Shown: positions 1 to 64,000 of the stretch, one piece after another
Numbering within the stretch: position 1 is the first letter of the stretch
How the letters are laid out: every line of letters begins with the position of its first letter
Origin: Pseudacidobacterium ailaaui
GTDB lineage: Bacteria; Acidobacteriota; Terriglobia; Terriglobales; Acidobacteriaceae
NCBI RefSeq assembly: GCF_000688455.1
Contig: NZ_JIAL01000001.1
Location: 1,209,001-1,273,000, forward strand
Length of the DNA stretch: 64,000 nucleotides
Direction: 5' to 3'
Translations under genes and position numbers: made by a program
Notes under the pieces: model-generated
The model's input: only the letters and a program-made list of their open reading frames with translations
Told to the model about the DNA's origin: nothing
Database searches by the model: none

Positions 1-544
1 CGAGAACCTGTTTTCCAGCGCCTGCGAAGTGGACGTGGTCGGCGTGCTCAGCATGTATGGACTCGCGCTGGCATCGGAGACCCCCAGTGCGCTGCTTGAC
101 TGGAACAACAACTACGGTGAGGACCCGGACAAGGCCGTCTGCTTCCACTGCTCGAACCTGCCGAAGCACTTCTTCGCAGACGTGAAGATGGACTTTCAGG
201 AGATCATCGCCGGGACTGTCGGCAAGGAAAACACCTTCGGCACCTGCGTGGGACGGGTAAAATCGGGCGCCATGACCTATCTGCGCTTCTCGACCGATGA
301 CTTCCATGGCAAGATCCGCGGCTATGTGGGTGAAGGCGAGTTTACGAAAGATCCTTTGGAGACCTTTGGCGGAGCAGGTGTGGTGCGCATCCCGAAGATG
401 CAGAAGCTACTGCGCTTTATCTGTGAGAAGGGCTTTGAGCACCATGTTGCAGCAAACTTCTCCACGGTCGCCAGCCCCGTCTATGAGGCGGCCACGCGCT
501 ACCTGGGATGGGAGATGCATTATCATGAGAATCCGGGAGTATAA
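1..544 (+). CDS. L-fucose/L-arabinose isomerase-family protein, C-terminal part (5' end outside window)
   Basis: The frame is open from base 2 to the TAA at 542-544, so only the last 180 or so residues are visible. The segment has the SMYGLALAS, ALLDWNNNYG and FHCSNLPKHFF blocks that I associate with the C-terminal half of fucose isomerase-like sugar isomerases, a ketol-isomerase fold that interconverts aldoses and ketoses with a divalent metal. The next gene on the same strand is an L-ribulokinase, so the physiological substrate is more likely L-arabinose (to L-ribulose) than L-fucose; that is inference from context. The metal-binding and catalytic residues lie mostly upstream of the window and cannot be checked. 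Confidence 0.8.
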   Translation, partial: ENLFSSACEVDVVGVLSMYGLALASETPSALLDWNNNYGEDPDKAVCFHCSNLPKHFFADVKMDFQEIIAGTVGKENTFGTCVGRVKSGAMTYLRFSTDDFHGKIRGYVGEGEFTKDPLETFGGAGVVRIPKMQKLLRFICEKGFEHHVAANFSTVASPVYEAATRYLGWEMHYHENPGV

Positions 545-568
545 ACGTTTAAAAAGGTCTGCTGCACA

Positions 569-592
569 CCGGCCGCACGAAAGAGCGGCCGG
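569..592. terminator. Hairpin between isomerase and ribulokinase genes
   Basis: CCGGCCGC at 569-576 and GCGGCCGG at 585-592 form a perfect 8-bp GC stem with an 8-base loop, 25 bases past the isomerase stop. No T-tract follows, so it may be a partial terminator or an mRNA-stabilising intercistronic hairpin rather than a full intrinsic terminator. Confidence 0.4.
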
Positions 593-720
593 CCCCGAGG
601 GTGCCTGAAGAGGTCTTCGGTACGGGCCAGCGGCAGGAAACCGGACGCCCAACCCCATGCGTTCCTCATCCCGCAAAGGCTGGGCGTCCCATCTCAGAAC
701 CGACAACATCAGGAAAACAG

Positions 721-2304
721 ATGTCCATTGTTGCAGGCGTAGATTTTGGAACACTCAGCGTAAGAGTCACGCTGCTTGACAGCGAAAAGGGCCGTCTTGG
801 CACAGCCATTGCCGAATATCCTCTTCACCGCAAACGCGAAGACCCCGACTACGCTACCCAGTCCCATCAAGACCAGATGGACGCGCTGGTAAAAGCCACG
901 CGCAAGGCCATTGCCGATGCCGGCATTGACGGCCATCAGATTGAGGCCATGGCGCTCGACACGACCGGATCCAGCGTCATTCCTGTGGGAGAAAACCTGG
1001 AGCCGCTGGATGATTACTACCTTTGGTGCGACCACCGCGCCAAGGAAGAGGCCCGGCAGATTACCGAACTCGCGCACCAGGAAAAGCTTGAGGCCATCGA
1101 ATGGTGCGGGGGCGTCTATTCCCATGAGTGGGGATTTGCAAAGCTGCTGCACTGGCTCAGGCACAATCCGGAAAAACGCAGCCGCTTTCTTACTGCCCTG
1201 GAACATTGCGACATGGTGGCAGCCACGCTTTGCGGTATCACCGATGCGACCCGGGTGAAGCGCAGCGTCTGCGCCATGGGCCACAAGTGGATGTGGAACC
1301 CAAAGTGGAACGGTCTGCCGCCGCAGGATTTTCTTTCCAAACTCGATCCACTCTTTGATGGCATCCGCGAAAAGCTTGCGGGCGATTACGAAACATCAGA
1401 CAAGCTGGCTGGCCGCCTCTCGCCCAAATGGGCCGAGGCCCTCGGCCTCCGTGCCGGAATTCCTATCCCCGTCGGTGCGTTTGACGCGCACTGGGACGCC
1501 ATCGGCGCTGGCTGCCGCGAGGGGGATGTGGTCAACGTGGTCGGTACCTCGACCTGCATCATTGCCATGCAGAAAAAGGCCAACCTTGTGCCCGGGGTCT
1601 GCGGAGTCGTCCCCGGCAGCGTGCATCCGGACTATACCGGCGTGGAGGCCGGACTCTCTGCCACCGGAGACATCTTCGAGGCCATCGCGCGCCGCGCCGG
1701 ACACAAAGTCTCCGAACTCTCCAAAGGACTCGAAGCCTATCGCGCCGGGCAGACCGGACTGTTGCGCCTGAGCTGGGACAACGGGGACCGCACCGTGCTG
1801 GTCAATTCCGAACTGGGTGGGATCACGCTGGGATGGAACCTTGTGCACACGGCCCAGGATGAACTTCATGCAGCCATCGAAGGCACCGCATTCCATACGC
1901 GCATTATCCTCGAACGCATGGCGGAATACGGGGTCCCGGTCGACCGCGTGATCAATGCAGGAGGCATTCCGCAGAACAATGCTGTGCTGAACCAGATCTA
2001 CGCAGATGTTCTGGGTAAACCGGTACTCGTGCCGGCCGGGATCCCGACCAGCCTTGGCTCAGGAATCTTTGCTTTGCTGGCCGCCGGGGCCTTCCCGACC
2101 ATCGAGGCCGCGCAGGAGAAGATGTGCCTTCCCTACAAAACAGTCGAACCCAACCCGAAGGCACACACCGTCTACAACCGCCTCTTCGCGCTGTACCGCA
2201 AGGTCTACTTTGCTTTGGGGCAGCGCAATGCGGAGGCCGCTGCACTGGGCGATGTTCTGCCCGAGTTGCGCCGGATTGCCGCCGAGGTCAGGCGCGAAGG
2301 CTAG
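721..2304 (+). CDS. araB: L-ribulokinase
   Basis: FGGY-family sugar kinase of 527 residues that should phosphorylate L-ribulose to L-ribulose 5-phosphate in the cytoplasm. The N-terminal phosphate-binding segment VDFGTLSVRVTLLD, the DTTGSSVIPV block, the YYLWCDHRA substrate segment and the C-terminal GGIPQNNAVLNQIYADVLG block are typical of AraB-type ribulokinases. The ATG at 721 is preceded by AGGAAAA at a good distance; the frame stays open upstream to 601 but that part has no family similarity. It follows the isomerase gene by 176 bases with a hairpin between them, and together they provide two steps of L-arabinose catabolism. Its last 17 bases overlap the 3' end of larB on the other strand. 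Confidence 0.93.
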   Translation: MSIVAGVDFGTLSVRVTLLDSEKGRLGTAIAEYPLHRKREDPDYATQSHQDQMDALVKATRKAIADAGIDGHQIEAMALDTTGSSVIPVGENLEPLDDYYLWCDHRAKEEARQITELAHQEKLEAIEWCGGVYSHEWGFAKLLHWLRHNPEKRSRFLTALEHCDMVAATLCGITDATRVKRSVCAMGHKWMWNPKWNGLPPQDFLSKLDPLFDGIREKLAGDYETSDKLAGRLSPKWAEALGLRAGIPIPVGAFDAHWDAIGAGCREGDVVNVVGTSTCIIAMQKKANLVPGVCGVVPGSVHPDYTGVEAGLSATGDIFEAIARRAGHKVSELSKGLEAYRAGQTGLLRLSWDNGDRTVLVNSELGGITLGWNLVHTAQDELHAAIEGTAFHTRIILERMAEYGVPVDRVINAGGIPQNNAVLNQIYADVLGKPVLVPAGIPTSLGSGIFALLAAGAFPTIEAAQEKMCLPYKTVEPNPKAHTVYNRLFALYRKVYFALGQRNAEAAALGDVLPELRRIAAEVRREG

Positions 2305-3085
2305 AAGCCGAGGTCTTTTCTGCTTCCGCCAAGACACCGACGGAGCGCACCATCATGGCCGCGACATAGGCGGCGCCGAACCCATTGTCTATATTCACAA
2401 CTGCTACGTTAGGGGAGCAGGAATTGAGCATTCCCAGCAGGGCCGTCAGCCCTCCAAAGGCCGCGCCATAGCCCACACTGGTAGGCACGGCAATGACCGG
2501 AGCGGCCACCAGCCCGCCCACGACGCTGGGCAGTGCGCCTTCCATTCCCGCACAGACAATTACCACACGCGCTTCGCGCAGCACTTCGCGCTGTGCAAGC
2601 AGGCGGTGCAGCCCGGCCACGCCGATGTCATGAACACGCAGGACGCGCAGCCCAAGATATTCCGCCGTGACTGCGGCCTCCTCGGCCACCGGAACATCGC
2701 TGGTGCCAGCACACAGCACTGCGATGGGGCCGCCTTCCGGCAGAGTGCCGGACTGGCGCAGACCCACAATCCGCGCCTGCTCATGATACTGCGCCTGCGG
2801 CACCAGATCTTTCACTGCGCGACAGGTAGCAATATCGGCGCGCGTAGCGATGACGTCCCCTCCCGCAAGCGACATGCGGGCAAAGATCTCTGACACCTGT
2901 GCCGGGGTCTTTCCTGCCGAGTAGATGACCTCCGGCAGGCCAAGACGCAGCGAACGGTGATGATCAATTTTGGCGAAGCCGGCATCTTCATAAGGCAGAT
3001 GCTTGAGCTTTTCCAGGGCTTCGGATGCCGCCAGATGACCTCGCTCCACTTCCTGAAGCAATTGCAGAATGGCGTCGCGCGTCAT
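2288..3085 (-). CDS. larB: LarB, pyridinium-3,5-biscarboxylic acid mononucleotide synthase
   Basis: 265 residues with an N-terminal unique region and a C-terminal PurE-like (AIR carboxylase) domain. LarB carboxylates and hydrolyses nicotinic acid adenine dinucleotide to start the nickel-pincer nucleotide (NPN) cofactor of lactate racemase and related enzymes. The signature region is CAGMEGALPSVVGGLVAAPV followed by the S-V-G-Y-G and C-S-P-N-V blocks and NIDNGFGAA. Its ATG overlaps the larC stop as ATGA, which implies translational coupling. It is the last gene of the AKR-larE-larC-larB operon and ends convergently 17 bases inside araB. LarA, the enzyme that uses the cofactor, is not in the window. 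Confidence 0.93.
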   Translation of the reverse strand: MTRDAILQLLQEVERGHLAASEALEKLKHLPYEDAGFAKIDHHRSLRLGLPEVIYSAGKTPAQVSEIFARMSLAGGDVIATRADIATCRAVKDLVPQAQYHEQARIVGLRQSGTLPEGGPIAVLCAGTSDVPVAEEAAVTAEYLGLRVLRVHDIGVAGLHRLLAQREVLREARVVIVCAGMEGALPSVVGGLVAAPVIAVPTSVGYGAAFGGLTALLGMLNSCSPNVAVVNIDNGFGAAYVAAMMVRSVGVLAEAEKTSASSLRA

Positions 3086-4424
3086 GCTTTCACCCTTGTA
3101 TCAGAGGCCGCCGCCAAGGCCGCCTGCATCACTTGTTTCAAGGGCACATGGTGCTCCTGCGCGGCACGGAGACAGTCCTCATATTCGGGCATCCGGTTCA
3201 GGTCTTCGCCATTCCGCGAGGCGACCTTGATACGGATCCGGCCATATTTCGTTTCTGCTTCCATGAACCGCCGCTCCAGTAGGATGCGCTCTTCTTCATG
3301 CACGCGAATCCCCAGCGTGGTTGTTTCTGTAAGAAGCAGATTTTCGAGTGCAGGACGTTTGTCAGCGCGGCAAAGGAGCGTCAGAAGGCTGCCCATGCGT
3401 CCCTTTTTCATCACCACGGGCGAACACATCACATCAAGCGCACCGGCTTCCAGAGCACGGTCCATCGCATAGGCGATGATCTGCGGAGTGGCATCATCCA
3501 GCGCGCATTCGAGGACCGTCACACTCTCTTTTGTCGCTGCGGTGTCTCCGATGCTCAGCCGCAGTACATTCGGAAACCGCTCCGGGTTGCGGGTGCCCGC
3601 TCCATAGCCAATCGTGCTTGCCGCAAACGGCGGAACATTCCCAAACTCACAATTAAGCGCCTTCAGCAGAGCGGCCCCGGTAGGCGTGGTCATCTCTTTC
3701 TGTGGGCCAGTGGAGAAGGTTGGAACACCTTTGAGCAGCTCGGCCGTTGCGGGCGCGGGAACGGGAAAAGTACCGTGGGCACATTCAACAAAACCGCTGC
3801 CCGTGTTCACCGCCGAGGCGTACCACTTGTCTACACCAAGCGACAAAAGCCCCGCTGCCGCACAGACAATGTCGGTGATGGTATCGACCGCGCCCACCTC
3901 GTGAAAATGAACGTCCTCGACTTCGACCCCGTGGATTTTTGCTTCCGCCTGCGCCAGAAATGCAAAGGCACGTAGCGACAGGTCGCGGGTCTGCGGAGAA
4001 AGCTGTGCGCGCTGAATCAGTTCCTGGACCTGCTTCCAGGTGCGCCCGTGAACGTGAGGATGATGGTCGTGATGTTGCCCCTTGTGAGTGTGCGTGTGGC
4101 CTGCTTCGCTCGCGCTGCCCCCGCAGACGGCCGAGATGGCAATTCTGGAGGGGAATGGTCGTGATCATGATGATGATGGTGGTGGTGATGATGAGGATGA
4201 GGATGATGCTGGTGCTCCGCAGCCTTGCCCGCTGCATCGATCACGTCCACCTTCGTCGCCGTAATCCCGCTGCGGTCTACGGAAGAAAACCGCAGGGACG
4301 CGCCAAGGTCCAGCGCCAGCACGGTCTCTTCGAGCAGGGAGCGGGAAACGCCCGCATCCACAAGAGCACCCAGCAGCATGTCTCCGCTGATTCCGGCGAA
4401 ACAATCAAGATATCCGATTCGCAT
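3082..4424 (-). CDS. larC: LarC nickel-insertion protein, encoded in two frames joined by a -1 frameshift
   Basis: LarC (cytidylyltransferase/nickel chelatase) inserts nickel in the last step of NPN cofactor synthesis. The N-terminal part is read from the ATG at 4424: RIGYLDCFAGISGDMLLGAL, then nine consecutive histidines and DHDH; this frame stops at 4017. The remainder is in the -1 frame, open from 4164: a second His-rich stretch (GHTHTHKGQHHDHHPHVHGR), then EVEDVHFHEVGAVDTITDIV, the FPVPAPATAELLKGVP block and GYGAGTRNPERFPN. Both frames are open between 4164 and 4017. A -1 slip at a run of five G (CCCCC at 4118-4122 on the plus strand) would join them into about 447 residues, near the usual LarC size. 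A programmed frameshift is known for larC1/larC2 of Lactobacillus plantarum; here an indel or sequencing error is equally possible. The stop overlaps the larB ATG. Confidence 0.88.
4118..4122 (-). promoter_or_regulatory. Candidate -1 frameshift site in larC
   Basis: On the minus strand the zero-frame codons read GCG-GGG-GCA, a run of five G in the 148-base stretch where both larC frames are open. Slipping back one base here gives SAGGSASEAGHTHTH, which reads smoothly into the second His-rich segment. It is not a classical X-XXY-YYZ heptamer, so a homopolymer indel is a serious alternative. Confidence 0.4.
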
Positions 4425-4482
4425 AACTTTTTTGAATCCTGAGAGGCCCTGTTCTTTTAACAGTACGGAAGCTGATTGCAGT

Positions 4483-5319
4483 TTAACTGCCTTCCGCTTT
4501 CATCAACGCTTCCAGCGGAAGAATTTCATTCATCGAACCGGAGCGATACCCGTCGCAATCTACCGCAACGTAAGGAAAGCCAGCAGCGCGCACCGCAGCA
4601 CCCATCTTGCGAAACATCTCCGGGGCAAGCGCTGCCGCCATTTCATTCTCTGCAATCTCAATGCGAGCGATGTTTCCATGATGCCTTACGCGAAAGTTCC
4701 GCAGCCCGAGGGCCCGCAGAGACTCCTCGGCATCTTCGACCATGCGCAGCGCTTCCGGAGTGACACGGCGACCGTACTCAATGCGCGAGGAAAGGCAGGC
4801 CGATGCAGGCCGGTCCCATACGGCCAATCCAGCTTCGCGCGCCAGCAGGCGGACATCACCTTTGGATAGCCCAGCTTCAGCCAGAGGAGCGGCAACCGAA
4901 TGCTGCTGGGCCGCGCGCTGGCCAGGCCGAAAGTCTTTTTTGTCGTCGGTATTCAAACCATAAGCGACAGCAGCAAAGCCCAGCTTCCTGCGCTCGACTT
5001 CGAGCACCGTAAAAAGCTCGTCTTTGCAGTAGAAGCAGCGGTCTGCCTGATTCACCGCATACTCTTCGCGCTCCAGCTCATGCGTCGAGATGGTGCGCAG
5101 GCGAATGCCGTGCTCCTGCGCAAAGGCAATGGCATCACGATAATGGCTGCGGGGCAGGCTGGCGGAGTCCGCGATGACAGCAAGCATCCTTTCGCCAAGA
5201 ACCTTGTGCGCTGCATAGGCAAGATAGGCCGAGTCCACACCGCCTGAATAGGCCACAATCAGGCTGCCAAGCTCACGCAGGCGCAGTTCCAGCCGATTCT
5301 GTTTTTCTGCAAGTTCCAT
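4483..5319 (-). CDS. larE: LarE, ATP-dependent sacrificial sulfur transferase
   Basis: PP-loop ATPase of about 278 residues that adenylates the biscarboxylated LarB product and donates sulfur to give the dithiocarboxylate of the NPN cofactor. The PP-loop SGGVDS is at about residues 25-30. The cysteine of the ASACLSSRIEYG block (about residue 175) corresponds to the sacrificial cysteine of known LarE; a CFYC pair lies near residues 95-98. Some LarE homologues use an iron-sulfur cluster instead, and the sequence alone does not settle which mode applies. Start: ATG at 5319 overlaps the AKR stop as TGATG; an in-frame ATG at 5331 is an alternative. It lies 58 bases before larC in the operon. Confidence 0.92.
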   Translation of the reverse strand: MELAEKQNRLELRLRELGSLIVAYSGGVDSAYLAYAAHKVLGERMLAVIADSASLPRSHYRDAIAFAQEHGIRLRTISTHELEREEYAVNQADRCFYCKDELFTVLEVERRKLGFAAVAYGLNTDDKKDFRPGQRAAQQHSVAAPLAEAGLSKGDVRLLAREAGLAVWDRPASACLSSRIEYGRRVTPEALRMVEDAEESLRALGLRNFRVRHHGNIARIEIAENEMAAALAPEMFRKMGAAVRAAGFPYVAVDCDGYRSGSMNEILPLEALMKAEGS

Positions 5320-6305
5320 CAGCCCAGCCATTGCGGATTATGAAAGGTCCCGTCAAAGTTATGCGATGTCTTGTAGAGCTCGAACTGCCCATTCAGCGCA
5401 ACGGTCTCTGTCTTCTTCAGGATGCTGTTCAACTCGGCCTCATCCATTACGTGAAAGTCCTTCGCCGTATCGAGCGCCTGCTGCAGAATGTGCATTGAGT
5501 CACATCCGGTGATCACCACACTTACCGGCAGGTGCATGGCGTAGCGAAGACACTCTACCGGAGTCACGGTGTTGGTCTTCAACACAAGTCCGTCACCCAT
5601 CGGTTTCATGGCAAGAATGCCCATGTTGTGCTTCCGCGCCACAGGGACCACCTTTGCGGCAAAGCTGTCGAAGTGCGCATCCAGCGGATTGAGCGGCATC
5701 TGCACCGTATCAAATGTGTAGTGGTGCTTCTCGGCGGTCTCGATCATGTGCAGGTGGATCTCCGGGCTTTTATGTCCGGTAAACCCGATATAGCGCACCT
5801 TGCCTTCTTTCCGCGCCTTCTCCAGATACTCAAGTGATCCGCCGGGTGCAAAGACGCGCTCCGGATCGTCCATGCGAATGACTTCGTGAATCTGAATCAG
5901 GTCAATATGGTCGGTTTGCAGCCGTTGCAGCGACTGCTCCAGTTGCTCCTGTGCAGATTTCGCTGTGCGCCCATCGAGCTTGGTCATCAGGAAGGCCTTC
6001 TGCCGATAGCCGTCCTTGAGCGCAAGCCCCATCCGGCGCTCGCTCTCTCCATCGTTGTAGTCCCAGCAGTTGTCCAGGAAATTTACGCCGGAATCAAGCC
6101 CGGTGCGGATGATGCGAATCCCTTCCTGTTCAGAGACGTATTTGCGACCAATGTGATGACCACCAAGGCCGACCAGCGATACTTTTTCTCCCGTGCGCCC
6201 GAGCGTGCGATACGGCATCCCCGCGGCAGCGCCACGGGCTTCATGGACAAGGGTGGAGGCCAGTGCCGTGAAAGCCGCAGACTTCAGAAATTCGCGCCGT
6301 TCCAT
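5319..6305 (-). CDS. Aldo/keto reductase with twin-arginine signal
   Basis: 328 residues. The N-terminus has RREFLKSAAFTALAS, a twin-arginine export motif with a hydrophobic stretch, so the folded protein is probably exported. The barrel carries the aldo/keto reductase tetrad: D78 (NFLDNC), Y83 (WDYNDGE), K109 (LMTKLDG) and H140 (IQIHEVI). It therefore likely reduces or oxidises a carbonyl/alcohol pair with NAD(P)H, or keeps only the fold. It is the first gene of an operon and its stop overlaps the larE start (TGATG), so it is translationally tied to NPN cofactor synthesis. A substrate cannot be named from sequence. Similar Tat-signal AKRs are common in Acidobacteria. Confidence 0.85.
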   Translation of the reverse strand: MERREFLKSAAFTALASTLVHEARGAAAGMPYRTLGRTGEKVSLVGLGGHHIGRKYVSEQEGIRIIRTGLDSGVNFLDNCWDYNDGESERRMGLALKDGYRQKAFLMTKLDGRTAKSAQEQLEQSLQRLQTDHIDLIQIHEVIRMDDPERVFAPGGSLEYLEKARKEGKVRYIGFTGHKSPEIHLHMIETAEKHHYTFDTVQMPLNPLDAHFDSFAAKVVPVARKHNMGILAMKPMGDGLVLKTNTVTPVECLRYAMHLPVSVVITGCDSMHILQQALDTAKDFHVMDEAELNSILKKTETVALNGQFELYKTSHNFDGTFHNPQWLG

Positions 6306-6484
6306 GATTGGCTCCTATACAAGTAATCGTACTCCTTCAGTAAGATGCCTGAGGAGGTGCGTGCCCAACGGCCTAGCATCCTCGAAAAGAGAGGGAAAAT
6401 GACTATCCACAAGGGCGCATGGGCCTTGCCGAAGACCACACGCCCACATCGTCGGCTTGTCCCACCGGGTTACTCTAAATAGGG

Positions 6485-7678
6485 ATGCCCTTCTTTCCGT
6501 TACGAACGGCGCTTTCTCCTGAAGAACGGCAGCTGCGCCAGAGGCTCATATTCCGGGACGCGCTGGCGCTCTCCAGCCTTTTTGCCATTGTTGTGGTCCT
6601 GTTCTTCATCACGCTGGCACTGTTTCATTCGTTTTCTGTGCATCGTGAGGAGCTGAAGCAACGCTGGCTGGCCCGCGGTGAGAAGGCACTGCAGGCAGGC
6701 CAGCCGCAGGCGGCGATTCAGGCGCTGCGTTCAGCGCTGGCCTATGATACGGATGACAAGCGGATACAAATCGAGCTGGCCCAGGCGCTGGCCGCTTCCG
6801 GACGCACGCAGGAAGCGGTGGCCTACTTTAATACCTTGCTTGAGTCTCTGCCGGGCAATGGACCGATCCATCTGGAATTGGCCAGACTTGCAGCAAAAGA
6901 GGGACAGCAGGCGCAGGCTTTGGAGCACTATCAGGCAGCGCTCGACGGCACCTGGCAGGGCGATGGCTATGTGCGCCGGCGCGAAGTCCGCCTCGAACTT
7001 GCAAAGTATCTTATCAGCCAAAAGCATCTTGAGCAGGCGCGCACGCAGTTGTTGATTGCAGCCGGAAATGCTCCGGATGATGCCAGCATCGAGATGACGA
7101 TTGCGGGAATGCTGGAGTCAGCGCAGGACCCGGTGAATGCTCTGGAGCTCTACCAGAAGGCGCTGCAGCACAAACCTCCCCAGTTGGCCGCCCTGCTGGG
7201 AGCGGGGCGATCGGCCTATGCTCTGGGACGCTTCCTGCTGGCCAAACAGTATCTTGAGCGGGCCTTGAACCACCCCGGTTTTGAGAAATACCCCTCCGAC
7301 CAGCAAACTGTGTATCGCAATATGCTTGCTGACTCCGATCATATTTTGATGCTCGATCCGGGCGAGGACCTGACCGTCCGGGCACGGGCTGAGCGCGTAC
7401 TCGCCAACCGAAAAACGGCACAGGAAAGGCTTGCCTCCTGTCTCAGCACGAAGTCCACCGTGCCGCAGCCCTTAGAGGACCTGGCCAACCAGTGGCAACA
7501 GTTGCCGAAGACCATCCGCCTGATGCAACTGGAACGCGACCCACAACTCGAACAGACGCTGATGCAGCTTGTTTACCAAACAGAAACCATCACTGCACAG
7601 CAGTGTGGCGCGCCCACTGGAAATGATGCCCTCTTGCTGAAAATGGCACAGAACCCCGAAGCTGTGGAGCAGCCATGA
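6485..7678 (+). CDS. Membrane-anchored TPR-repeat protein
   Basis: 397 residues. One transmembrane helix at about residues 25-47 (ALALSSLFAIVVVLFFITLALF) is followed by tetratricopeptide-like repeats from about residue 60 to 260 (for example RGEKALQAGQPQAAIQALRSAL and YFNTLLESLPGNGPIHLELARLA). TPRs mediate protein-protein contacts, so this is probably a scaffold facing the periplasm. The stop overlaps the ATG of the ClC gene (ATGA at 7675-7678), so the two proteins are made together and may act together. I do not recognise a more specific family. The only upstream purine run, AGGG, lies directly against the ATG, so the start is moderately certain. Confidence 0.78.
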   Translation: MPFFPLRTALSPEERQLRQRLIFRDALALSSLFAIVVVLFFITLALFHSFSVHREELKQRWLARGEKALQAGQPQAAIQALRSALAYDTDDKRIQIELAQALAASGRTQEAVAYFNTLLESLPGNGPIHLELARLAAKEGQQAQALEHYQAALDGTWQGDGYVRRREVRLELAKYLISQKHLEQARTQLLIAAGNAPDDASIEMTIAGMLESAQDPVNALELYQKALQHKPPQLAALLGAGRSAYALGRFLLAKQYLERALNHPGFEKYPSDQQTVYRNMLADSDHILMLDPGEDLTVRARAERVLANRKTAQERLASCLSTKSTVPQPLEDLANQWQQLPKTIRLMQLERDPQLEQTLMQLVYQTETITAQQCGAPTGNDALLLKMAQNPEAVEQP

Positions 7679-9381
7679 AGCCCCCAGAATTGACCCAGAC
7701 TGAGATTCAGAAGATCGCTCCTACGCGCGATGAGCGCCTGTTTCTTGTTCTTTCTATCTTCATCGGAATCCTCTCCGGGTTGCTGGTGGTCTCCTTCCGA
7801 ATTGCCATTGAGTGGATCAAGATCCTTACTCTCGGCTCGGCCCCGCATCCGGGACAGTATCGCCTGCTGGCTGCTCCGATGCTGGCTGGCCTGGCCGTTG
7901 CAGTACTGGTGCAGCGATTCTTTCCCGCAGCCCGCGGCAGCGGAGTCAACCAGACCAAGGCTGCGCTTTATATCTACAACGGATACATTTCTTTCCGGAC
8001 CGTAGTGGGGAAATTTGTCACATCCGCCCTTGCCATTGGCTGCGGGCATTCGCTGGGTCCCGAGGATCCCTCCCTGCAGATTGGTGCAGGCGTGGCTTCG
8101 ATGGTAGCGCGCAGACTGAACCTTTCCAGACAGCGGCTTCGCCTCTTTGCACCGATTGGCGCCGCCGCCGGACTCGCCGCCGCCTTTAACGCCCCCATCT
8201 CAGCCATTCTCTTCGTCATCGAAGAAGTCATTGGCCGCTGGAGTGCCGCTGTTCTCGGCTCTATTGTGCTTTCAGCCATTTCTAGCGTTGTGGTCGCGCG
8301 ATGGTTCTGGGGGCCGGAGCCGATCTTCCGCATTCCTCCGGTCACGCTGCGGGACCCCCGCGAGCTGATTGCTTACGCCGTGCTGGGCGTAGTCGGCGGC
8401 TTCTCTGCGCTGGTCTTCTCGAAGGCCCTTGCATATCTGCGTCCGCGTCTGCGGCAGTTGCCGCGCTGGACGCAGTATTGGCAGCCCGCCGTCGCCGGGT
8501 TGCTGGTAGGGCTTGTCGGATTTGTTGGATTTCCGCAAGTCATGGGTCCCGGATACGAAGTCATCGACCAGGCCATGCACTCGCAGTTTACCTGGCAATT
8601 GCTGTTTGCCCTCGGACTGCTCAAGATCCTGGCAACCACGCTCTCGTTCTCTAGCGGCACTCCGGGGGGCATGTTTGCTCCCACGCTCTTTATCGGCGCT
8701 ATGCTCGGCGCCTCAGTGGGAGCATTTGAGAAGCACTTCTTTCCGCACCTGACCGGGACCATTGGGTCCTACGCACTGGTCGGAATGGGTGTGCTCTTTG
8801 CAGGATTTCTACGCGCGCCGCTGACCTCTGTCTTCATGGTGCTGGAGGTCAGTGGAAACTATTCCATCATTGTTCCCGTTGTGCTCTCCAACACCATCGC
8901 CTATCTGCTTTCCCGCGGATTGCAGCCCGTTCCCATCTTTGAAGTCCTCACGAAGCAGGACGGCCTGGACCTGCCTTCCATGGAGGAGCAACGCGAGGAG
9001 GCAGCGCTGAGTCTGGAAGACGCTTTGCAACCCGTGGATGTTCCCGTGTTTCAGGGTACTGATCCCATCGAGAAAGTCTCAGCCGCACTTTCTGCGGACC
9101 ACGTACCGGCCTGCATCATTCAGTTGTGTGACGGCTCCTGCTATGTGACGACGCGGGACGAACTCATCTCAGCCAGTGCAACGCTCACTCCCGAGGCTCC
9201 CACGCAGAGCATCCTTCCTCCCGAGCGGGTCCCTGTCCTCTTTCCGGACATGCCACTGGACAGCGCACTGGCGCATTTCGAACGTTGGCCCCTGCTTCCG
9301 GTCATGAATCGGGCCAGCAGAGGAAGACTGGAAGGCGTGGTGACGCTGCAAGGTGTGTTGTCGCGCTACCAGAAGCATTGA
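7675..9381 (+). CDS. ClC-family chloride channel or H+/Cl- antiporter with C-terminal CBS-like region
   Basis: 568 residues, polytopic. ClC selectivity-filter elements are visible: GSGVNQ near residue 88 (usual GSGIP), LGPEDPSLQIG near residues 127-136 (usual GREGPTVQIG, gating glutamate E130 kept), the FNAPISAILFVIEEV helix with the EE pair found in proton-coupled members, and GTPGGMFAPTLFIGA (GxFxP motif). Residues from about 430 form a soluble tail with weak CBS-domain character. The kept gating and internal glutamates favour proton-coupled antiport, but the filter substitutions are unusual. Translation is coupled to the preceding TPR protein through an ATGA overlap. Confidence 0.88.
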   Translation: MKPPELTQTEIQKIAPTRDERLFLVLSIFIGILSGLLVVSFRIAIEWIKILTLGSAPHPGQYRLLAAPMLAGLAVAVLVQRFFPAARGSGVNQTKAALYIYNGYISFRTVVGKFVTSALAIGCGHSLGPEDPSLQIGAGVASMVARRLNLSRQRLRLFAPIGAAAGLAAAFNAPISAILFVIEEVIGRWSAAVLGSIVLSAISSVVVARWFWGPEPIFRIPPVTLRDPRELIAYAVLGVVGGFSALVFSKALAYLRPRLRQLPRWTQYWQPAVAGLLVGLVGFVGFPQVMGPGYEVIDQAMHSQFTWQLLFALGLLKILATTLSFSSGTPGGMFAPTLFIGAMLGASVGAFEKHFFPHLTGTIGSYALVGMGVLFAGFLRAPLTSVFMVLEVSGNYSIIVPVVLSNTIAYLLSRGLQPVPIFEVLTKQDGLDLPSMEEQREEAALSLEDALQPVDVPVFQGTDPIEKVSAALSADHVPACIIQLCDGSCYVTTRDELISASATLTPEAPTQSILPPERVPVLFPDMPLDSALAHFERWPLLPVMNRASRGRLEGVVTLQGVLSRYQKH

Positions 9382-9514
9382 CGGCTGAAAGACCCTTTTG
9401 CCGGGAGAAATCCTGGAGATACAAAATTTCTTCATCCACCGAAACATCTCCGGGAGATTTGCCGTCTAAGTCAGATTGCCCCGTTTTCCGGATTTCTCCG
9501 ATGAGGTTGCCGAT

Positions 9515-11035
9515 TTGCGGTCTTCCACGCTAGCTTCGCCTTCTTTTCCCCGCACGCAGCTATGGAGCAGAGTCAGCGCAGTCAGTGAGCTTGCTCTCAT
9601 TACACTTTTGACCCCAGTGGTCCTGCTCGTCCACGGGTATCATCCCTTTGCGGATGATGCGGGAATCTATGTGGCTGGAATCCGGGCCATGCTCAACCCG
9701 CAGCTTTTTCAAGTGGACGCGGATTTCGTCACCGCACACACACGTCTTTCGGTCTTTTCCCATGTGTTCGCCTGGACCATCCGGACCTTTCACCTTCCTC
9801 TTGAACTGGCGCTGCTGTCTGCGTACCTGCTCTCAGTATTTGCATTTCTGCTTGGGTCCCTGCGGCTGGCGCAGCGCATTTTTCAGGACGGGGTTCGTCC
9901 ATGGGGCGCCACGCTGCTGGCAAGCGTACTCTTCACGCTACCCGTCGCCGCAACGGCACTTACTCTGATGGACCCTTACGTAACGGCGCGCTCGTTTTCA
10001 ACGCCTTTTTCATTATTTGCGCTGGCGGCCTGCATGGACCGCGCATGGCTTCGCACTGCAGCGTGGCTGCTGCTGGTTTCCTTGATGCATCCGCTGATGG
10101 GGGTGTATCTGGCGTCGTTTCTTCTTGTCTATCTGCTGGTAAGCAAAGAGGACTGGACGTGGCTTGTCGTCACCTGCGTCGCCGCATTTCTCTCCGCTTT
10201 TGTCATCTACGTGTGGACGATGCAGTCTGCCTTGCCGCAAGGGTATCGTGTAGCGGCATTGTCCCGCGGCTATTTCTTTCTTTCCTGCTGGCATTGGTTT
10301 GAATGGCTGGGGCTGGCCCTTCCTCTGCTGCTGATGCTGGTCGCAGTCCTCCGTTCCGAGAACCTCGCCGTGCGCAATCTCTGCCTGACCTGTATTGCGA
10401 CAGGGACTACGGCATGGCTGGTCTCCGTATGTTTCATTCATACGAGCGGCAGTTTTTTCCTTGCGCGAATCCAGCCGTTGCGGACATTCCAGATGATTTA
10501 CCTGATTGGCGTCCTGCTGCTGGGTGGGTTTCTCGCCCACTTCTTTCGCGGAAGGCTGGCCATTGTAGGCGCTGGGACACTGATGTTCACGGCAGGCCTG
10601 ATGATGCTGGTGCAGCGTCAGACATATCCAGCTTCGGCGCATGTAGAATGGCCTTTTGCCGCTCCGCGCAACCCGTGGCAACAGGCCTTCGTCTGGATCC
10701 GTTACAACACGCCGCAGAACGCCATCTTTGCCCTCGACTCAAACTACACAAAGTCAGGTGCGGAAGATACCCAGGGCTTTCGTGCGACCGCAGCCCGCAG
10801 CGCACTGGTCGATGACCTGAAAGACGGCGGCGTCGTGGCCATCTTTCCAGCACTGGCCCCCCAATGGAAGAAGCAGCGTGACCTTGAAGAGGGTCTGGAT
10901 GGCATCAGTGACCACGAACGCATGACCCGGCTGAAACCCATGGGAGTGACCTGGCTGTTGCTGCGCTCCAGCGCTACGACACAGTTCGATTGTCCCTACC
11001 GGAACAGCGTGGTGAAAGTTTGCAGGCTCCCTTGA
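9515..11035 (+). CDS. Polytopic membrane protein of unknown function
   Basis: About 506 residues with roughly ten hydrophobic helices from residue 30 to 360, then a soluble tail of about 130 residues. The segment GYHPFADDAGIYVAGIRAMLNP after the first helix resembles the acidic first loop of glycosyltransferase-like membrane proteins (FADDAG), and the tail contains WIRYNTPQNAIFALDSNY, also reminiscent of such proteins. I cannot name a family with certainty. The start is uncertain: no ATG lies near the N-terminus. TTG at 9515 has GAGG at 9503-9506; TTG at 9476 is an upstream alternative. The gene follows ClC by about 130 bases on the same strand. Confidence 0.7.
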   Translation: MRSSTLASPSFPRTQLWSRVSAVSELALITLLTPVVLLVHGYHPFADDAGIYVAGIRAMLNPQLFQVDADFVTAHTRLSVFSHVFAWTIRTFHLPLELALLSAYLLSVFAFLLGSLRLAQRIFQDGVRPWGATLLASVLFTLPVAATALTLMDPYVTARSFSTPFSLFALAACMDRAWLRTAAWLLLVSLMHPLMGVYLASFLLVYLLVSKEDWTWLVVTCVAAFLSAFVIYVWTMQSALPQGYRVAALSRGYFFLSCWHWFEWLGLALPLLLMLVAVLRSENLAVRNLCLTCIATGTTAWLVSVCFIHTSGSFFLARIQPLRTFQMIYLIGVLLLGGFLAHFFRGRLAIVGAGTLMFTAGLMMLVQRQTYPASAHVEWPFAAPRNPWQQAFVWIRYNTPQNAIFALDSNYTKSGAEDTQGFRATAARSALVDDLKDGGVVAIFPALAPQWKKQRDLEEGLDGISDHERMTRLKPMGVTWLLLRSSATTQFDCPYRNSVVKVCRLP

Positions 11036-11067
11036 GTATGCTGTAGCGCTTGCAGGTAAAAATCGAT

Positions 11068-12165
11068 TTATACATTGAATTTAAAGAACAAGATATCTCC
11101 GTCGCGGACGATATATTCCTTCCCCTCGGAGCGGTAGAGGCCTTTTTCCTTGACTGCCTGCTCGCTGCCCAGCGCGAAGAGATCGTCGCAATGATACGCC
11201 TCGGCGCGAATAAACCCGCGTTCAAAATCCGAGTGGATAACGCCGGCGGCCTGCGGGGCCTTGGTTCCGCGGCGGATGGTCCAGGCCCGGGCCTCCTGCG
11301 GACCGGCGGTGAAGTAGGTAATCAGGTCCAGTAGTTTGTAAGCTGACCGGATGAGGCGGTCCAGTCCTGGCTCTTCCAGCCCCATTTCCTGCAGAAATTC
11401 GGCGCGCTCGGGGGGATCAAGCTGCGCAATTTCGGCCTCCATGGCACCACAGATGCGGACGACCTGACTGCCCTCTTCTGCCGCGCGCTTTTCCACGGCT
11501 GCTACCCATTCATTGCCGGAGCGGAGCCCGGATTCATCCACGTTGGCAACATAGAGGACCGGCTTGGCCGTGATGAGCTGCAAATCGCGCGACGCGCTCC
11601 TTTCCTCCTCGGTCAACGCCACCACCCGGGCAGGCCTTCCCTCCTGAAGAGCATCGCGAAGCTGGGCAAGCGCTGAGGCCTCGGCCTTCACCTTCCCGTC
11701 CGTGGAATTCTTTGCGACCTTCTCCACCTTGGCATAGCGCTTTTCCACCGTTTCCAGGTCCGCTAGCAGGAGTTCTGTATTGATGACGTCCACATCATCC
11801 AACGGGCTGACCTTCCCAGCGACATGAATGACATTAGGATCATCAAAGCAGCGCACGACATGGGCAATGGCGTCGGTCGAGCGGATGTGCCCGAGGAACT
11901 GGTTGCCCAGACCTTCACCCTTGCTGGCCCCCGCAACCAGCCCGGCAATGTCTACGAACTCCATGGTGGTGGGCACGACACGCTTGGGCTGAAAGATGGC
12001 CGCAATCTTGTCCAGACGGGGGTCGGGCACGGTGACGACACCGACGTTCGGGTCAATCGTGCAGAAAGGATAGTTGGCTGCCTGGGCTTTGGCCGAGGTG
12101 AGCGCATTGAATATTGTGCTTTTTCCTACGTTGGGCAGGCCAACGATCCCGCAATTTAGTGGCAA
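11068..12165 (-). CDS. ychF: Redox-regulated ATPase YchF (Obg-like)
   Basis: 365 residues, full length for this universally conserved P-loop ATPase that associates with ribosomes. The G1 motif [14 protein letters not shown] is at residues 8-21, G3 is [20 protein letters not shown], and the G4 position reads NVDE rather than NKxD, as expected for an ATP-preferring YchF. A coiled-coil region ([17 protein letters not shown]) and a C-terminal TGS domain ([17 protein letters not shown]) follow. An AAAGGAA ribosome site precedes the ATG. It sits 36 bases downstream of the next gene on the minus strand, with a hairpin in between. Confidence 0.97.
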
Positions 12166-12198
12166 GGCTTTGTTCCTTTACAAAATAGGCACATCTCT

Positions 12199-12220
12199 CG
12201 GTCACATATTTGTGTGACCG
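12199..12220. terminator. Hairpin between unknown gene and ychF
   Basis: CGGTCACA at 12199-12206 and TGTGACCG at 12213-12220 form a perfect 8-bp stem with a 6-base loop. It covers the stop codon of the minus-strand gene that ends at 12202 and lies 33 bases before the ychF ATG. The T-rich segment TATTTTG follows only after 13 bases, so termination would be partial at best. Confidence 0.4.
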
Positions 12221-13134
12221 TGGCGCATTTCTTCGTTGAAGGTCGGCTTGGTAATATCGAGCGCAGCCTGCAGCTTGGCATGATATTCCTCGGTCAGCGC
12301 AATCAGCGCGGGCAAGGCCGTGGCATAATCCTCGCGGAGAGAAATCCAACCCTGCTTCTCCAGGTCCGTGGCCATGCGCTGCAGCTCTTCCGGAGTGGTG
12401 TTCAGATACTGCGCATCGCGCGGATCTGCAATCCAGACCGGCTGGCAGTTACCCAGCACACCGGAAAGCCAATATGTTTTGAGCTTCAGAAACTCCATGC
12501 GCGACTGGTCGTCCGTGTCTGTAAAGAAAAACTTCTTCTGCCAGCGGCTGTAGTATCGGGTGGTCACAGGGACCGGCTGCCGGTTTCCGCTTCTGAGCAA
12601 TTCAAGTTGTCCCTGGTCAAAAGTCTTGCGAATGGCGTTGTAAATGAACGTCTCCGCATAAGGCTGCTCGGGGGCCGGAACGATTTCGGCAAAGGTGACC
12701 GTCATGCTGGCGGAGACCTTCGCATGCAGCGGAGAATTTGTGCCGTCTTCCAGATGGACGATGCCATGGACGATATACGTGTCCGCACCGGAAGTCGAGC
12801 GATGGAAAGGCCAGCCAAAATCGCTGAACCGGACCGGGAGTCCGGCCAGTGTAACGTATGTGTTTGGCCGTGGATTGCGCAGGCGTTTGGCCTCTTCGCG
12901 CAGGTGCGAAGTCATTTCCGGCAGAAGATGTGGTTTTTCAAAATCAAAGGCATCGCTCAGCTCAAGCTGCAGGGTACGCTCCGCAGGTGCATCGGCAGAA
13001 AGCGCCAACTTGAAGATCGCGGTGGGGTGCCCGTTGAAGTCCTTGCCGGCTTCGGCAGAGAGGACGGTCAGACCGGCCTCGCGCGCGGCCTTTTCCAGCA
13101 TGACCGTCAAAGCTGTTACCAGGTTCGTACTCAT
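12202..13134 (-). CDS. Conserved-looking cytoplasmic protein of unknown function
   Basis: About 310 residues, no signal peptide or membrane helix. I do not recognise the family. The middle contains a DFEKPHLLPEMTSHLREEAKRLRNPRP segment and an EPxx-free beta-rich region (TYIVHGIVHLEDGTNSPLHAKVSASMTVTFAEIVP); the C-terminal third is helical (TPEELQRMATDLEKQGWISL). The frame is open to 13206, but ATG 13134 (MSTNLVTALTVML) is the better start because the upstream residues are low-complexity proline and arginine. It is transcribed with ychF downstream and dnaG upstream. Codon use matches its neighbours. Confidence 0.72.
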   Translation of the reverse strand: MSTNLVTALTVMLEKAAREAGLTVLSAEAGKDFNGHPTAIFKLALSADAPAERTLQLELSDAFDFEKPHLLPEMTSHLREEAKRLRNPRPNTYVTLAGLPVRFSDFGWPFHRSTSGADTYIVHGIVHLEDGTNSPLHAKVSASMTVTFAEIVPAPEQPYAETFIYNAIRKTFDQGQLELLRSGNRQPVPVTTRYYSRWQKKFFFTDTDDQSRMEFLKLKTYWLSGVLGNCQPVWIADPRDAQYLNTTPEELQRMATDLEKQGWISLREDYATALPALIALTEEYHAKLQAALDITKPTFNEEMRHGHTNM

Positions 13135-13296
13135 CACAACTTCTATTCTACTTGGCAGAGGGGACATTACGCAGCGTCGGCGGCCCGTCGCCGCCGGAAG
13201 CGGCACGGCATTGTAAAGCAGGAGGAAAATGCGAGTGCAGGCGCCGCGTTCCTGATGGGACAGCGTGCCTTCAAAGGAAAAGCACCTGACCAGGAT

Positions 13297-15048
13297 TCAT
13301 GCACGCAGGTCGCGGTCCACCTGCATTTTTTCTGCGGTCAAGCGTAAAACCGAGGCGCTGTCTCCCCTCCGTTCGGCCTCAGCAATGGCAGTGCGAAGCT
13401 CTCGCTGGCGGCGCTCCAGATAGCGACGCCGCAGGGTTTCAAGTGCCGCGGCAACGTGTTCTGTATCCAGCGGAGACAACTCGTCCATGAGCGCCTGGGC
13501 CAGCAGGCTGCGGTCGCGCGGATCGGCAAGGACATCCATTGGCTCCTGTGCATTACGGTGCCGCAAAAGACCAAGAATGTGGGAAACGGTAAGTCCTGCA
13601 AAGTAGGTCCCATTTGCGTCGAAAGCTGCCGCGGCAGCCTGAAATTCAGCACTGGCTGGGGGAGAAGCCAGCGCCCGCAGCATCATCTTTTCCGCCTCAC
13701 TGACAGCGGGCCTGGCACTGGCGAGAGTATCGCGTCGTTTGGCCGCGGCCTGTTTCAATTCCTCGCGGACCAGTGCGGAATCAATGCCCAGCTTCTGCGC
13801 GGCGTCGGCGGCAAATTCATCCCGGGCAATACGGTTGGGTATGCGCCGGATATGAGGAAGCAGAAAATTAAGCGCCTCGATTTTTGCGCTGGCTGTGTTC
13901 GGGGGATAAAGCTGCCGCGCCCGTTCCACAAGATAGTCCTGATACCGCTTTGCTCCACGCAAGGCAGCAATGTAGGCCTTCGGTCCCTGTTCCCGGATGT
14001 AGCGGTCAGGATCGAGCCCACCTTCAAGCGTGACTACGCGCACTTGAAAGCCTTCTTCGGTCAGAAGGGCGATGGACTTTTCTGCAGCGTTGGCACCGGC
14101 CTTATCGGGATCAAAGTTCACGATCACCTGCTTTGTATAGCGGCCCAGCAGACGCACTTGCGCTTCAGTAAACGCAGTGCCGCTGGTGGCAATCACATTC
14201 CGCACGCCCGCCAGGTAGGCCGAGATGCAGTCCATCTGGCCTTCGACCAGGACGGCAAAATTCAACTCGCGGATGGCCTGCCGCGCCTTGTCAAGATTAA
14301 AGAGCACATTGCTCTTGGAGTAGAGCGGGGTTTCCGGCGAGTTGAGATATTTGGGGCCGGCCTTTTCGCCTGCTTCAAGCGCACGCGCCGTAAAAGCAAT
14401 GATGCGCCCAGATTCGTTGGCAATGGGAAACGTGACGCGCTTGCGAAAGCGAGAATAGAGCGGCCCCGGCGATCCGTCCTCCTGCTCCCTGAAGGAAAAC
14501 AACCCGGAGAGACGCAGTATTTCTGTGTTTGCCAGGGCCTGCATCCGCTCGCGCAGGGCATGAAAATTGTCCGGTGCATAGCCAATGCGGAAGGTCTTCA
14601 TATCTTCGGGCCTAAGGCCGCGTCCGCTAAGATATTCCCGGGCGAGGGCCCCTTCCGGCGAGCGCAGCTGCTCTTCAAACCACGTGCAGGCAATCTCATG
14701 AAGTTCCAGAAGCCTGGCCCGCAGGCGGCCTTCCTGCGCCTCTTCCTCTGAGGAGAACTCGCGTTTTGGCAAAGGGATGCCGCATTTCTGCGCGACAAAC
14801 CGCACGGCCTCAGGAAAGCTGACGTTTTCTATCTTCTGGATGAAGGTGAAGACGTCTCCGGAGACGCCGCATCCGAAACAATGAAAGAATTGCCGCGTGG
14901 AATGGACGGAAAAGGACGGCGTTTTTTCTTTGTGAAAAGGACAGAGGCCGCTGTAGTTCTGTGCGCCGGCCTTGCGCAGACGCACGTATTCGCCGATGAT
15001 CCTGACGATGTCGGCCTGCTGTTTTACTGATTGTGCAAAGTCTGACAC
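13297..15048 (-). CDS. dnaG: DNA primase
   Basis: About 583 residues. The N-terminal zinc-binding domain is seen as CPFHKEKTPSFSVHSTRQFFHCFGCGVSGD (Cys/His/Cys/Cys, about residues 40-70). The catalytic core and TOPRIM motifs follow: FRKRVTFPI, ARALEAGEKAGPKYLNSPETPLYSKSNVLFNLDKA, VLVEGQMDCISAYLAGVRNVIATSGTAFT and VNFDPDKAGANAAEKS. The C-terminal region after about 430 is the helical DnaB-interacting part. It synthesises RNA primers for the replication fork. GTG at 15048 gives SDFAQSVKQQADIVRIIGEYV, the normal primase start; the open frame up to 15108 lacks similarity. It is 49 bases downstream of gluQ. The sigma-factor gene that often follows dnaG is not here. Confidence 0.96.
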   Translation of the reverse strand: MSDFAQSVKQQADIVRIIGEYVRLRKAGAQNYSGLCPFHKEKTPSFSVHSTRQFFHCFGCGVSGDVFTFIQKIENVSFPEAVRFVAQKCGIPLPKREFSSEEEAQEGRLRARLLELHEIACTWFEEQLRSPEGALAREYLSGRGLRPEDMKTFRIGYAPDNFHALRERMQALANTEILRLSGLFSFREQEDGSPGPLYSRFRKRVTFPIANESGRIIAFTARALEAGEKAGPKYLNSPETPLYSKSNVLFNLDKARQAIRELNFAVLVEGQMDCISAYLAGVRNVIATSGTAFTEAQVRLLGRYTKQVIVNFDPDKAGANAAEKSIALLTEEGFQVRVVTLEGGLDPDRYIREQGPKAYIAALRGAKRYQDYLVERARQLYPPNTASAKIEALNFLLPHIRRIPNRIARDEFAADAAQKLGIDSALVREELKQAAAKRRDTLASARPAVSEAEKMMLRALASPPASAEFQAAAAAFDANGTYFAGLTVSHILGLLRHRNAQEPMDVLADPRDRSLLAQALMDELSPLDTEHVAAALETLRRRYLERRQRELRTAIAEAERRGDSASVLRLTAEKMQVDRDLRA

Positions 15049-15097
15049 AAAAGCAAGTCTAAGAATACAGGGGCTGCCTCTCCTCTGCGAGCATCTT

Positions 15098-15970
15098 TCA
15101 TGATTCAAACATGCTGATTACTTCCTCTGGCCATACGCCTTTCTCACGCAGGCGCCTCAAGGAAAGCGCGTCATGGCGCTTGGCCAGGCGGCGGCCGGTT
15201 TCATCCCGCATCAACGGACAGTGATACCAGGCTGGAGGGTCCAGTCCCAGGGCACGATAGAGCAGAATCTGCCGCGCCGTAGAGCGTAGCAGGTCGGCAC
15301 CGCGCACGACTTCGGTGATGCGCATGGCCGCATCATCGACCACAACGGCAAGCTGGTAGGAAGGAAGATCATCGCGCCGCCAAATAAGGAAATCACCGAA
15401 ATCACGTCCGGCCATATAGCTCCGCCGTCCAAAATGACCATCGTGAAAAACGATCTCCTCACCATCCGGAACACGAAAGCGCCAGTTCAGCCCTATGGGC
15501 GATGCAGGCAGGGTGATTTTCTCTGCGGGGCGGCAGGTCCCCGGATAGACAGGTTCATCGTCTTCCTCATGCGGGGCCTGCGCACTGCGGGCCAGGTCCT
15601 TGCGCGAGCAAGAACAGGGATACACCAACTGCGCCTCGACCAGATGCCGCCATGCCTCCACATACAGGTCGCGACGGCGACTTTGCTGGTATGGAGCATA
15701 GAGACCGCCGATGTCAGGGCCCTCCTGCCAGCGGATGCCTAGCCAACGCAGGTCTTCAACCATGGCACAGGCATATTCTGGCTTCGAGCGCTGGGAATCC
15801 AGGTCTTCGTCGCGCAACACAAGGGTCCCGTTTGCAGCAAGGGCGCGCTGATAGGCAGTCCAGAATGTACGCGCATGGCCAAGGTGCAGGAATCCAGTCG
15901 GCGAAGGCGCCAGCCGGCCGCGATAGCCTCTCATCACAGGAGCTATTTGGCTCATCGGTGTTGTTTGCAT
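15098..15970 (-). CDS. gluQ: Glutamyl-Q tRNA(Asp) synthetase
   Basis: 290 residues, a truncated paralogue of glutamyl-tRNA synthetase that attaches glutamate to the queuosine base of tRNA(Asp). The class I HIGH-like motif is APSPTGFLHLGHA (residues 21-33) and the KMSKS position is RRLAKRHDALS. Zinc-ligand pattern CSCSRKDL followed by YPGTC is present. There is no anticodon-binding domain, which separates it from GltX. The EDLDSQRS and LLRSTARQILL blocks agree with the GluQ/YadB family. Start ATG 15970 is chosen; internal ATGs at 15955 and 15934 are possible since the family core starts at GRLAPSPTG. Confidence 0.93.
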   Translation of the reverse strand: MQTTPMSQIAPVMRGYRGRLAPSPTGFLHLGHARTFWTAYQRALAANGTLVLRDEDLDSQRSKPEYACAMVEDLRWLGIRWQEGPDIGGLYAPYQQSRRRDLYVEAWRHLVEAQLVYPCSCSRKDLARSAQAPHEEDDEPVYPGTCRPAEKITLPASPIGLNWRFRVPDGEEIVFHDGHFGRRSYMAGRDFGDFLIWRRDDLPSYQLAVVVDDAAMRITEVVRGADLLRSTARQILLYRALGLDPPAWYHCPLMRDETGRRLAKRHDALSLRRLREKGVWPEEVISMFES

Positions 15971-16012
15971 CCCAGAATCAATCCTACGGCTCGTCTTCCA
16001 CCTGCTTTTCTT

Positions 16013-17452
16013 TTATCCGCCTCCTCTGGCAACGCTTTTTTCTAAAACCTCAGCAATTTTCCCCAGGCTTCGCTGAATCACCTTTGGTTCAAAGGAGGTA
16101 AATCCGAACAATAACCCGGACCGCGACCGCGTGATTGCGTATCGGGACAACGGCGGGACATCAAAGCCGTGAAGTCGGAGCTGCTCCGATGCATGTGCAT
16201 CGTCCGTCGTTGGGGGAAAGAGTCCAGCGATGTTCATCCCACCGTCCTGAATGGGAAATTCCAGCGGAAGCCCATATCGGGAGACGGCATCGAGAAAGCT
16301 TTCATGCCGTTCGGCGTAATGGCGGCGGCAACGGCGCAGGTGCGTATCGAAAGCCCCGCTTTCCATAAACTCGGCCAGGGTGGCCTGGTCCATCAATGGG
16401 CCATGGTCTTCAGCAATATGCTTCAGGCTGGCAAATCGATCGACCAGCCCCGGCGGGAGAACCACGTAACCAATCCGGAGCGAAGGAAACAAGATTTTGC
16501 TAAATGTGCCGACGTAAATGACACGCCGGTGTTTATCGAGATTCTGGAGGCTGGGCAAAGGAGGATTGCTGTAGCGGAATTCTGAATCATAGTCGTCTTC
16601 GATGATCCAGGTCCGCAGGCGGACCGCCGTTTGCAACAACAGCAGCCTCCGTTCCAGAGACATGCAGATGCCAAGAGGAAACTGCCGTGAAGGCGTTACA
16701 TAAATGAAGGACAGAGATTTCAGCTCGGGTCCGGGCAGAACAATGCCCTCCTGATCGACCGGAGCAGGAAGGACCTCTGCCCCGGCCTGCCGAAAGGCCA
16801 GACGCGCGCCCAGATATCCGGGATCTTCCATGTAGACGCGGCTTCCAGGCTGGAGCAGCAAATGTCCAAGGAGAAATAACGCCTGCTGCGATCCGGAGGT
16901 AATCACAATTTCGCGCCAGTCGCAGCGGACCCCTCTGCTGTCACGGAGATACGCTGCAATGTTCTGACGGAGCTTATCGAATCCCGAAGAAAAGATGGAC
17001 TGGTAATGCAGAAGATTCGGGTTTTGCTTGAGCACGCGGCCGCGATGACGGTTCCAGATTTGAAGAGGAAAGAGACGGACATCGGGCTGGGAGGGGCGAA
17101 AGGGCAACGGAGCACGAAACTGGAGATGAGGCCCTGCACCCTCAAGGCCCGGCGTTTTGCGCGGGGCCCCGCGGACAGAACGCTGCAACTGAAAAGCCTG
17201 GGCTGCCCTTCCTACATAAACGCCGCTGCGCAGCTCGCTTTCCAGGTATCCCTCACCGATGAGAACGTCGTAGGCCGCAATCACTGTATTGCGCGAAACA
17301 CGCAGCGTCGCCGCCAGCTCTCGGCTTGAGGGCATCCGCTCACCAGCCCGAAGCTCGCCACGCTGGATCATCATCTTCAACTGCATGGCCAGGCTGGACT
17401 GTAAGGAAGACCCATGACTGCGATGAATGTCAATTGTTTCCAGGGTCTTCAT
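16013..17452 (-). CDS. MocR/GabR-type transcriptional regulator (GntR helix-turn-helix plus PLP aminotransferase fold)
   Basis: 479 residues. The N-terminal winged helix (residues about 15-80; ERMPSSRELAATLRVSRNTVIAAYDVLIGEGYLES) is of GntR type. After a linker, residues about 115-470 form a fold-type I aminotransferase-like domain with ITSGSQQALFLLG, EDPGYLGAR, WIIEDDYDSEFRY and the PLP-lysine segment GTFSKILFPSLRIGY. Such regulators sense PLP-linked or amino-group compounds. It is divergent from an amidohydrolase gene. Three CTGGACC-like repeats lie just upstream of its own ATG (17463-17505), consistent with autoregulation and control of the divergent genes. Which ligand it senses cannot be told. 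Confidence 0.9.
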   Translation of the reverse strand: MKTLETIDIHRSHGSSLQSSLAMQLKMMIQRGELRAGERMPSSRELAATLRVSRNTVIAAYDVLIGEGYLESELRSGVYVGRAAQAFQLQRSVRGAPRKTPGLEGAGPHLQFRAPLPFRPSQPDVRLFPLQIWNRHRGRVLKQNPNLLHYQSIFSSGFDKLRQNIAAYLRDSRGVRCDWREIVITSGSQQALFLLGHLLLQPGSRVYMEDPGYLGARLAFRQAGAEVLPAPVDQEGIVLPGPELKSLSFIYVTPSRQFPLGICMSLERRLLLLQTAVRLRTWIIEDDYDSEFRYSNPPLPSLQNLDKHRRVIYVGTFSKILFPSLRIGYVVLPPGLVDRFASLKHIAEDHGPLMDQATLAEFMESGAFDTHLRRCRRHYAERHESFLDAVSRYGLPLEFPIQDGGMNIAGLFPPTTDDAHASEQLRLHGFDVPPLSRYAITRSRSGLLFGFTSFEPKVIQRSLGKIAEVLEKSVARGGG

Positions 17453-17462
17453 AAAGCAAAAG

Positions 17463-17505
17463 CTGGACCTAGTATAACGTCATTTTCTGGACCTTTACTG
17501 GGACC
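17463..17505. promoter_or_regulatory. Direct repeats, candidate MocR operator
   Basis: CTGGACCT at 17463-17470 is repeated exactly at 17487-17494 (24-base step), and CTGGGACC follows at 17498-17505. They sit 11-53 bases upstream of the MocR gene, inside the 235-base divergent region. Regulators of the GabR/PdxR type commonly bind direct repeats near their own promoter. Function is inferred from position only. Confidence 0.45.
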
Positions 17506-17687
17506 ACAGTTCAGGATACTTTTTCACCAATCCACCTCTCCCGAAACTGTCTGTCGGTCTTTCATGGCTTTGCTTGTTTCTAACTTCAGGGCCGGGTAGA
17601 TACGGTATGGTTGCGTCATCAGATTTTCATTCCGGACGGGAAACTCTTCCGGAAAATACAAGCGTTCTCTAGGTAGACCGAGGAGTG

Positions 17688-19391
17688 ATGCAAAAACAAC
17701 TACTGTTTCTCTGTGGAACTCTCCTGACATCTCTTTCACCGATGTACAGGGCACCTGCTCAGGTGGACATGATTGCGACACACGGAAAAATCTGGACGGA
17801 AAACCCCAGTCAGCCAGAGGCCGAAGCCATTGCGGTGAGCCATCACCGGATTGTGGCGGTGGGAAGCTCCGAGATGGTCAGCAAACTGGCCGGACCCGGA
17901 ACCAAAATTTTGGACCTTCAGGGACGCCGCGTGGTCCCTGGCTTTAACGATGCCCATGTTCATTTTTTCTGGGGTGGACAAGGCCTTGCCAGTGTGCAGT
18001 TGCGCGATGTCACAAGTGAAGCCCAGTTCCGTCAGAGAATTGCCGACTTTGCCCGTACCCGCCCCAAAGGCGAATGGATTGTGGACGGCAATTGGGACGA
18101 GGAAAAATGGTCGCCTGTCCGGCTGCCGACCCATGAGCTGATTGATGATGTGACACCGAACAATCCGGTATGGGTGAACCGCTCTGACGGCCATATGATG
18201 CTGGCCAATGCCCTCGCCATGAAACTGGCCGGCATCACGAAAGCAACAAAAGATCTTCCCGGCGGCGTAATTGTGCGGGACAAGGACGGCAATCCGACAG
18301 GCATTTTCAAGGATGCGGCCAAGGACCTGATTGAGAGGGTCATTCCACCGCCTACCGATGCGCAAATTGATACCGCACTCCTGGCAGCGCAGAAATACGC
18401 GCTGGAAAATGGCGTGACCAGTGTTCAGGACATGGGCTTCACCGGAGCCAAAGCGGCTGACATGCAGGCCCTGGTTGTGCGCGGTTATCAGCGCCTGCTT
18501 GAAGAAGGCAAACTCAAAGTCCGGGTTTCTGCGCGGTTTCCTCTCAGCCAGTATCACCGGTTGGCAGACCTGGGGATTATGACGAATTTCGGCAACGACC
18601 ATCTGGTACTTGGCTCCTTGAAGGCCTTTGCCGATGGTTCCCTGGGATCAGCCACTGCCTGGTTCTTCCAGCCCTATGACGATGCTCCAGACACCAGCGG
18701 CGTGCCCAGTGACGAACTTCGAAATCCTGAGCAAATGTATGCAGAAATGGTCGCCGCAGACCGGGCAGGACTACACATTGCTACCCATGCGATTGGCGAC
18801 CGGGCCAACAAAACCATTCTCGACATGTATGAGCGGCTGGAAAAAGAAAATGGTCCAGCTGACCGCAGGTTGAGGATTGAACATGCACAGCATCTGCGCC
18901 CAGAAGACATTCCACGCTTTGCGCAGTTACACGTGATTGCCTCAGTGCAGCCCTACCATTGCATCGACGACGGCCGCTGGGCGGAAAGGCGCATTGGCCC
19001 GCAGCGGGCCCTGACCACTTATGCATTTCGCTCGCTGCTGGATGCAGGGACCACGCTGGCTTTTGGTTCTGATTGGTTTGTCGCGCCAATGAACCCTCTG
19101 GCGGGAATCTATGCGGCAGTAACGCGGCGCACACTGGACGGAAAACATCCAGGAGGCTGGATCCCTGAACAGAAAATCACCGTGCCGGAAGCCGTACATG
19201 CTTATACGGTCGGCTCGGCTTATGCGGAAAGTCAGGACAGCGAAAAAGGGTCTCTTGAAGCCGGCAAGCTGGCGGACTTCACCGTGCTGTCAGAAGACAT
19301 TTTTCACATCGACCCCGTGCGGATTCAGGACGTGAAGGTCGAAATGACCGTCTCCGGCGGTGAGATTGTGTATCAACGCTACGAACCGTAG
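17688..19391 (+). CDS. Secreted amidohydrolase, YtcJ-like (amidohydrolase family 3)
   Basis: 567 residues with an N-terminal signal-like segment ([24 protein letters not shown]). The metallo-dependent hydrolase fold shows [16 protein letters not shown] (metal-binding HxH), [30 protein letters not shown] and the ASFGSDWF-like [23 protein letters not shown] segment with the metal-ligand aspartate. Members hydrolyse amide or cyclic-amide bonds; the substrate here is unknown. The end [36 protein letters not shown] is typical of the composite domain. ATG 17688 is preceded by GAGGAG at short spacing; GTG at 17685 is possible. It is divergent from the MocR regulator and likely starts the operon that continues with the PaiB-like gene. 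Confidence 0.88.
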
Positions 19392-19407
19392 CTGAGAGGT
19401 GAAGCAG

Positions 19408-20043
19408 ATGTTTGTTCGGCCATGTTGGCGGCCACTTTCAGAGCAGGATGCATTGGAATTGATCGAGAAGAACCCCTGGGCGCTGCTGGTCAGCAACGGA
19501 GCGAAGGGTCCGTTGGCGACGAACCTGCCCTTGTTGTTCGATCACAGGCGCGAAGACAAAACGGTGTTAGTAGGGCACCTTGCACGGGCCAACGAACATG
19601 CGCTCCTGCTGCAAGAGAGCAGTGTTCCGCATCTTGCCATCTTCGAGGGGCCATACAGCTATGTAACAGCGAGTTGGTATCCAAACCGCGACATGCCGTC
19701 TACCTATTACTACACAGCGGTGCACTGCTACGGACGGATCAAGATACAGGATGAGGCCGCGCTGGATGCATGCGTCGAATGGCTTACACAGGTGATGGAG
19801 GCTCCAGTGCCGAGAGGATGGCAGACCCATGAGATTGAACGGGAGGCCATAACACGCCGCTATAAGGCCATCGTTGGCTTTGAATTTCACATCGATCGAA
19901 TCGAAGCGAAATTCAAACTGGGCCAGGATGAGCCGTTGAAAGATGCTCTGGCAGTAGCAGAGCATCTGGAAAAACGCGGCCGGGAAGAGGATGTGGCATT
20001 GGCCGCCATGATCCGCAGGCAGAATTCCGGCCGCAAAGAGTAA
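19408..20043 (+). CDS. PaiB-like FMN-binding protein (FMN-binding negative transcriptional regulator family)
   Basis: 211 residues. The family hallmarks are an N-terminal MFVRPCWRP, NPWALLVSNG, PLATNLPLLFD, GHLARAN, and the FEGPYSYVTASWYPNRDMPSTYYYTAVHCYGR block, which forms a split-barrel flavin-reductase-like fold. B. subtilis PaiB represses sporulation and protease genes, but most homologues are uncharacterised and may be enzymes. ATG 19408 is preceded by GAGAGGTGA at about six bases and is preferred over GTG 19399. Only 16 bases separate it from the amidohydrolase stop, so the two are cotranscribed. Confidence 0.87.
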   Translation: MFVRPCWRPLSEQDALELIEKNPWALLVSNGAKGPLATNLPLLFDHRREDKTVLVGHLARANEHALLLQESSVPHLAIFEGPYSYVTASWYPNRDMPSTYYYTAVHCYGRIKIQDEAALDACVEWLTQVMEAPVPRGWQTHEIEREAITRRYKAIVGFEFHIDRIEAKFKLGQDEPLKDALAVAEHLEKRGREEDVALAAMIRRQNSGRKE

Positions 20044-20124
20044 TCACTCACAGTGAAGAACGAGGAAGCAAAAGAGCAAAAACAGGCAGCAAAGCAATAA
20101 ATCTTAATCTTTGGGGGATACGCC

Positions 20125-23100
20125 ATGAGAAAGCGCAATTTGCAACTTATCATCATGCTGCTGACGATGTGTTTCTCAGCACATTTTTCTCTTCAGGCCC
20201 AGATTGAAAGTGGCAGCATCCATGGTCAGGTCATAGATTCACAGGGAGCCTCCGTGGCAGGAGCTACGGTTACGGCCATCAACGTCGGCACCGGCGTTTC
20301 CATCATGACGAAGACGAACGACAGTGGCTCCTATGTTTTTTCGACTCTGCACCCGAGCCGCTATAAGATCGAGGTCCAAAAAGAGGGTTTCAAGATCGAG
20401 GTCAACCCTGATGTTGACCTGCATGTGCAGGACAAACTGGAGGTCAATTTCACGCTTTCCGTAGGATCTTCTAATGAGACCGTGACCGTGAATGCGAGCT
20501 CCAGCATGAACCTGGATACTTCCGCCGCTGTGACCACAACAGTGGACCGTCACTTTGTAGAAAACATGCCGTTAAACGGACGCAGCTTCCAGGCGCTGAT
20601 TGCGCTTACTCCCGGAAACGTGACCGCGAAGACCTACTACACCAATTCCGGACAGTTCAGCGTCAACGGCCAGCGTACTGATGCCAACTACTTTTCCATT
20701 GATGGTGTGAGCGCGAACGTGGGCATTACGCAGGGAAGCAATGTTTATCTTGGTTCCGCAGGCGCGGGAGCGGCCCAGGCTACAAGTAACAATGGCGGTT
20801 ACAATAACCTGGTCTCTATCGACGCCATGCAGGAGTATAAGATCCAGACTTCGTCCTTTGACCCGGAATACGGACGGACGCCAGGAGCACAGCTGTCCAT
20901 CGTCACTCGCTCGGGAACCAACCAGTTCCATGGAACAGCTTTTGAATATATCCGGAACGATATCTTTGACGCTAACAACTGGTACAACAACAACGCCGGT
21001 CTACCGCGGCCTGCAGAAAAGCAGAATGATTTTGGCGGCGTATTTGGCGGCCCCATCTGGCGGGACAAGCTGTTCTTCTTCTTCTCTTACGAGGGCCTGC
21101 GGCTGCGCGTGCCGGAGTCGCGGCAAGACATTGTGCCTTCTACTTCACTGCGCGCACGGGCCGATTCCGTGGTGGCCCCACTGCTCAATGCATACCCACT
21201 GCCGAGCCACGGGCTGCCCGGGTATCCAAACAATGATGCTCCCGGCGCAGACACAGCTATCTTTGCAACGACATTTTCTAATCCCTCAACGCTGGATGCG
21301 ACCAGCCTGCGGCTGGACTACGCCATCAGCTCGAAGCTGACCGCGTTCATACGCGGGGACTATGCCCCATCGAACGGAGCACAGTATGGCGCCTTCGACT
21401 TCTACACGCGGTCCACGCTGAGCCATACCATCTCCAACGTAGATACGACAACGGCCGGCCTTACTTACATACCAACGGCCAGTATTGTGAATGATTTTCG
21501 CTTCAATCTCAGCCATGCGAAAGGCGCAACGGTAGTGAATGCCACCAACTTTGGCGGTGCTACCGTTCCTTCTGATTCTTATCTGTTTCAATCCAACCCG
21601 GCCTACTCAACTGCGGACTCAGTATTTGCCGTCTTTTTCAACGACGGCAGTACCGACTATTACGTAGGCAACGACGCTACCAACCATCAGCGGCAGTTGA
21701 ATTTTGTAGACACCGTGAGCTGGGCCAAAGGTCGGCACAATATGAAGTTCGGCGTGGACTACCGCCGCCTGACGCCGAAGAACGGTTATCGTCCCTGGGA
21801 CATCTCCTATGACTTCGATTCGTTTGCCGCGTTACTGACGCACGTCCCGGTCTACGCCGGGGTGGATACGACAGACACGACTGAGTTGCGCCCCATCTTC
21901 TATGATCTGTCCTTCTTTGCGCAGGACTCCTGGCAGGTCTCTCCCAGGTTCACGATGACCTATGGCGTACGCTGGGACTATGATCCGCCCCCGGGCGAAG
22001 ATTCGGGGCATCCCTTCTATACCGCCTTGAACCTCAATGACCCTGCCAATGTGGCCCTGGCTCCGAAAGGCACTCCGCTATGGCATGCAAGCAAGCATAA
22101 CTTTGCTCCGCGCCTTGGAATTTCCTATGTGCTCCGCAACACTCCGGGCAGAGAGGTTGTGCTGCGGGCGGCAGGCGGCATCTTCTATGGCCTGGGCAAC
22201 CAGCAGGGTGCACAGGGGACCCTGGGTTTCCCCTATTCCCGCAGCAAATATCTCTACGGGGCTGACGGCACATACCCCGTAAGTCAGGCCAATGCTGCTC
22301 CTGTACCTTTTACTCTTGATCCCCCTTACAGCTTCGTCTTTGCTTTTGAACCGGACCTGAGAGACCCGAAAGTCTATCAATGGAATGTTTCTCTTGAACA
22401 GGCATTGGGGGAATCACGCGCTTTCCAGATCGGCTATGTAGGCAATGTGGGTTCTGATCTGCTGCGACGCGACATGCTGCAACCTGCGATGGGAGGCAAT
22501 CCCAACTTCCAGTATCTTGATGTCGTGACCAATCAGGGATGGTCAAATTATCACTCCCTGCAAGCCCAGTTCCGGCAGCGGATGTGGAGGCATGTACAGG
22601 TGCTTGCTTCCTATACCTGGGCCCACGCTCTGGACAATGGCTCCAGCGTGGCGCTGCCCAATCCCTACTACACGGTTTACAACCCGGACCTTGACCGCGG
22701 AAACTCGGACTATGACGTGCGCAACACCTTCTCCGCAGCAGCAAGCTATGAATTACCGGGGACACACACGAGCAACCATTTTGTAAATTATCTGACCAAT
22801 GGATGGGCGGTGGACAGCCTCTTCCGCTCCAACTCAGCACAGCCCGTCAATATCACCACCGGGCAATATTCCTTCGGACTGGTCTGGAACAACGACGCCA
22901 TCAATCAGCGTCCGGACGTTGTGACCAGTGAACCGCTTTACATTTACGGACCTGCATGTGCGGCCGCAAATGGTGGAGCACGCTGCCCAGGCGGAAAACG
23001 TCTGAATCCTGCTCATTTCTCTACTCCTGCAAGTACATTCACACAGGGCAATCTGGGGCGGAACCAGTTGCGCGGCTTCGACGCGGTACAGGAAGACCTT

Positions 23101-23364
23101 GCCCTTCGCAGGACTTTCCCTATCCGCGAAAGTGTCTCGCTCGAATTTCGCGCTGAGGCGTTCAATATCTTTAACCATCCGATGTTTGGCGACATTGGCA
23201 CACAATCGGATGGTCGCAATCTGCTGAATAATTCCCTGTTTGGGATTTCTGCGCACAGCCTCGCTGATAGCCTTGGCTCCGGGGGAGCAGATGGGGGATT
23301 CAGCAGCCTCTATCAGATTGGGTCTCCACGCTCCATGCAATTTGCGCTCAAATTGAAGTTTTAA
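20125..23364 (+). CDS. TonB-dependent outer-membrane receptor, Oar-like with carboxypeptidase-regulatory domain
   Basis: 1079 residues. Signal peptide at 1-25 (LQLIIMLLTMCFSAHFSLQAQ), carboxypeptidase-regulatory-like beta domain at about 30-110 (GSIHGQVIDSQGASVAGATVTAI), plug at about 120-290 (NMPLNGRSFQALIALTPG, FSVNGQRTDANYFSIDGV, EYGRTPGAQLSIVTRSGTNQFHG), then a long beta-barrel ending in the aromatic C-terminus MQFALKLKF. These receptors import ligands too big for porins using TonB energy. GGGGGA precedes the ATG. It is followed by two S9 peptidases and a PepSY membrane protein, so the ligand may be a peptide or a peptidic metallophore; that is inference. The type is greatly expanded in Acidobacteria. 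Confidence 0.94.
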   Translation: MRKRNLQLIIMLLTMCFSAHFSLQAQIESGSIHGQVIDSQGASVAGATVTAINVGTGVSIMTKTNDSGSYVFSTLHPSRYKIEVQKEGFKIEVNPDVDLHVQDKLEVNFTLSVGSSNETVTVNASSSMNLDTSAAVTTTVDRHFVENMPLNGRSFQALIALTPGNVTAKTYYTNSGQFSVNGQRTDANYFSIDGVSANVGITQGSNVYLGSAGAGAAQATSNNGGYNNLVSIDAMQEYKIQTSSFDPEYGRTPGAQLSIVTRSGTNQFHGTAFEYIRNDIFDANNWYNNNAGLPRPAEKQNDFGGVFGGPIWRDKLFFFFSYEGLRLRVPESRQDIVPSTSLRARADSVVAPLLNAYPLPSHGLPGYPNNDAPGADTAIFATTFSNPSTLDATSLRLDYAISSKLTAFIRGDYAPSNGAQYGAFDFYTRSTLSHTISNVDTTTAGLTYIPTASIVNDFRFNLSHAKGATVVNATNFGGATVPSDSYLFQSNPAYSTADSVFAVFFNDGSTDYYVGNDATNHQRQLNFVDTVSWAKGRHNMKFGVDYRRLTPKNGYRPWDISYDFDSFAALLTHVPVYAGVDTTDTTELRPIFYDLSFFAQDSWQVSPRFTMTYGVRWDYDPPPGEDSGHPFYTALNLNDPANVALAPKGTPLWHASKHNFAPRLGISYVLRNTPGREVVLRAAGGIFYGLGNQQGAQGTLGFPYSRSKYLYGADGTYPVSQANAAPVPFTLDPPYSFVFAFEPDLRDPKVYQWNVSLEQALGESRAFQIGYVGNVGSDLLRRDMLQPAMGGNPNFQYLDVVTNQGWSNYHSLQAQFRQRMWRHVQVLASYTWAHALDNGSSVALPNPYYTVYNPDLDRGNSDYDVRNTFSAAASYELPGTHTSNHFVNYLTNGWAVDSLFRSNSAQPVNITTGQYSFGLVWNNDAINQRPDVVTSEPLYIYGPACAAANGGARCPGGKRLNPAHFSTPASTFTQGNLGRNQLRGFDAVQEDLALRRTFPIRESVSLEFRAEAFNIFNHPMFGDIGTQSDGRNLLNNSLFGISAHSLADSLGSGGADGGFSSLYQIGSPRSMQFALKLKF

Positions 23365-23377
23365 GCTGTCGGAACAG

Positions 23378-23402
23378 GGGTACAGGAAACCGTGCTGTAC
23401 CC
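23378..23402 (+). terminator. Intercistronic hairpin after the TonB-dependent receptor
   Basis: GGGTACAG at 23378-23385 and CTGTACCC at 23395-23402 make a perfect 8-bp stem with a 9-base loop, 13 bases after the receptor stop and 30 before the next ATG. No T-tract follows. It could dampen read-through or protect the receptor mRNA, giving more receptor than peptidase. Confidence 0.45.
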
Positions 23403-23432
23403 TCTGCAAATTCCATAAAAGGGTGACGGGCC

Positions 23433-25544
23433 ATGCGCAGTCTTTTTGACCAATGGAAAGACCTTCTTCTCCACACCTGCTTTTCTCTCCTGTGGCCAGG
23501 TGTGCTTTTTGCACAGCAGGCTACACTTCCTGCACCTCCGCCTACGGCATCCATTCCTGTTACCGAGACGATCCACGGCATCACTGTTCGTGATCCATAT
23601 CAGTGGCTGGAAGACAAAGACAGCCCTCAGACCCGGGCGTGGATCCGGGCACAACAGACGTATACAAAATCACTGCTGGGCAGGCGCCCAGAGCTGGATG
23701 ATTTGCGGAAAGAAGTCCGGGCACTTACAGACATCGAGCAAGCACAACGTGTGCTCTATCGAAACGGCAAGTACTTCATCCTGAAGAAAATCCCCGGACA
23801 GGAACATGCAGCATTGTATGTAAGGCAAGGGGAATCCGGTACGGAGAAACTTCTGATCGACCCGGCGAAAATCAGCGGCGATTCTACGGCCACGGTGGAA
23901 CTGCTGAATGTGTCAGAAGATGCACAGCTGGTGGTCTATGGCATACGAAGAGGGGGACGGGACCAGCTAAGCATTCATTTTTATGACGCCGCCGCAGGGA
24001 AAGAGCTGCCAGATGTACTACCGGAAGCGCGTTACATATACTGGTCGCTGCCCATGACTCCTGATGGGCGCTCTGTCTATTACGTAAAATTTGAGGACCA
24101 GGGACCGCGCCTGTATGAACACCATCTGGGTACAGAGGCACATCAGGACCCGCTGATTTTCGGACAGAGCATCGGCCCGCAGATGATCCTTGCTCCTTCG
24201 CTTTCTCAGGACGGGAGTCTGCTCCTGATTCATGTGCTGCATGGCGCTTCCGGAGCAACAGACATTTATTTCAAAGACCTGCGCAAAGGAACCGGCATCG
24301 CACCCCTGATCAAAGATGTTCCAGCGACATTTACCGCAGATGCTGCCGAGGGAAAGATTTTTATTCAGACCAACTGGAATGCGCCAAATGGACGCATGAT
24401 GGAAACGGACGTAGACCATCCGGATCCGGCACATTGGCGCACGATCGTACCGGAAACCGGCTCCGTGATTGAAATGTTCCGCCTAAGCGGCCATAAGCTT
24501 CTACTGAACTACATCAGCAATGCGCATTCGGAACTCCGCCTGTTGGATGAGAACGGCAAGGGGGAGGGGAGCATTCCGTTGCCCGGTATCGGATCGGTTG
24601 AGCATATTGACAGCGAATGGAACTCGCCCGTCGTCTGCTTTTCCTACTCTTCTTTTGAGACTCCTACCTCATTCTTCTCGTATTCTGTTTCCTTAAAGAA
24701 GACGAGCACGATCTCTGCTCCGCCAACGCCGGTCGGATTGAAAGACGTTGTTGTGGAACAGGTCTGGTATCCCTCCAAAGACGGCACGCGCGTGCCGATG
24801 TTCCTTGCCTACAAGAAAGGCATGGTGAAAGACGGCAATCGTGCAGTTCTTCTTTATGGATACGGCGGCTTCAACTGGGCCCAACTTCCGACCTTTTCGC
24901 CAGAGACAGGCGTGTGGCTCGAAATGGGCGGTATTTATGCCGTGGCCAACATTCGCGGCGGAAATGAACTGGGAGAGGCCTGGCACAAGGCCGGAGAGCT
25001 CGATAAGAAGCAAAACTCCTTTGATGACTTCCTTGCGGCGGGACAATGGCTGATTCGCCAGGGATACACAAATCCTCATCGTCTTGCCATTCAAGGAATG
25101 AGCAATGGCGGCCTGCTGGTGACTGCCTGCATTACGCAGCGTCCGGATCTGTTTGCCGCAGCCATAGCGCGCTATCCCCTGATTGACATGGTGCGCTACG
25201 AGCGGTTCTCCATCGCACGCTGGTGGACCACAGAATATGGTTCCGACAGCGACCCACGGTACTTCCGCATTCTGTATGCTTATTCTCCATACCATCATGT
25301 GCGGCAAGGAACTTCGTATCCGGCCGTCCTGCTGATTTCCGGAGACGGAGACACGCGAGTGGACCCTTCCCATGCAAGAAAAATGACGGCCATGCTGCAA
25401 AATGCCACCAGCTCAGGACGACCGGTCTTGCTTTTGTATGACTCGACTTCAGGCCACTCCGGCACTCTTTCCACTGACGCAGAGGTGGAACAGACATCGG
25501 ATGAACTTGCATTTCTATTCTGGCAATTGAACTTTTTGCATTGA
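23433..25544 (+). CDS. Prolyl oligopeptidase, family S9A
   Basis: 703 residues with a likely signal segment (residues about 12-28, TCFSLLWPGVLFAQQ). The N-terminal VRDPYQWLEDKDSPQTRAWIRAQQ block and a seven-bladed propeller precede an alpha/beta hydrolase domain. The catalytic triad is visible as S557 (GMSNGG), D640 (GDGDTRVDPSHARKM) and H675 (SGHSG), close to the positions in characterised prolyl oligopeptidases. It should cleave short proline-containing peptides in the periplasm. Lasso-peptide isopeptidases are S9 relatives that also sit beside TonB-dependent receptors, but I see no lasso-peptide biosynthesis genes here. It follows the receptor by 68 bases and precedes the PepSY gene by 24. 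Confidence 0.93.
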   Translation: MRSLFDQWKDLLLHTCFSLLWPGVLFAQQATLPAPPPTASIPVTETIHGITVRDPYQWLEDKDSPQTRAWIRAQQTYTKSLLGRRPELDDLRKEVRALTDIEQAQRVLYRNGKYFILKKIPGQEHAALYVRQGESGTEKLLIDPAKISGDSTATVELLNVSEDAQLVVYGIRRGGRDQLSIHFYDAAAGKELPDVLPEARYIYWSLPMTPDGRSVYYVKFEDQGPRLYEHHLGTEAHQDPLIFGQSIGPQMILAPSLSQDGSLLLIHVLHGASGATDIYFKDLRKGTGIAPLIKDVPATFTADAAEGKIFIQTNWNAPNGRMMETDVDHPDPAHWRTIVPETGSVIEMFRLSGHKLLLNYISNAHSELRLLDENGKGEGSIPLPGIGSVEHIDSEWNSPVVCFSYSSFETPTSFFSYSVSLKKTSTISAPPTPVGLKDVVVEQVWYPSKDGTRVPMFLAYKKGMVKDGNRAVLLYGYGGFNWAQLPTFSPETGVWLEMGGIYAVANIRGGNELGEAWHKAGELDKKQNSFDDFLAAGQWLIRQGYTNPHRLAIQGMSNGGLLVTACITQRPDLFAAAIARYPLIDMVRYERFSIARWWTTEYGSDSDPRYFRILYAYSPYHHVRQGTSYPAVLLISGDGDTRVDPSHARKMTAMLQNATSSGRPVLLLYDSTSGHSGTLSTDAEVEQTSDELAFLFWQLNFLH

Positions 25545-25568
25545 TCCGGGCATAAGGAACTCACAGGC

Positions 25569-26804
25569 GTGGCACAGGCAGTGGAAAAAGGAAACAGACA
25601 GTTGGAGCCAAGCGGACGGGTCCGGACATTTTGGCAGCACCCCAGAAAAACCTGGATTCGAAGCGCATGTTTACAGGTCCATCTCTGGAGTGGAATCAGC
25701 ATTGGCATCCTTGCAACACTGGTCGGTGTCAGCGGAAGCGCCATTGTGTATAAGGACTCCCTGGACAGGGTCATCACTCCTGGACTGTTTGCGACCTTAC
25801 CAGGCACTGCCCGGCTCACTGTGGATCAGCTGCTGGACCGTGTACGGGAAGCCCATCCGGACTCAGCCATCAGCTATCTTCTGGTCCAGCATGGGCCGAA
25901 CGACTCGCATCCTGCGCCCTGGGTATTTTATTTCTCGCCGTCAAGGAGCAAGCCGGCGGAACTGACTCTGGCCTATTTTGATCCCTCCACCGGAAAGGAA
26001 CTTGGCACAATCGGGGAGTCATCGGGATGGATGAACTGGCTGGCGGACCTCCATTTCAACCTGCTGGGCGGCCAGAAAGGAAGGACCATCAACGGGATCG
26101 GCGCCCTGTTTCTGTTTTTGCTTTGCATGACAGGTCTTGTCCTATGGTGGCCCGGGCGCAGCCGCCTTCGCAACGGATTCAAGATCCAGTGGCATGCGCG
26201 ATGGCCGCGCCTGAACTGGGACCTGCACAGTGTTGTCGGCTTCTGGTCCAGTATCCCTCTGGCCATTGAGGCGTTAACCGGCGCCTATTATTGCTTTTTC
26301 GTACCGATGGCTACGGCCCTGGTCTTTCTGCTAGGCGGTAACGTTCATCGCTGGCAGGAAATGTCTGTTCCGCCTCGCTCCACCGTGGTCCCATTGCGCA
26401 GACCGGTGGCCATGGAACCACTCGTCCAGGAGGCTTTGCGGCGGCATCCCGACTGTTCGCTGCGCGGGCTTGCGCTGCCAGTGTCTCCAACAGATCCGGT
26501 CTCGGTACAACTCGACCCACCCCATGCGGAAGACCGCGGGGCCTATGCGCAAGTAGTGTTTGACACCTACAGCGGCAAGGTAATCAGCGATATTGACTCC
26601 CGCCAGCAATCGCTTGCGATTCGACTCGTGCTGTTCATCCGTCCGCTGCACTTCGGGACCTTTGCTGGAAACTGGTCTCGGATTGCATGGATCCTTGCCG
26701 GATTCATGCCCGGCTTTCTTTTCTTTACCGGCTTCATCCTCTGGTGGCGGCGCGTCCCGGCCCGTCTTTTACACCAGAAGAAAGCCCAGACCTTTGCATC
26801 ATGA
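25569..26804 (+). CDS. PepSY-domain transmembrane protein (PiuB/FoxB-like)
   Basis: 411 residues, GTG start after AAGGAA. There are about four long hydrophobic helices: residues 38-62 (VHLWSGISIGILATLVGVSGSAIVY), about 173-195, about 220-260, and 365-395. Histidines lie where heme-ligand or conserved histidines of this family are expected: LQVHLWSG, LADLHFNLLGG, DLHSVVGFW and RPLHFGTFAGNW. The periplasmic PepSY part includes LTVDQLLDRVREAHPD and TLAYFDPSTGKELG. Homologues such as FoxB are di-heme siderophore reductases, and many are linked to TonB-dependent iron receptors. That suggests reduction of a metal complex; inference from family and context. It is 14 bases before the second S9 peptidase. 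Confidence 0.87.
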   Translation: MAQAVEKGNRQLEPSGRVRTFWQHPRKTWIRSACLQVHLWSGISIGILATLVGVSGSAIVYKDSLDRVITPGLFATLPGTARLTVDQLLDRVREAHPDSAISYLLVQHGPNDSHPAPWVFYFSPSRSKPAELTLAYFDPSTGKELGTIGESSGWMNWLADLHFNLLGGQKGRTINGIGALFLFLLCMTGLVLWWPGRSRLRNGFKIQWHARWPRLNWDLHSVVGFWSSIPLAIEALTGAYYCFFVPMATALVFLLGGNVHRWQEMSVPPRSTVVPLRRPVAMEPLVQEALRRHPDCSLRGLALPVSPTDPVSVQLDPPHAEDRGAYAQVVFDTYSGKVISDIDSRQQSLAIRLVLFIRPLHFGTFAGNWSRIAWILAGFMPGFLFFTGFILWWRRVPARLLHQKKAQTFAS

Positions 26805-26818
26805 GAGGAACCTTCCAA

Positions 26819-28855
26819 ATGAAATCCGCCCTCTTGCTTCTTGTTTTTTCCTCTTTGTCTTTGGCCTCAGCCCAGCAGAACAAAATGGTTGATCCTGCAG
26901 ACATTGCCAATCTGAAGCAGGTTTCTTCTCCACAAATTTCCCCCGACGGAACCCTGGTGGCCTATGTTGTCCAGACTCCGGTAGCAGCTGGCGAGCACCG
27001 AAATGCGCACATCTGGATCGCATCCGCAAAAGAAATCGGCACCGCGCGTCCCTTTGTTACTAGCACTGCCGCGGACACAGACCCAAGGTGGTCTCCAGAT
27101 GGCAAATTTTTGGCCTTTCTCTCCGACCGCGCCAATCCGCTCGCCATGCCACAGCACGATCCATTTCGCTTTTCGATGGCAAACGTAGAAGGCAGGACTG
27201 ATCTGGAAATTGAACCTGACAAGAATGCTGATCCTGGGATGCAGTTGTGGCTGATCTCCGTGGATGGAGGAGAAGCCGTGCCGCTGACTTATATCAACGG
27301 TGGAATCAAGAGCTTCCGCTGGTCCCGGGATGGAAAGTCCATTGCTTTTGTCCGCACCGACCAGGAGACTGCCCAGGAGCGGGCACGTAGGAAACAAAAA
27401 AATGATGAGATCATTGTCAATCGCAATTACAAATATGACCGGCTCTGGATCTACAATCTGGCGCAACGCCAGGCAAAACTACTGACCACGACGGACATCA
27501 ACATCGATGCTTTTGACTGGTCGCCGGACGGAACACGGCTGGTGGCCCGTGTTTCTCCCACGCCAAGGATTGATGATTATTGGCGCGTCTCGAAAATTGA
27601 GGTCCTCAATGCATCAAACGGGACCATAGAAAAAACGCTCGAAGAACATGCCGGATACATGGAACCGCGATGGTCACCCGACGGGCAGCGCGTCGCATAC
27701 TCAAGAATGCGCGAAAAAAGGATTACCGATGAGCATGTAATCGAAGACCTGAACAGTGGAAAAAAGTTTGTTGTCGAAGATGCATTTCCCGGTACGGTGG
27801 AACAGATGGAATGGCACCCGGATGGAAAATCGCTGCTGGCGCAGACGACGCTGCAGGCCCATACTGCGGTCATTTCTGTAGAGGCTGCGTCCGGAAAATC
27901 CCAGATCCTCAAAGAGGTGACACCATCCGCTGGCGAGATCACCGTCAGCGACGATGGCAGAACATTTGCCTTCCTCGGTCAGACCCCGGTGCAGCCTGAA
28001 GAGGTATGGATCGATGCCGCTGGACATGTTTCGGTGCTTACCGATACAAACCCGCAGGTCAGAAACTGGAAGCTGGGCACAGAACAGGAGATCACCTGGA
28101 AGAGTTCGATCGATGGACGCACCATTCATGGAGTCCTAGACCTGCCTCCGGGTTACGAGGCAGGCAGACGGTATAAAACCATTGTTCATGTGCACGGCGG
28201 TCCGGAAGAAGCCTGGACCATCGGATGGCATGGGAACTGGTACAACTACGCGGCCATGCTTGCGTCGCATGGGTATGTCGTCCTGCTTCCAGACCCCCGC
28301 GGGTCCGATGGTGCCGGCCCCACATATACTGAGGCCAACTTTCAGGACTGGGGCGGTGGCGATTTTCAGGACATTATGGACGGAGTCGATACTCTCATTG
28401 CAAAGGGCATTGCTGACCCTGGTCACATGGCCATCGGCGGCTGGAGTTTTGGGGGATTCATGACCGCCTGGACGGTAACGCACACCAACCGGTTTCAAGC
28501 TGCAATGGTAGGCGCCGGTGTAACGGACCTTTTCAGCATGGCAACAACCACGGACATTGCGCCCAGCTTTTCTACCGGCTACTTTGGCGAATTGCAGGCC
28601 AATCGCAAGCTCTATGATGAGCACTCGCCGGTGCGTTATCTGGACCAGTGCCACACCCCGGTCCTGGTGCTCCATGGGGAAGCAGACCAGCGCGTGCCCA
28701 TCTCGCAGGGAGAGGAATTCTACAATGGCCTGCGTTTTCTTGGCCGCGACGCAGAAATGGTGCGCTATCCGCGTGAGCCGCACATCTTTCATGAACGCGA
28801 GCACCAGATTGACTCGCTGTCGCGCATCCTGGAATGGTATGGCTCTCACTTGTGA
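26819..28855 (+). CDS. S9 peptidase (DPP4/acylaminoacyl-peptidase-like, S9C type)
   Basis: 678 residues. Signal peptide at 1-18 (KSALLLLVFSSLSLASAQQ). The N-terminal half is a WD40-like propeller of TolB-type blades (ISPDGTLVAYVV, DPRWSPDGKFLAFLSDR, EPRWSPDGQRVAYSR). The C-terminal hydrolase domain has VHGGPEEAW, DPRGSDGAG, the nucleophile S543 in GGWSFGGFM, the aspartate in HGEADQRVPISQ and the histidine in EPHIFHE. It should release di- or acylated amino acids from peptides in the periplasm. ATG 26819 is chosen because GAGAGGAA lies at 26803-26810; the open frame further upstream overlaps the PepSY gene and is not coding. It ends the receptor-peptidase operon. Confidence 0.92.
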   Translation: MKSALLLLVFSSLSLASAQQNKMVDPADIANLKQVSSPQISPDGTLVAYVVQTPVAAGEHRNAHIWIASAKEIGTARPFVTSTAADTDPRWSPDGKFLAFLSDRANPLAMPQHDPFRFSMANVEGRTDLEIEPDKNADPGMQLWLISVDGGEAVPLTYINGGIKSFRWSRDGKSIAFVRTDQETAQERARRKQKNDEIIVNRNYKYDRLWIYNLAQRQAKLLTTTDINIDAFDWSPDGTRLVARVSPTPRIDDYWRVSKIEVLNASNGTIEKTLEEHAGYMEPRWSPDGQRVAYSRMREKRITDEHVIEDLNSGKKFVVEDAFPGTVEQMEWHPDGKSLLAQTTLQAHTAVISVEAASGKSQILKEVTPSAGEITVSDDGRTFAFLGQTPVQPEEVWIDAAGHVSVLTDTNPQVRNWKLGTEQEITWKSSIDGRTIHGVLDLPPGYEAGRRYKTIVHVHGGPEEAWTIGWHGNWYNYAAMLASHGYVVLLPDPRGSDGAGPTYTEANFQDWGGGDFQDIMDGVDTLIAKGIADPGHMAIGGWSFGGFMTAWTVTHTNRFQAAMVGAGVTDLFSMATTTDIAPSFSTGYFGELQANRKLYDEHSPVRYLDQCHTPVLVLHGEADQRVPISQGEEFYNGLRFLGRDAEMVRYPREPHIFHEREHQIDSLSRILEWYGSHL

Positions 28856-28867
28856 GTGCCATACCAT
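28834..28867. terminator. Long hairpin between convergent S9 peptidase and bglX genes
   Basis: ATGGTATGGC at 28834-28843 pairs perfectly with GCCATACCAT at 28858-28867, and inside it CTCAC (28845-28849) pairs with GTGAG (28852-28856). The stem spans the peptidase stop codon and lies 17 bases beyond the bglX stop, so it can act on both convergent transcripts. There is no T-tract on either side. Confidence 0.55.
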
Positions 28868-28883
28868 GGGTGCCGTCCAGAGA

Positions 28884-31202
28884 TTATTGCGTCGTTTGAA
28901 ATGTCTGATGCAGGGTAGCAGTAGAGTCCTCGCCTGCCCATAGATCAAACTCAGCAGGTTCTACGACCCACTCTCTCTTCTGCGGACTCCAGAACTCAAG
29001 CTCATTCTTCCCCAACGGAAATGTGAGCGTCTTGGTTTCTCCCGGCTGAAGAGTAACGCGCTGAAATCCCACCAGCTGGCGCACTGGACGAGATGCCGAG
29101 CCATAACGTTGATGGATGTAGATCTGCGCCACTGCATCACCGGCAACGGCGCCAGTGTTGGTCACATCTACGCTGACCTCATTCGTGTCTCCCACTCCCA
29201 TCGTGGTTTTCCTCAGATGCAGGTTGGCAAACCGAAATGTTGTGTAGCTTAAGCCAAAGCCGAAGGGATAGAGCGGTTTTGAGTTGATGTCCCAATAGCG
29301 GGAGGTAAAATCAGGACGGTCTTCCGGCTCATGCGTCAGATTGTGATTGTAATAGAGCGGCTCAGAGCCTGCAGTGCGCGGCCAGCTAATCGGCAATTTG
29401 CCCCCCGGATTCACATCTCCAAACAGCACATCCGCCACGGCATTCCCGCCCTCTGTTCCCGGATACCAGGCCTCTAGGATCGCACCCACGTGTTCCGAGG
29501 CCCAGCGGATGTCCAGCGGCCGGCCATTTTCTAGCACCAGGACCACAGGCTTCCCTGTCGCCGCCACAGCTTCCAGCATCTGCTGCTGAATCCCGGGCAG
29601 GTCCAGGGTGGCCCGGGAGGCCGCCTCGCCGCTCATGTTCGCGGTCTCGCCCATGACGGCAATGACAATATCCGCATTGGAAGCTGCCATCCTGGCTTTC
29701 GCAATCCATTGCTCGATTTCCTGAGGTGTGGGAGGCGGAGTGGGTTTGTGTCCTGCCAACCGGTCGAGCAGGCCGGGATAGATTCGCGCAGGCTCTGGGC
29801 CAGAAACAAGCGTAACCTGGGCATCTTTGGCGAGCTTGTTGCGGATGCCCGCATATACCGTGACCGGGTGACTCTTGCTGCCGTTCCCGAAAAGTCCTTC
29901 CACGGTCCAGCCACCTTCAATATCATGCGTCGAATCGGCCAGAGGGCCGATGACCGCCACTCTTTTTAGCTGCCTGGAAAGAGGCAGGATATGGTCTTCA
30001 TTCCGCAGCAGGACCATGGACCTTGCAGCCAGTCTGCGCTCCAGCTCCAGACCCTCCGGACGGCTCAGTACCGCATCAACACGCGATTCATCCACGTAGG
30101 GATGATCAAACAACCCCAGATCATACTTCGCCTCCAGAATGGGAAGTACCATCGAATCCAGATACTGCTCGCTCACCTTTCCTTCCCGTACCAGAGCGGC
30201 AAGATTGCGCGTATAGGTCTGGCTTGCCATGTCCATGTTCACACCTGCCGTGATACCTTTGTAGGCCGCGTCTTCAGCGTCCCTGGCATAGCCATGCGTC
30301 TGAAGGCTGGCCACAGCAAATGCATCAGAGACCACAAATCCCTCAAAGCCCCAATCCTTTCGCAGAACATCGGTAAGCAGCCAATGGTTGCCGCTGGCCG
30401 GAACATCGTTCAGGTCCATATATGCGCTCATAAAGCTGCCCGCACCGGCCTCTTCCGCAGCATGAAAGGGACGCAGATACACATTCTGCATCAACTCTTC
30501 GGGAATATAGGATGAGTCGTAGTCCCGTCCGCCATCGGCCGCTCCATAACCTGCAAAATGCTTCACACAGGCCAACACACTCTGCGGACTGAGCCGTTCT
30601 CCTTGGAATCCAAGGACCTGGGCACGGGCCATTGCAGAACCAAGATAAGGGTCTTCTCCTGCGCCTTCCACAATGCGGCCCCAACGGGCATCGCGAGCGA
30701 TGTCTACCATCGGGGTAAAGGTCCATTCGATCCCTGCCGCGCGTGCATCCTGGGCTGCATAATGTTGTGCCTGCTCTTCGACTTCAGGGTCCCAAGAGGA
30801 GGCCATGGCCAGCGGTACCGGAAAGACTGTGCGGTAACCATGGATAACATCGAACCCAAACAGGATCGGAATATGCAGCCGCGATTTTTCTACGGCCAGG
30901 TGCTGAAGCCGGTTGATCTCCTTTACGTCGGTCAACCAAAGTATTGAACCCACCCTCCCCTGTACGATCAGGTCGTCCGGTTTGTCATTGGCGAGCCCCG
31001 GGATCACAATCCCTGCCGATTGATTGAGCTGACCCACTTTCTCGTCCAGGGTCATCTGCTTCAGCAGATCTTCGGCCTTTTGCCTGGCCTCGGCGCTGAA
31101 AGGACCTGCCTGTGCATCTGCCCCCAGCGGAAAGGCCGCGCTTCCGGTAAACGTTGCCATCAGTCCCAGGAAAATCATCCATCGCTTGCTTTTTTTCACC
31201 AC
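28884..31202 (-). CDS. bglX: Periplasmic beta-glucosidase, glycoside hydrolase family 3
   Basis: About 772 residues: signal peptide (SKRWMIFLGLMATFTGSAAFPLGADAQA), GH3 N-terminal barrel (ILFGFDVIHGYRTVFPVPLAMASSWDP, FTPMVDIARDARWGRIVEGAGEDPYL, ACVKHFAGYGAADGGRDY), nucleophile segment GFVVSDAFAV, C-terminal GH3 domain (LRNEDHILPLSRQLKRVAVIGP, VLVLENGRPLDI) and a fibronectin III-like tail (GDAVAQIYIHQRYGS). It hydrolyses terminal beta-glucosides or related beta-linked sugars. Start: GTG at 31202 has GAGGAG nine bases upstream; the frame continues to a TTG at 31238 but that extension is not signal-peptide-like. A decayed gene fragment and the hexuronate transporter gene lie upstream. Confidence 0.93.
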   Translation of the reverse strand: MVKKSKRWMIFLGLMATFTGSAAFPLGADAQAGPFSAEARQKAEDLLKQMTLDEKVGQLNQSAGIVIPGLANDKPDDLIVQGRVGSILWLTDVKEINRLQHLAVEKSRLHIPILFGFDVIHGYRTVFPVPLAMASSWDPEVEEQAQHYAAQDARAAGIEWTFTPMVDIARDARWGRIVEGAGEDPYLGSAMARAQVLGFQGERLSPQSVLACVKHFAGYGAADGGRDYDSSYIPEELMQNVYLRPFHAAEEAGAGSFMSAYMDLNDVPASGNHWLLTDVLRKDWGFEGFVVSDAFAVASLQTHGYARDAEDAAYKGITAGVNMDMASQTYTRNLAALVREGKVSEQYLDSMVLPILEAKYDLGLFDHPYVDESRVDAVLSRPEGLELERRLAARSMVLLRNEDHILPLSRQLKRVAVIGPLADSTHDIEGGWTVEGLFGNGSKSHPVTVYAGIRNKLAKDAQVTLVSGPEPARIYPGLLDRLAGHKPTPPPTPQEIEQWIAKARMAASNADIVIAVMGETANMSGEAASRATLDLPGIQQQMLEAVAATGKPVVLVLENGRPLDIRWASEHVGAILEAWYPGTEGGNAVADVLFGDVNPGGKLPISWPRTAGSEPLYYNHNLTHEPEDRPDFTSRYWDINSKPLYPFGFGLSYTTFRFANLHLRKTTMGVGDTNEVSVDVTNTGAVAGDAVAQIYIHQRYGSASRPVRQLVGFQRVTLQPGETKTLTFPLGKNELEFWSPQKREWVVEPAEFDLWAGEDSTATLHQTFQTTQ

Positions 31203-31287
31203 TGGTCTCTGCTCCTCACTCAAAAAATGTTTCTTCAAAATTCAGGTCTGGCCGCAACAACCGGTCCGCAAACCTTTTTACTCCTGC

Positions 31288-31605
31288 CTATTGAATCGTG
31301 ACAATCACCCGCTGATATCGCGTCAGCGGTGGCGTGCCATCGTCAGTTGCTTCTATAAGGACATGAATGGTCTGGCCAGGCTGCGCGTCCTCTGGCACGC
31401 GAAAAGTTGTTACTAAGGACGCGGGATGGGAAAGAACAATGTCTCCCGGATAAGTGCCGGCATCGTTGGATTGCCACCATTGCACGCGCACGACATTATG
31501 GTCCGGGTCAGAGACCTGGGCCGCGAGCCTGACTGTGCTTCCAGGGTGCGCTTCGATTGCCTGTGGCCCTTCTATCTTCATAACCGGAGGATGATTGGCT
31601 GCGCG
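31288..31605 (-). pseudogene. Remnant: C-terminal domain of a Sde182-like (DUF1593-type) cellulose-binding protein
   Basis: About 105 codons ending in TAA read ANHPPVMKIEGPQAIEAH, LAAQVSDPDHNVVRVQWWQSNDAGTYPG, and EATDDGTPPLTRYQRVIVTIQ. This matches what I know of the C-terminal beta-sandwich of Sde182-type secreted proteins, where DNGTPPLTRYQRV is the closing block. The nucleoside-hydrolase-like N-terminal domain (usually more than 300 residues), signal peptide and a plausible start codon are absent; upstream the frame reads through non-homologous codons into the antisense-free end of the transporter gene. I take it as the leftover of a larger gene deleted between exuT and bglX. An expressed small protein is unlikely but not excluded. 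Confidence 0.6.
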
Positions 31606-31646
31606 GAAGATTCTGGTTTGCCGATGCAGGTTTCGCTGGCCGTCCC

Positions 31647-32963
31647 TTACGCCGTCACTTCTACTTTTTGCAGCCCGGGGGCCAGCATACGCAGGACCAG
31701 CAGGCCAATCAGGTAGGCACTGGCCGCAATCCCAAACAAGGAAGCGTAGCTGTGTGTAATCTGCAGGATCCATCCAGCGCTCAGTGAAAACAGCACCCCA
31801 CCCACCGATCCGGCCATCCCGCCGATGCCAACCACAGCGCCAACTGCGGTTTTGGGGAACATGTCCGAGGCAGTCGTGAACAGATTCGCTGACCAGCCCT
31901 GATGTGCAGCCGCAGCAAGGCTCAGCAGGCCCACGGCCACCCACTCAGAATGTGTAGCGCTGGCAAAGAAGATCGGCGTTACGGCGATGGCACACAAAAG
32001 CATGGCCGTCAGGCGGGCCCGGACCATGTCCATGCCGGTCCGGTTGATCCAGGCAGGCAGCCATCCTCCACCGATGCTTCCAACAGCAGATGCGTTATAG
32101 ACCAGAATCAGCGGCAAGCCGAGATGCGACAGTCCGAGGTGAAAGCGGGAGTCAAAAAATTTGGGCAGCCAGTACAGGTAGAACCACCAGATGGGATCGG
32201 TCAAAAATTTGGCCAGGGAAAAGGCCCACGTCTGGCGGTAAACTACCAGCTTCTTCCAGGGGATATTCACAGCAGGCTGGGGCGGGTCCCGGTGAATGAG
32301 ATCCAATTCCTTACGGCTGACCTTGGGATGCTCCCCTGGTTTGCGATAGTGGGTCAGCCACCAGAGGATCCAGGTCGCGCTGAAGATGCCGGTAATCAGA
32401 AACGAAACCCTCCAGCCAAACCGGATCGTCACCCAGGGCACGATGGCCGGGGCAAGGATGGCCCCGACATTCGCACCAGAATTAAAGATGCCCGTGGCCA
32501 GCGAGCGCTCACTTTGCGGAAACCATTCTGCCGTGGTTTTGATGGCTGCTGGAAAATTACCGGATTCCCCCAGTCCCAGAAAAAACCTTGCCACCCCGAA
32601 GCCAAAAGCGGAACGCACCAGGGAATGGCACATGGCTGAAATGCTCCATATGCCCATGACAGCGGCATAACCAATGCGTGTACCGAACCTGTCCACCATT
32701 CGGCCGGCAAAGACCAGCCCTACAGCATATGCAAATTGAAATGCGCTGACGATATAGCCGTACTGGGCCTCGGTCCAGCCAATGTTGTGCTGCAAAACCG
32801 GAGCAAGGATCCCCAGCACCTGCCGGTCCATATAGTTAATGGAGGTGGCGCAGAAAAGCAGCGCACAGACTGTCCATCGGACATGGCTGACAGGCGGACG
32901 CGAAGCCTCGGGCGGCACACTGGAGACGGCCTCAGCCGCTGGGGATTTGTCAGAAAAAGTCAT
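31647..32963 (-). CDS. exuT: Hexuronate transporter, MFS anion:cation symporter family (ExuT-like)
   Basis: About 438 residues with twelve predicted helices. The first helix region carries SINYMDRQVLGILAPVLQ, and the loop VDRFGTRIGY, GLGESGNFPAAIKTTAEWFPQSERSLATGIFNSGANVGAI and MFPKTAVGAVVGIGGMAGSVGG are characteristic of the hexuronate/galactarate transporter group. It probably imports glucuronate or galacturonate with protons. The ATG at 32963 (TFSDKSPAAEA) is preferred to the open extension to 33011. It is directly downstream of uxaC on the minus strand (70 bases), so the two form a transcription unit for uronate use. Confidence 0.88.
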   Translation of the reverse strand: MTFSDKSPAAEAVSSVPPEASRPPVSHVRWTVCALLFCATSINYMDRQVLGILAPVLQHNIGWTEAQYGYIVSAFQFAYAVGLVFAGRMVDRFGTRIGYAAVMGIWSISAMCHSLVRSAFGFGVARFFLGLGESGNFPAAIKTTAEWFPQSERSLATGIFNSGANVGAILAPAIVPWVTIRFGWRVSFLITGIFSATWILWWLTHYRKPGEHPKVSRKELDLIHRDPPQPAVNIPWKKLVVYRQTWAFSLAKFLTDPIWWFYLYWLPKFFDSRFHLGLSHLGLPLILVYNASAVGSIGGGWLPAWINRTGMDMVRARLTAMLLCAIAVTPIFFASATHSEWVAVGLLSLAAAAHQGWSANLFTTASDMFPKTAVGAVVGIGGMAGSVGGVLFSLSAGWILQITHSYASLFGIAASAYLIGLLVLRMLAPGLQKVEVTA

Positions 32964-33032
32964 GAAGTTGGAATCTTTCCCGTTATATCTGTGCGCCGCG
33001 ACAATGGGCAAGGTGTCCCGCTGGCTTTGTCT

Positions 33033-34427
33033 CTACAAGCGGTATGCCTTGCGCACCAGATTTACCGTTAAGTCCTGTGCCAGGTCAAAGGCTTCGTCCT
33101 CATCCAGGCGGTGCTCGGCGACCAGCCGCGCCAGAAAAGCACAATCCATCCGGCGGGCCACATCATGCCGTGAGGGGATGGAAAGAAAGGCCCGTGTGTC
33201 ATCGTTGAATCCAACGGTGTTATAAAAGCCTGCCGTTTCTGTCGCCAACTCGCGGAAGCGCAGCATCCCTTCCGGGCTGTCAAAGAACCACCAGGGCGGT
33301 CCCAGTTTCAGGCAGGGATAATGACCGGCCAGAGGCGCCAGCTCGCGCCCGTATGTAGATTCATCCAGCGTAAACAGGATGATCGTCAAAGAAGGCTCGT
33401 TCCCGAACAGGTCCAGCAAAGGCTTCAGAGCATGAACGTAGTCCGTGGCCATGGGAATGTCCGCCCCCGCATCCCGTCCGAACTCCTGGTAAATCCGCTG
33501 GTTGTGGTTGCGGAAGGCCCCAGGGTGGATCTGCATCACCAGACCATCGTCCACGCTCATGCGGGCCATCTCCGTCAGCATCTGCGCACGAAAGGTTTCC
33601 TGCTGCTCCGTGCTAGATTGGCCGGAGAGCACCACATCAAAGAGGGCCTCGGCCTCGGCCGCGCTCAGGTTGGCTGTGTTGGCCGTCGGATGCCCGTGGT
33701 CCGTCGCCGTGCAGCCCAATTGTTTGAAGCGTTCGCGGGACTTGCGCAACGCATTCAGATATCCACTCCACTTTGATGTGTCCTCACCGGTCAGCTCACC
33801 CAGCTTCGCAATATTTTCGCGGAAGCCGGAAAAGGCCGGGTCGACCACCGGATCGGGCCGAAACGTTGGTATGATGCGCCCCTGCCAGTGGGATTCGCGG
33901 ATGGCCCGATGGTGCTCAAGCGTGTCCAGAGGCGAATCGGTTGTCGCCAGCACCTCGATCCGGAAACGCTCGTAAAGCGCGCGAGGCAAAAACTCAGGCG
34001 TCTGCAGCTTTTCTGCAATCACATCGTAGTAGTGATCGGCATTTTCTGCACAAAGTCGCTCTTGCAGTCCGAACAGCATTTCAAATTCATAGTCAAGCCA
34101 AAGGCGCGTCGGGGTCCCGCGAAAGAGATGATAATGTGCAGCAAAGATGCGCCAGATTTTGCGCGGATCCGGGGGATTGGCCTGCCGGATCCCCAGTTCA
34201 TGCATGGAAATCCCCTGGCTATAGAGCATCCGATAAACGTAATGGTCTGGCAGAATGAAAAGCCGTGCCGGGTCAGGAAACGGCTCGTTCTTAGCAAACC
34301 ATGCGGCATCCGTATGTCCGTGCGGGCTCAGAATGGGCAGGTCGCGGATAGCAGCATACAGGCGGCGCGCAATCTTTCGCGTCTCAGGGTCGGCGGGAAA
34401 AAGTCGGTCTTCGTGCAGAATCGGCAT
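33033..34427 (-). CDS. uxaC: Uronate isomerase (glucuronate/galacturonate isomerase)
   Basis: 464 residues, the expected size. UxaC converts D-glucuronate to D-fructuronate and D-galacturonate to D-tagaturonate. Family blocks: PILSPHGHTDAAWFAKNEPFPDP (metal-site HGH), DHYVYRMLYSQGI, FRPDPVVDP, QIHPGAFRNHN and the C-terminal LGPPWWFFDSPEGMLRFRE followed by GFNDDTRAFLSIPSRHDVARR. ATG 34427 has GAGG eight bases upstream. The open frame extends to 34466, but those codons contain a perfect palindrome that looks like an operator, so the shorter start is better supported. It is divergent from a GntR regulator and followed by exuT. Confidence 0.95.
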   Translation of the reverse strand: MPILHEDRLFPADPETRKIARRLYAAIRDLPILSPHGHTDAAWFAKNEPFPDPARLFILPDHYVYRMLYSQGISMHELGIRQANPPDPRKIWRIFAAHYHLFRGTPTRLWLDYEFEMLFGLQERLCAENADHYYDVIAEKLQTPEFLPRALYERFRIEVLATTDSPLDTLEHHRAIRESHWQGRIIPTFRPDPVVDPAFSGFRENIAKLGELTGEDTSKWSGYLNALRKSRERFKQLGCTATDHGHPTANTANLSAAEAEALFDVVLSGQSSTEQQETFRAQMLTEMARMSVDDGLVMQIHPGAFRNHNQRIYQEFGRDAGADIPMATDYVHALKPLLDLFGNEPSLTIILFTLDESTYGRELAPLAGHYPCLKLGPPWWFFDSPEGMLRFRELATETAGFYNTVGFNDDTRAFLSIPSRHDVARRMDCAFLARLVAEHRLDEDEAFDLAQDLTVNLVRKAYRL

Positions 34428-34447
34428 AGCCTGGGCCTCGTTGGAGC

Positions 34448-34462
34448 AGTGGTCTAACCACT
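34448..34462. promoter_or_regulatory. Palindrome AGTGGT-CTA-ACCACT, candidate operator of the divergent GntR regulator
   Basis: A perfect inverted repeat with the TGGT-N3-ACCA core typical of FadR-subfamily operators (also seen for UxuR/ExuR). It lies 21 bases upstream of the uxaC ATG and about 98 bases upstream of the regulator start, in the divergent region. Binding of the neighbouring regulator with uronate as inducer is the obvious model, not shown. Confidence 0.6.
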
Positions 34463-34559
34463 CCAAGGTAGTCCATCAGCGCATCAATTTTCAAATCTGA
34501 GGACAAAGTACTGCGCCAGGACCACCCAGACAATGCTAATCTCTCTGGCAAGACGCAAT

Positions 34560-35321
34560 ATGGCAATGAGTGAACCCAATCAGAACCACGAGACCCATCT
34601 GACCATGCAGGTGGTCAACCATATCCGCAAGCTTATTGAGCACGGCACCCTGCGGCCGGGCGACAAAATTCCGCCCGAACGCGAATTTGCGCAGAAGCTC
34701 AAAATCAGCCGCGCCAGCCTGCGCGCCGGTATCGGTCATCTGGCCGCAATGGGGGTGCTGAATGTCCGGCACGGCGTAGGCACCTTTGTTGCAGATGGAC
34801 CTCCGGCCCTGGGAGGCGTGTCCCTGGAGCTGCTGAGCGCCCTGCATGGCTTCACGAATGCACAGATGTTTGAGGCGCGCCGGGTCCTTGAAAGCCATCT
34901 GGCCGCGCTGGCTGCCGAACGTGGGCGCGAAGAACACTTTACCCGCCTGGCCGAGGAAGTCACGGAAATGTATGCGACCTTCCATGAGCCCCAGGAATAC
35001 CTGATCCACGACATGCGCTTTCACCGCACCATTGCCGAAGCATCGGGCAACCCCATCCTGGCCGTTCTCATGGAAACCATTACGGCTGCTCTTTATGATG
35101 AGCGCCGCAAGACCGTCGAGCGTTCGCGTGACCTGAAGCAGTCCGCAGAGATGCACCGTGAGCTATATCGTGCCATCCGTTCCCGAAATGCGAAGGAGGC
35201 ACGCGAAATCATGGAACGCCACCTGAGAATGGCTGAATCTGCGCAGGTCAATGAACAGGCCCTGGCCCGCGAAGAAAGGCGTCCGGCCACGAAAAAGAAG
35301 AGCGCACGGGCAGGCTCATGA
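34560..35321 (+). CDS. GntR-family regulator, FadR subfamily (likely uronate regulator)
   Basis: 253 residues. Winged helix at about 15-80 (NHIRKLIEHGTLRPGDKIPPEREFAQKLKISRASLRAGIGHLAAMGVLNVRHGVGTFV), then an all-helical FCD effector domain (EARRVLESHLAALAAERG, HDMRFHRTIAEASGNPILAVLMETI, HRELYRAIRSRNAKEAREIMERHL) whose His/Asp residues usually bind a metal and a carboxylate ligand. It ends in a basic tail (RRPATKKKSARAGS). Divergent placement with uxaC-exuT and the palindrome at 34448-34462 point to control of uronate catabolism. The ATG at 34560 and another at 34566 are both possible; the ribosome site is weak. Confidence 0.88.
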   Translation: MAMSEPNQNHETHLTMQVVNHIRKLIEHGTLRPGDKIPPEREFAQKLKISRASLRAGIGHLAAMGVLNVRHGVGTFVADGPPALGGVSLELLSALHGFTNAQMFEARRVLESHLAALAAERGREEHFTRLAEEVTEMYATFHEPQEYLIHDMRFHRTIAEASGNPILAVLMETITAALYDERRKTVERSRDLKQSAEMHRELYRAIRSRNAKEAREIMERHLRMAESAQVNEQALAREERRPATKKKSARAGS

Positions 35322-35361
35322 CAATCAAATCTTTCAAGAAGCTTCTGCCATCCAATCTTTC

Positions 35362-36639
35362 ATGAAATATGATGTGCTCGTCATTGGTGCTGGCATCTCT
35401 GGCCTCGCCGCCGCGCAAAGCATTGCCGCGCAGGGCCGAAAGGTTGCTGTTCTGGAAGCACGTTCCCGGCCCGGCGGACGCATTTTTTCCGCTTTTCCAC
35501 CCCATTCGGACTTACCCGTCGAACTGGGAGCAGAATTCATCCACGGCCGATCTGCCGAGCTATGGCAGCTCCTGACCTTAGCCGGTCTCCGCCCCTTTGA
35601 GCTGGGCGGCAGCGTTCTTTGCTTTGACCAAGAGGGCCTGCACGAGTGTGAGGAGGAAGCGGGCGGCTTCGAAATCATGCGGACGCTGCCCCAGGAGGGC
35701 CCTGACCAGAGCTTTACTGCATGGGCCCGGCAGCAAAATCTTCCAGCCGCTACAGTTCAGTCGGCCCTTGCTTATGTTGAAGGTTTTAATGCGGCCGACG
35801 CCGAGAGGATTGGCATTCGCGCCCTGGCCCGGCAGCAGGCGGCCGAAGACGCCATCGAGGGCTGGCGCGCATTCCGGGTCCGGCAGGGATACAGCGCACT
35901 GCCTGCATTTCTTGAAAACCAACTGCGCTGCGCTGGCGGCGAACTTTTCTTTTCTACGCCGGTACGTTCCGTCCGCTGGCAGCGCGGCCGTGTCCATGTA
36001 TTTGCAATGCTGGAAGAACAGGAACAGGTCTTTGAAGCGCGCCAGTGCATCCTCACACTGCCGCTCGGCGTATTGCAGTCAGAAAGCGTCTCTTTTGATC
36101 CCGCTCCATTGCCGGCCTTGCAAGCGGCTTCCCAGATGGTCATGGGCAGCGCCACACGCATCACATTTCTCTTTCGGGAGCGCTTCTGGGAGTCCGATTG
36201 TCCGGACGCGCACTTTCTGTTTTCGCAATCGGATCTTCTTCGCGTCTGGTGGACCCCCTCGCCGGACCCGGCGCCCATGCTGACTGGCTGGATCGGAGGT
36301 CCACGGGCACTTGATGCCTCGCTCTTCTCGCCTCAGAAGCTTGTCGGGCGCGGTCTAACAACGCTTGCACGAATCTTTTCGCGCCCGGAACATCAGCTCC
36401 GCGAACTGCTGATAAGCTGGCACACGCACAACTGGCAGCAGGACCCCTACAGTCTGGGGGCGTATAGTTATGCGCCGGTAGGCGCAGCGGACGCGTCGGA
36501 AAAGATGAGCATCCCGATAGAAGAAACACTGTATTTTGCCGGTGAGCACACCGATACGACAGGAAACTGGGGCACCGTGCACGGGGCGCTTGTCTCCGGA
36601 CTGCGTGCTGCGCGCCAGGTTACGGCCTGTGGACCCTAG
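35362..36639 (+). CDS. Flavin monoamine oxidase family protein
   Basis: 425 residues. FAD-binding N-terminus DVLVIGAGISGLAAAQSIAAQGRKVAVLEARSRPGGRI (dinucleotide-binding GxGxxG and the GGR motif), ELGAEFIHG, a substrate domain with LPLGVLQSESVSFDPAPLP, and the C-terminal flavin segment LYFAGEHTDTTGNWGTVHGALVSGLRAARQV. It should oxidise an amine or related substrate with FAD and oxygen. No signal peptide is seen at ATG 35362; the frame continues upstream into the regulator gene but without similarity. It begins 40 bases after the GntR gene, though a link to uronate metabolism is not evident. Its stop overlaps the stop of the convergent YncE-like gene by a few bases. Confidence 0.88.
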   Translation: MKYDVLVIGAGISGLAAAQSIAAQGRKVAVLEARSRPGGRIFSAFPPHSDLPVELGAEFIHGRSAELWQLLTLAGLRPFELGGSVLCFDQEGLHECEEEAGGFEIMRTLPQEGPDQSFTAWARQQNLPAATVQSALAYVEGFNAADAERIGIRALARQQAAEDAIEGWRAFRVRQGYSALPAFLENQLRCAGGELFFSTPVRSVRWQRGRVHVFAMLEEQEQVFEARQCILTLPLGVLQSESVSFDPAPLPALQAASQMVMGSATRITFLFRERFWESDCPDAHFLFSQSDLLRVWWTPSPDPAPMLTGWIGGPRALDASLFSPQKLVGRGLTTLARIFSRPEHQLRELLISWHTHNWQQDPYSLGAYSYAPVGAADASEKMSIPIEETLYFAGEHTDTTGNWGTVHGALVSGLRAARQVTACGP

Positions 36640-37688
36640 CGCCGTACCGCCCAGGCCAGCCCGTCCGGCTCATGCCCGGCTGCAATGCGTCCGATAACGC
36701 GGAGTGTCTTTGTATCAATCACCGCTACAGAATCATCAGGCGAGCAGGAAACAAAGATACGCGCTCCATCTGGCTGCACAAGAATGCCTTCGGAAGCATG
36801 CCCTACCGGGACCTGCCTGATCTTCCTCCGGGAGGCCGCATCAAACACGGTGAGATAGGGGTTGCGCAGGCTGGAAAGCAAAACCAGCCGTCCGTCCGGG
36901 GTGAACTTGACGCGATTGATGCCGGGAATCCCTGCCGGAATGGTCTCTACGACTTTCTTCGCTGCGAGGTCCACAATGGACACCGTCCCATCCAGCCCGT
37001 TGCCGATCCACGCTTCCTTTCCATCCGGCGACACCGCAAAGCCTTCGGGCCCCTTGCCCACGGATACCACGGTTTGGTTCCAGTCTACCGGCGGACCGTG
37101 GGGCTGCACATAATTCGGACGGTCGGTCTGCGCTCCGGGTACAGGCCCCTGCGGCTGCACCGTGACTTTGTCTAGAATGCTGACCGTACCCGAGTTTACG
37201 TTGGTCGTCATGATGCGCGAGGCACCGGGAAAGACATCAATCATGTGCGTGCGGTTCTGTCCCAGACCCAGGACCCAATCTACCTGATGGCTCTCTGGAT
37301 CGTATCGGGCGATTGCCTTTGCCACCTCGGCCGTAAACCACAGCTTGCCCTCGGCAAATGCCAGTCCATGCGGCCCGCGGAGTGGTCCCACATCCACCGT
37401 ACGCTGGACTTTCTGCGCAACCAGGTCCACTACCGTGATCGTGTGATACGCCCCATACCCATAATTGGAAACAAAGGCAAACCTGCCGTCCGCAGAGGCA
37501 ACCACCTCATGCGGATCATCGCCGGCCGGGACCTTGGCAACAGCCTTCAGACTTACCGGGTCCACAATGGTCAGAGTGCGGTCTACTTTGGACAAGACCA
37601 ACAGTGACTCCTGCGGCGTGGCCTGCGCAAACAACGCCGGCCCCCCTGTCAGGACAAAACCCAGTATGGCGCAAAACAGAGTCTTCAT
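36636..37688 (-). CDS. Secreted YncE-like beta-propeller protein
   Basis: 350 residues. Signal peptide KTLFCAILGFVLTGGPALFAQA, then seven-bladed propeller repeats of the YncE/YVTN type, for example LTIVDPVSLKAVAKVPAGDDPHEVVASADGRFAFVSNYG, GTVSIVDLAAKKVVETIPAGIPGINRVKFTPDGRLVLLSS and SVAVIDTKTLRVIGRIAAGHEPDGLAW. Such proteins are periplasmic or extracellular ligand-binding scaffolds; no enzymatic residues can be assigned. ATG 37688 (MKTLF) is the natural start; the open extension to 37739 is proline-rich and unlikely. Convergent with the amine oxidase gene. Confidence 0.85.
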   Translation of the reverse strand: MKTLFCAILGFVLTGGPALFAQATPQESLLVLSKVDRTLTIVDPVSLKAVAKVPAGDDPHEVVASADGRFAFVSNYGYGAYHTITVVDLVAQKVQRTVDVGPLRGPHGLAFAEGKLWFTAEVAKAIARYDPESHQVDWVLGLGQNRTHMIDVFPGASRIMTTNVNSGTVSILDKVTVQPQGPVPGAQTDRPNYVQPHGPPVDWNQTVVSVGKGPEGFAVSPDGKEAWIGNGLDGTVSIVDLAAKKVVETIPAGIPGINRVKFTPDGRLVLLSSLRNPYLTVFDAASRRKIRQVPVGHASEGILVQPDGARIFVSCSPDDSVAVIDTKTLRVIGRIAAGHEPDGLAWAVRR

Positions 37689-37774
37689 AGCTGTAGGACA
37701 TTTATAACAAGCCTGCGGGCCGGAGGGAAAAGGCCCCAAAGCAAAGCACAGACAGGCCGGACAAGCTGGGCAAA

Positions 37775-37788
37775 TGTTTACGTTTACA
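37775..37788. promoter_or_regulatory. LacI-type operator-like site upstream of the alpha-galactosidase gene
   Basis: TGTTTACGTTTACA matches the symmetric pattern TGTAAACGTTTACA at 12 of 14 positions, with one half-site (CGTTTACA) intact. It lies 53 bases upstream of the GH27 ATG. LacI-family regulators of sugar genes often bind such sites. No LacI gene is in the window. Confidence 0.3.
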
Positions 37789-37840
37789 TATCGTCACTCA
37801 GCGAATATCTTGCTGTGTGTAAGGAGAATCCAGGAAAACC

Positions 37841-39031
37841 ATGTTCAAAAGCAGGACCCTTTCTCTCGTTTGCGGAGCAGGTTTGCTCGTCGCCTCTCTG
37901 GTTGTACAGGCACAATCTTCTCAACTCGCCGCGACTCCACCCATGGGCTGGAATAGCTGGAACCATTTCGCTGAGAGGGTCACTGATGCGGACGTACGCG
38001 CTGCGGCCGACGCCTTGGTATCCAGCGGAATGCGCGATGCGGGCTACATTTACGTAAACATTGATGACACCTGGGAGGGCACGCGTGATGCCAGCGGCGT
38101 GATCCATCCCAACAGCAAGTTCCCGGACATGAAGGCCCTGGCGGACTACGTGCATTCCAAGGGCCTGAAACTGGGAATTTATTCCTCACCCGGGCCCAAA
38201 ACCTGCGCCGGCTATGAAGGCAGCTACGGCCATGAAGAGCAGGACGCAAAAACCTACGCCGCCTGGGGCATTGATTATCTGAAATACGATTTGTGCAGCT
38301 TCATCGGAATCATGAAAGAAAAGACCGGTGACGAGCACAGCCAGCAGGCCTTTGCCATGCAGAAGGCCGCCTACGAAAAGATGCATCAAGCACTGCTGGC
38401 CACCGGCCGCCCCATCGTCTTCAGCATGTGCCAGTATGGCTGGAATGATGTTTGGAAGTGGGGCCCGGAAGTGGGTGGCAACCTGTGGCGCACAACAGGC
38501 GACATCACTGACCGCTATAGCCGCATGGCTGAGATTGGCTTCTCGCAGGCTGGGCTTTCCCGCTACGCAGGCCCCGGACACTGGAATGATCCTGATATGC
38601 TCGAAGTCGGCAACGGCGGCATGAAAACAGAAGAGTACCGCACGCATATGTCGCTTTGGGCCATTCTGGCCGCGCCCCTGCTGGCTGGAAACGACCTGAG
38701 CAAAATGTCAAAGGAAACGCTGGATCTGCTCACCAACCGTGAAGTCATTGCCGTGGACCAGGACAGGCTAGGCAAACAGGGTGACCGTGTCTGGGCAGAA
38801 GGACCAGAGGAGATCTGGGCCAAGCCGCTTTCAGGCGGAGCAAAAGCGGTGGGCCTGTTCAATCGCGCAGATTCGCCACGGACCATAACGCTGCAACTGA
38901 AAGACCTCGGATTTGCCTCCAGTGCAAAGCTGCGCGACCTGTGGAAGCACGAAGATGTGGAGGCCAAAAACGGAAGCTATTCTGTCCAGGTGCCCGCGCA
39001 TGGTGTGGTCCTGCTGAAGGTCCGTCCATAA
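37841..39031 (+). CDS. Alpha-galactosidase, glycoside hydrolase family 27
   Basis: 396 residues. Signal peptide FKSRTLSLVCGAGLLVASLVVQAQ, then the GH27 barrel: ATPPMGWNSWNHFAE, YIYVNIDDTWEG, LGIYSSPGPKTCAGYEGSYGHE, the nucleophile D150 in DYLKYDLCSF, SMCQYGWNDVWKWGPEVG, and YAGPGHWNDPDMLEVGNGGM. A small C-terminal beta domain follows from about residue 300. It should release alpha-linked galactose (or arabinopyranose in some members) from hemicellulose side chains in the periplasm. AAGGAG lies upstream of the ATG. The MFS gene begins eight bases after its stop, so products and uptake are probably coupled. Confidence 0.94.
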   Translation: MFKSRTLSLVCGAGLLVASLVVQAQSSQLAATPPMGWNSWNHFAERVTDADVRAAADALVSSGMRDAGYIYVNIDDTWEGTRDASGVIHPNSKFPDMKALADYVHSKGLKLGIYSSPGPKTCAGYEGSYGHEEQDAKTYAAWGIDYLKYDLCSFIGIMKEKTGDEHSQQAFAMQKAAYEKMHQALLATGRPIVFSMCQYGWNDVWKWGPEVGGNLWRTTGDITDRYSRMAEIGFSQAGLSRYAGPGHWNDPDMLEVGNGGMKTEEYRTHMSLWAILAAPLLAGNDLSKMSKETLDLLTNREVIAVDQDRLGKQGDRVWAEGPEEIWAKPLSGGAKAVGLFNRADSPRTITLQLKDLGFASSAKLRDLWKHEDVEAKNGSYSVQVPAHGVVLLKVRP

Positions 39032-39038
39032 TCAGAAG

Positions 39039-40310
39039 ATGAGCGAGACCCGGCAGCTCTCGGCGAGGACGCTCTCACGCGTCTCTCGCCGCCTGATGCC
39101 CTTTCTTTTTGCCCTGTATGTCTTTGCCTATCTGGACCGCGTGAATGTCGGCTATGCGGCGCTTTTTATCCGGCAGGACCTTGGCTTCAGTGACACCGTC
39201 TACGGCACGGGTGCGGGCCTTTTCTTTTTCAGCTACGCGCTGTTTGAAATACCCAGCAACCTGGTCCTGCTACGGATCGGCCCACGCCGCTGGATTGGCT
39301 TTCTGATGGTGGTCTGGGGCACGATCTCCGCCTGCATGCCTCTGGTACGCACACCCGCCGGGTTCTACACTCTGCGGTTTCTTCTTGGCGCAGCTGAGGC
39401 AGGATTTTTTCCCGGAGTCATTCTGTATCTCACCCGCTGGTTTCCACAGCAGCAGCGGGCCCGGGCCGTTGCGCTCTTTATGGCGGCCACGGCCATGGCC
39501 GGCGTCATCGGTGCGCCCTTGTCGAACCTGCTTTTGCGGCTGGATGGCACCGCAGGAGTGGCGGGATGGAAGTGGCTCTTCGCAGGAGAAGGGCTGCCCT
39601 CGGTCCTGCTGGGCGCACTTGTCTTTTTCGTGCTGACGGATTCACCTGCACAGGCTTCCTGGCTCCAAATTGAGGAGCGGCTTTGGCTCACTGAGACCCT
39701 TGCCGCAGAGCAGGCCGCCATTTCTGCTCCAGACTCGGTCCATCTGCGGGCCGTGTGGCGAAACACGGTATTGTGGCGACTGGCCTTTATCTATTTTGCT
39801 ATTTCCGCGGCCCTCTACAGCCTGGGCCTATGGCTTCCGGTTGTGCTCAAACAGCTCTCTCATGCTTCTAATTCTCGCGTCATCTTACTGACTGCGGTCC
39901 CCTATCTGCTGGCTGCCATGGCCATGCTGCTGATTGCCCGGTCCTCAGACCGCAGCCAGGAGCGCCGGGGGCATCTGATGGCTTCCCTGCTGGTCGCAGC
40001 GGCGGGATTCGGGCTGAGCGTTGTGCTGCGCGATCCCCGTTTGGCCATCTGCTCCCTGTTTCTTGCCATTACCGGCATCTGGGGGTGCTTTGGTCCCTTC
40101 TGGGCATTGCCGACCGCCATGCTGCGCGGAACGGCGGCCGCAGGCGGCATTGCCATCATCAATTCCACGGGTGCGCTCGGCGGATTCTTTGGGCCTTATC
40201 TGATGGGTCGTGTCAGCGATGCCACCCATAGCTTTCATGCCGCCCTGGCCATCGCGGCCCTCCTGCTGCTGGCCGCCGCCATGGTTTGTGCGCGGCTCCG
40301 CAGCCGTTGA
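39039..40310 (+). CDS. MFS transporter, anion:cation symporter family
   Basis: 423 residues, twelve helices. LDRVNVGYAALFIRQDLGFSDTVYGTGAGLFFFSYALFEIPSNLVLLRIG and FLLGAAEAGFFPGVILYLTRWFPQQQRARAVALFMAATAMAGVIGAPLS are the hallmark blocks of the ACS group (4-hydroxyphenylacetate, tartrate and rhamnonate-type carriers). The substrate cannot be fixed. It starts eight bases after the GH27 stop, so a sugar or sugar acid related to GH27 products is the best guess. Confidence 0.85.
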   Translation: MSETRQLSARTLSRVSRRLMPFLFALYVFAYLDRVNVGYAALFIRQDLGFSDTVYGTGAGLFFFSYALFEIPSNLVLLRIGPRRWIGFLMVVWGTISACMPLVRTPAGFYTLRFLLGAAEAGFFPGVILYLTRWFPQQQRARAVALFMAATAMAGVIGAPLSNLLLRLDGTAGVAGWKWLFAGEGLPSVLLGALVFFVLTDSPAQASWLQIEERLWLTETLAAEQAAISAPDSVHLRAVWRNTVLWRLAFIYFAISAALYSLGLWLPVVLKQLSHASNSRVILLTAVPYLLAAMAMLLIARSSDRSQERRGHLMASLLVAAAGFGLSVVLRDPRLAICSLFLAITGIWGCFGPFWALPTAMLRGTAAAGGIAIINSTGALGGFFGPYLMGRVSDATHSFHAALAIAALLLLAAAMVCARLRSR

Positions 40311-40358
40311 CCAACTTGCTCCTATGGCCCATTCCCAGTAGTGTGTTGTGCAGCAGCT

Positions 40359-41939
40359 ATGCTCTTCCGCAACGCAGCGCCGGCATCCGCCCTGGTTCTG
40401 GTACTTCTGGTCCCTCTTGCCTCACCCTCACAGCAAAAGCCTGAGCAAACCCCCTATACCTTCCAGACCAATACCAGGGTCGTTCTGACGGACGTTACCG
40501 TTACGGACGCAAAAGACAATCCGGTGAAAGGGCTGCCGGAATCCGTCTTTCATATTTTTGACAATCACCAGCCTCAGACCATTCTTTCTTTTGAGGAACA
40601 TTCCGATACCCCTCCCCTATCGGCCCTGCCCTCTGGCCGCCCTGGAGTCTACACGAATGACTACCTGCTCCATCTGCCCCCTGCAGTCAATGTCCTGTTG
40701 ATTGATATCGCCAATCTGGAGATACCAGAGCAGATGTATCTCAACGATCAGTTGACAAAATTTCTGCACGAAGAAAAGGACCTGCCTCCATTGGCCCTTT
40801 ACCTGCGCGCCGGATCTGGATGCTTTCTTGTGCAGAACTTTACCACCGACCGCAAGCTTCTCCTGGAAGCCCTGCACAAGGCCATTCCCCGTTTTCCTCC
40901 GCCGGGCCGGGAGTATTTGAGTGAATTTGATACCCTCCACCAGATCGCACTGTCTCTACTTCAGGTCCCAGGCAGAAAAAACATTCTCTGGTTTTCAGGA
41001 GGGTCCACTCTCTATCTGTTTCCCGATTTTCTGGCAAACACCCTTACGGCACAGGACGCGGAGGCCTGGCGCGCACTCTACGATGAGCTCGACGAAGAAA
41101 GGATCGCTGTCTTTCCCATTGATGCGCGCGGCCTCATGGTTGGGGGCGGGTTTCCGGGAAGCAACCCAGTCATCAGCCAGCATCTGGCCATGGAGCAGAC
41201 CGCCAAAGCCACCGGCGGAGAGGCCTATTTCAACAGTAACGGACTAAAAGAGATCGCAGCGCATTTGCTGGAAACAGACAGCAACTATTACACCCTGACC
41301 TATTCACCGCACGAACTGCACTTCGACAACCGGTGGCACAATGTGCGCGTAAGTGTGAGCACTGGGGCCTACCATCTGGGCTACCGCAGCGGCTATTTTG
41401 CCGATGGCAGCCTTCCCGCCACGCCGGAGACCACCTCCTCAACCCGTACACGTCTTCTGGCCAACGGAGAAAAGCTCGAAGTCCCGCAGTTTGATAACCA
41501 ACCCATTCTTTTTCAGGCCGCCGTTCTGCCGGCATCCGACCCCGCCATTGCCAGTTGGACCAAGGCCTCTGTGACCTTGCCTGCGTTGCCGGAAAAAAAG
41601 CACACCGTGCCCTTCATGGTCCGGTACACTGTGCCCGCCAATGCCTTTACGGCAAGAAGGGAGAACGGCAAATACAGCATCGTCTTCGGCGTGGTCGTAC
41701 TGGCGATGAATGGCAATGGCACGTTGACCGAGCGCAGCGCACAGCAGATTACTCTTACCATCAACCATGACCCGAAGGGGCTTCCTCCCAGTATCTCGAT
41801 CACACTCGACAAGCCCGTCAACCTTTCCAGAGAGGACCAGTTTTTGACCCTCGGCATCTGGGACATGACCAGCAGCCGGTTTGGCACGCTCCAGGTGCCC
41901 CTGGAAAAATCCCGCTACAAAAGTACGGGAAACAACTAA
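40359..41939 (+). CDS. VWFA-related acidobacterial-type secreted protein
   Basis: About 526 residues. Signal-like segment FRNAAPASALVLVLLVPLASPSQ, then FQTNTRVVLTDVTVTDAKDNPVKGLPESVFHIFDNHQPQTILSFEEHSD, the opening block of the VWFA-related family that is hugely expanded in Acidobacteria. The VWA-like fold continues with NVLLIDIANLEI, LPPLALYLRAG, GRKNILWFSGG, ERIAVFPIDARGLMVGG and SNYYTLTYSPHELHFDNRWHNVRVSVS. Role unknown; VWA folds bind proteins via a metal site. ATG 40359 is used; GTG 40341 is possible. Lies between two carbohydrate genes. Confidence 0.87.
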   Translation: MLFRNAAPASALVLVLLVPLASPSQQKPEQTPYTFQTNTRVVLTDVTVTDAKDNPVKGLPESVFHIFDNHQPQTILSFEEHSDTPPLSALPSGRPGVYTNDYLLHLPPAVNVLLIDIANLEIPEQMYLNDQLTKFLHEEKDLPPLALYLRAGSGCFLVQNFTTDRKLLLEALHKAIPRFPPPGREYLSEFDTLHQIALSLLQVPGRKNILWFSGGSTLYLFPDFLANTLTAQDAEAWRALYDELDEERIAVFPIDARGLMVGGGFPGSNPVISQHLAMEQTAKATGGEAYFNSNGLKEIAAHLLETDSNYYTLTYSPHELHFDNRWHNVRVSVSTGAYHLGYRSGYFADGSLPATPETTSSTRTRLLANGEKLEVPQFDNQPILFQAAVLPASDPAIASWTKASVTLPALPEKKHTVPFMVRYTVPANAFTARRENGKYSIVFGVVVLAMNGNGTLTERSAQQITLTINHDPKGLPPSISITLDKPVNLSREDQFLTLGIWDMTSSRFGTLQVPLEKSRYKSTGNN

Positions 41940-42066
41940 ACCCCATTCTTCACTTCGCCGTATTTTCGTCCCGCTCTTGCAGCACAACAGGACGCGCTCG
42001 CCAACTCTGTCACCCGGGGGTTAAGATGAGATTCGCTTCCACAAATTGCTCCTGAGGACGAAGACC

Positions 42067-44106
42067 ATGAGGATTCTGAAATTTCTTTTTCCCTTTTATG
42101 TAAGCGCTTCCATCTTTGCGGTTCCCTCTCGCGCTCAGATTACCGTTGACCGTCCCATTCCCCCGCGGGCCTCCATTCGCATTGACGCTGCAAAATCCGA
42201 CGGGACGGAAATTCCGCGCACCATCTTTGGCAGCTTTCTGGAGCCGATTGGCAATTCCACCTACAACGGGCTGTGGGCCGAGGTCCTTCAAAATCCCAGC
42301 CTGGAAGCAGGCCTGTGGAGCGCAGAAAATGTCATGCGAATGGTGCATGAAGAACCGGCTCTGGGCCGCGCCTCACAACTGGGCCTGCCCCTGCCGTGGG
42401 AGCCACTCGATTATGGGCAGGGAAACCGATACGAACTTCGCTACGGGAATGCTGCCAATTCCTGGCGTTCGCTCCTCATCATTGGGGTCCCGGGACAGCC
42501 TACAGGAATCCGCCAGAAGGTGTATCTGCCCGTGCATCGCACACTCGATTACAAGGGCAGCCTCTATGCGCGGCACATCAGCGGACCAACGGGGTTGACC
42601 CTCTCCATTCGGCCGCGCAACGGGAGCGAAGTCCTGGCTTCCGCCCATGTGGATGCCTCTTCCACCTCTTGGACAAAGTACAGTTTTGATCTCCACGTTC
42701 CTGAAGGCAAACTGCATCGGCTTGATCCGGCAGATTTTGTTGTTGAGCTCGAAGGTGATGAGCGCGTAGAAGTGGACGAATTTTCACTGATGCCCAACGA
42801 CGCGCTCGACGGCCTCGATCCCGATGAAGTGGCATTGGCCAAAGCCATGGAAACCCCTCTGGTGCGCTTTGGGGGCAATTTCACCTCCGGATACCACTGG
42901 CAGGACGGCATCGGGCCGCGCGACAAACGCGTAAGCATGTTGAATGTCGCCTGGGGAATTCCCGAGTACAACACTTTCGGTACCGATGAATTTCTCCACT
43001 TTTGCGAGCTCATCGGGGCCGACCCGCAGTTTGCGCTGAACCTCGGCTCTGGCACTCCGGAAGAGGCTGCTGGCTGGGTGAAATATGTGGACCAGCACTG
43101 GCACAGACACGGCGGTCTTCTCTGGGAGCTGGGCAACGAGCTATGGGGCAACTGGAACACGGGCTGGCCTACTCTGGACCAGTTGGCCGCGCGCACGCTG
43201 GCCTATAGCAAGGCCATCCATGCAATCGACCCACAAGCAAAACTGATTGCCACGGGCGCCGATCCCGATGGATACGAGAAGTGGAACGCGACGCAGTTGA
43301 GCAATCCCCCCGGAACGTTCGATGATCTTTCTACCCACTTCGTGGTGACCAATACAGATACGCAGGTGCGCCGCGCGGATACGGACTTCATCGCACAAGC
43401 CGCCTTTGCACTGCCGATTGGATTGGAGACCCGACTCAAGGCAATGCAGCAGCAGATCAACCAGGTGCCTGCATTCGCCAACAAGACACACATTGCATTC
43501 ACCGAATGGCTCTTTATCGGCCGGCAGCCGGGCACACCGAACTTCAGCAATCTGGGAGGCGCGATGGATACGGCAGGCTTCTTTAATATGCTGATGCGCA
43601 ACAGCTCCATCGTTCCCATCGCAGACATGACGGGCATCATGGAGTTTGCCGGCATCTGGAAGAAGCGCAGCCAGGTGTATGCCACCCCGGGGTATTACGT
43701 CTTCAAAATGTACTCGTCAGCGCACGCCTCGCGCCCGGTGCGTGTAGAAGCCAACTCCGGAAGCTACTCGGTACAGCATGGCGTGGGACGCATCCCGGAC
43801 ATCCCGAATGTTCCTTACCTCGATGTGGTGGCGGCGTTGAATGGTGTTGGAGACCAGTTGTTTCTGTTTGTCGTAAACCGCAGCCTGAACACCGACATTC
43901 CTGCGGAAATCGGGGTTACTGGATTCCGCGCAAAAGGAACAGCGGAAATTCAGACGCTGCATAGTGCCAGTATTGCGGATGAAAACAACGAAGATGATCC
44001 GGAAGCCGTCATTCCAGTGGAATCACAGGAGCGGATCATGCAAGGAGGGTTCGAGCACGTCTTTCCGCATGAGAGCGTGACAAGGATTGTGCTTCATAAA
44101 GAGTGA
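42067..44106 (+). CDS. Alpha-L-arabinofuranosidase, glycoside hydrolase family 51
   Basis: 679 residues. Signal peptide RILKFLFPFYVSASIFAVPSRAQ. A carbohydrate-binding-like jelly roll (NRYELRYGNAANSWRSLLIIG, LYARHISGPTGLTLSIRP) is inserted before the barrel. Catalytic signatures: acid/base E358 in WELGNELWGNW and nucleophile E480 in IAFTEWLFIG; VRFGGNFTSGYHWQDGIGPRDKR is the GH51 substrate-site block. The C-terminal beta domain ends in HVFPHESVTRIVLHK. It releases L-arabinose from arabinan, arabinogalactan or arabinoxylan, which fits araB at the start of the window. ATG 42067 with GAGGA upstream is preferred over a TTG or ATG at 42046. Confidence 0.92.
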   Translation: MRILKFLFPFYVSASIFAVPSRAQITVDRPIPPRASIRIDAAKSDGTEIPRTIFGSFLEPIGNSTYNGLWAEVLQNPSLEAGLWSAENVMRMVHEEPALGRASQLGLPLPWEPLDYGQGNRYELRYGNAANSWRSLLIIGVPGQPTGIRQKVYLPVHRTLDYKGSLYARHISGPTGLTLSIRPRNGSEVLASAHVDASSTSWTKYSFDLHVPEGKLHRLDPADFVVELEGDERVEVDEFSLMPNDALDGLDPDEVALAKAMETPLVRFGGNFTSGYHWQDGIGPRDKRVSMLNVAWGIPEYNTFGTDEFLHFCELIGADPQFALNLGSGTPEEAAGWVKYVDQHWHRHGGLLWELGNELWGNWNTGWPTLDQLAARTLAYSKAIHAIDPQAKLIATGADPDGYEKWNATQLSNPPGTFDDLSTHFVVTNTDTQVRRADTDFIAQAAFALPIGLETRLKAMQQQINQVPAFANKTHIAFTEWLFIGRQPGTPNFSNLGGAMDTAGFFNMLMRNSSIVPIADMTGIMEFAGIWKKRSQVYATPGYYVFKMYSSAHASRPVRVEANSGSYSVQHGVGRIPDIPNVPYLDVVAALNGVGDQLFLFVVNRSLNTDIPAEIGVTGFRAKGTAEIQTLHSASIADENNEDDPEAVIPVESQERIMQGGFEHVFPHESVTRIVLHKE

Positions 44107-44186
44107 GCGTGGTCGTAGCAGGGACGCTTTCCGAAGCTACCTTCTTGCTTTCGCTTGCTGTCAACAGAAGGCCCGAAGGTTCCGGC

Positions 44187-45209
44187 TTACCCCCCGATGT
44201 GGACCATGCTGCGTGAGGGCTTTAGAAAATCAGGCTCGCCGATATGATGGCGGGCCTCTTTCTTTTCAATGGTGCTGCGAATGTAGGCGGCCATCTCTTC
44301 GTCCGTCGCACCGCGCAGCATTCTGCCGTAGAGATCATGATCAAACTGCGAAAAGAGGCAGGTGCGGACCTTCCCGTCTGAGGTAAGCCGGACACGGCTG
44401 CAATGTCCGCAAAAGGCCTGCGAAACCGGGGCAATAATGCCAATCTCTCCCACACCGTCATCAAAGGTGTAGCGTCTGGCTGTCTCGCTGGGTGCATTCG
44501 CTGCCAGCGGGACCAGCGGGCGAAACGCGCTCAACCGCTCTACCAATTCATGCAGGGGGACCACCACCTCCGGCGTCCACAGACGGTCTTCTTCAAGCGG
44601 CATGAATTCGATGAAGCGGACAATCACGCCTTCATCGCGAGCAAATTTTGCAAAGGGAACAATCTGGTCGTCGTTGAACCCACGCAGCAGAACACAGTTT
44701 ACTTTTACCGGACCCAGTCCCGCACGATGCGCCGACCGGATGCCGGCCAGGACCTTGTGAAAGCTGCCGGGAACGCGCGTGATACGCGCAAATATCTCAG
44801 GGTCTACCGCGTCCATGCTGACCGTGACCCGGCCCAGACCCGCGTCTTTGAGCACGGGGGCCATTTCTTCGAGCAGATGGCCGTTGGTAGTCAGCGCAAG
44901 GTCGAGCGCTTCACCCTGTGGGGTGCGCAGCTTGGCGAATTCGCGGACAAGACGGGGCAGGTCTTTGCGCAATAGCGGCTCGCCGCCGGTAATCCGCACT
45001 TTTTCAATTCCAAGACCGACGAATACACGCACTATACGCAGGTAATCTTCGCTCGGAAGCTCGGCATACTGTGCGCCGTCGTTGCCTGTACGGCAGTAGA
45101 TGCATTTGTAGTTGCAGCGGTCGGTGACGGACACCCGCAGGTCTGTGATGGCGCGGCCATATCTGTCGGTCAGGCGCGGCGTTACACCGGGGCTGGTAAG
45201 GGTCGTCAC
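44187..45209 (-). CDS. moaA: GTP 3',8-cyclase (molybdenum cofactor biosynthesis protein A)
   Basis: 340 residues, radical-SAM enzyme that with MoaC converts GTP to cyclic pyranopterin monophosphate. N-terminal cluster motif CNYKCIYC (residues 33-40), VRITGGEPLLRKDL, the SMDAVDPE block, the C-terminal second cluster motif CGHCSRVRLTSDGKVRTCLF, and the C-terminal Gly-Gly (VHIGG) required for activity are all present. No other Moco gene is in the window. It is convergent with the GH51 gene. Confidence 0.96.
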   Translation of the reverse strand: MTTLTSPGVTPRLTDRYGRAITDLRVSVTDRCNYKCIYCRTGNDGAQYAELPSEDYLRIVRVFVGLGIEKVRITGGEPLLRKDLPRLVREFAKLRTPQGEALDLALTTNGHLLEEMAPVLKDAGLGRVTVSMDAVDPEIFARITRVPGSFHKVLAGIRSAHRAGLGPVKVNCVLLRGFNDDQIVPFAKFARDEGVIVRFIEFMPLEEDRLWTPEVVVPLHELVERLSAFRPLVPLAANAPSETARRYTFDDGVGEIGIIAPVSQAFCGHCSRVRLTSDGKVRTCLFSQFDHDLYGRMLRGATDEEMAAYIRSTIEKKEARHHIGEPDFLKPSRSMVHIGG

Positions 45210-45260
45210 AGCTTGCTGTATCTACTGTATTGGATGTGGGGTGCGGAAGGTAGTTCCGGT

Positions 45261-46259
45261 TTATTTTGCTGGTTGAATCGGGCCCAGCGTGTTCTTGTTC
45301 TCAGGCGCGGTCGGGTCCACGCCGAAGTCCCACACATCCAGGTTTACTTCCTCAGGGGAAAGCACTTCCATCAGCGCATATTCACCAAAACTCAGCGGCT
45401 CTTTGGGAACAAGCTTCATCCAGTGCTTTCCAGGTAGGATTTGCGCATCGGTGTCGACGATGTTTTCAGAATGCGATATTTTGCCCACCATGCTGATGTT
45501 CATCGCGGCAACAACACGCAGGTTGCGGCGCGATTGCACGCGCACAATCACATAACGGCTGGTGGGCGAACTGTAATTGTTCTTGTCTTTTTTGGAGCTG
45601 AGGCCATGCGTATCAATCTTGAGCGCGTCCTCGGGTGCTTCGGCAGTCTCGTCGTCGGAATCCAGGCTGACATACAACTCCGGTTGGCTCACATGGACCT
45701 GGATTTTTGAGCGCGCGCCGTCAATCTGGACCAATTGCTTGGTTCCACCCATCGGATTGATGGCCGCCTTCAGTACGTTATGGCCGAGGTTCTTGTTGAT
45801 GTCTCCATTGCTCTGCTCCAGACGCACCAGTTCCGGCGTACCATGAAAGGTGTCCAGCACCCAGACGCCGCTTTCATCCGGCAGGCGCAGCCCGGGCGAG
45901 ACGACCGGCATACGCGCCTGTTCCTCGGCACGTTCGGCAGCGGCTTCTTTGTCAATCGCAGCCGCATCGTTCTGCGCTGCGGCCTCCTGCGCAGCCTCGG
46001 CCGCAGCCAGCGCCCCAGGAGCATGCTCTTTGTTCCACTTCTCTGTGGCCGCCCAGTCGACAAGATTGGTTGGGACCTCTTCCCATTCGCCTCCGCGCTC
46101 TGCGCTTTTGTAGCGGACACGGTCGCCCACAATCTGATAATCGGTCACAACCTGATAAGAACCATCTTTCAGGATGAGGCGCTTGTTGGCCCCCTCGCTG
46201 TGCAGAGGCACCCCCAGGGCAAGCAGAAATCCAAGCAAAATGGAGGCAAGTCGCTTCAT
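45261..46259 (-). CDS. Secreted protein of unknown function
   Basis: 332 residues with signal peptide KRLASILLGFLLALGVPLHSEGA. The N-terminal domain (KRLILKDGSYQVVTDYQIVGDRVRYKSAERGGEWEEVPTNLVDWAATEKWN) is a short beta module, followed by an Ala/Glu-rich segment (about 80-115) that may be coiled-coil, and a C-terminal beta domain (VIVRVQSRRNLRVVAAMNIS, LPGKHWMKLVPKEPLSFGEYALMEVLSPEEVNLDVWDFGVD). I do not recognise a named family. It is divergent from pyrG and 51 bases upstream of moaA on the same strand. Confidence 0.75.
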   Translation of the reverse strand: MKRLASILLGFLLALGVPLHSEGANKRLILKDGSYQVVTDYQIVGDRVRYKSAERGGEWEEVPTNLVDWAATEKWNKEHAPGALAAAEAAQEAAAQNDAAAIDKEAAAERAEEQARMPVVSPGLRLPDESGVWVLDTFHGTPELVRLEQSNGDINKNLGHNVLKAAINPMGGTKQLVQIDGARSKIQVHVSQPELYVSLDSDDETAEAPEDALKIDTHGLSSKKDKNNYSSPTSRYVIVRVQSRRNLRVVAAMNISMVGKISHSENIVDTDAQILPGKHWMKLVPKEPLSFGEYALMEVLSPEEVNLDVWDFGVDPTAPENKNTLGPIQPAK

Positions 46260-46272
46260 GCTGAGGTTTTAG

Positions 46273-48054
<1,782 letters not shown>

Positions 48055-48065
48055 CGAGTACTGGA

Positions 48066-48728
48066 ATGACCCATCCGATTCACACGACAGAGGAAAGGCC
48101 CCAACGCACTTCAGCCGGCAGGATTTTCTTCACGCTGCTTCTCGGTGTGCTGGTTGGGGCCGGCGTGCTCGCCTTTTTTGTCCGCAATGCGACACGGGGC
48201 ATCTGGAATGAGGTGGCGGCAAAAATCACCGGTCGCAGCCTTTCGCTGGAAAGCTCCCTTCCCACAGTGGTCAGTAAAATCCAGCAATTGCAGCGGCTTG
48301 AGACCGTGGTCTACACCATGGACAAGGTCGTCGAAGGCTCGCGCCAAAGCCCCTACCTGCCTGACTTTCTGGCCGGAGACAAGCTGTTGCTGATCGTACA
48401 TGGGCAAGTCATCGCCGGAATAGATCTTAGCCATTTGTCACCCGGCGATGTGCAGGTCCACGGACACACCATCCAGGTCCATCTGCCGCAACCGGAGGTC
48501 TTTACCACAACGCTGGACAACTCCCGCACCCGGGTCTATTCCAGAGAAACCGGTCTCTTTGTCGCAGCGGACCCCAACCTCGAAGGCGAAGTCCGGGCCA
48601 AGGCCCAGCAGGACCTGCAGCAGGCGGCCCTGGATGACGGCATTCTGCAAACAGCCAGAAAAAATGCCGCTGCCACCCTGACCACGATGCTTCTGGGGCT
48701 CGGATTTGAGCAGGTCGAGGTAAGCTGA
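48066..48728 (+). CDS. Membrane-anchored DUF4230-type protein
   Basis: 220 residues. One N-terminal transmembrane helix at about 20-42 (IFFTLLLGVLVGAGVLAFFV), then a soluble domain with LPTVVSKIQQLQRLETVVYTMDKVVEG, GDKLLLIVHGQVIAGIDLSHLSPGDVQVHGHTIQVHLPQPEVFTTTLDNSRTRVYSRETGLF and ARKNAAATLTTMLLGLGFEQVEV, which fit DUF4230. Function unknown; the domain is usually periplasmic. It is in a likely operon with pyrG and convergent with the M24 peptidase gene two bases away. Confidence 0.82.
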   Translation: MTHPIHTTEERPQRTSAGRIFFTLLLGVLVGAGVLAFFVRNATRGIWNEVAAKITGRSLSLESSLPTVVSKIQQLQRLETVVYTMDKVVEGSRQSPYLPDFLAGDKLLLIVHGQVIAGIDLSHLSPGDVQVHGHTIQVHLPQPEVFTTTLDNSRTRVYSRETGLFVAADPNLEGEVRAKAQQDLQQAALDDGILQTARKNAAATLTTMLLGLGFEQVEVS

Positions 48729-48730
48729 CC

Positions 48731-50032
48731 TTACCCAGCAAATCCGCCAAACGGGTCCTGGAGGGACGGACTTTGCGGTGTCAGCAGTTCCGCCCCATTT
48801 TCGGTAACATGCAGATCATCTTCCAGACGTATGCCAAACTCGCCGGGAAGATAGATGCCCGGCTCGTCTGACAAAACCATGCCCGGCTGCAGCATTGGCT
48901 CCCGTTCCCATCCGAACATATTGTTTTTCACAAAGTAAGGCCACTCATGCATCTCCAGTCCGATGCCATGTCCTAAACGGTGGGTGAAGGATTTGAACCC
49001 GGGTCCATATCCCGCATCCACAATGACTTTGCGCGCCGCGGCGTCCACCTCGGCAGCGGGCACGCCGGGCTTCGCGGTGGCGAGTGCGGTCGATTGCGCA
49101 CTGTGCACAATCTCAAAAATGCGCAACATCTTGTCGGTGGGCTTGCCCAGTACAAAGGTCCGCGTGATGTCTGACCAGTAGCCTTCGACCATGCATCCAT
49201 CGTCCAGCATCAGAATGGTCCCTTCGCGGATGGTCTGGACCTCCTCGGATCCGTGCGGCAGCGCCGTATACTCGCCAAGATTCAGGCTGGCCTCACCCCG
49301 GAAGCCCACTCGCTGGTAGGCCATCTCAATCAGCTTTTCCACATCGCGCGTCGTCATTCCGGGCTGAAGCGATTGATACACCGCGCGATACACCAGCAGC
49401 GTCGCCCGGCACGCCAGCCGCATACACTCCAGTTCATGCTGGCTCTTGATCATGCGGCATCCGGCAGTCACGGGCACCGCACTGGTCCACTGCATCTGAG
49501 GACCGGCCTTCTGAAGGCTGCTGGCGAAGATAAATTTCATGTTCTCATCCAGCCCGATGACGCCGGTGGCGCCACGGTCGCGAAGGCCCTGCACCGTCAA
49601 AGCGAACGGGTCTTCGTCTTCCTGCCAGGTCAGAATTTCAGCTTTCCTGCCGAAGGGCCCCGCAGCAAGGATTTCCCGGGCACGGTCTTCCTCAAATGCC
49701 GGACATACGAGAAAAGGTCTGCCTTTCGCGGGCATCGCCAGTGCCCACAGCCGCTCGCTTCCATCCAGTCTCACATTGGCAAAATACTCTGCTGAAGCGG
49801 AATGATTGGCCAGCAGGATCGCGTCCATCTTGTGGACGCCCATCAGCTCTTTGGCGCGCTCCACCCGCGCCAGACGCTCCTCCTTTGTAAAGGGCCTTGC
49901 CTGGGAAGATAGGTCTGGCAGGGATGCAATGGCTGGTGGAACAGGACGCGATGGTTCTGCCCACGAAGAAAGGTTCAGCCCTACGACGGTAGCGTCCGAC
50001 GAAAGTTGAAAGAACTTGCGGCGTGAGAGCAT
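48731..50032 (-). CDS. Tat-exported Xaa-Pro aminopeptidase-like M24 peptidase
   Basis: 433 residues. The N-terminus SRRKFFQLSSDATVVGLNL is a twin-arginine signal. A creatinase-like N-terminal domain (about 55-195) precedes the pita-bread domain, whose dinuclear metal ligands are visible: the two aspartates in MLDDGCMVEGYWSDITRTFV, His in HRLGHGIGLEMHEWPY, Glu in SDEPGIYLPG and Glu in GIRLEDDLHVT. It should remove an N-terminal residue before proline, or a related dipeptide bond, in the periplasm. A likely downstream partner of the S9 peptidases in peptide turnover, though not linked to them. Confidence 0.9.
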   Translation of the reverse strand: MLSRRKFFQLSSDATVVGLNLSSWAEPSRPVPPAIASLPDLSSQARPFTKEERLARVERAKELMGVHKMDAILLANHSASAEYFANVRLDGSERLWALAMPAKGRPFLVCPAFEEDRAREILAAGPFGRKAEILTWQEDEDPFALTVQGLRDRGATGVIGLDENMKFIFASSLQKAGPQMQWTSAVPVTAGCRMIKSQHELECMRLACRATLLVYRAVYQSLQPGMTTRDVEKLIEMAYQRVGFRGEASLNLGEYTALPHGSEEVQTIREGTILMLDDGCMVEGYWSDITRTFVLGKPTDKMLRIFEIVHSAQSTALATAKPGVPAAEVDAAARKVIVDAGYGPGFKSFTHRLGHGIGLEMHEWPYFVKNNMFGWEREPMLQPGMVLSDEPGIYLPGEFGIRLEDDLHVTENGAELLTPQSPSLQDPFGGFAG

Positions 50033-50073
50033 GGCATCATGCTACACAATCGGCTGTGCTTTCTGAGGGCTTT

Positions 50074-50149
50074 TGGTGGAGCCAGGCGGGATCGAACCGC
50101 CGACCTCCTCGTTGCGAACGAGGCGCTCTCCCAGCTGAGCTATGGCCCC
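50074..50149 (-). tRNA. tRNA-Ala (anticodon CGC)
   Basis: On the minus strand a 76-nt cloverleaf begins GGGGCCATAGCTCAGCTGGG, has anticodon stem CCTCG/CGAGG around loop TTCGCAA (anticodon CGC, reads GCG), T-arm GGCGGTTCGATCCCGCC, acceptor end TGGCTCCA and an encoded CCA. G3 in the acceptor stem pairs with T70, the G-U identity pair of tRNA-Ala. Confidence 0.97.
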
Positions 50150-50242
50150 GAATGAGGCGGGAAACTGCTTTACTTAGTGTAGCAGCGCCCTTCTGATTCG
50201 CAAAGCTGCTGCAGGAACACACGGCTTGAAAACCATGGCAGC

Positions 50243-51523
50243 TCAGGCCATGTCCCTGGACGCGACTGTTGTCATCTCCCGAATGGTGGACTCCAGAGAA
50301 TCAAAGAAAGACGGTAGATGTTCCTGCGGGAGCCTTCCCTGGGCGAGTGTCGGGGAACCACCTCCCCGTTGTCCCATCCTCGCAAGAGAATCTTTCAGCA
50401 CCTGCCCGGCGTGAAAATCCAGGTCTCCGCTGTGCGCCACCACCACAAAGGCAGGCTCCTCAAGTGTGGAAGCCAGCACCGCCACCGTGTGCGGAGCAGC
50501 CGCGGTCAGACGCACGGCCAGCAACTTGACGTAATCCGCATCGCGGTCGGGAAGATTGCGCCGCACCACGCGCAGACCGTCCTTGGCCCAGACTTCTACC
50601 AACAGACGCGCGGTGTGATAATTGGCCAGCTCTTCATAAAGCTTCTGCCTGATTTTGGCTGCGGCTTTCACTTCACCCAGCAGCTTCTCAATGGCTGCGG
50701 GCACCTCTGTTCGCGGCGTTGAGAGCAGGGCGGCGCTTCGCGTCATCGTCCCATAATCGGCCCGCGCAGCCGTGACCGCCCGCATACCGCACACAAATTC
50801 CACACGCACACCCTGCCGCGCGCGCTCAATCCCGCGGAGGAGCAACCCTCCAATCTGCCCTGTGGACCGGACATGGGTGCCGCCGCAGGCATTCAGGTCA
50901 TAGTCCGCAATTTCAATCAGCCGGATTTCCCCTTCACGCTCGGGCAGTTTTCGTAACTGTCCTGCGGCCAGCAGCGCTTCTGCCTCTTTGCGGGCCACGC
51001 TGCGTATCGTAATTGCGCGGTCCTCTGCAACAATTTCATTGGCGATGCGCTCGACCCGCTCCATACTGTGGCTGGCCAGCGATTCCACACCCAAATCAAT
51101 CGTCGAGACGCTTTCCCCTAAATGGAAGGAGACCGTGGGCGCACCCAGCTCGCGTAGAAAGACTGCAGAAAGCAGGTGTTGCCCGGAATGCTGCTGCATG
51201 TGATCAAAACGGCGGGTCCAGTCAATTTCTCCGGTGACTTCCGTTTCCTTTAGCAGCGGCTTGAGCACATGGTGCCACACCACTCCGTGTTCGTCTTCTT
51301 CGACTGCGATGATTGGGACTTCCAGCATCACCCCGCTGCGCGAATGCGCGGTCAAAAAGCCAAGATCGTGGGGTTGCCCACCGCTGGTGGGGTAAAAGGC
51401 TGTGCGGTCCAGGGCGATTTGCCACACAGACTGGCCTTCAACACGGGAAAGCTCATGGATTTCCGTGACTCTTGCAGCAAACTTGCGCAGAAACGGATCG
51501 TTGTAATAGAGGCGTTCTGCCAT
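50243..51523 (-). CDS. Alanyl-tRNA editing protein, AlaX-L type
   Basis: 426 residues. It resembles the editing and C-terminal parts of alanyl-tRNA synthetase without the catalytic domain. Editing-site zinc ligands are seen in HMQQHSGQHLLSA (HxxxH) and DLNACGGTHVRSTGQIG (CxxxH); the substrate lid DRTAFYPTSGGQPHDLG is at about 39-55. A C-terminal DHHA1 domain ends with HAGQVLKDSLARMGQRGGGSPTLAQGRL. AlaX-L proteins hydrolyse Ser- or Gly-tRNA(Ala) in trans. It lies 94 bases from the tRNA-Ala(CGC) gene, its presumed substrate, on the same strand and upstream of it. Confidence 0.92.
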   Translation of the reverse strand: MAERLYYNDPFLRKFAARVTEIHELSRVEGQSVWQIALDRTAFYPTSGGQPHDLGFLTAHSRSGVMLEVPIIAVEEDEHGVVWHHVLKPLLKETEVTGEIDWTRRFDHMQQHSGQHLLSAVFLRELGAPTVSFHLGESVSTIDLGVESLASHSMERVERIANEIVAEDRAITIRSVARKEAEALLAAGQLRKLPEREGEIRLIEIADYDLNACGGTHVRSTGQIGGLLLRGIERARQGVRVEFVCGMRAVTAARADYGTMTRSAALLSTPRTEVPAAIEKLLGEVKAAAKIRQKLYEELANYHTARLLVEVWAKDGLRVVRRNLPDRDADYVKLLAVRLTAAAPHTVAVLASTLEEPAFVVVAHSGDLDFHAGQVLKDSLARMGQRGGGSPTLAQGRLPQEHLPSFFDSLESTIREMTTVASRDMA

Positions 51524-51884
51524 GCTTGACCATCAGTGTAAACGAGCCACAAAGACCTTTGCGATGGTAGATTCTACTCAAGTTTTATGAAACCACTTTA
51601 AAACCGATGGCATCAGGAACCCTGCAATCTCCCCATCCGGCCCCCACAGGCCGCATCCGGCACATTTCTAAAAAAATTTGTCCGCGCAGTATTGACGTGG
51701 CCCCGGAGCAGGGCTACTCTGAGCGCATCAAGAGCTGAATTTTGGTGCAACTCGCCAATCCGAAGCTCCCGCGGCCGCATCCAACAAATGTGGTCCTCTT
51801 CCGCTTGTTCCGTGTTTTACCAACCACACAACTTACTTCAGCCGTGCCGACCGGTGGCAAGGTCGCAGGAGGTCGTTTCTCCGC
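51524..51884. other. 361-base intergenic region between AlaX and phoH
   Basis: No coding frame with family similarity is seen. It carries the divergent control region: a good sigma-70-like promoter at 51692-51720, an A/T-rich stretch (TTCTAAAAAAATTTG) just upstream of it, and a phoH ribosome site AGGAGGT at 51868-51874. The leader downstream of the promoter would be about 155 bases long, enough for some mRNA structure, but I recognise no riboswitch. Confidence 0.6.
51692..51720 (+). promoter_or_regulatory. Sigma-70-like promoter of the phoH operon
   Basis: TTGACG at 51692-51697 and TACTCT at 51715-51720 are separated by 17 bases. The -35 box matches the consensus at 5 of 6 and the -10 box at 4 of 6. 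It is on the correct strand for phoH-ybeY-corC. Confidence 0.55.
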
Positions 51885-52898
51885 TTGATGAAAAAAGCGC
51901 TCGAAATCACGCCCAACCTCGAGCCCCTTTTTGGGACCCGCGATGAAAACCTGAGACTGATGGAAGATGGCCTGAATGTGCGGATTGACCTAAAGTCTGA
52001 TGCCGTACAGGTGGAAGGGCCGCAGGATGGCCTGGCCCGTGTGGAGCGCATCTTCTCCGATTATGAATACCTGCGCCGGAATGGCATTCATCTGCACAAC
52101 GGCGAACTGAACGGAATGCTCCGTCTGGTCGTGGCCGACCCTTCGGTGACGCTGCGCGGCCTGGTGGAAAGCGGCCGACAGCGCTCCACCGGCATCAAGC
52201 GCATGGTGCAGCCGCGCTCGTTGAACCAGCGGCTCTATGTGGAAGCCATCGAGCAGGCAGACATGGTCTTCGGCATCGGGCCGGCAGGTACGGGAAAAAC
52301 CTACCTGGCGGTGGCCATGGCGGCATCATCGCTTCTGGCCAAGAAAGTCAGCCGGATCGTACTGGTGCGTCCAGCCGTGGAAGCGGGTGAAAGGCTCGGC
52401 TTCCTTCCCGGAAGTTTACAGGAGAAGGTGGACCCTTACCTGCGCCCGCTTTATGACGCGCTCTATGATCTTCTGGAACCAGAGCGGGTGGACAAGATGC
52501 TCGAACGCAACGTTATCGAAGTGGCGCCGCTGGCTTTTATGCGCGGTCGCACGCTCAATGATGCCTTCATCATTATGGATGAAGCACAGAACACGACCAG
52601 CGAGCAGATGAAGATGTTCTTGACCCGGCTGGGCAACAATGCAAAGGCCGTCATCACCGGGGACGTCACTCAGATTGACCTTCCCAACCCCCGCAAATCC
52701 GGCCTGATTGAAGCCCTCAACGTGTTGGAAGGGGTGGACGGAATTCGCTTCGTCCATTTTGAGGACGGCGACGTTGTCCGTCACCATCTGGTGCAGCGCA
52801 TCATCCGCGCCTATGACAGCTTCGGACGCTCCCAGCAGGAGCTGCCCCTGGGAATGCCTGAGGGCGACACACCGCAACCATCACTGAAACCGCAGTAA
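51885..52898 (+). CDS. phoH: PhoH family protein (YbeZ)
   Basis: 337 residues, cytoplasmic P-loop ATPase thought to act with YbeY in RNA metabolism. A KH-like N-terminal region (about 20-90) precedes the PhoH ATPase domain with Walker A FGIGPAGTGKTYLAVA, RPAVEAGERLGFLPGSLQEKVDPYLRPLYDAL, Walker B FIIMDEAQNTT and TGDVTQIDLP. AGGAGGT lies 10 bases before TTG 51885 and 13 before ATG 51888; the TTG start is slightly favoured by spacing. First gene of the conserved phoH-ybeY-corC unit. Confidence 0.95.
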   Translation: MMKKALEITPNLEPLFGTRDENLRLMEDGLNVRIDLKSDAVQVEGPQDGLARVERIFSDYEYLRRNGIHLHNGELNGMLRLVVADPSVTLRGLVESGRQRSTGIKRMVQPRSLNQRLYVEAIEQADMVFGIGPAGTGKTYLAVAMAASSLLAKKVSRIVLVRPAVEAGERLGFLPGSLQEKVDPYLRPLYDALYDLLEPERVDKMLERNVIEVAPLAFMRGRTLNDAFIIMDEAQNTTSEQMKMFLTRLGNNAKAVITGDVTQIDLPNPRKSGLIEALNVLEGVDGIRFVHFEDGDVVRHHLVQRIIRAYDSFGRSQQELPLGMPEGDTPQPSLKPQ

Positions 52899-52915
52899 TT
52901 TGCGATAATTGGCTT

Positions 52916-52938
52916 GAGGAGGGTTCTGGGCCCTCCTC
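52916..52938 (+). promoter_or_regulatory. Hairpin hiding a Shine-Dalgarno-like sequence between phoH and ybeY
   Basis: GAGGAGGG at 52916-52923 pairs perfectly with CCCTCCTC at 52931-52938 around a 7-base loop. The only strong purine-rich ribosome site before ybeY lies in this stem, 22 bases upstream of the ATG at 52946. It could attenuate transcription or lower ybeY translation. Confidence 0.4.
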
Positions 52939-52945
52939 ATTCTGC

Positions 52946-53440
52946 ATGATCCTGATTGGGCCTGACGCCGACACTCCACAGAACCGGAGCGCGCTCAAGA
53001 TGCGCGAATTGCGTAGCTTTCTGCGCAGTGCACTGTCTGCTGCCGGTCTTCGTGGAGAAGTGTCCGTCCTGCTTACAACCGATAATGGCATCCGCGCACT
53101 GAACCGCGACTTCCGCAAAAAAGACAAGGCCACGGATGTTTTGTCCTTTCCGGCAGAGACTTCGCATGCGGGCGCGGGAATTGCTGGCGATCTGGCCATC
53201 TCTTTGGACACCGCCCGGAGACAGGCTGAAGAGCAGCGCCATCCTCTGCTTACAGAGCTGAAGGTCTTGCTGCTGCACGGCGTGTTACACCTCGCCGGAT
53301 ACGACCACGAATCCGATCGCGGACAGATGGCCAGAAAAGAAGCTGCTTTGCGAAAACAGCTTGGCCTTCCTGCCGGCCTCATCCAGAGAAGCCGTGTCGG
53401 GAACAAGTCCACCCGCAAAAGGGATGGAGGCGCGCAATGA
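52946..53440 (+). CDS. ybeY: Endoribonuclease YbeY (rRNA maturation RNase)
   Basis: 164 residues. The zinc-site motif HGVLHLAGYDHESD (HxxxHxxGxDH) and DVLSFPAE, GDLAIS blocks define YbeY, a single-strand endoribonuclease for 16S rRNA 3'-end maturation and ribosome quality control. A basic tail (RSRVGNKSTRKRDGG) extends beyond the usual length. Lies between phoH and corC; its stop overlaps the next ATG (ATGA at 53437-53440). Confidence 0.96.
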   Translation: MILIGPDADTPQNRSALKMRELRSFLRSALSAAGLRGEVSVLLTTDNGIRALNRDFRKKDKATDVLSFPAETSHAGAGIAGDLAISLDTARRQAEEQRHPLLTELKVLLLHGVLHLAGYDHESDRGQMARKEAALRKQLGLPAGLIQRSRVGNKSTRKRDGGAQ

Positions 53441-54714
53441 ACATCGCGGCCGCCATTCTGGTCCCTGTCTTGCTGTTCGTGCTGGCCCTGGTCTCATATG
53501 TAGACCGCATCTACTCGGAGATGGGAAAGTTCCTGACCCGCGAATTTCAGGAAAACCTGGATGCGTGGGAGGAACTGGTGGAACCGAAGATCGGGCTGAG
53601 CCGCGACCATCTGGCCATCTCAGCCGCAGTGCTCTCCCAGCTTTCGCTTGCCTGCCTGACGCTTCTCTTCGGAATGCTGTTGTTTGAGCGCAATTCCGCC
53701 GCCGACAAGGTTACATTTCCTGAAGTTGCCCAGGCGGTCCTGGGCGTGGTGCTGGTCATTGTTCTGTTCAACCGCCTGGTCCCCTACGTGCTGTTTGTGC
53801 GCACGCGTGGACTGTGGGTAGGCCGCCTCCGTTGGCTCTTGCGGCTTTTGTTTTATCTTGTGCTGCCGGTAACGTTCTTTATGGGCTTTCTTTCTTCGAT
53901 TGCGGCCCTGGCCGAGGCCCCCAAACAACCAGAGGAAGACGCCGCTTCCGAGGCCGTCGATGCATTGATTGAGGCCGGGGAAGAAGAGGGGATCCTTGAG
54001 GAAAGCGACCGCGATCTGGTCCGCTCGGCCGTCGAATTTGGCGACAAAGTCGTGCGGGAGGTCATGACGCCCCGCCCCGAGATGATTGCCATCTCTGCCA
54101 AATCCACGCTGGAAGAGCTGTTGAACCTGATTGAGCAGCACCCGGTCTCGCGTGTGCCGGTATATGATGGCTCGCTCGATCAGATTACCGGCATCGCTTT
54201 TGCGCACGACCTGCTTCGCATCCCGGACGAGGTGGCGCGTGTACGCACGGTCGCCAGCATCCAGCGCCCGGCCGCATTTGTGCCGGAAACCAAGAAAGTC
54301 AATGAGCTGCTGCGCGAAATGCAGCGGGAAAAGCAGCACATGCGCATCGTGATTGATGAGTATGGCGGCGTCGCCGGACTGGTGACCATCGAAGACTTGC
54401 TTGAGGAGATTGTCGGCTCGATTGCCGATGAACATGAAACCGATGAGCTTGAGTCTCCAAGACGTGAGCCTGATGGCTCCTGGCTGGTCCCCGGCAGCCT
54501 GGAGCTTGCGCGCATCAAGGAGCTTTTTGGAGACGATTGGGCGGTGCCCGAGGGCTATGAGGCCACCACTGTAGGCGGTCTGGTCAGCGAAATCGCAGGC
54601 CGGATTCCTTTGGCGGGTGAGGTGGTCGAAGAAGAAGGTCTTCGCTTTGAAGTGCTCTCCTCCACCGACCGTTTGATTGAGCGCCTGCGCATCTCACGCA
54701 TGCAGCCTGCATGA
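53437..54714 (+). CDS. HlyC/CorC-family membrane protein with CBS pair (CNNM-like)
   Basis: 425 residues. Four hydrophobic helices in the first 170 residues form a divergent CNNM/DUF21-like region, followed by a CBS-domain pair (about 205-330: VMTPRPEMIAISAKSTLEELLNLIEQHPVSRVPVYDG and MRIVIDEYGGVAGLVTIEDLLEEIVGSIADEHE) and a C-terminal CorC/HlyC transporter-associated domain (WLVPGSLELARIKELFGDDW). Members affect magnesium or cobalt efflux or membrane integrity. Translationally coupled to ybeY by ATGA. Confidence 0.9.
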   Translation: MNIAAAILVPVLLFVLALVSYVDRIYSEMGKFLTREFQENLDAWEELVEPKIGLSRDHLAISAAVLSQLSLACLTLLFGMLLFERNSAADKVTFPEVAQAVLGVVLVIVLFNRLVPYVLFVRTRGLWVGRLRWLLRLLFYLVLPVTFFMGFLSSIAALAEAPKQPEEDAASEAVDALIEAGEEEGILEESDRDLVRSAVEFGDKVVREVMTPRPEMIAISAKSTLEELLNLIEQHPVSRVPVYDGSLDQITGIAFAHDLLRIPDEVARVRTVASIQRPAAFVPETKKVNELLREMQREKQHMRIVIDEYGGVAGLVTIEDLLEEIVGSIADEHETDELESPRREPDGSWLVPGSLELARIKELFGDDWAVPEGYEATTVGGLVSEIAGRIPLAGEVVEEEGLRFEVLSSTDRLIERLRISRMQPA

Positions 54715-55143
54715 TCAGCCGCGAACGGAACGGTGCCGGAAGACCGCCAGGACCGCCAGCAGCGTAATCACAGCGATGATGATCTGTGAGATCACGCAGT
54801 AAAGACACCACACCTGAAGGACCCGCGCCTCGATGCTGGTCAGATGCAACGAGTAAGCCAGCCCGACAATTGCCGCTGCCAGCGCAAGCCCGTAACGGCG
54901 CATCAGCGCAAGAAGCGCGATGACCGCATATCCGGCCATGCCGAAGGCCGCCACCGGGACACCGTGCACGACCGAATAGCGGCTGTGGTTGACAATCCCA
55001 CAGTCCCAGTGCGCATTGATGTCGCATGGCTGGACGTCTGTCGAATAGTGGACGCGGAGCGCCAGCGTGGAAACAGTGATTCCGACAAGGGCAAAAAGGA
55101 CGAGGAGGACGCGCATTTCTCTCAGTTTAGCTGGAAGTGCCAT
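54715..55143 (-). CDS. Vitamin K epoxide reductase (VKOR) homologue
   Basis: 142 residues with four or five helices. The conserved VKOR residues are visible: Cys pair region CDINAHWDCGIVNHSRYSVVHGVPVAAFGMAGY (with the Ser/Thr and GxP segments) and the active-site CLYC in the last helix (WCLYCVISQI). Bacterial VKORs reoxidise DsbA-like thioredoxins using quinone, replacing DsbB. No fused thioredoxin domain and no DsbA gene are adjacent. ATG 55143 is used; ATG 55116 is an alternative. The stop abuts the corC stop, convergent. Confidence 0.9.
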   Translation of the reverse strand: MALPAKLREMRVLLVLFALVGITVSTLALRVHYSTDVQPCDINAHWDCGIVNHSRYSVVHGVPVAAFGMAGYAVIALLALMRRYGLALAAAIVGLAYSLHLTSIEARVLQVWCLYCVISQIIIAVITLLAVLAVFRHRSVRG

Positions 55144-55256
55144 CTTTCAGAGATTCCCGGCCTCCGCGAGCGCTGCCTCGGCATTCCGGCACTCAGAGTG
55201 GGTGTAACCTTCTTCGATACTGCTTTTCCATAAAAATGTGCGTCATAGTAAACACT

Positions 55257-55853
55257 ATGAGGCCATTTGTGCTGCTTTTTCGCTCCTTTTTCTTCGTTTT
55301 CGGCGCAATCTTAGCCCTGGGCTTTTCAGGGGTCCCAGCCCATGCCCAGACCGACGTCGCCGTGAGCGGTTATGGGGCCTTCAGCGGAACGTCAGAAGGC
55401 AATGGGACTGTGCAAAGCCCTTCCAATGCAGCAGGCTTTTTGCTGGAACTGCGCCACATCTCCAATCCGCTGGTCGGATACGAGCTGAACTACTCCTGGA
55501 ACCGCGCCACCCAGAACTATAACGACATTGAAAGCATCCGGGCCAGCGCACACCAGGTGGGTGCAGACTGGATCGTGTCGTTTCCTGTCCTCATGCTCAA
55601 ACCGTTTGTGCTGGCTGGCGGCGGCCTGGTCTTCTTCCGCCCCGATGGAGACCAGCCGGACAGCCGGAGCGAGACCAAACCGGTCTTTGTCTATGGAGCA
55701 GGTGTGGACTGGACCGTGGTCCCGCACCTTGGGCTGCGCTTTCAGTATCGCGGGAACCTGTATCATGCCCCTGACCTGACGCACGCCTTCTCGTCTACTG
55801 GCGCATTCATGCACACCGCAGAGCCAATGATCGGGGCATATCTGCGGTTCTGA
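55257..55853 (+). CDS. Outer-membrane beta-barrel protein, porin-like
   Basis: 198 residues. Signal peptide RPFVLLFRSFFFVFGAILALGFSGVPAHAQ, then alternating hydrophobic beta strands (DVAVSGYGAFSG, AAGFLLELRHISNPLVGYELNYSWNRA, KPFVLAGGGLVFF, KPVFVYGAGVDWTVVPHLGLRFQYRGNLY) and a C-terminal F (MIGAYLRF), the pattern of an OmpA-like eight-strand barrel. No specific function can be given. ATG 55257 starts the signal peptide; ATG 55236 is possible. Confidence 0.8.
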   Translation: MRPFVLLFRSFFFVFGAILALGFSGVPAHAQTDVAVSGYGAFSGTSEGNGTVQSPSNAAGFLLELRHISNPLVGYELNYSWNRATQNYNDIESIRASAHQVGADWIVSFPVLMLKPFVLAGGGLVFFRPDGDQPDSRSETKPVFVYGAGVDWTVVPHLGLRFQYRGNLYHAPDLTHAFSSTGAFMHTAEPMIGAYLRF

Positions 55854-55994
55854 CCGCGATAGAATTTCAGTGGTTGCTTGGTCCTTGGTTTGTTATGCAG
55901 CCACATGGATATGCTGCACTCCAGATTGGACTACATTGGGTCTTTCTTCGGCGTAAAAATCATTCGCAGTACCCTCTTTCATACTTCGCTGCAC

Positions 55995-56111
55995 GACCCG
56001 ATGACTCTGGCCCTCCCTTATCTCCTCTTTTTGGTTGTGACGATGTTTGCCTGCTATTTCCCTGCCTTTCGTGCATCGCGCGTGGATCCCATGCAGACCC
56101 TTCGTCAGGAA
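55995..56111 (+). pseudogene. Remnant of an ADOP-type (FtsX/MacB-like) permease C-terminus
   Basis: DPMTLALPYLLFLVVTMFACYFPAFRASRVDPMQTLRQE matches the last helix and the A-x-R-A-S-R-V-D-P-M-x-x-L-R signature that ends MacB/ADOP permeases, which are expanded in Acidobacteria. A full-length permease is about 800 residues; here only about 40 codons are recognisable, upstream codons (SFFGVK) are only faintly similar, and the frame runs on into unrelated sequence to 56204. The rest of the 558-base interval 55854-56411 shows nothing else I can identify. Confidence 0.6.
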
Positions 56112-56411
56112 GAATGCACAGAAAGACAAAGCTTTTTTCTGTTCCTACGGCACAGAAATCGCCATCCGGGTCAGTCCGACTACACTGTCAACCGGGCCCT
56201 GTGATAGCATCGTCAATCTCTGAAGACGCCCGGTTTTTCCGGACGCCTGCTGGCCTATGGACATCATGGACGGCAGATACGGTCCTCTGACGCCTTTCAC
56301 GACGCCAACAGCATGTCCCTGCCTCATCCACTCCCGCGCATCGCCGCGGACACATCATCATGCACTTTTCCAGTACATCGCCCTCAGCCTTTCAATACAA
56401 GGAGTCTGCTT

Positions 56412-58529
56412 ATGAAGACCTATTCGGGAAGTGAGATCCGCAACGTAGCTGTAGTGGGGCATGCGCACAGCGGAAAGACCACGCTCGTCTCCGCTCTGCT
56501 GCATGCCGCAAATATGACGTCCTCTCCGGAACCCGTAACTGCTTATGACGAAGAAGAAGCCGCCCGTGGCACCACCATGCTGAATGCCGTGGCCTTTGCC
56601 GAGTGGAGTGGCGTGAAGATCAACTTTATAGATACTCCTGGTTTTCATATGTTTGTGCATGAAGCGCGGTGCGCCATGCTTCCTGTGGAATCAGCGCTCG
56701 TCGTGGTGAATGCGGCCAATGGTCCTGAGGCCATCACGGACCGCGTATGGAGCTATGCCGATGAATTCAATCTTCCGCGTGTGGCTGTGATCAACCAGAT
56801 GGACCATCCGCGTGCCGAGTGGCAGAAGTCACTTGAAGCCATGCGCGAACGCTATGGACGACATCTTGTTCCTGTGCAACTGCCTGTTGTGGACTCTGAA
56901 GGATTTCGCGGAATTGTAGACCTGGTAACCATGGAGGCATTTCTCTATCAGCCAAACGGCGACGGACACGGCAGGATTGCCGACATTCCGCCCACCATGG
57001 CACAGCAAGCACAGAAGGCACACGAGGCCCTGGTGGAACTGGTGGCCGAGGGCAAAGATGAATTGATGGAAGAGTTCTTTGCCGAGGGCACGATTCCTGA
57101 ACAGCACCTGATTACCGCACTGCACGAGGCCATTCGCGAAGACCGCATCTTCCCCGTACTCTTTGCCAGCGGAGGAACGAACGTTGCTACAGACCATCTG
57201 CTGGATTTCCTGAAGGTCTATGCGCCCGCCCCGATTGAGCGCGAGCCGGTGGCCGCGCGCGCCGTCCTGCAGGCCGTGGCTGCGCACGGGAATGGAAGCG
57301 TGAGCGAGAATAATCCGGAAATTGTGATGCGGCACATGAAGGATGATGAGCCACTGGCACTCTATATCTACAAGACCATGAGCGATCCCTTTGCAGGCCG
57401 CATTTCCTTCTTCAAGGTCTTCTCCGGACACCTCAGGAACGATGCGGTTGTCATGAACTATTCACGCAAGGGGACGGAAAAGTTTTCGCACCTTTCCATC
57501 ATGCAGGGACGCACGCTTGTTCCCGTAGGGGAACTGCACGCCGGCGACCTGGGCGCCGTGGCCAAGCTGAAAGACACTTTCACCGGAGACACTCTGGGAG
57601 AAAAAGGACACGAAATTTTTCTGGATCCGGTAGGCCTGCCCGAACCAGCCATGACCTACGCCATTGAGCCGAAAACACGCGCCGATGAAGACAAACTCGC
57701 ACCCGCCATGCACAAGCTGATGGAAGAGGACCTTCTGGTGCGCTTCTACCGTGATCCGCAAACGAGCGAGTTTTTGATTGCCGGGGCCGGACAACCACAT
57801 ATCGAAGCGCTGGTTTCCAAACTACGCAAGCGTTACCACACGGAGGTGACACTGAAGTCTCCCAAGGTGCCGTATCGAGAGACCATCCGCGGACGCGCCG
57901 AGGCACAGGGACGACACAAGAAACAAACCGGCGGCCATGGCCAGTATGGTGATTGCAAAATCCGGATGGAGCCGCTGCCCCGCGGTGCCGGATTTGAATT
58001 TGTCAATGACATCTTCGGCGGGGCCATTCCGCGTCAGTTTATCCCGGCCGTAGAAAAGGGGATCCAGGAGGCAGCTGCGCGCGGATATTTGGCAGGCTAT
58101 CCCGTGGTGGACTTCAAGGTGACGCTCTGCGATGGCAGCTATCACGAAGTGGACTCCAACGAACTCTCCTTCAAGCTGGCCGGAAGACTTGCCTTCCGCA
58201 AATGCATGGAGCAGGCAAAGCCCGTGCTGCTGGAGCCGATCATGCGCGTGGAAATTGAGGCACCAGAATCCTGCGCAGGTACCCTCATGGGCGACCTGAA
58301 CCAGCGGCGCGGCCGCGTGCAGGGAATGGAAGGCCGAGGCCCCACAACCGTGATCCGCGCCGAAGTGCCGATGGCAGAGATGTTGACCTACGGCCAGAGT
58401 CTGACTTCCATGACCCAGGGGCAGGGCACCTTCCATATGGAAATGGACCACTACGACATCGTGCCGCAACCGCTTGCGGACAAGATCATCGCGAATGCCA
58501 AAAGACCGCAGGAGGAGGCCGAAGAGTAA
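56412..58529 (+). CDS. Elongation factor G paralogue (EF-G2-like) with altered GTPase site
   Basis: 705 residues with all EF-G domains: G domain (about 1-290), domain II (YIYKTMSDPFAGRISFFKVFSGHL), III (EDLLVRFYRDPQTSEFLIAGAGQPHIE), IV (GRHKKQTGGHGQYGDCKIRMEPLPRGAGFEFVNDIFGGAIPRQFIPAVEKGI) and V (IMRVEIEAPESCAGTLMGDLNQRRGRVQGM). G1 is GHAHSGKT (residues 16-23), G2 RGTTM rather than RGITI, G3 DTPGF (74-78) where canonical EF-G has DTPGH, and G4 NQMD rather than NKMD. This marks a divergent paralogue, not the housekeeping fusA. Related copies are called EF-G2 or EF-G-like; their role is unclear. ATG 56412 has AAGGAG eight bases upstream. Confidence 0.9.
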   Translation: MKTYSGSEIRNVAVVGHAHSGKTTLVSALLHAANMTSSPEPVTAYDEEEAARGTTMLNAVAFAEWSGVKINFIDTPGFHMFVHEARCAMLPVESALVVVNAANGPEAITDRVWSYADEFNLPRVAVINQMDHPRAEWQKSLEAMRERYGRHLVPVQLPVVDSEGFRGIVDLVTMEAFLYQPNGDGHGRIADIPPTMAQQAQKAHEALVELVAEGKDELMEEFFAEGTIPEQHLITALHEAIREDRIFPVLFASGGTNVATDHLLDFLKVYAPAPIEREPVAARAVLQAVAAHGNGSVSENNPEIVMRHMKDDEPLALYIYKTMSDPFAGRISFFKVFSGHLRNDAVVMNYSRKGTEKFSHLSIMQGRTLVPVGELHAGDLGAVAKLKDTFTGDTLGEKGHEIFLDPVGLPEPAMTYAIEPKTRADEDKLAPAMHKLMEEDLLVRFYRDPQTSEFLIAGAGQPHIEALVSKLRKRYHTEVTLKSPKVPYRETIRGRAEAQGRHKKQTGGHGQYGDCKIRMEPLPRGAGFEFVNDIFGGAIPRQFIPAVEKGIQEAAARGYLAGYPVVDFKVTLCDGSYHEVDSNELSFKLAGRLAFRKCMEQAKPVLLEPIMRVEIEAPESCAGTLMGDLNQRRGRVQGMEGRGPTTVIRAEVPMAEMLTYGQSLTSMTQGQGTFHMEMDHYDIVPQPLADKIIANAKRPQEEAEE

Positions 58530-58667
58530 ACGCGCTGTGCAGGCCCATCCTTCCTGGCCCGAAGTCAAATTGCCTGCCCAGAAGGACGGGCCGCCGTGTC
58601 CGCGCCCGCTCCGCCCCGAGCATGGATGTACTATCATCACTTCATAAATCGTTTTTCTGGAGCATGA

Positions 58668-60236
58668 GTGCGCAAGCTGCGTTGTGTTCTCTCCTCGATC
58701 GTTCTGGCTGGTTTTCTTCCTGGCGCCTTGGCCCAGCGCGAAATTACCGCAGATTTGTCCCATATCACGGGCCCACATACAAAAGTGCCGCTCATGGTCG
58801 TCGGCGCCGGACGCGCAAATGAAGGGCTGCGCGCAGACTGGCAGGAGCAACTGGCCGACGTGCAGCAGAACATCGGGTTTCGCTACATCCGGATGCACGG
58901 GCTGCTCTGCGATGACATGGGCGTCTATTCGGAAGACAAGGATGGCCGTCCAATGTACAACTTTCAGTACATTGACGCGCTTTACGATGCGCTGCTGCGG
59001 CTGAAGATCCGGCCCTTTGTCGAGATCGGCTTTACTCCCTCCAAGCTGGCCAGCGGCCCTGAAACCATCTTCTGGTGGAAAGGCAATACAACCCCACCCA
59101 AAGACCCGGTACGGTGGGCCGCATTGATCCGCGCCCTCGTAGCACACTGGCGTGAACGCTATGGCGAGAACGAGATCCAGACCTGGTACTACGAAATTTG
59201 GAATGAGCCCGACCTGACCGGCTTCTTCCACGGCACACTTGAACAATATCTAAGCCTCTACAAGACCACGGCTGAGGCCATCAAGGCCGAGTGTCCCAGC
59301 TGTCGCGTAGGCGGACCCGCCTCGGCCATGCCCTTCCGCTATGAGCAGGAACTGGTGAAGTATTGTGCAGCCAATCATGTCCCCATCGATTTTGTTTCTT
59401 CGCACGCCTATGGCGTAAAGCAGGGCTATCTCGATGAGAACGGGAATGCAGGCACAGTGCTCGATCCTTCGCCGGACGCAGTCAGTGGGCGCATGCAGGA
59501 ATCACGTGAGCTGTTGCAACACTCCCCACTGCCGAAGCTGCAGCTGCACTTTACGGAATGGAGTTCAGCCTATACGCCCAGCGACCCGATACATGACCAG
59601 TATCATCAGGCCAGTTTTATCCTGGACAAAATCAAACGTGCCTCGCCTTACGTGGATTCCATGTCCTACTGGACCTTCACGGATATTTTTGAAGAGGCCG
59701 GGCCGCGCTTCACCCCCTTTCACGGCGGTTTCGGCCTAATCAACGATCAGGGAATCCACAAGCCGTCCTTTTATGCCTATGAATATCTGGCGCGCCTCGG
59801 CGATGAAGACGTCTCCGACACTGACCCGCAGTCCTGGGTAACCAAGTCTGGCGACAAACAAGTGCAGGCTCTCTTCTGGGACTACTCGCCCGAGGTCCCC
59901 CCACAAGGCGAGAATGATCAGACCTATTACAAAAAAGGGTTACCCGCGCGCGACAAGGGCACGGTGCATCTTGTGCTCCAGCACCTGCCGGATGGCCGCT
60001 ACGCGCGCCAGATCTATCGCATCGGGTATGGCATGAACGATGCGTACAGCGATTATCTGGCGCTGGGTGCACCGTCTCAGCTGACTCCGGCGCAGGTGCG
60101 TTTCCTCAAAGAGAAGGACAGCGGCGCCCCTGTCATGGAGGACCTTATCACAGTTACTGACGGCAGCTATACCGCAGATTTTCCCATGCGCACGAACGAT
60201 GTCTATCTTGTGGTACTCAGCAGAGTTTCTGAGTGA
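58668..60236 (+). CDS. Secreted glycoside hydrolase family 39 enzyme (beta-xylosidase type)
   Basis: 522 residues. GTG start after TGGAG. Signal peptide RKLRCVLSSIVLAGFLPGALAQ. GH39 barrel: GFRYIRMHGLLCDDMGVYSEDKDGRPMYNFQYIDALYDALLRLKIRPFVEIGFTP, acid/base E180 in WYYEIWNEPDLTGFF, VDFVSSHAYG-like DFVSSHAYGVKQGY, and nucleophile E297 in LHFTEWSSAYTPSDPIHDQYHQA. A beta domain with the GTVHLVLQHLPDGRYARQIYRIGYGMNDAYSDYLALG block follows. It likely releases xylose from xylo-oligosaccharides. Confidence 0.91.
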   Translation: MRKLRCVLSSIVLAGFLPGALAQREITADLSHITGPHTKVPLMVVGAGRANEGLRADWQEQLADVQQNIGFRYIRMHGLLCDDMGVYSEDKDGRPMYNFQYIDALYDALLRLKIRPFVEIGFTPSKLASGPETIFWWKGNTTPPKDPVRWAALIRALVAHWRERYGENEIQTWYYEIWNEPDLTGFFHGTLEQYLSLYKTTAEAIKAECPSCRVGGPASAMPFRYEQELVKYCAANHVPIDFVSSHAYGVKQGYLDENGNAGTVLDPSPDAVSGRMQESRELLQHSPLPKLQLHFTEWSSAYTPSDPIHDQYHQASFILDKIKRASPYVDSMSYWTFTDIFEEAGPRFTPFHGGFGLINDQGIHKPSFYAYEYLARLGDEDVSDTDPQSWVTKSGDKQVQALFWDYSPEVPPQGENDQTYYKKGLPARDKGTVHLVLQHLPDGRYARQIYRIGYGMNDAYSDYLALGAPSQLTPAQVRFLKEKDSGAPVMEDLITVTDGSYTADFPMRTNDVYLVVLSRVSE

Positions 60237-60290
60237 TGGTCCCCCTCTGTTTCTCCTGCTTACGCTGCGGACTGGAGGGCAGGCCCGGCC

Positions 60291-61226
60291 TTATCTGCCG
60301 TGCTCTTCCAGATACTTTTCCACCTCTAACGCAGCCATGCAGCCGGTCCCGGCAGCGGTTATGGCCTGACGGTAGCGGCGGTCCTGGACGTCTCCGCAGG
60401 CATAGACGCCGGGGACACGGGTCAAAACGTAATTCTGTGTTTTGATGTAGCCGTCTTCATCCAGATCAAGCTGCCCGGCAAACATCTTTGCGTTTGGTTC
60501 ATGTCCGATGCCGAGAAACATTCCGCTCACATGCAGAATGCTTTCCTGGCCCGTGGCCGTGTTGCGTAGGCGCAGCCCTTTCACCTCTTTTTCTTCAACG
60601 CCAAGGACCTCTTCCACCACCGTATTGGTGACGAGCTGGATCTTGGGATGCGCCATGGCACGGTCCAGCATAATGCGCGAGGCGCGGAAGTGGTCACGAC
60701 GGTGAATGAGATAGACCTTGGTGGCAAAGCGCGTCAGGAAAAGCGCCTCTTCCATCGCCGAATCGCCCCCGCCGATGACAGCAATCTCTTTTCCTGAAAA
60801 AAAGAAGCCGTCACAGGTGGCGCAGGAGCTGACACCGTGCCCGATCAGGGCCTGCTCTGAAGGCAGCCCCAACCAGCGCGCCGAGGCACCGCTCGCGATG
60901 ATCAGCGTACGCGTGTGCAGGGTCTCACTGCCGATGTTCAGCGCAAAGGGCCGCCTGGAAAGGTCGGCAGAAACCAGGTGTGCCATGCGGAACTCAGCGC
61001 CGAAGCGGGCCGCCTGCTGTTTCATGTTTTCAATCAGTTGCGGCCCCTGGATGCCTTCGGGGAACCCGGGGAAATTCTCCACCAGCGTGGTGATCGAGAG
61101 CTGCCCTCCAGGTTCGTGGCCCTCCAGCACGAGCGGTTTCAGGTTGGCGCGCGCCGTGTAGATGGCGGCCGTGAGTCCGGAGCAGCCGGAACCAAGAATG
61201 ACGGTATCGCGAATATTGTCAGACAT
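60291..61226 (-). CDS. trxB: Thioredoxin reductase (NADPH)
   Basis: 311 residues. FAD motif GSGCSGLTAAIYTARANLKPLVLEGHEPGGQL, redox disulfide CATC in SSCATCDGFFF, NADPH motif VIGGGDSAMEEALFLTRF, HRRDHFRAS, and C-terminal GVYACGDVQDRRYRQAITAAGTGCMAALEVEKYL. It passes electrons from NADPH to thioredoxin. ATG 61226 (SDNIRDTVILGSG) is the family start; the open frame extends to 61532 over an opposite-strand gene without similarity. Confidence 0.96.
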   Translation of the reverse strand: MSDNIRDTVILGSGCSGLTAAIYTARANLKPLVLEGHEPGGQLSITTLVENFPGFPEGIQGPQLIENMKQQAARFGAEFRMAHLVSADLSRRPFALNIGSETLHTRTLIIASGASARWLGLPSEQALIGHGVSSCATCDGFFFSGKEIAVIGGGDSAMEEALFLTRFATKVYLIHRRDHFRASRIMLDRAMAHPKIQLVTNTVVEEVLGVEEKEVKGLRLRNTATGQESILHVSGMFLGIGHEPNAKMFAGQLDLDEDGYIKTQNYVLTRVPGVYACGDVQDRRYRQAITAAGTGCMAALEVEKYLEEHGR

Positions 61227-61328
61227 AGTGGCAGTCAAATTTCGATTGTACCTGCTCCATCCAGAGCGGGTAGATGGTAGATGCACCAGTGCACAGAAAG
61301 ATGCCGGATGCCCGGCTAAGATAGCTGT

Positions 61329-61529
61329 ATGGCTCATCTGACCCTTGTGTACGGCTTGCGGCTCTTGCCCGCCGACGAAATTGCGGAAGTGGGCGAGGCC
61401 CCGATCCAACTGAAAAATGGCAACACCGCGCGGGTGACCATGCACGTCCTTGAAGGCACGCGCGAGCAGATTGAGGCGCAACTGCGGCAGAGTTTGGACG
61501 CCTTCTTTGATTTCTTTCCGGAAATCTGA
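61329..61529 (+). CDS. Small protein of unknown function
   Basis: 66 residues with an ATG start and compact composition: AHLTLVYGLRLLPADEIAEVG, a short beta region, then a helix-rich end GTREQIEAQLRQSLDAFFDFFPEI. No signal peptide, membrane helix or known motif. It is divergent from trxB with 102 bases between the start codons. I do not recognise it; codon third-position use is consistent with coding, which is why I list it. Confidence 0.55.
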   Translation: MAHLTLVYGLRLLPADEIAEVGEAPIQLKNGNTARVTMHVLEGTREQIEAQLRQSLDAFFDFFPEI

Positions 61530-61673
61530 CAAGACGACCGGTTGTCAAAGGAAAATCACGATTTTGTTTTCATTTTGGGAACAGATGAAGGCACAGTCCC
61601 AAAGTGAAAACCTAGACCACGGAGCGCGCACTTTTCTCCTCAAGTCTCTGCCTCCCTGTGGCGGAATGGAAGC

Positions 61674-64000
61674 ATGTTCCGTCGGTCCCTGCCAAGCCTT
61701 GCCGTCTGTGCCCTGTTTCTGGCCCCACAGGCCGCCTTCTGCGGAGGCCCGCGCTGGGTCGCAGGCTCGGGCTATTTTGATCCTTCAGTCAAAGGACGGC
61801 CTGTCGTCTGGAAAAACGGGGCCGTTTCCTACTACCTTGATCGGGGAGATTTAAGCCCGTCCACAGACTCCGGGCAGGCGGCCGCCATGGTGGCCGCAGC
61901 CGCGTCTGCATGGAACCAGGTGGCCACAGCCGCGGTCAACCTTTCGCCGGGCGGACTGCTGGACGAAGACGTGAACGGCAGCAATGTTTTTCTCAATTCT
62001 GACGGCGCCCTTCAGATGCCGGCAGACATACAGTCCACCGCAACCGGCAAACCTGTAGCGATTGTCTTTGATGCGGACGGGGCCGTCATCAATACACTGC
62101 TTGGACCGGGAGCCAGCGATCCTTCTGACTGCCGCGACAATGGCGTGATCACGCTTGTAGACAATCTCGGTACAGATGCCACGATCCGGCACGCGCTGAT
62201 GGTGCTCAATGGCCTCTGCGCGGGCAATCGTGGACAACTGGCCGTCATGCAATACCAAATCATGCGTGGCTTTGGTCGCATTCTCGGGCTGGACTGGTCC
62301 CAGGCCAATGAAGAAGACTTCGCCAGCCACAACATCACGTCCGACGACCTGGCCGGATGGCCCATCATGCATCCGGTTGAGTATCTCTGCCAGTTTTCCA
62401 GTGCTTTCTGCTCGCCCGACTTGAGCGCCCTGCGCTATGACGACATCGCCGCACTGAACCGGCTGTATCCGGTAACGGCGGCAAACATCAGCAGTTTCCC
62501 CGGAAAGGTCCTGACAGCACCTGCAACCATTTCCCTCCAGGGCACCATCCATTTCCGCAATGGACAAGGAATGCAGGGCGTGAATGTGGTCCTGCGTCCT
62601 GTCCTGCCAGGGACCAATCTCCCCGATGTTCGTTATACCGTCACCGCAGTCAGTGGTGCGTTCTTCCAGGGCAATGCCCCAAACCCGGTGAATGGCGCTG
62701 TGGATACGCAGGGAGATCCGGTCAATGAGTACGGCAGCGATGATGCCTCTCTGGAGGGCTGGTTTGATCTGAGCGGGGTCCCTCTGCCGGCGGGCACAAA
62801 CATTGCAGATTATCAACTCAGCTTTGAAGCAATCAATCCGCTGTATGCTGCCAACAACTCTGTGGGTCCGTATCAAAAGGGCCAGGTGACTCCCTCTGGC
62901 ACAATGCCGGTCATCCTGCTCCATGGCCTGACCGCGGGGACCCAAACTGTGGAAGACATTGTGATTCAGGACTCTGCCAACCAGCAGTACAGCGGAGACG
63001 ACGGCACGGAGACGGCCCCGGCGCGGATACCGCCAAGTGGAGAATGGACCGGCCGCATCACTGGATATGGCCATACCGCATGGTTTGACTGGCCGGTGCG
63101 TCCCTACCGTGAGCTGACGGTGGAGGCCCAGGCGCTCGACGAAGACGGAAGGCCCACCCTGAACAAAGCGCAGGTCGTATTGGGTGCGTGGAATGGCTCG
63201 GATGCCCCGGGGTCTGCTCCCGTCAGCGGTACATCACAGGCATTCAACGGAGCACAAACCGGGCTGACGACGCTCTCGGTGGCCACCGTGGCCCCCGGTC
63301 ATCTCCGTCTGGGGATAGCAGATGCACGCGGTGATGGGCGTCCGGATTATCTTTACCACGCCCGCCTGCTCTATGCAGATTCAGTCACCCCGACCCGTAT
63401 CTCTTTGGCGGGCGGTCCCATTACGATTCGCGGTGTCGGCTTCCGCCCCAATGCCGTCGTCACCGTCAATGGGGTCCGCGCTGTGGTCACTGGAGTTACA
63501 CCCACTGAAATCACGGCGATCGCCCCTCCCGCCAACGGGAAAACAGGTGTGGTCCTGCTCACCGTAAGCGACCCGCAGACGCTGGGTGTGACTGCGATCC
63601 AGGACGGCCTGAGCTATGACGCACTCGGCGGAGATGCCCTGGGAATTGTCACAGCACCCTACGGCCCGGTAGGCCTTGGCGTCTGGACACCGTTTACGGT
63701 AAAGGCGCTGGCGGCCGACGGCCAGACGCCCGCCGCCGGCGTTATCGTAACGTTTTCAGTGACAAACGGCGCGGCGGTGCTCGGTTGTGGTCAGCCTGTC
63801 TGTTCGGTGCTTTCAGGCGGAGATGGGCTGGCTTCCATCAACGTAGCGGCAAATACCCTCTCCTCTGCGCAGGTAACGGCCTCTCTCAGCGATGACGCAA
63901 GCGTCATGACGGAATTTACCGGCAGTGGAACGCCGGTCATCGCCGCACTTACGCCCAATCTGTACATCGCTGCCGATGCCTCTTTTCTCTGGGCCCCGCA
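61674..64000 (+). CDS. Large secreted protein with degenerate matrixin-like domain and IPT/TIG repeat (3' end outside window)
   Basis: Open from ATG 61674 to the right edge (775 codons, no stop). Signal peptide FRRSLPSLAVCALFLAPQAAFCG. Residues about 30-260 resemble a matrixin-type metalloprotease domain (AWNQVATAAVNL, YDDIAALNRLYP), but where HExGHxLGLDHS is expected the sequence is RGFGRILGLDWSQ (R198 to Q210), so the zinc histidines and the catalytic glutamate are lost. A beta-sandwich region follows (GTIHFRNGQGMQGVNVVLRP), then an IPT/TIG domain at about 570-645 (ISLAGGPITIRGVGFRPNAVVTVNGV) and an Ig-like domain at about 650-750 (FTVKALAADGQTPAAGVIVTFSVTNGAAVLG). Probably a surface or secreted adhesion or binding protein; inference. 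Confidence 0.82.
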   Translation, partial: MFRRSLPSLAVCALFLAPQAAFCGGPRWVAGSGYFDPSVKGRPVVWKNGAVSYYLDRGDLSPSTDSGQAAAMVAAAASAWNQVATAAVNLSPGGLLDEDVNGSNVFLNSDGALQMPADIQSTATGKPVAIVFDADGAVINTLLGPGASDPSDCRDNGVITLVDNLGTDATIRHALMVLNGLCAGNRGQLAVMQYQIMRGFGRILGLDWSQANEEDFASHNITSDDLAGWPIMHPVEYLCQFSSAFCSPDLSALRYDDIAALNRLYPVTAANISSFPGKVLTAPATISLQGTIHFRNGQGMQGVNVVLRPVLPGTNLPDVRYTVTAVSGAFFQGNAPNPVNGAVDTQGDPVNEYGSDDASLEGWFDLSGVPLPAGTNIADYQLSFEAINPLYAANNSVGPYQKGQVTPSGTMPVILLHGLTAGTQTVEDIVIQDSANQQYSGDDGTETAPARIPPSGEWTGRITGYGHTAWFDWPVRPYRELTVEAQALDEDGRPTLNKAQVVLGAWNGSDAPGSAPVSGTSQAFNGAQTGLTTLSVATVAPGHLRLGIADARGDGRPDYLYHARLLYADSVTPTRISLAGGPITIRGVGFRPNAVVTVNGVRAVVTGVTPTEITAIAPPANGKTGVVLLTVSDPQTLGVTAIQDGLSYDALGGDALGIVTAPYGPVGLGVWTPFTVKALAADGQTPAAGVIVTFSVTNGAAVLGCGQPVCSVLSGGDGLASINVAANTLSSAQVTASLSDDASVMTEFTGSGTPVIAALTPNLYIAADASFLWAP

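Follow-up and report, generated by a model that had tools for sequence, protein, structure and literature searches.

The metzincin pseudoproteases treated in the excerpted part of a 2024 review are animal ADAMs together with a worm relative, and the word 'matrixin' is absent from that part (PMC11266112). In the pseudo-ADAMs ADAM11 and ADAM23 the zinc histidines are replaced while the Met-turn stays; the motif table in the same excerpt gives ADAM11 as QTLGQNLGMMWN and ADAM23 as QSLAQNLGIQWE, with tryptophan at the third ligand position (PMC11266112). A second described system is the mtz-tim pair of Listeria, in which, according to the portion of the report used here, the gene of a secreted metzincin adjoins that of a small exported TIMP-like partner (PMC8235301).

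The window, by which we mean the whole stretch of 64,000 nucleotides of Pseudacidobacterium ailaaui DNA that was analysed, carries at its 3' end the gene of a secreted protein whose N-terminal domain is homologous to matrixins (Table 1). The initial annotation had described it as a secreted matrixin-like protein in which both helix histidines, the glutamate and the third histidine are gone while flanking signatures persist, and this description holds: all four residues are missing from RGFGRILGLDWSQ, and the LNRLYP signature is retained. The protein reads RGFGRILGLDW at this point, and the HExxHxxGxxH/D zinc motif with the catalytic Glu of M10A is absent. As judged by eye, there is no propeptide segment in front of the domain. 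The group to which the window protein belongs is like the pseudo-ADAMs, so far as the excerpt cited above describes ADAM11 and ADAM23, in having the zinc histidines replaced, the Met-turn kept and, in most members, tryptophan as the third ligand residue. It is unlike them in that the pseudo-ADAMs belong to family M12, are eukaryotic, have Gln rather than Arg at the first histidine, and are single-pass membrane proteins.

Table 1. Features of the pseudo-matrixin locus. Positions are those of the window; single residues such as E75, D95, D140, H150 and M209, here and in the text, are numbered from the start of the mature protein.
Feature	Position	Strand	Remarks
Intergenic stretch	61530..61673	+	66-codon ORF upstream, pseudo-matrixin gene downstream; position of the companion in companion-bearing relatives
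Secreted pseudo-matrixin gene	61674..64000	+	Runs past the window edge to the equivalent of 64574; 966 aa at full length in the genome
Sec-type signal peptide	61674..61742	+	Assigned by eye from the alignment; mature start GGPRW as in homologues
Matrixin-homologous domain	61743..62477	+	Mature residues 1-245 = protein residues 24-268
Antisense ORF, 407 codons	61851..63074	-	Overlaps the pseudo-matrixin gene
E75	61965..61967	+	85/87 pseudo rows; not conserved in intact relatives
D95	62025..62027	+	87/87 pseudo rows; gap in 30/33 intact rows
D140	62160..62162	+	87/87 pseudo rows; gap in 32/33 intact rows
H150	62190..62192	+	87/87 pseudo rows; Ser in 19/33 intact rows
Degenerate zinc helix RGFGRILGLDWSQ	62265..62303	+	Mature residues 175-187; occupies the place of HExGHxxGLDHSQ
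Met-turn-like PIMHP	62361..62375	+	M209 in 83/87 pseudo rows; intact relatives mostly P-x-M-F-P
LNRLYP	62454..62471	+	C-terminal signature of the matrixin-like domain
IPT/TIG domain	63378..63578	+	Residues 569-635; Pfam PF01833, 34.3 bits against a cutoff of 20.9
Big_1-like Ig domain	63696..63902	+	Residues 675-743; 18.3 bits, below the Pfam cutoff

Scans of the window protein against Pfam and NCBIfam found no peptidase, only TIG-like and weak Ig-like matches, and there was no M12B match in Pfam. On the whole protein, Big_1 of Pfam scores 33.8 bits over two stretches, against a cutoff of 34.9. Because Pfam gives no peptidase match, an automatic scan would miss the relation to matrixins. The 407-codon antisense frame noticed at the outset is indeed present as an ORF; antisense frames over the orthologues were found to cluster too in the gene-context comparison, and we read this frame as a shadow of constraint on the sense strand.

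Matches to the domain occur in 24 of 61 near genomes and in 186 of 300 genomes of the family Acidobacteriaceae; viral contigs were also searched for relatives of the domain, and none were found. The 127 distinct domain hits were reduced to 120 rows by dropping seven, four with an unreadable motif (L128, one L140 piece and two L158 pieces) and three that were too short (an L158 piece reading G first, an L140 piece reading R, and the cut L146). In these readable rows the place of the first zinc histidine is taken by Arg 87 times and by His 33 times, with no other residue, and it is this first motif residue (R or H) that defines the two groups, referred to here as pseudo and intact. Two short intact rows (L125 and L150) were dropped later, giving 87 and 31 rows for the tree and companion counts. 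Among the 87 Arg rows the second ligand position is R in 69, Q in 7 and another residue in 11 (one of them H), and the third is W in 69, Y in 8, F in 5 and another residue in 5 (again including one H). All three histidines are lost in 85 of these rows and the Glu in 86, the exceptions being L071, which keeps the second His, L163, which keeps the third, and L144, which keeps the Glu. All three histidines and the Glu are kept in 31 of 31 intact rows. The initial annotation had left room for an isolated mutation, and this is excluded: a whole branch of relatives (87 rows) carries the same substituted motif, and intact homologues exist yet form a separate group.

That the Arg is found in 87 of 87 rows is informative only because a tree built with the motif masked returns identical groups. 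In this tree, for which the motif and the three preceding residues were masked and L157 was left out, the 87 Arg rows and 30 His rows lie on opposite sides of a single branch with a support of 100. The split amounts to one change on the masked tree and likewise on the tree with the motif kept (118 rows). The root of the tree is assumed. We infer that the His state is ancestral and that the direction is loss rather than gain, because metzincins in general have the motif with histidines. When the combined profile was run against the whole class, 23 matches lay outside the family, and all 20 of those examined are intact; these comprise 18 in the tree together with L125 and L124, with G366, G376 and G445 left out. 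L124 was missed under the HMMER filters, scores 47.9 bits unfiltered and reads HEMGHIQGLAHS; it stands outside all of the 87, 33 and 31 counts.

The intact relatives, which come from the same bacterial class and are M10-like, have the same domain as the pseudo group. Profiles built from 54 pseudo and 29 intact domains were compared with hhalign, and aligned over 246 columns with a probability of 99.9% and an E value of 9e-38, with the zinc helix, the Met-turn and the LYP segment collinear. The features in common are the GGP start, D33, W57, D110, G113, the Met-turn and the DD..LYP segment, and the following domain also looks alike by eye. Differences are that the intact proteins keep HExGHxxGxxH, that their frames are mostly 446-659 codons long, and that the three which were scanned have neither the TIG nor the Big_1 match of the window protein. 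For these three, the best-scoring Pfam family is Peptidase_M10 (PF00413), which at 27.3 bits passes the cutoff of 24 in one and at 22.8 and 18.6 bits falls below it in the other two. The comparison indicates that the window domain shares ancestry with the active-type zinc matrixins. An AlphaFold model of the domain has a pLDDT of only 32.5, from an alignment of three sequences (the window together with L003, an Acidobacteriaceae bacterium, and L004, an Acidobacteriales bacterium, both from metagenome assemblies), so the metzincin fold of the domain is deduced from homology.

Purifying selection on the pseudo-matrixin domain is indicated by dN/dS values of 0.031-0.205 in 13 pseudo pairs (>80% identity), ratios that are rough because dS is above 1, close to saturation, in several pairs. 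No more than three of the 87 pseudo rows retain one of the four catalytic and zinc residues. On these alignments the group is a pseudopeptidase in the usual meaning, with the catalytic and zinc residues lost across orthologues and the sequence under purifying selection. The proposal of a matrixin-like domain with its zinc site lost is well supported by the profile alignment, by the single change on the tree, by the substitution in 87 of 87 rows and by the low dN/dS.

The likeness to metzincins might in principle be a coincidence of the LGLD-S stretch. The lack of a peptidase domain in Pfam fits this, as does the weak performance of the pseudo-only profile against solved structures, where MMP-9 appears at E 0.8 and a polynucleotide kinase is on top at E 0.017. 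Polynucleotide kinase came first in both profile searches of the PDB (E 0.0026 with A1 and 0.017 with A5), which counts against the matrixin reading; we rejected it as the identity of the domain, as the match spans only about 75 residues from just before a DxDG stretch. Against coincidence stands the whole-domain match to intact matrixins with its three collinear elements, and the combined profile, built from 44 pseudo and 4 intact rows, also matches MMP-12 in three segments that are individually weak but collinear, which together make a protein with no metzincin in it extremely unlikely. Nearly as hard to maintain is the idea of a decaying protease gene without any remaining function. The catalytic residues are gone, and a few broken copies do exist: G201 has stops in its companion match and nothing but pieces at L158, and G302 carries one internal TAG. 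However, frames of about 1000 codons are found in most cases among the matches listed, and neither the dN/dS range nor a single replaced motif throughout the branch is what decay would leave. With one replacement shared by an entire branch, the window protein looks like a 'dead enzyme' that has been preserved rather than a broken gene, and it probably binds something.

The residues conserved in the pseudo group but not in intact relatives provide clues as to what has taken the place of the zinc site. In addition to those in Table 1, P93 is present in 87 of 87 pseudo rows and is a gap or another residue in almost every one of the 33 intact rows, while R175 is found in 87 of 87 by the definition of the group, with another residue in intact rows. 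C159 (86/87) and C223 (84/87) are conserved in the pseudo group only. L73 and G121 are also found in 87 of 87 pseudo rows, but are present in one third of intact rows too. From this pattern, the zinc site appears to have been changed rather than merely erased. One explanation would be a neofunctionalised enzyme, with E75, D95, D140, H150 and R175 forming a new active or metal site in the old cleft. The invariance of D95, D140, H150 and R175 (87/87, against gaps or different residues in almost every intact row) resembles that of catalytic residues and holds down to 38% identity to the window domain. Some of these residues may be structural, however, D95 and D140 sit in insertions found only in the pseudo group, and the scans of the window protein against Pfam and NCBIfam gave no enzyme family. 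We regard a new enzyme as unlikely, if worth keeping in mind. A structural metal site at H150/D140 was also considered. Alternatively the domain could be a pure scaffold with no ligand of its own, capping the N-terminus of a surface or adhesin-like protein (with its TIG and Big_1 domains) as a folded unit. This would suit the Ig-like C-terminal part, and the two pseudo-only cysteines may form extra disulphides; but a mere cap need not hold several polar residues invariant, and a cognate companion gene is kept at half of the loci. The scaffold is accordingly an improbable explanation, and a binding role for the conserved domain is preferred.

The companion is a secreted protein of about 200 aa. 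Neighbourhood comparison showed its gene directly upstream, and on the same strand, of intact matrixin genes and many pseudo-matrixin genes. It adjoins the matrixin at 30 of 30 decidable intact loci (one is undecidable, and L157, one of the 30, is a fusion), whereas the window clade is without it. Among the intact rows are thirteen members of the family, nine of which were chosen through their companion match, so the less biased counts are 17 of 17 outside the family and 4 of 4 for the first loci inside it (L027-L030), in both cases detected with the matrixin profile only. At the pseudo loci the companion is present in 43, absent in 43 and undecidable in one, a distribution that takes three changes on the tree; 41 of the 43 absences fall in one clade that includes the window, the other two being L015 and L021. 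The companion profile matches 124 of 300 family genomes, and it has no match anywhere in the genome of the window.

The companions differ according to their partners. Two blocks, EPHP and N..N.GLF, have residues that are retained in 25-31 of the 31 companions of intact matrixins; both blocks are lost in the 43 companions of pseudo-matrixins, where Q82 is replaced by E in 37 of 43 and F/Y83 by W in 42 of 43. A universal EPHP switch was rejected, as by eye the block is absent from the fused companion of L157 and from companions at the level of the phylum. The companion had no match above cutoff in Pfam or NCBIfam, and profile searches of the PDB gave no credible relative, only antibody, nanobody and designed nanocage chains. 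It is similar to the TIMP/NTR inhibitors in being a small exported companion of a matrixin, and its sequence pattern may, as judged by eye, resemble an OB/NTR fold. No TIMP or NTR match was found in 15 companions with Pfam at E values up to 10, a search in which the HMMER filters drop most weak matches. The arrangement is also like that of the Listeria mtz-tim pair, with a secreted metzincin and a small exported partner encoded side by side; it differs in that, in the excerpt of that report, the Listeria metzincin keeps its zinc motif and cleaves its partner, and the protease gene comes first (PMC8235301).

Of 297 genomes of the phylum, 128 have a match to the companion profile. In one genome of the family (L157 in G186) the companion and an intact matrixin share one frame of 922 codons. 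Of 40 phylum loci sampled, 15 (among L196-L215) have the companion at the N-terminus, followed within one frame by a metzincin motif, which is HExGHxxGxxH in 14 and HELLHAMGLGH in one; this share is not a frequency, because 16 of the first 20 loci were picked for long frames. By eye, the fused companion begins within or after a hydrophobic leader. Another 16 loci have a separate HExGHxxGxxH frame downstream of the companion, in 6 a matrixin match with a variant motif lies downstream, and 2 (L217 and L222) also have matrixin matches. L214 (G655) is the sole case among the 40 in which the companion gene has no matrixin match within 8 kb.

We consider it fairly probable that the window protein is a secreted pseudo-matrixin that arose from a pair of a protease and a prodomain- or inhibitor-like companion, and that it is now a binding module for another ligand. 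Originally the companion would have been a split prodomain, an inhibitor or a chaperone of the protease, helping it to fold, inhibiting it or delivering it. After the loss of zinc the domain would have persisted in a binding role, to begin with alongside its companion (as at 43 of 86 loci). In the window clade the companion has gone, and the rebuilt cleft (R175, H150, D140, D95 and E75) may bind another ligand, the module being displayed outside the cell on Ig-like domains. As the clade is without the companion, binding to it cannot explain why the domain is conserved there. A more specific version, which we put forward only tentatively, is that the protease and prodomain-like pair became a non-proteolytic recognition pair, whose conserved pocket of Arg, His, Asp and Glu, rebuilt from the zinc site, bound the old companion at first and then, in the lineage of the window, a new extracellular ligand. 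For what the domain bound in the beginning, the companion offers the strongest clue. We rejected, as an explanation for the group at large, a decoy role in which the pseudo-matrixin would soak up companion on behalf of an active paralogue, as the window genome has a single family match and no companion match. The repurposing for binding suggested in the initial annotation is what we infer.

If this is true, it describes a bacterial clade of matrixin pseudoenzymes and an undescribed companion domain of matrixins. A branch of dead matrixins with intact sisters in the same class makes the path from enzyme to binder testable, and the steps in the branch are ordered, with the zinc site lost and the companion lost later in one clade. 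The companion, which across the phylum occurs either as a separate protein or joined to a matrixin, is itself a candidate prodomain or inhibitor family. A search of openly licensed papers brought up no report of the pseudo-matrixin clade or of the companion, which is weak evidence of novelty.

It is worth adding some observations on the surroundings of the gene. A 66-codon ORF at 61329-61529 (+), upstream of the pseudo-matrixin gene, has no Pfam match, and matches to it of 59-92% identity are found in many examined loci, often though not always near a pseudo-matrixin. Further upstream, at 58668-60236 (+), is a glycosyl hydrolase family 39 protein (Pfam PF01229, E 3.1e-100). In one relative (L103, in G287) the pseudo-matrixin lies inside a frame of 2218 codons, about twice the usual length.
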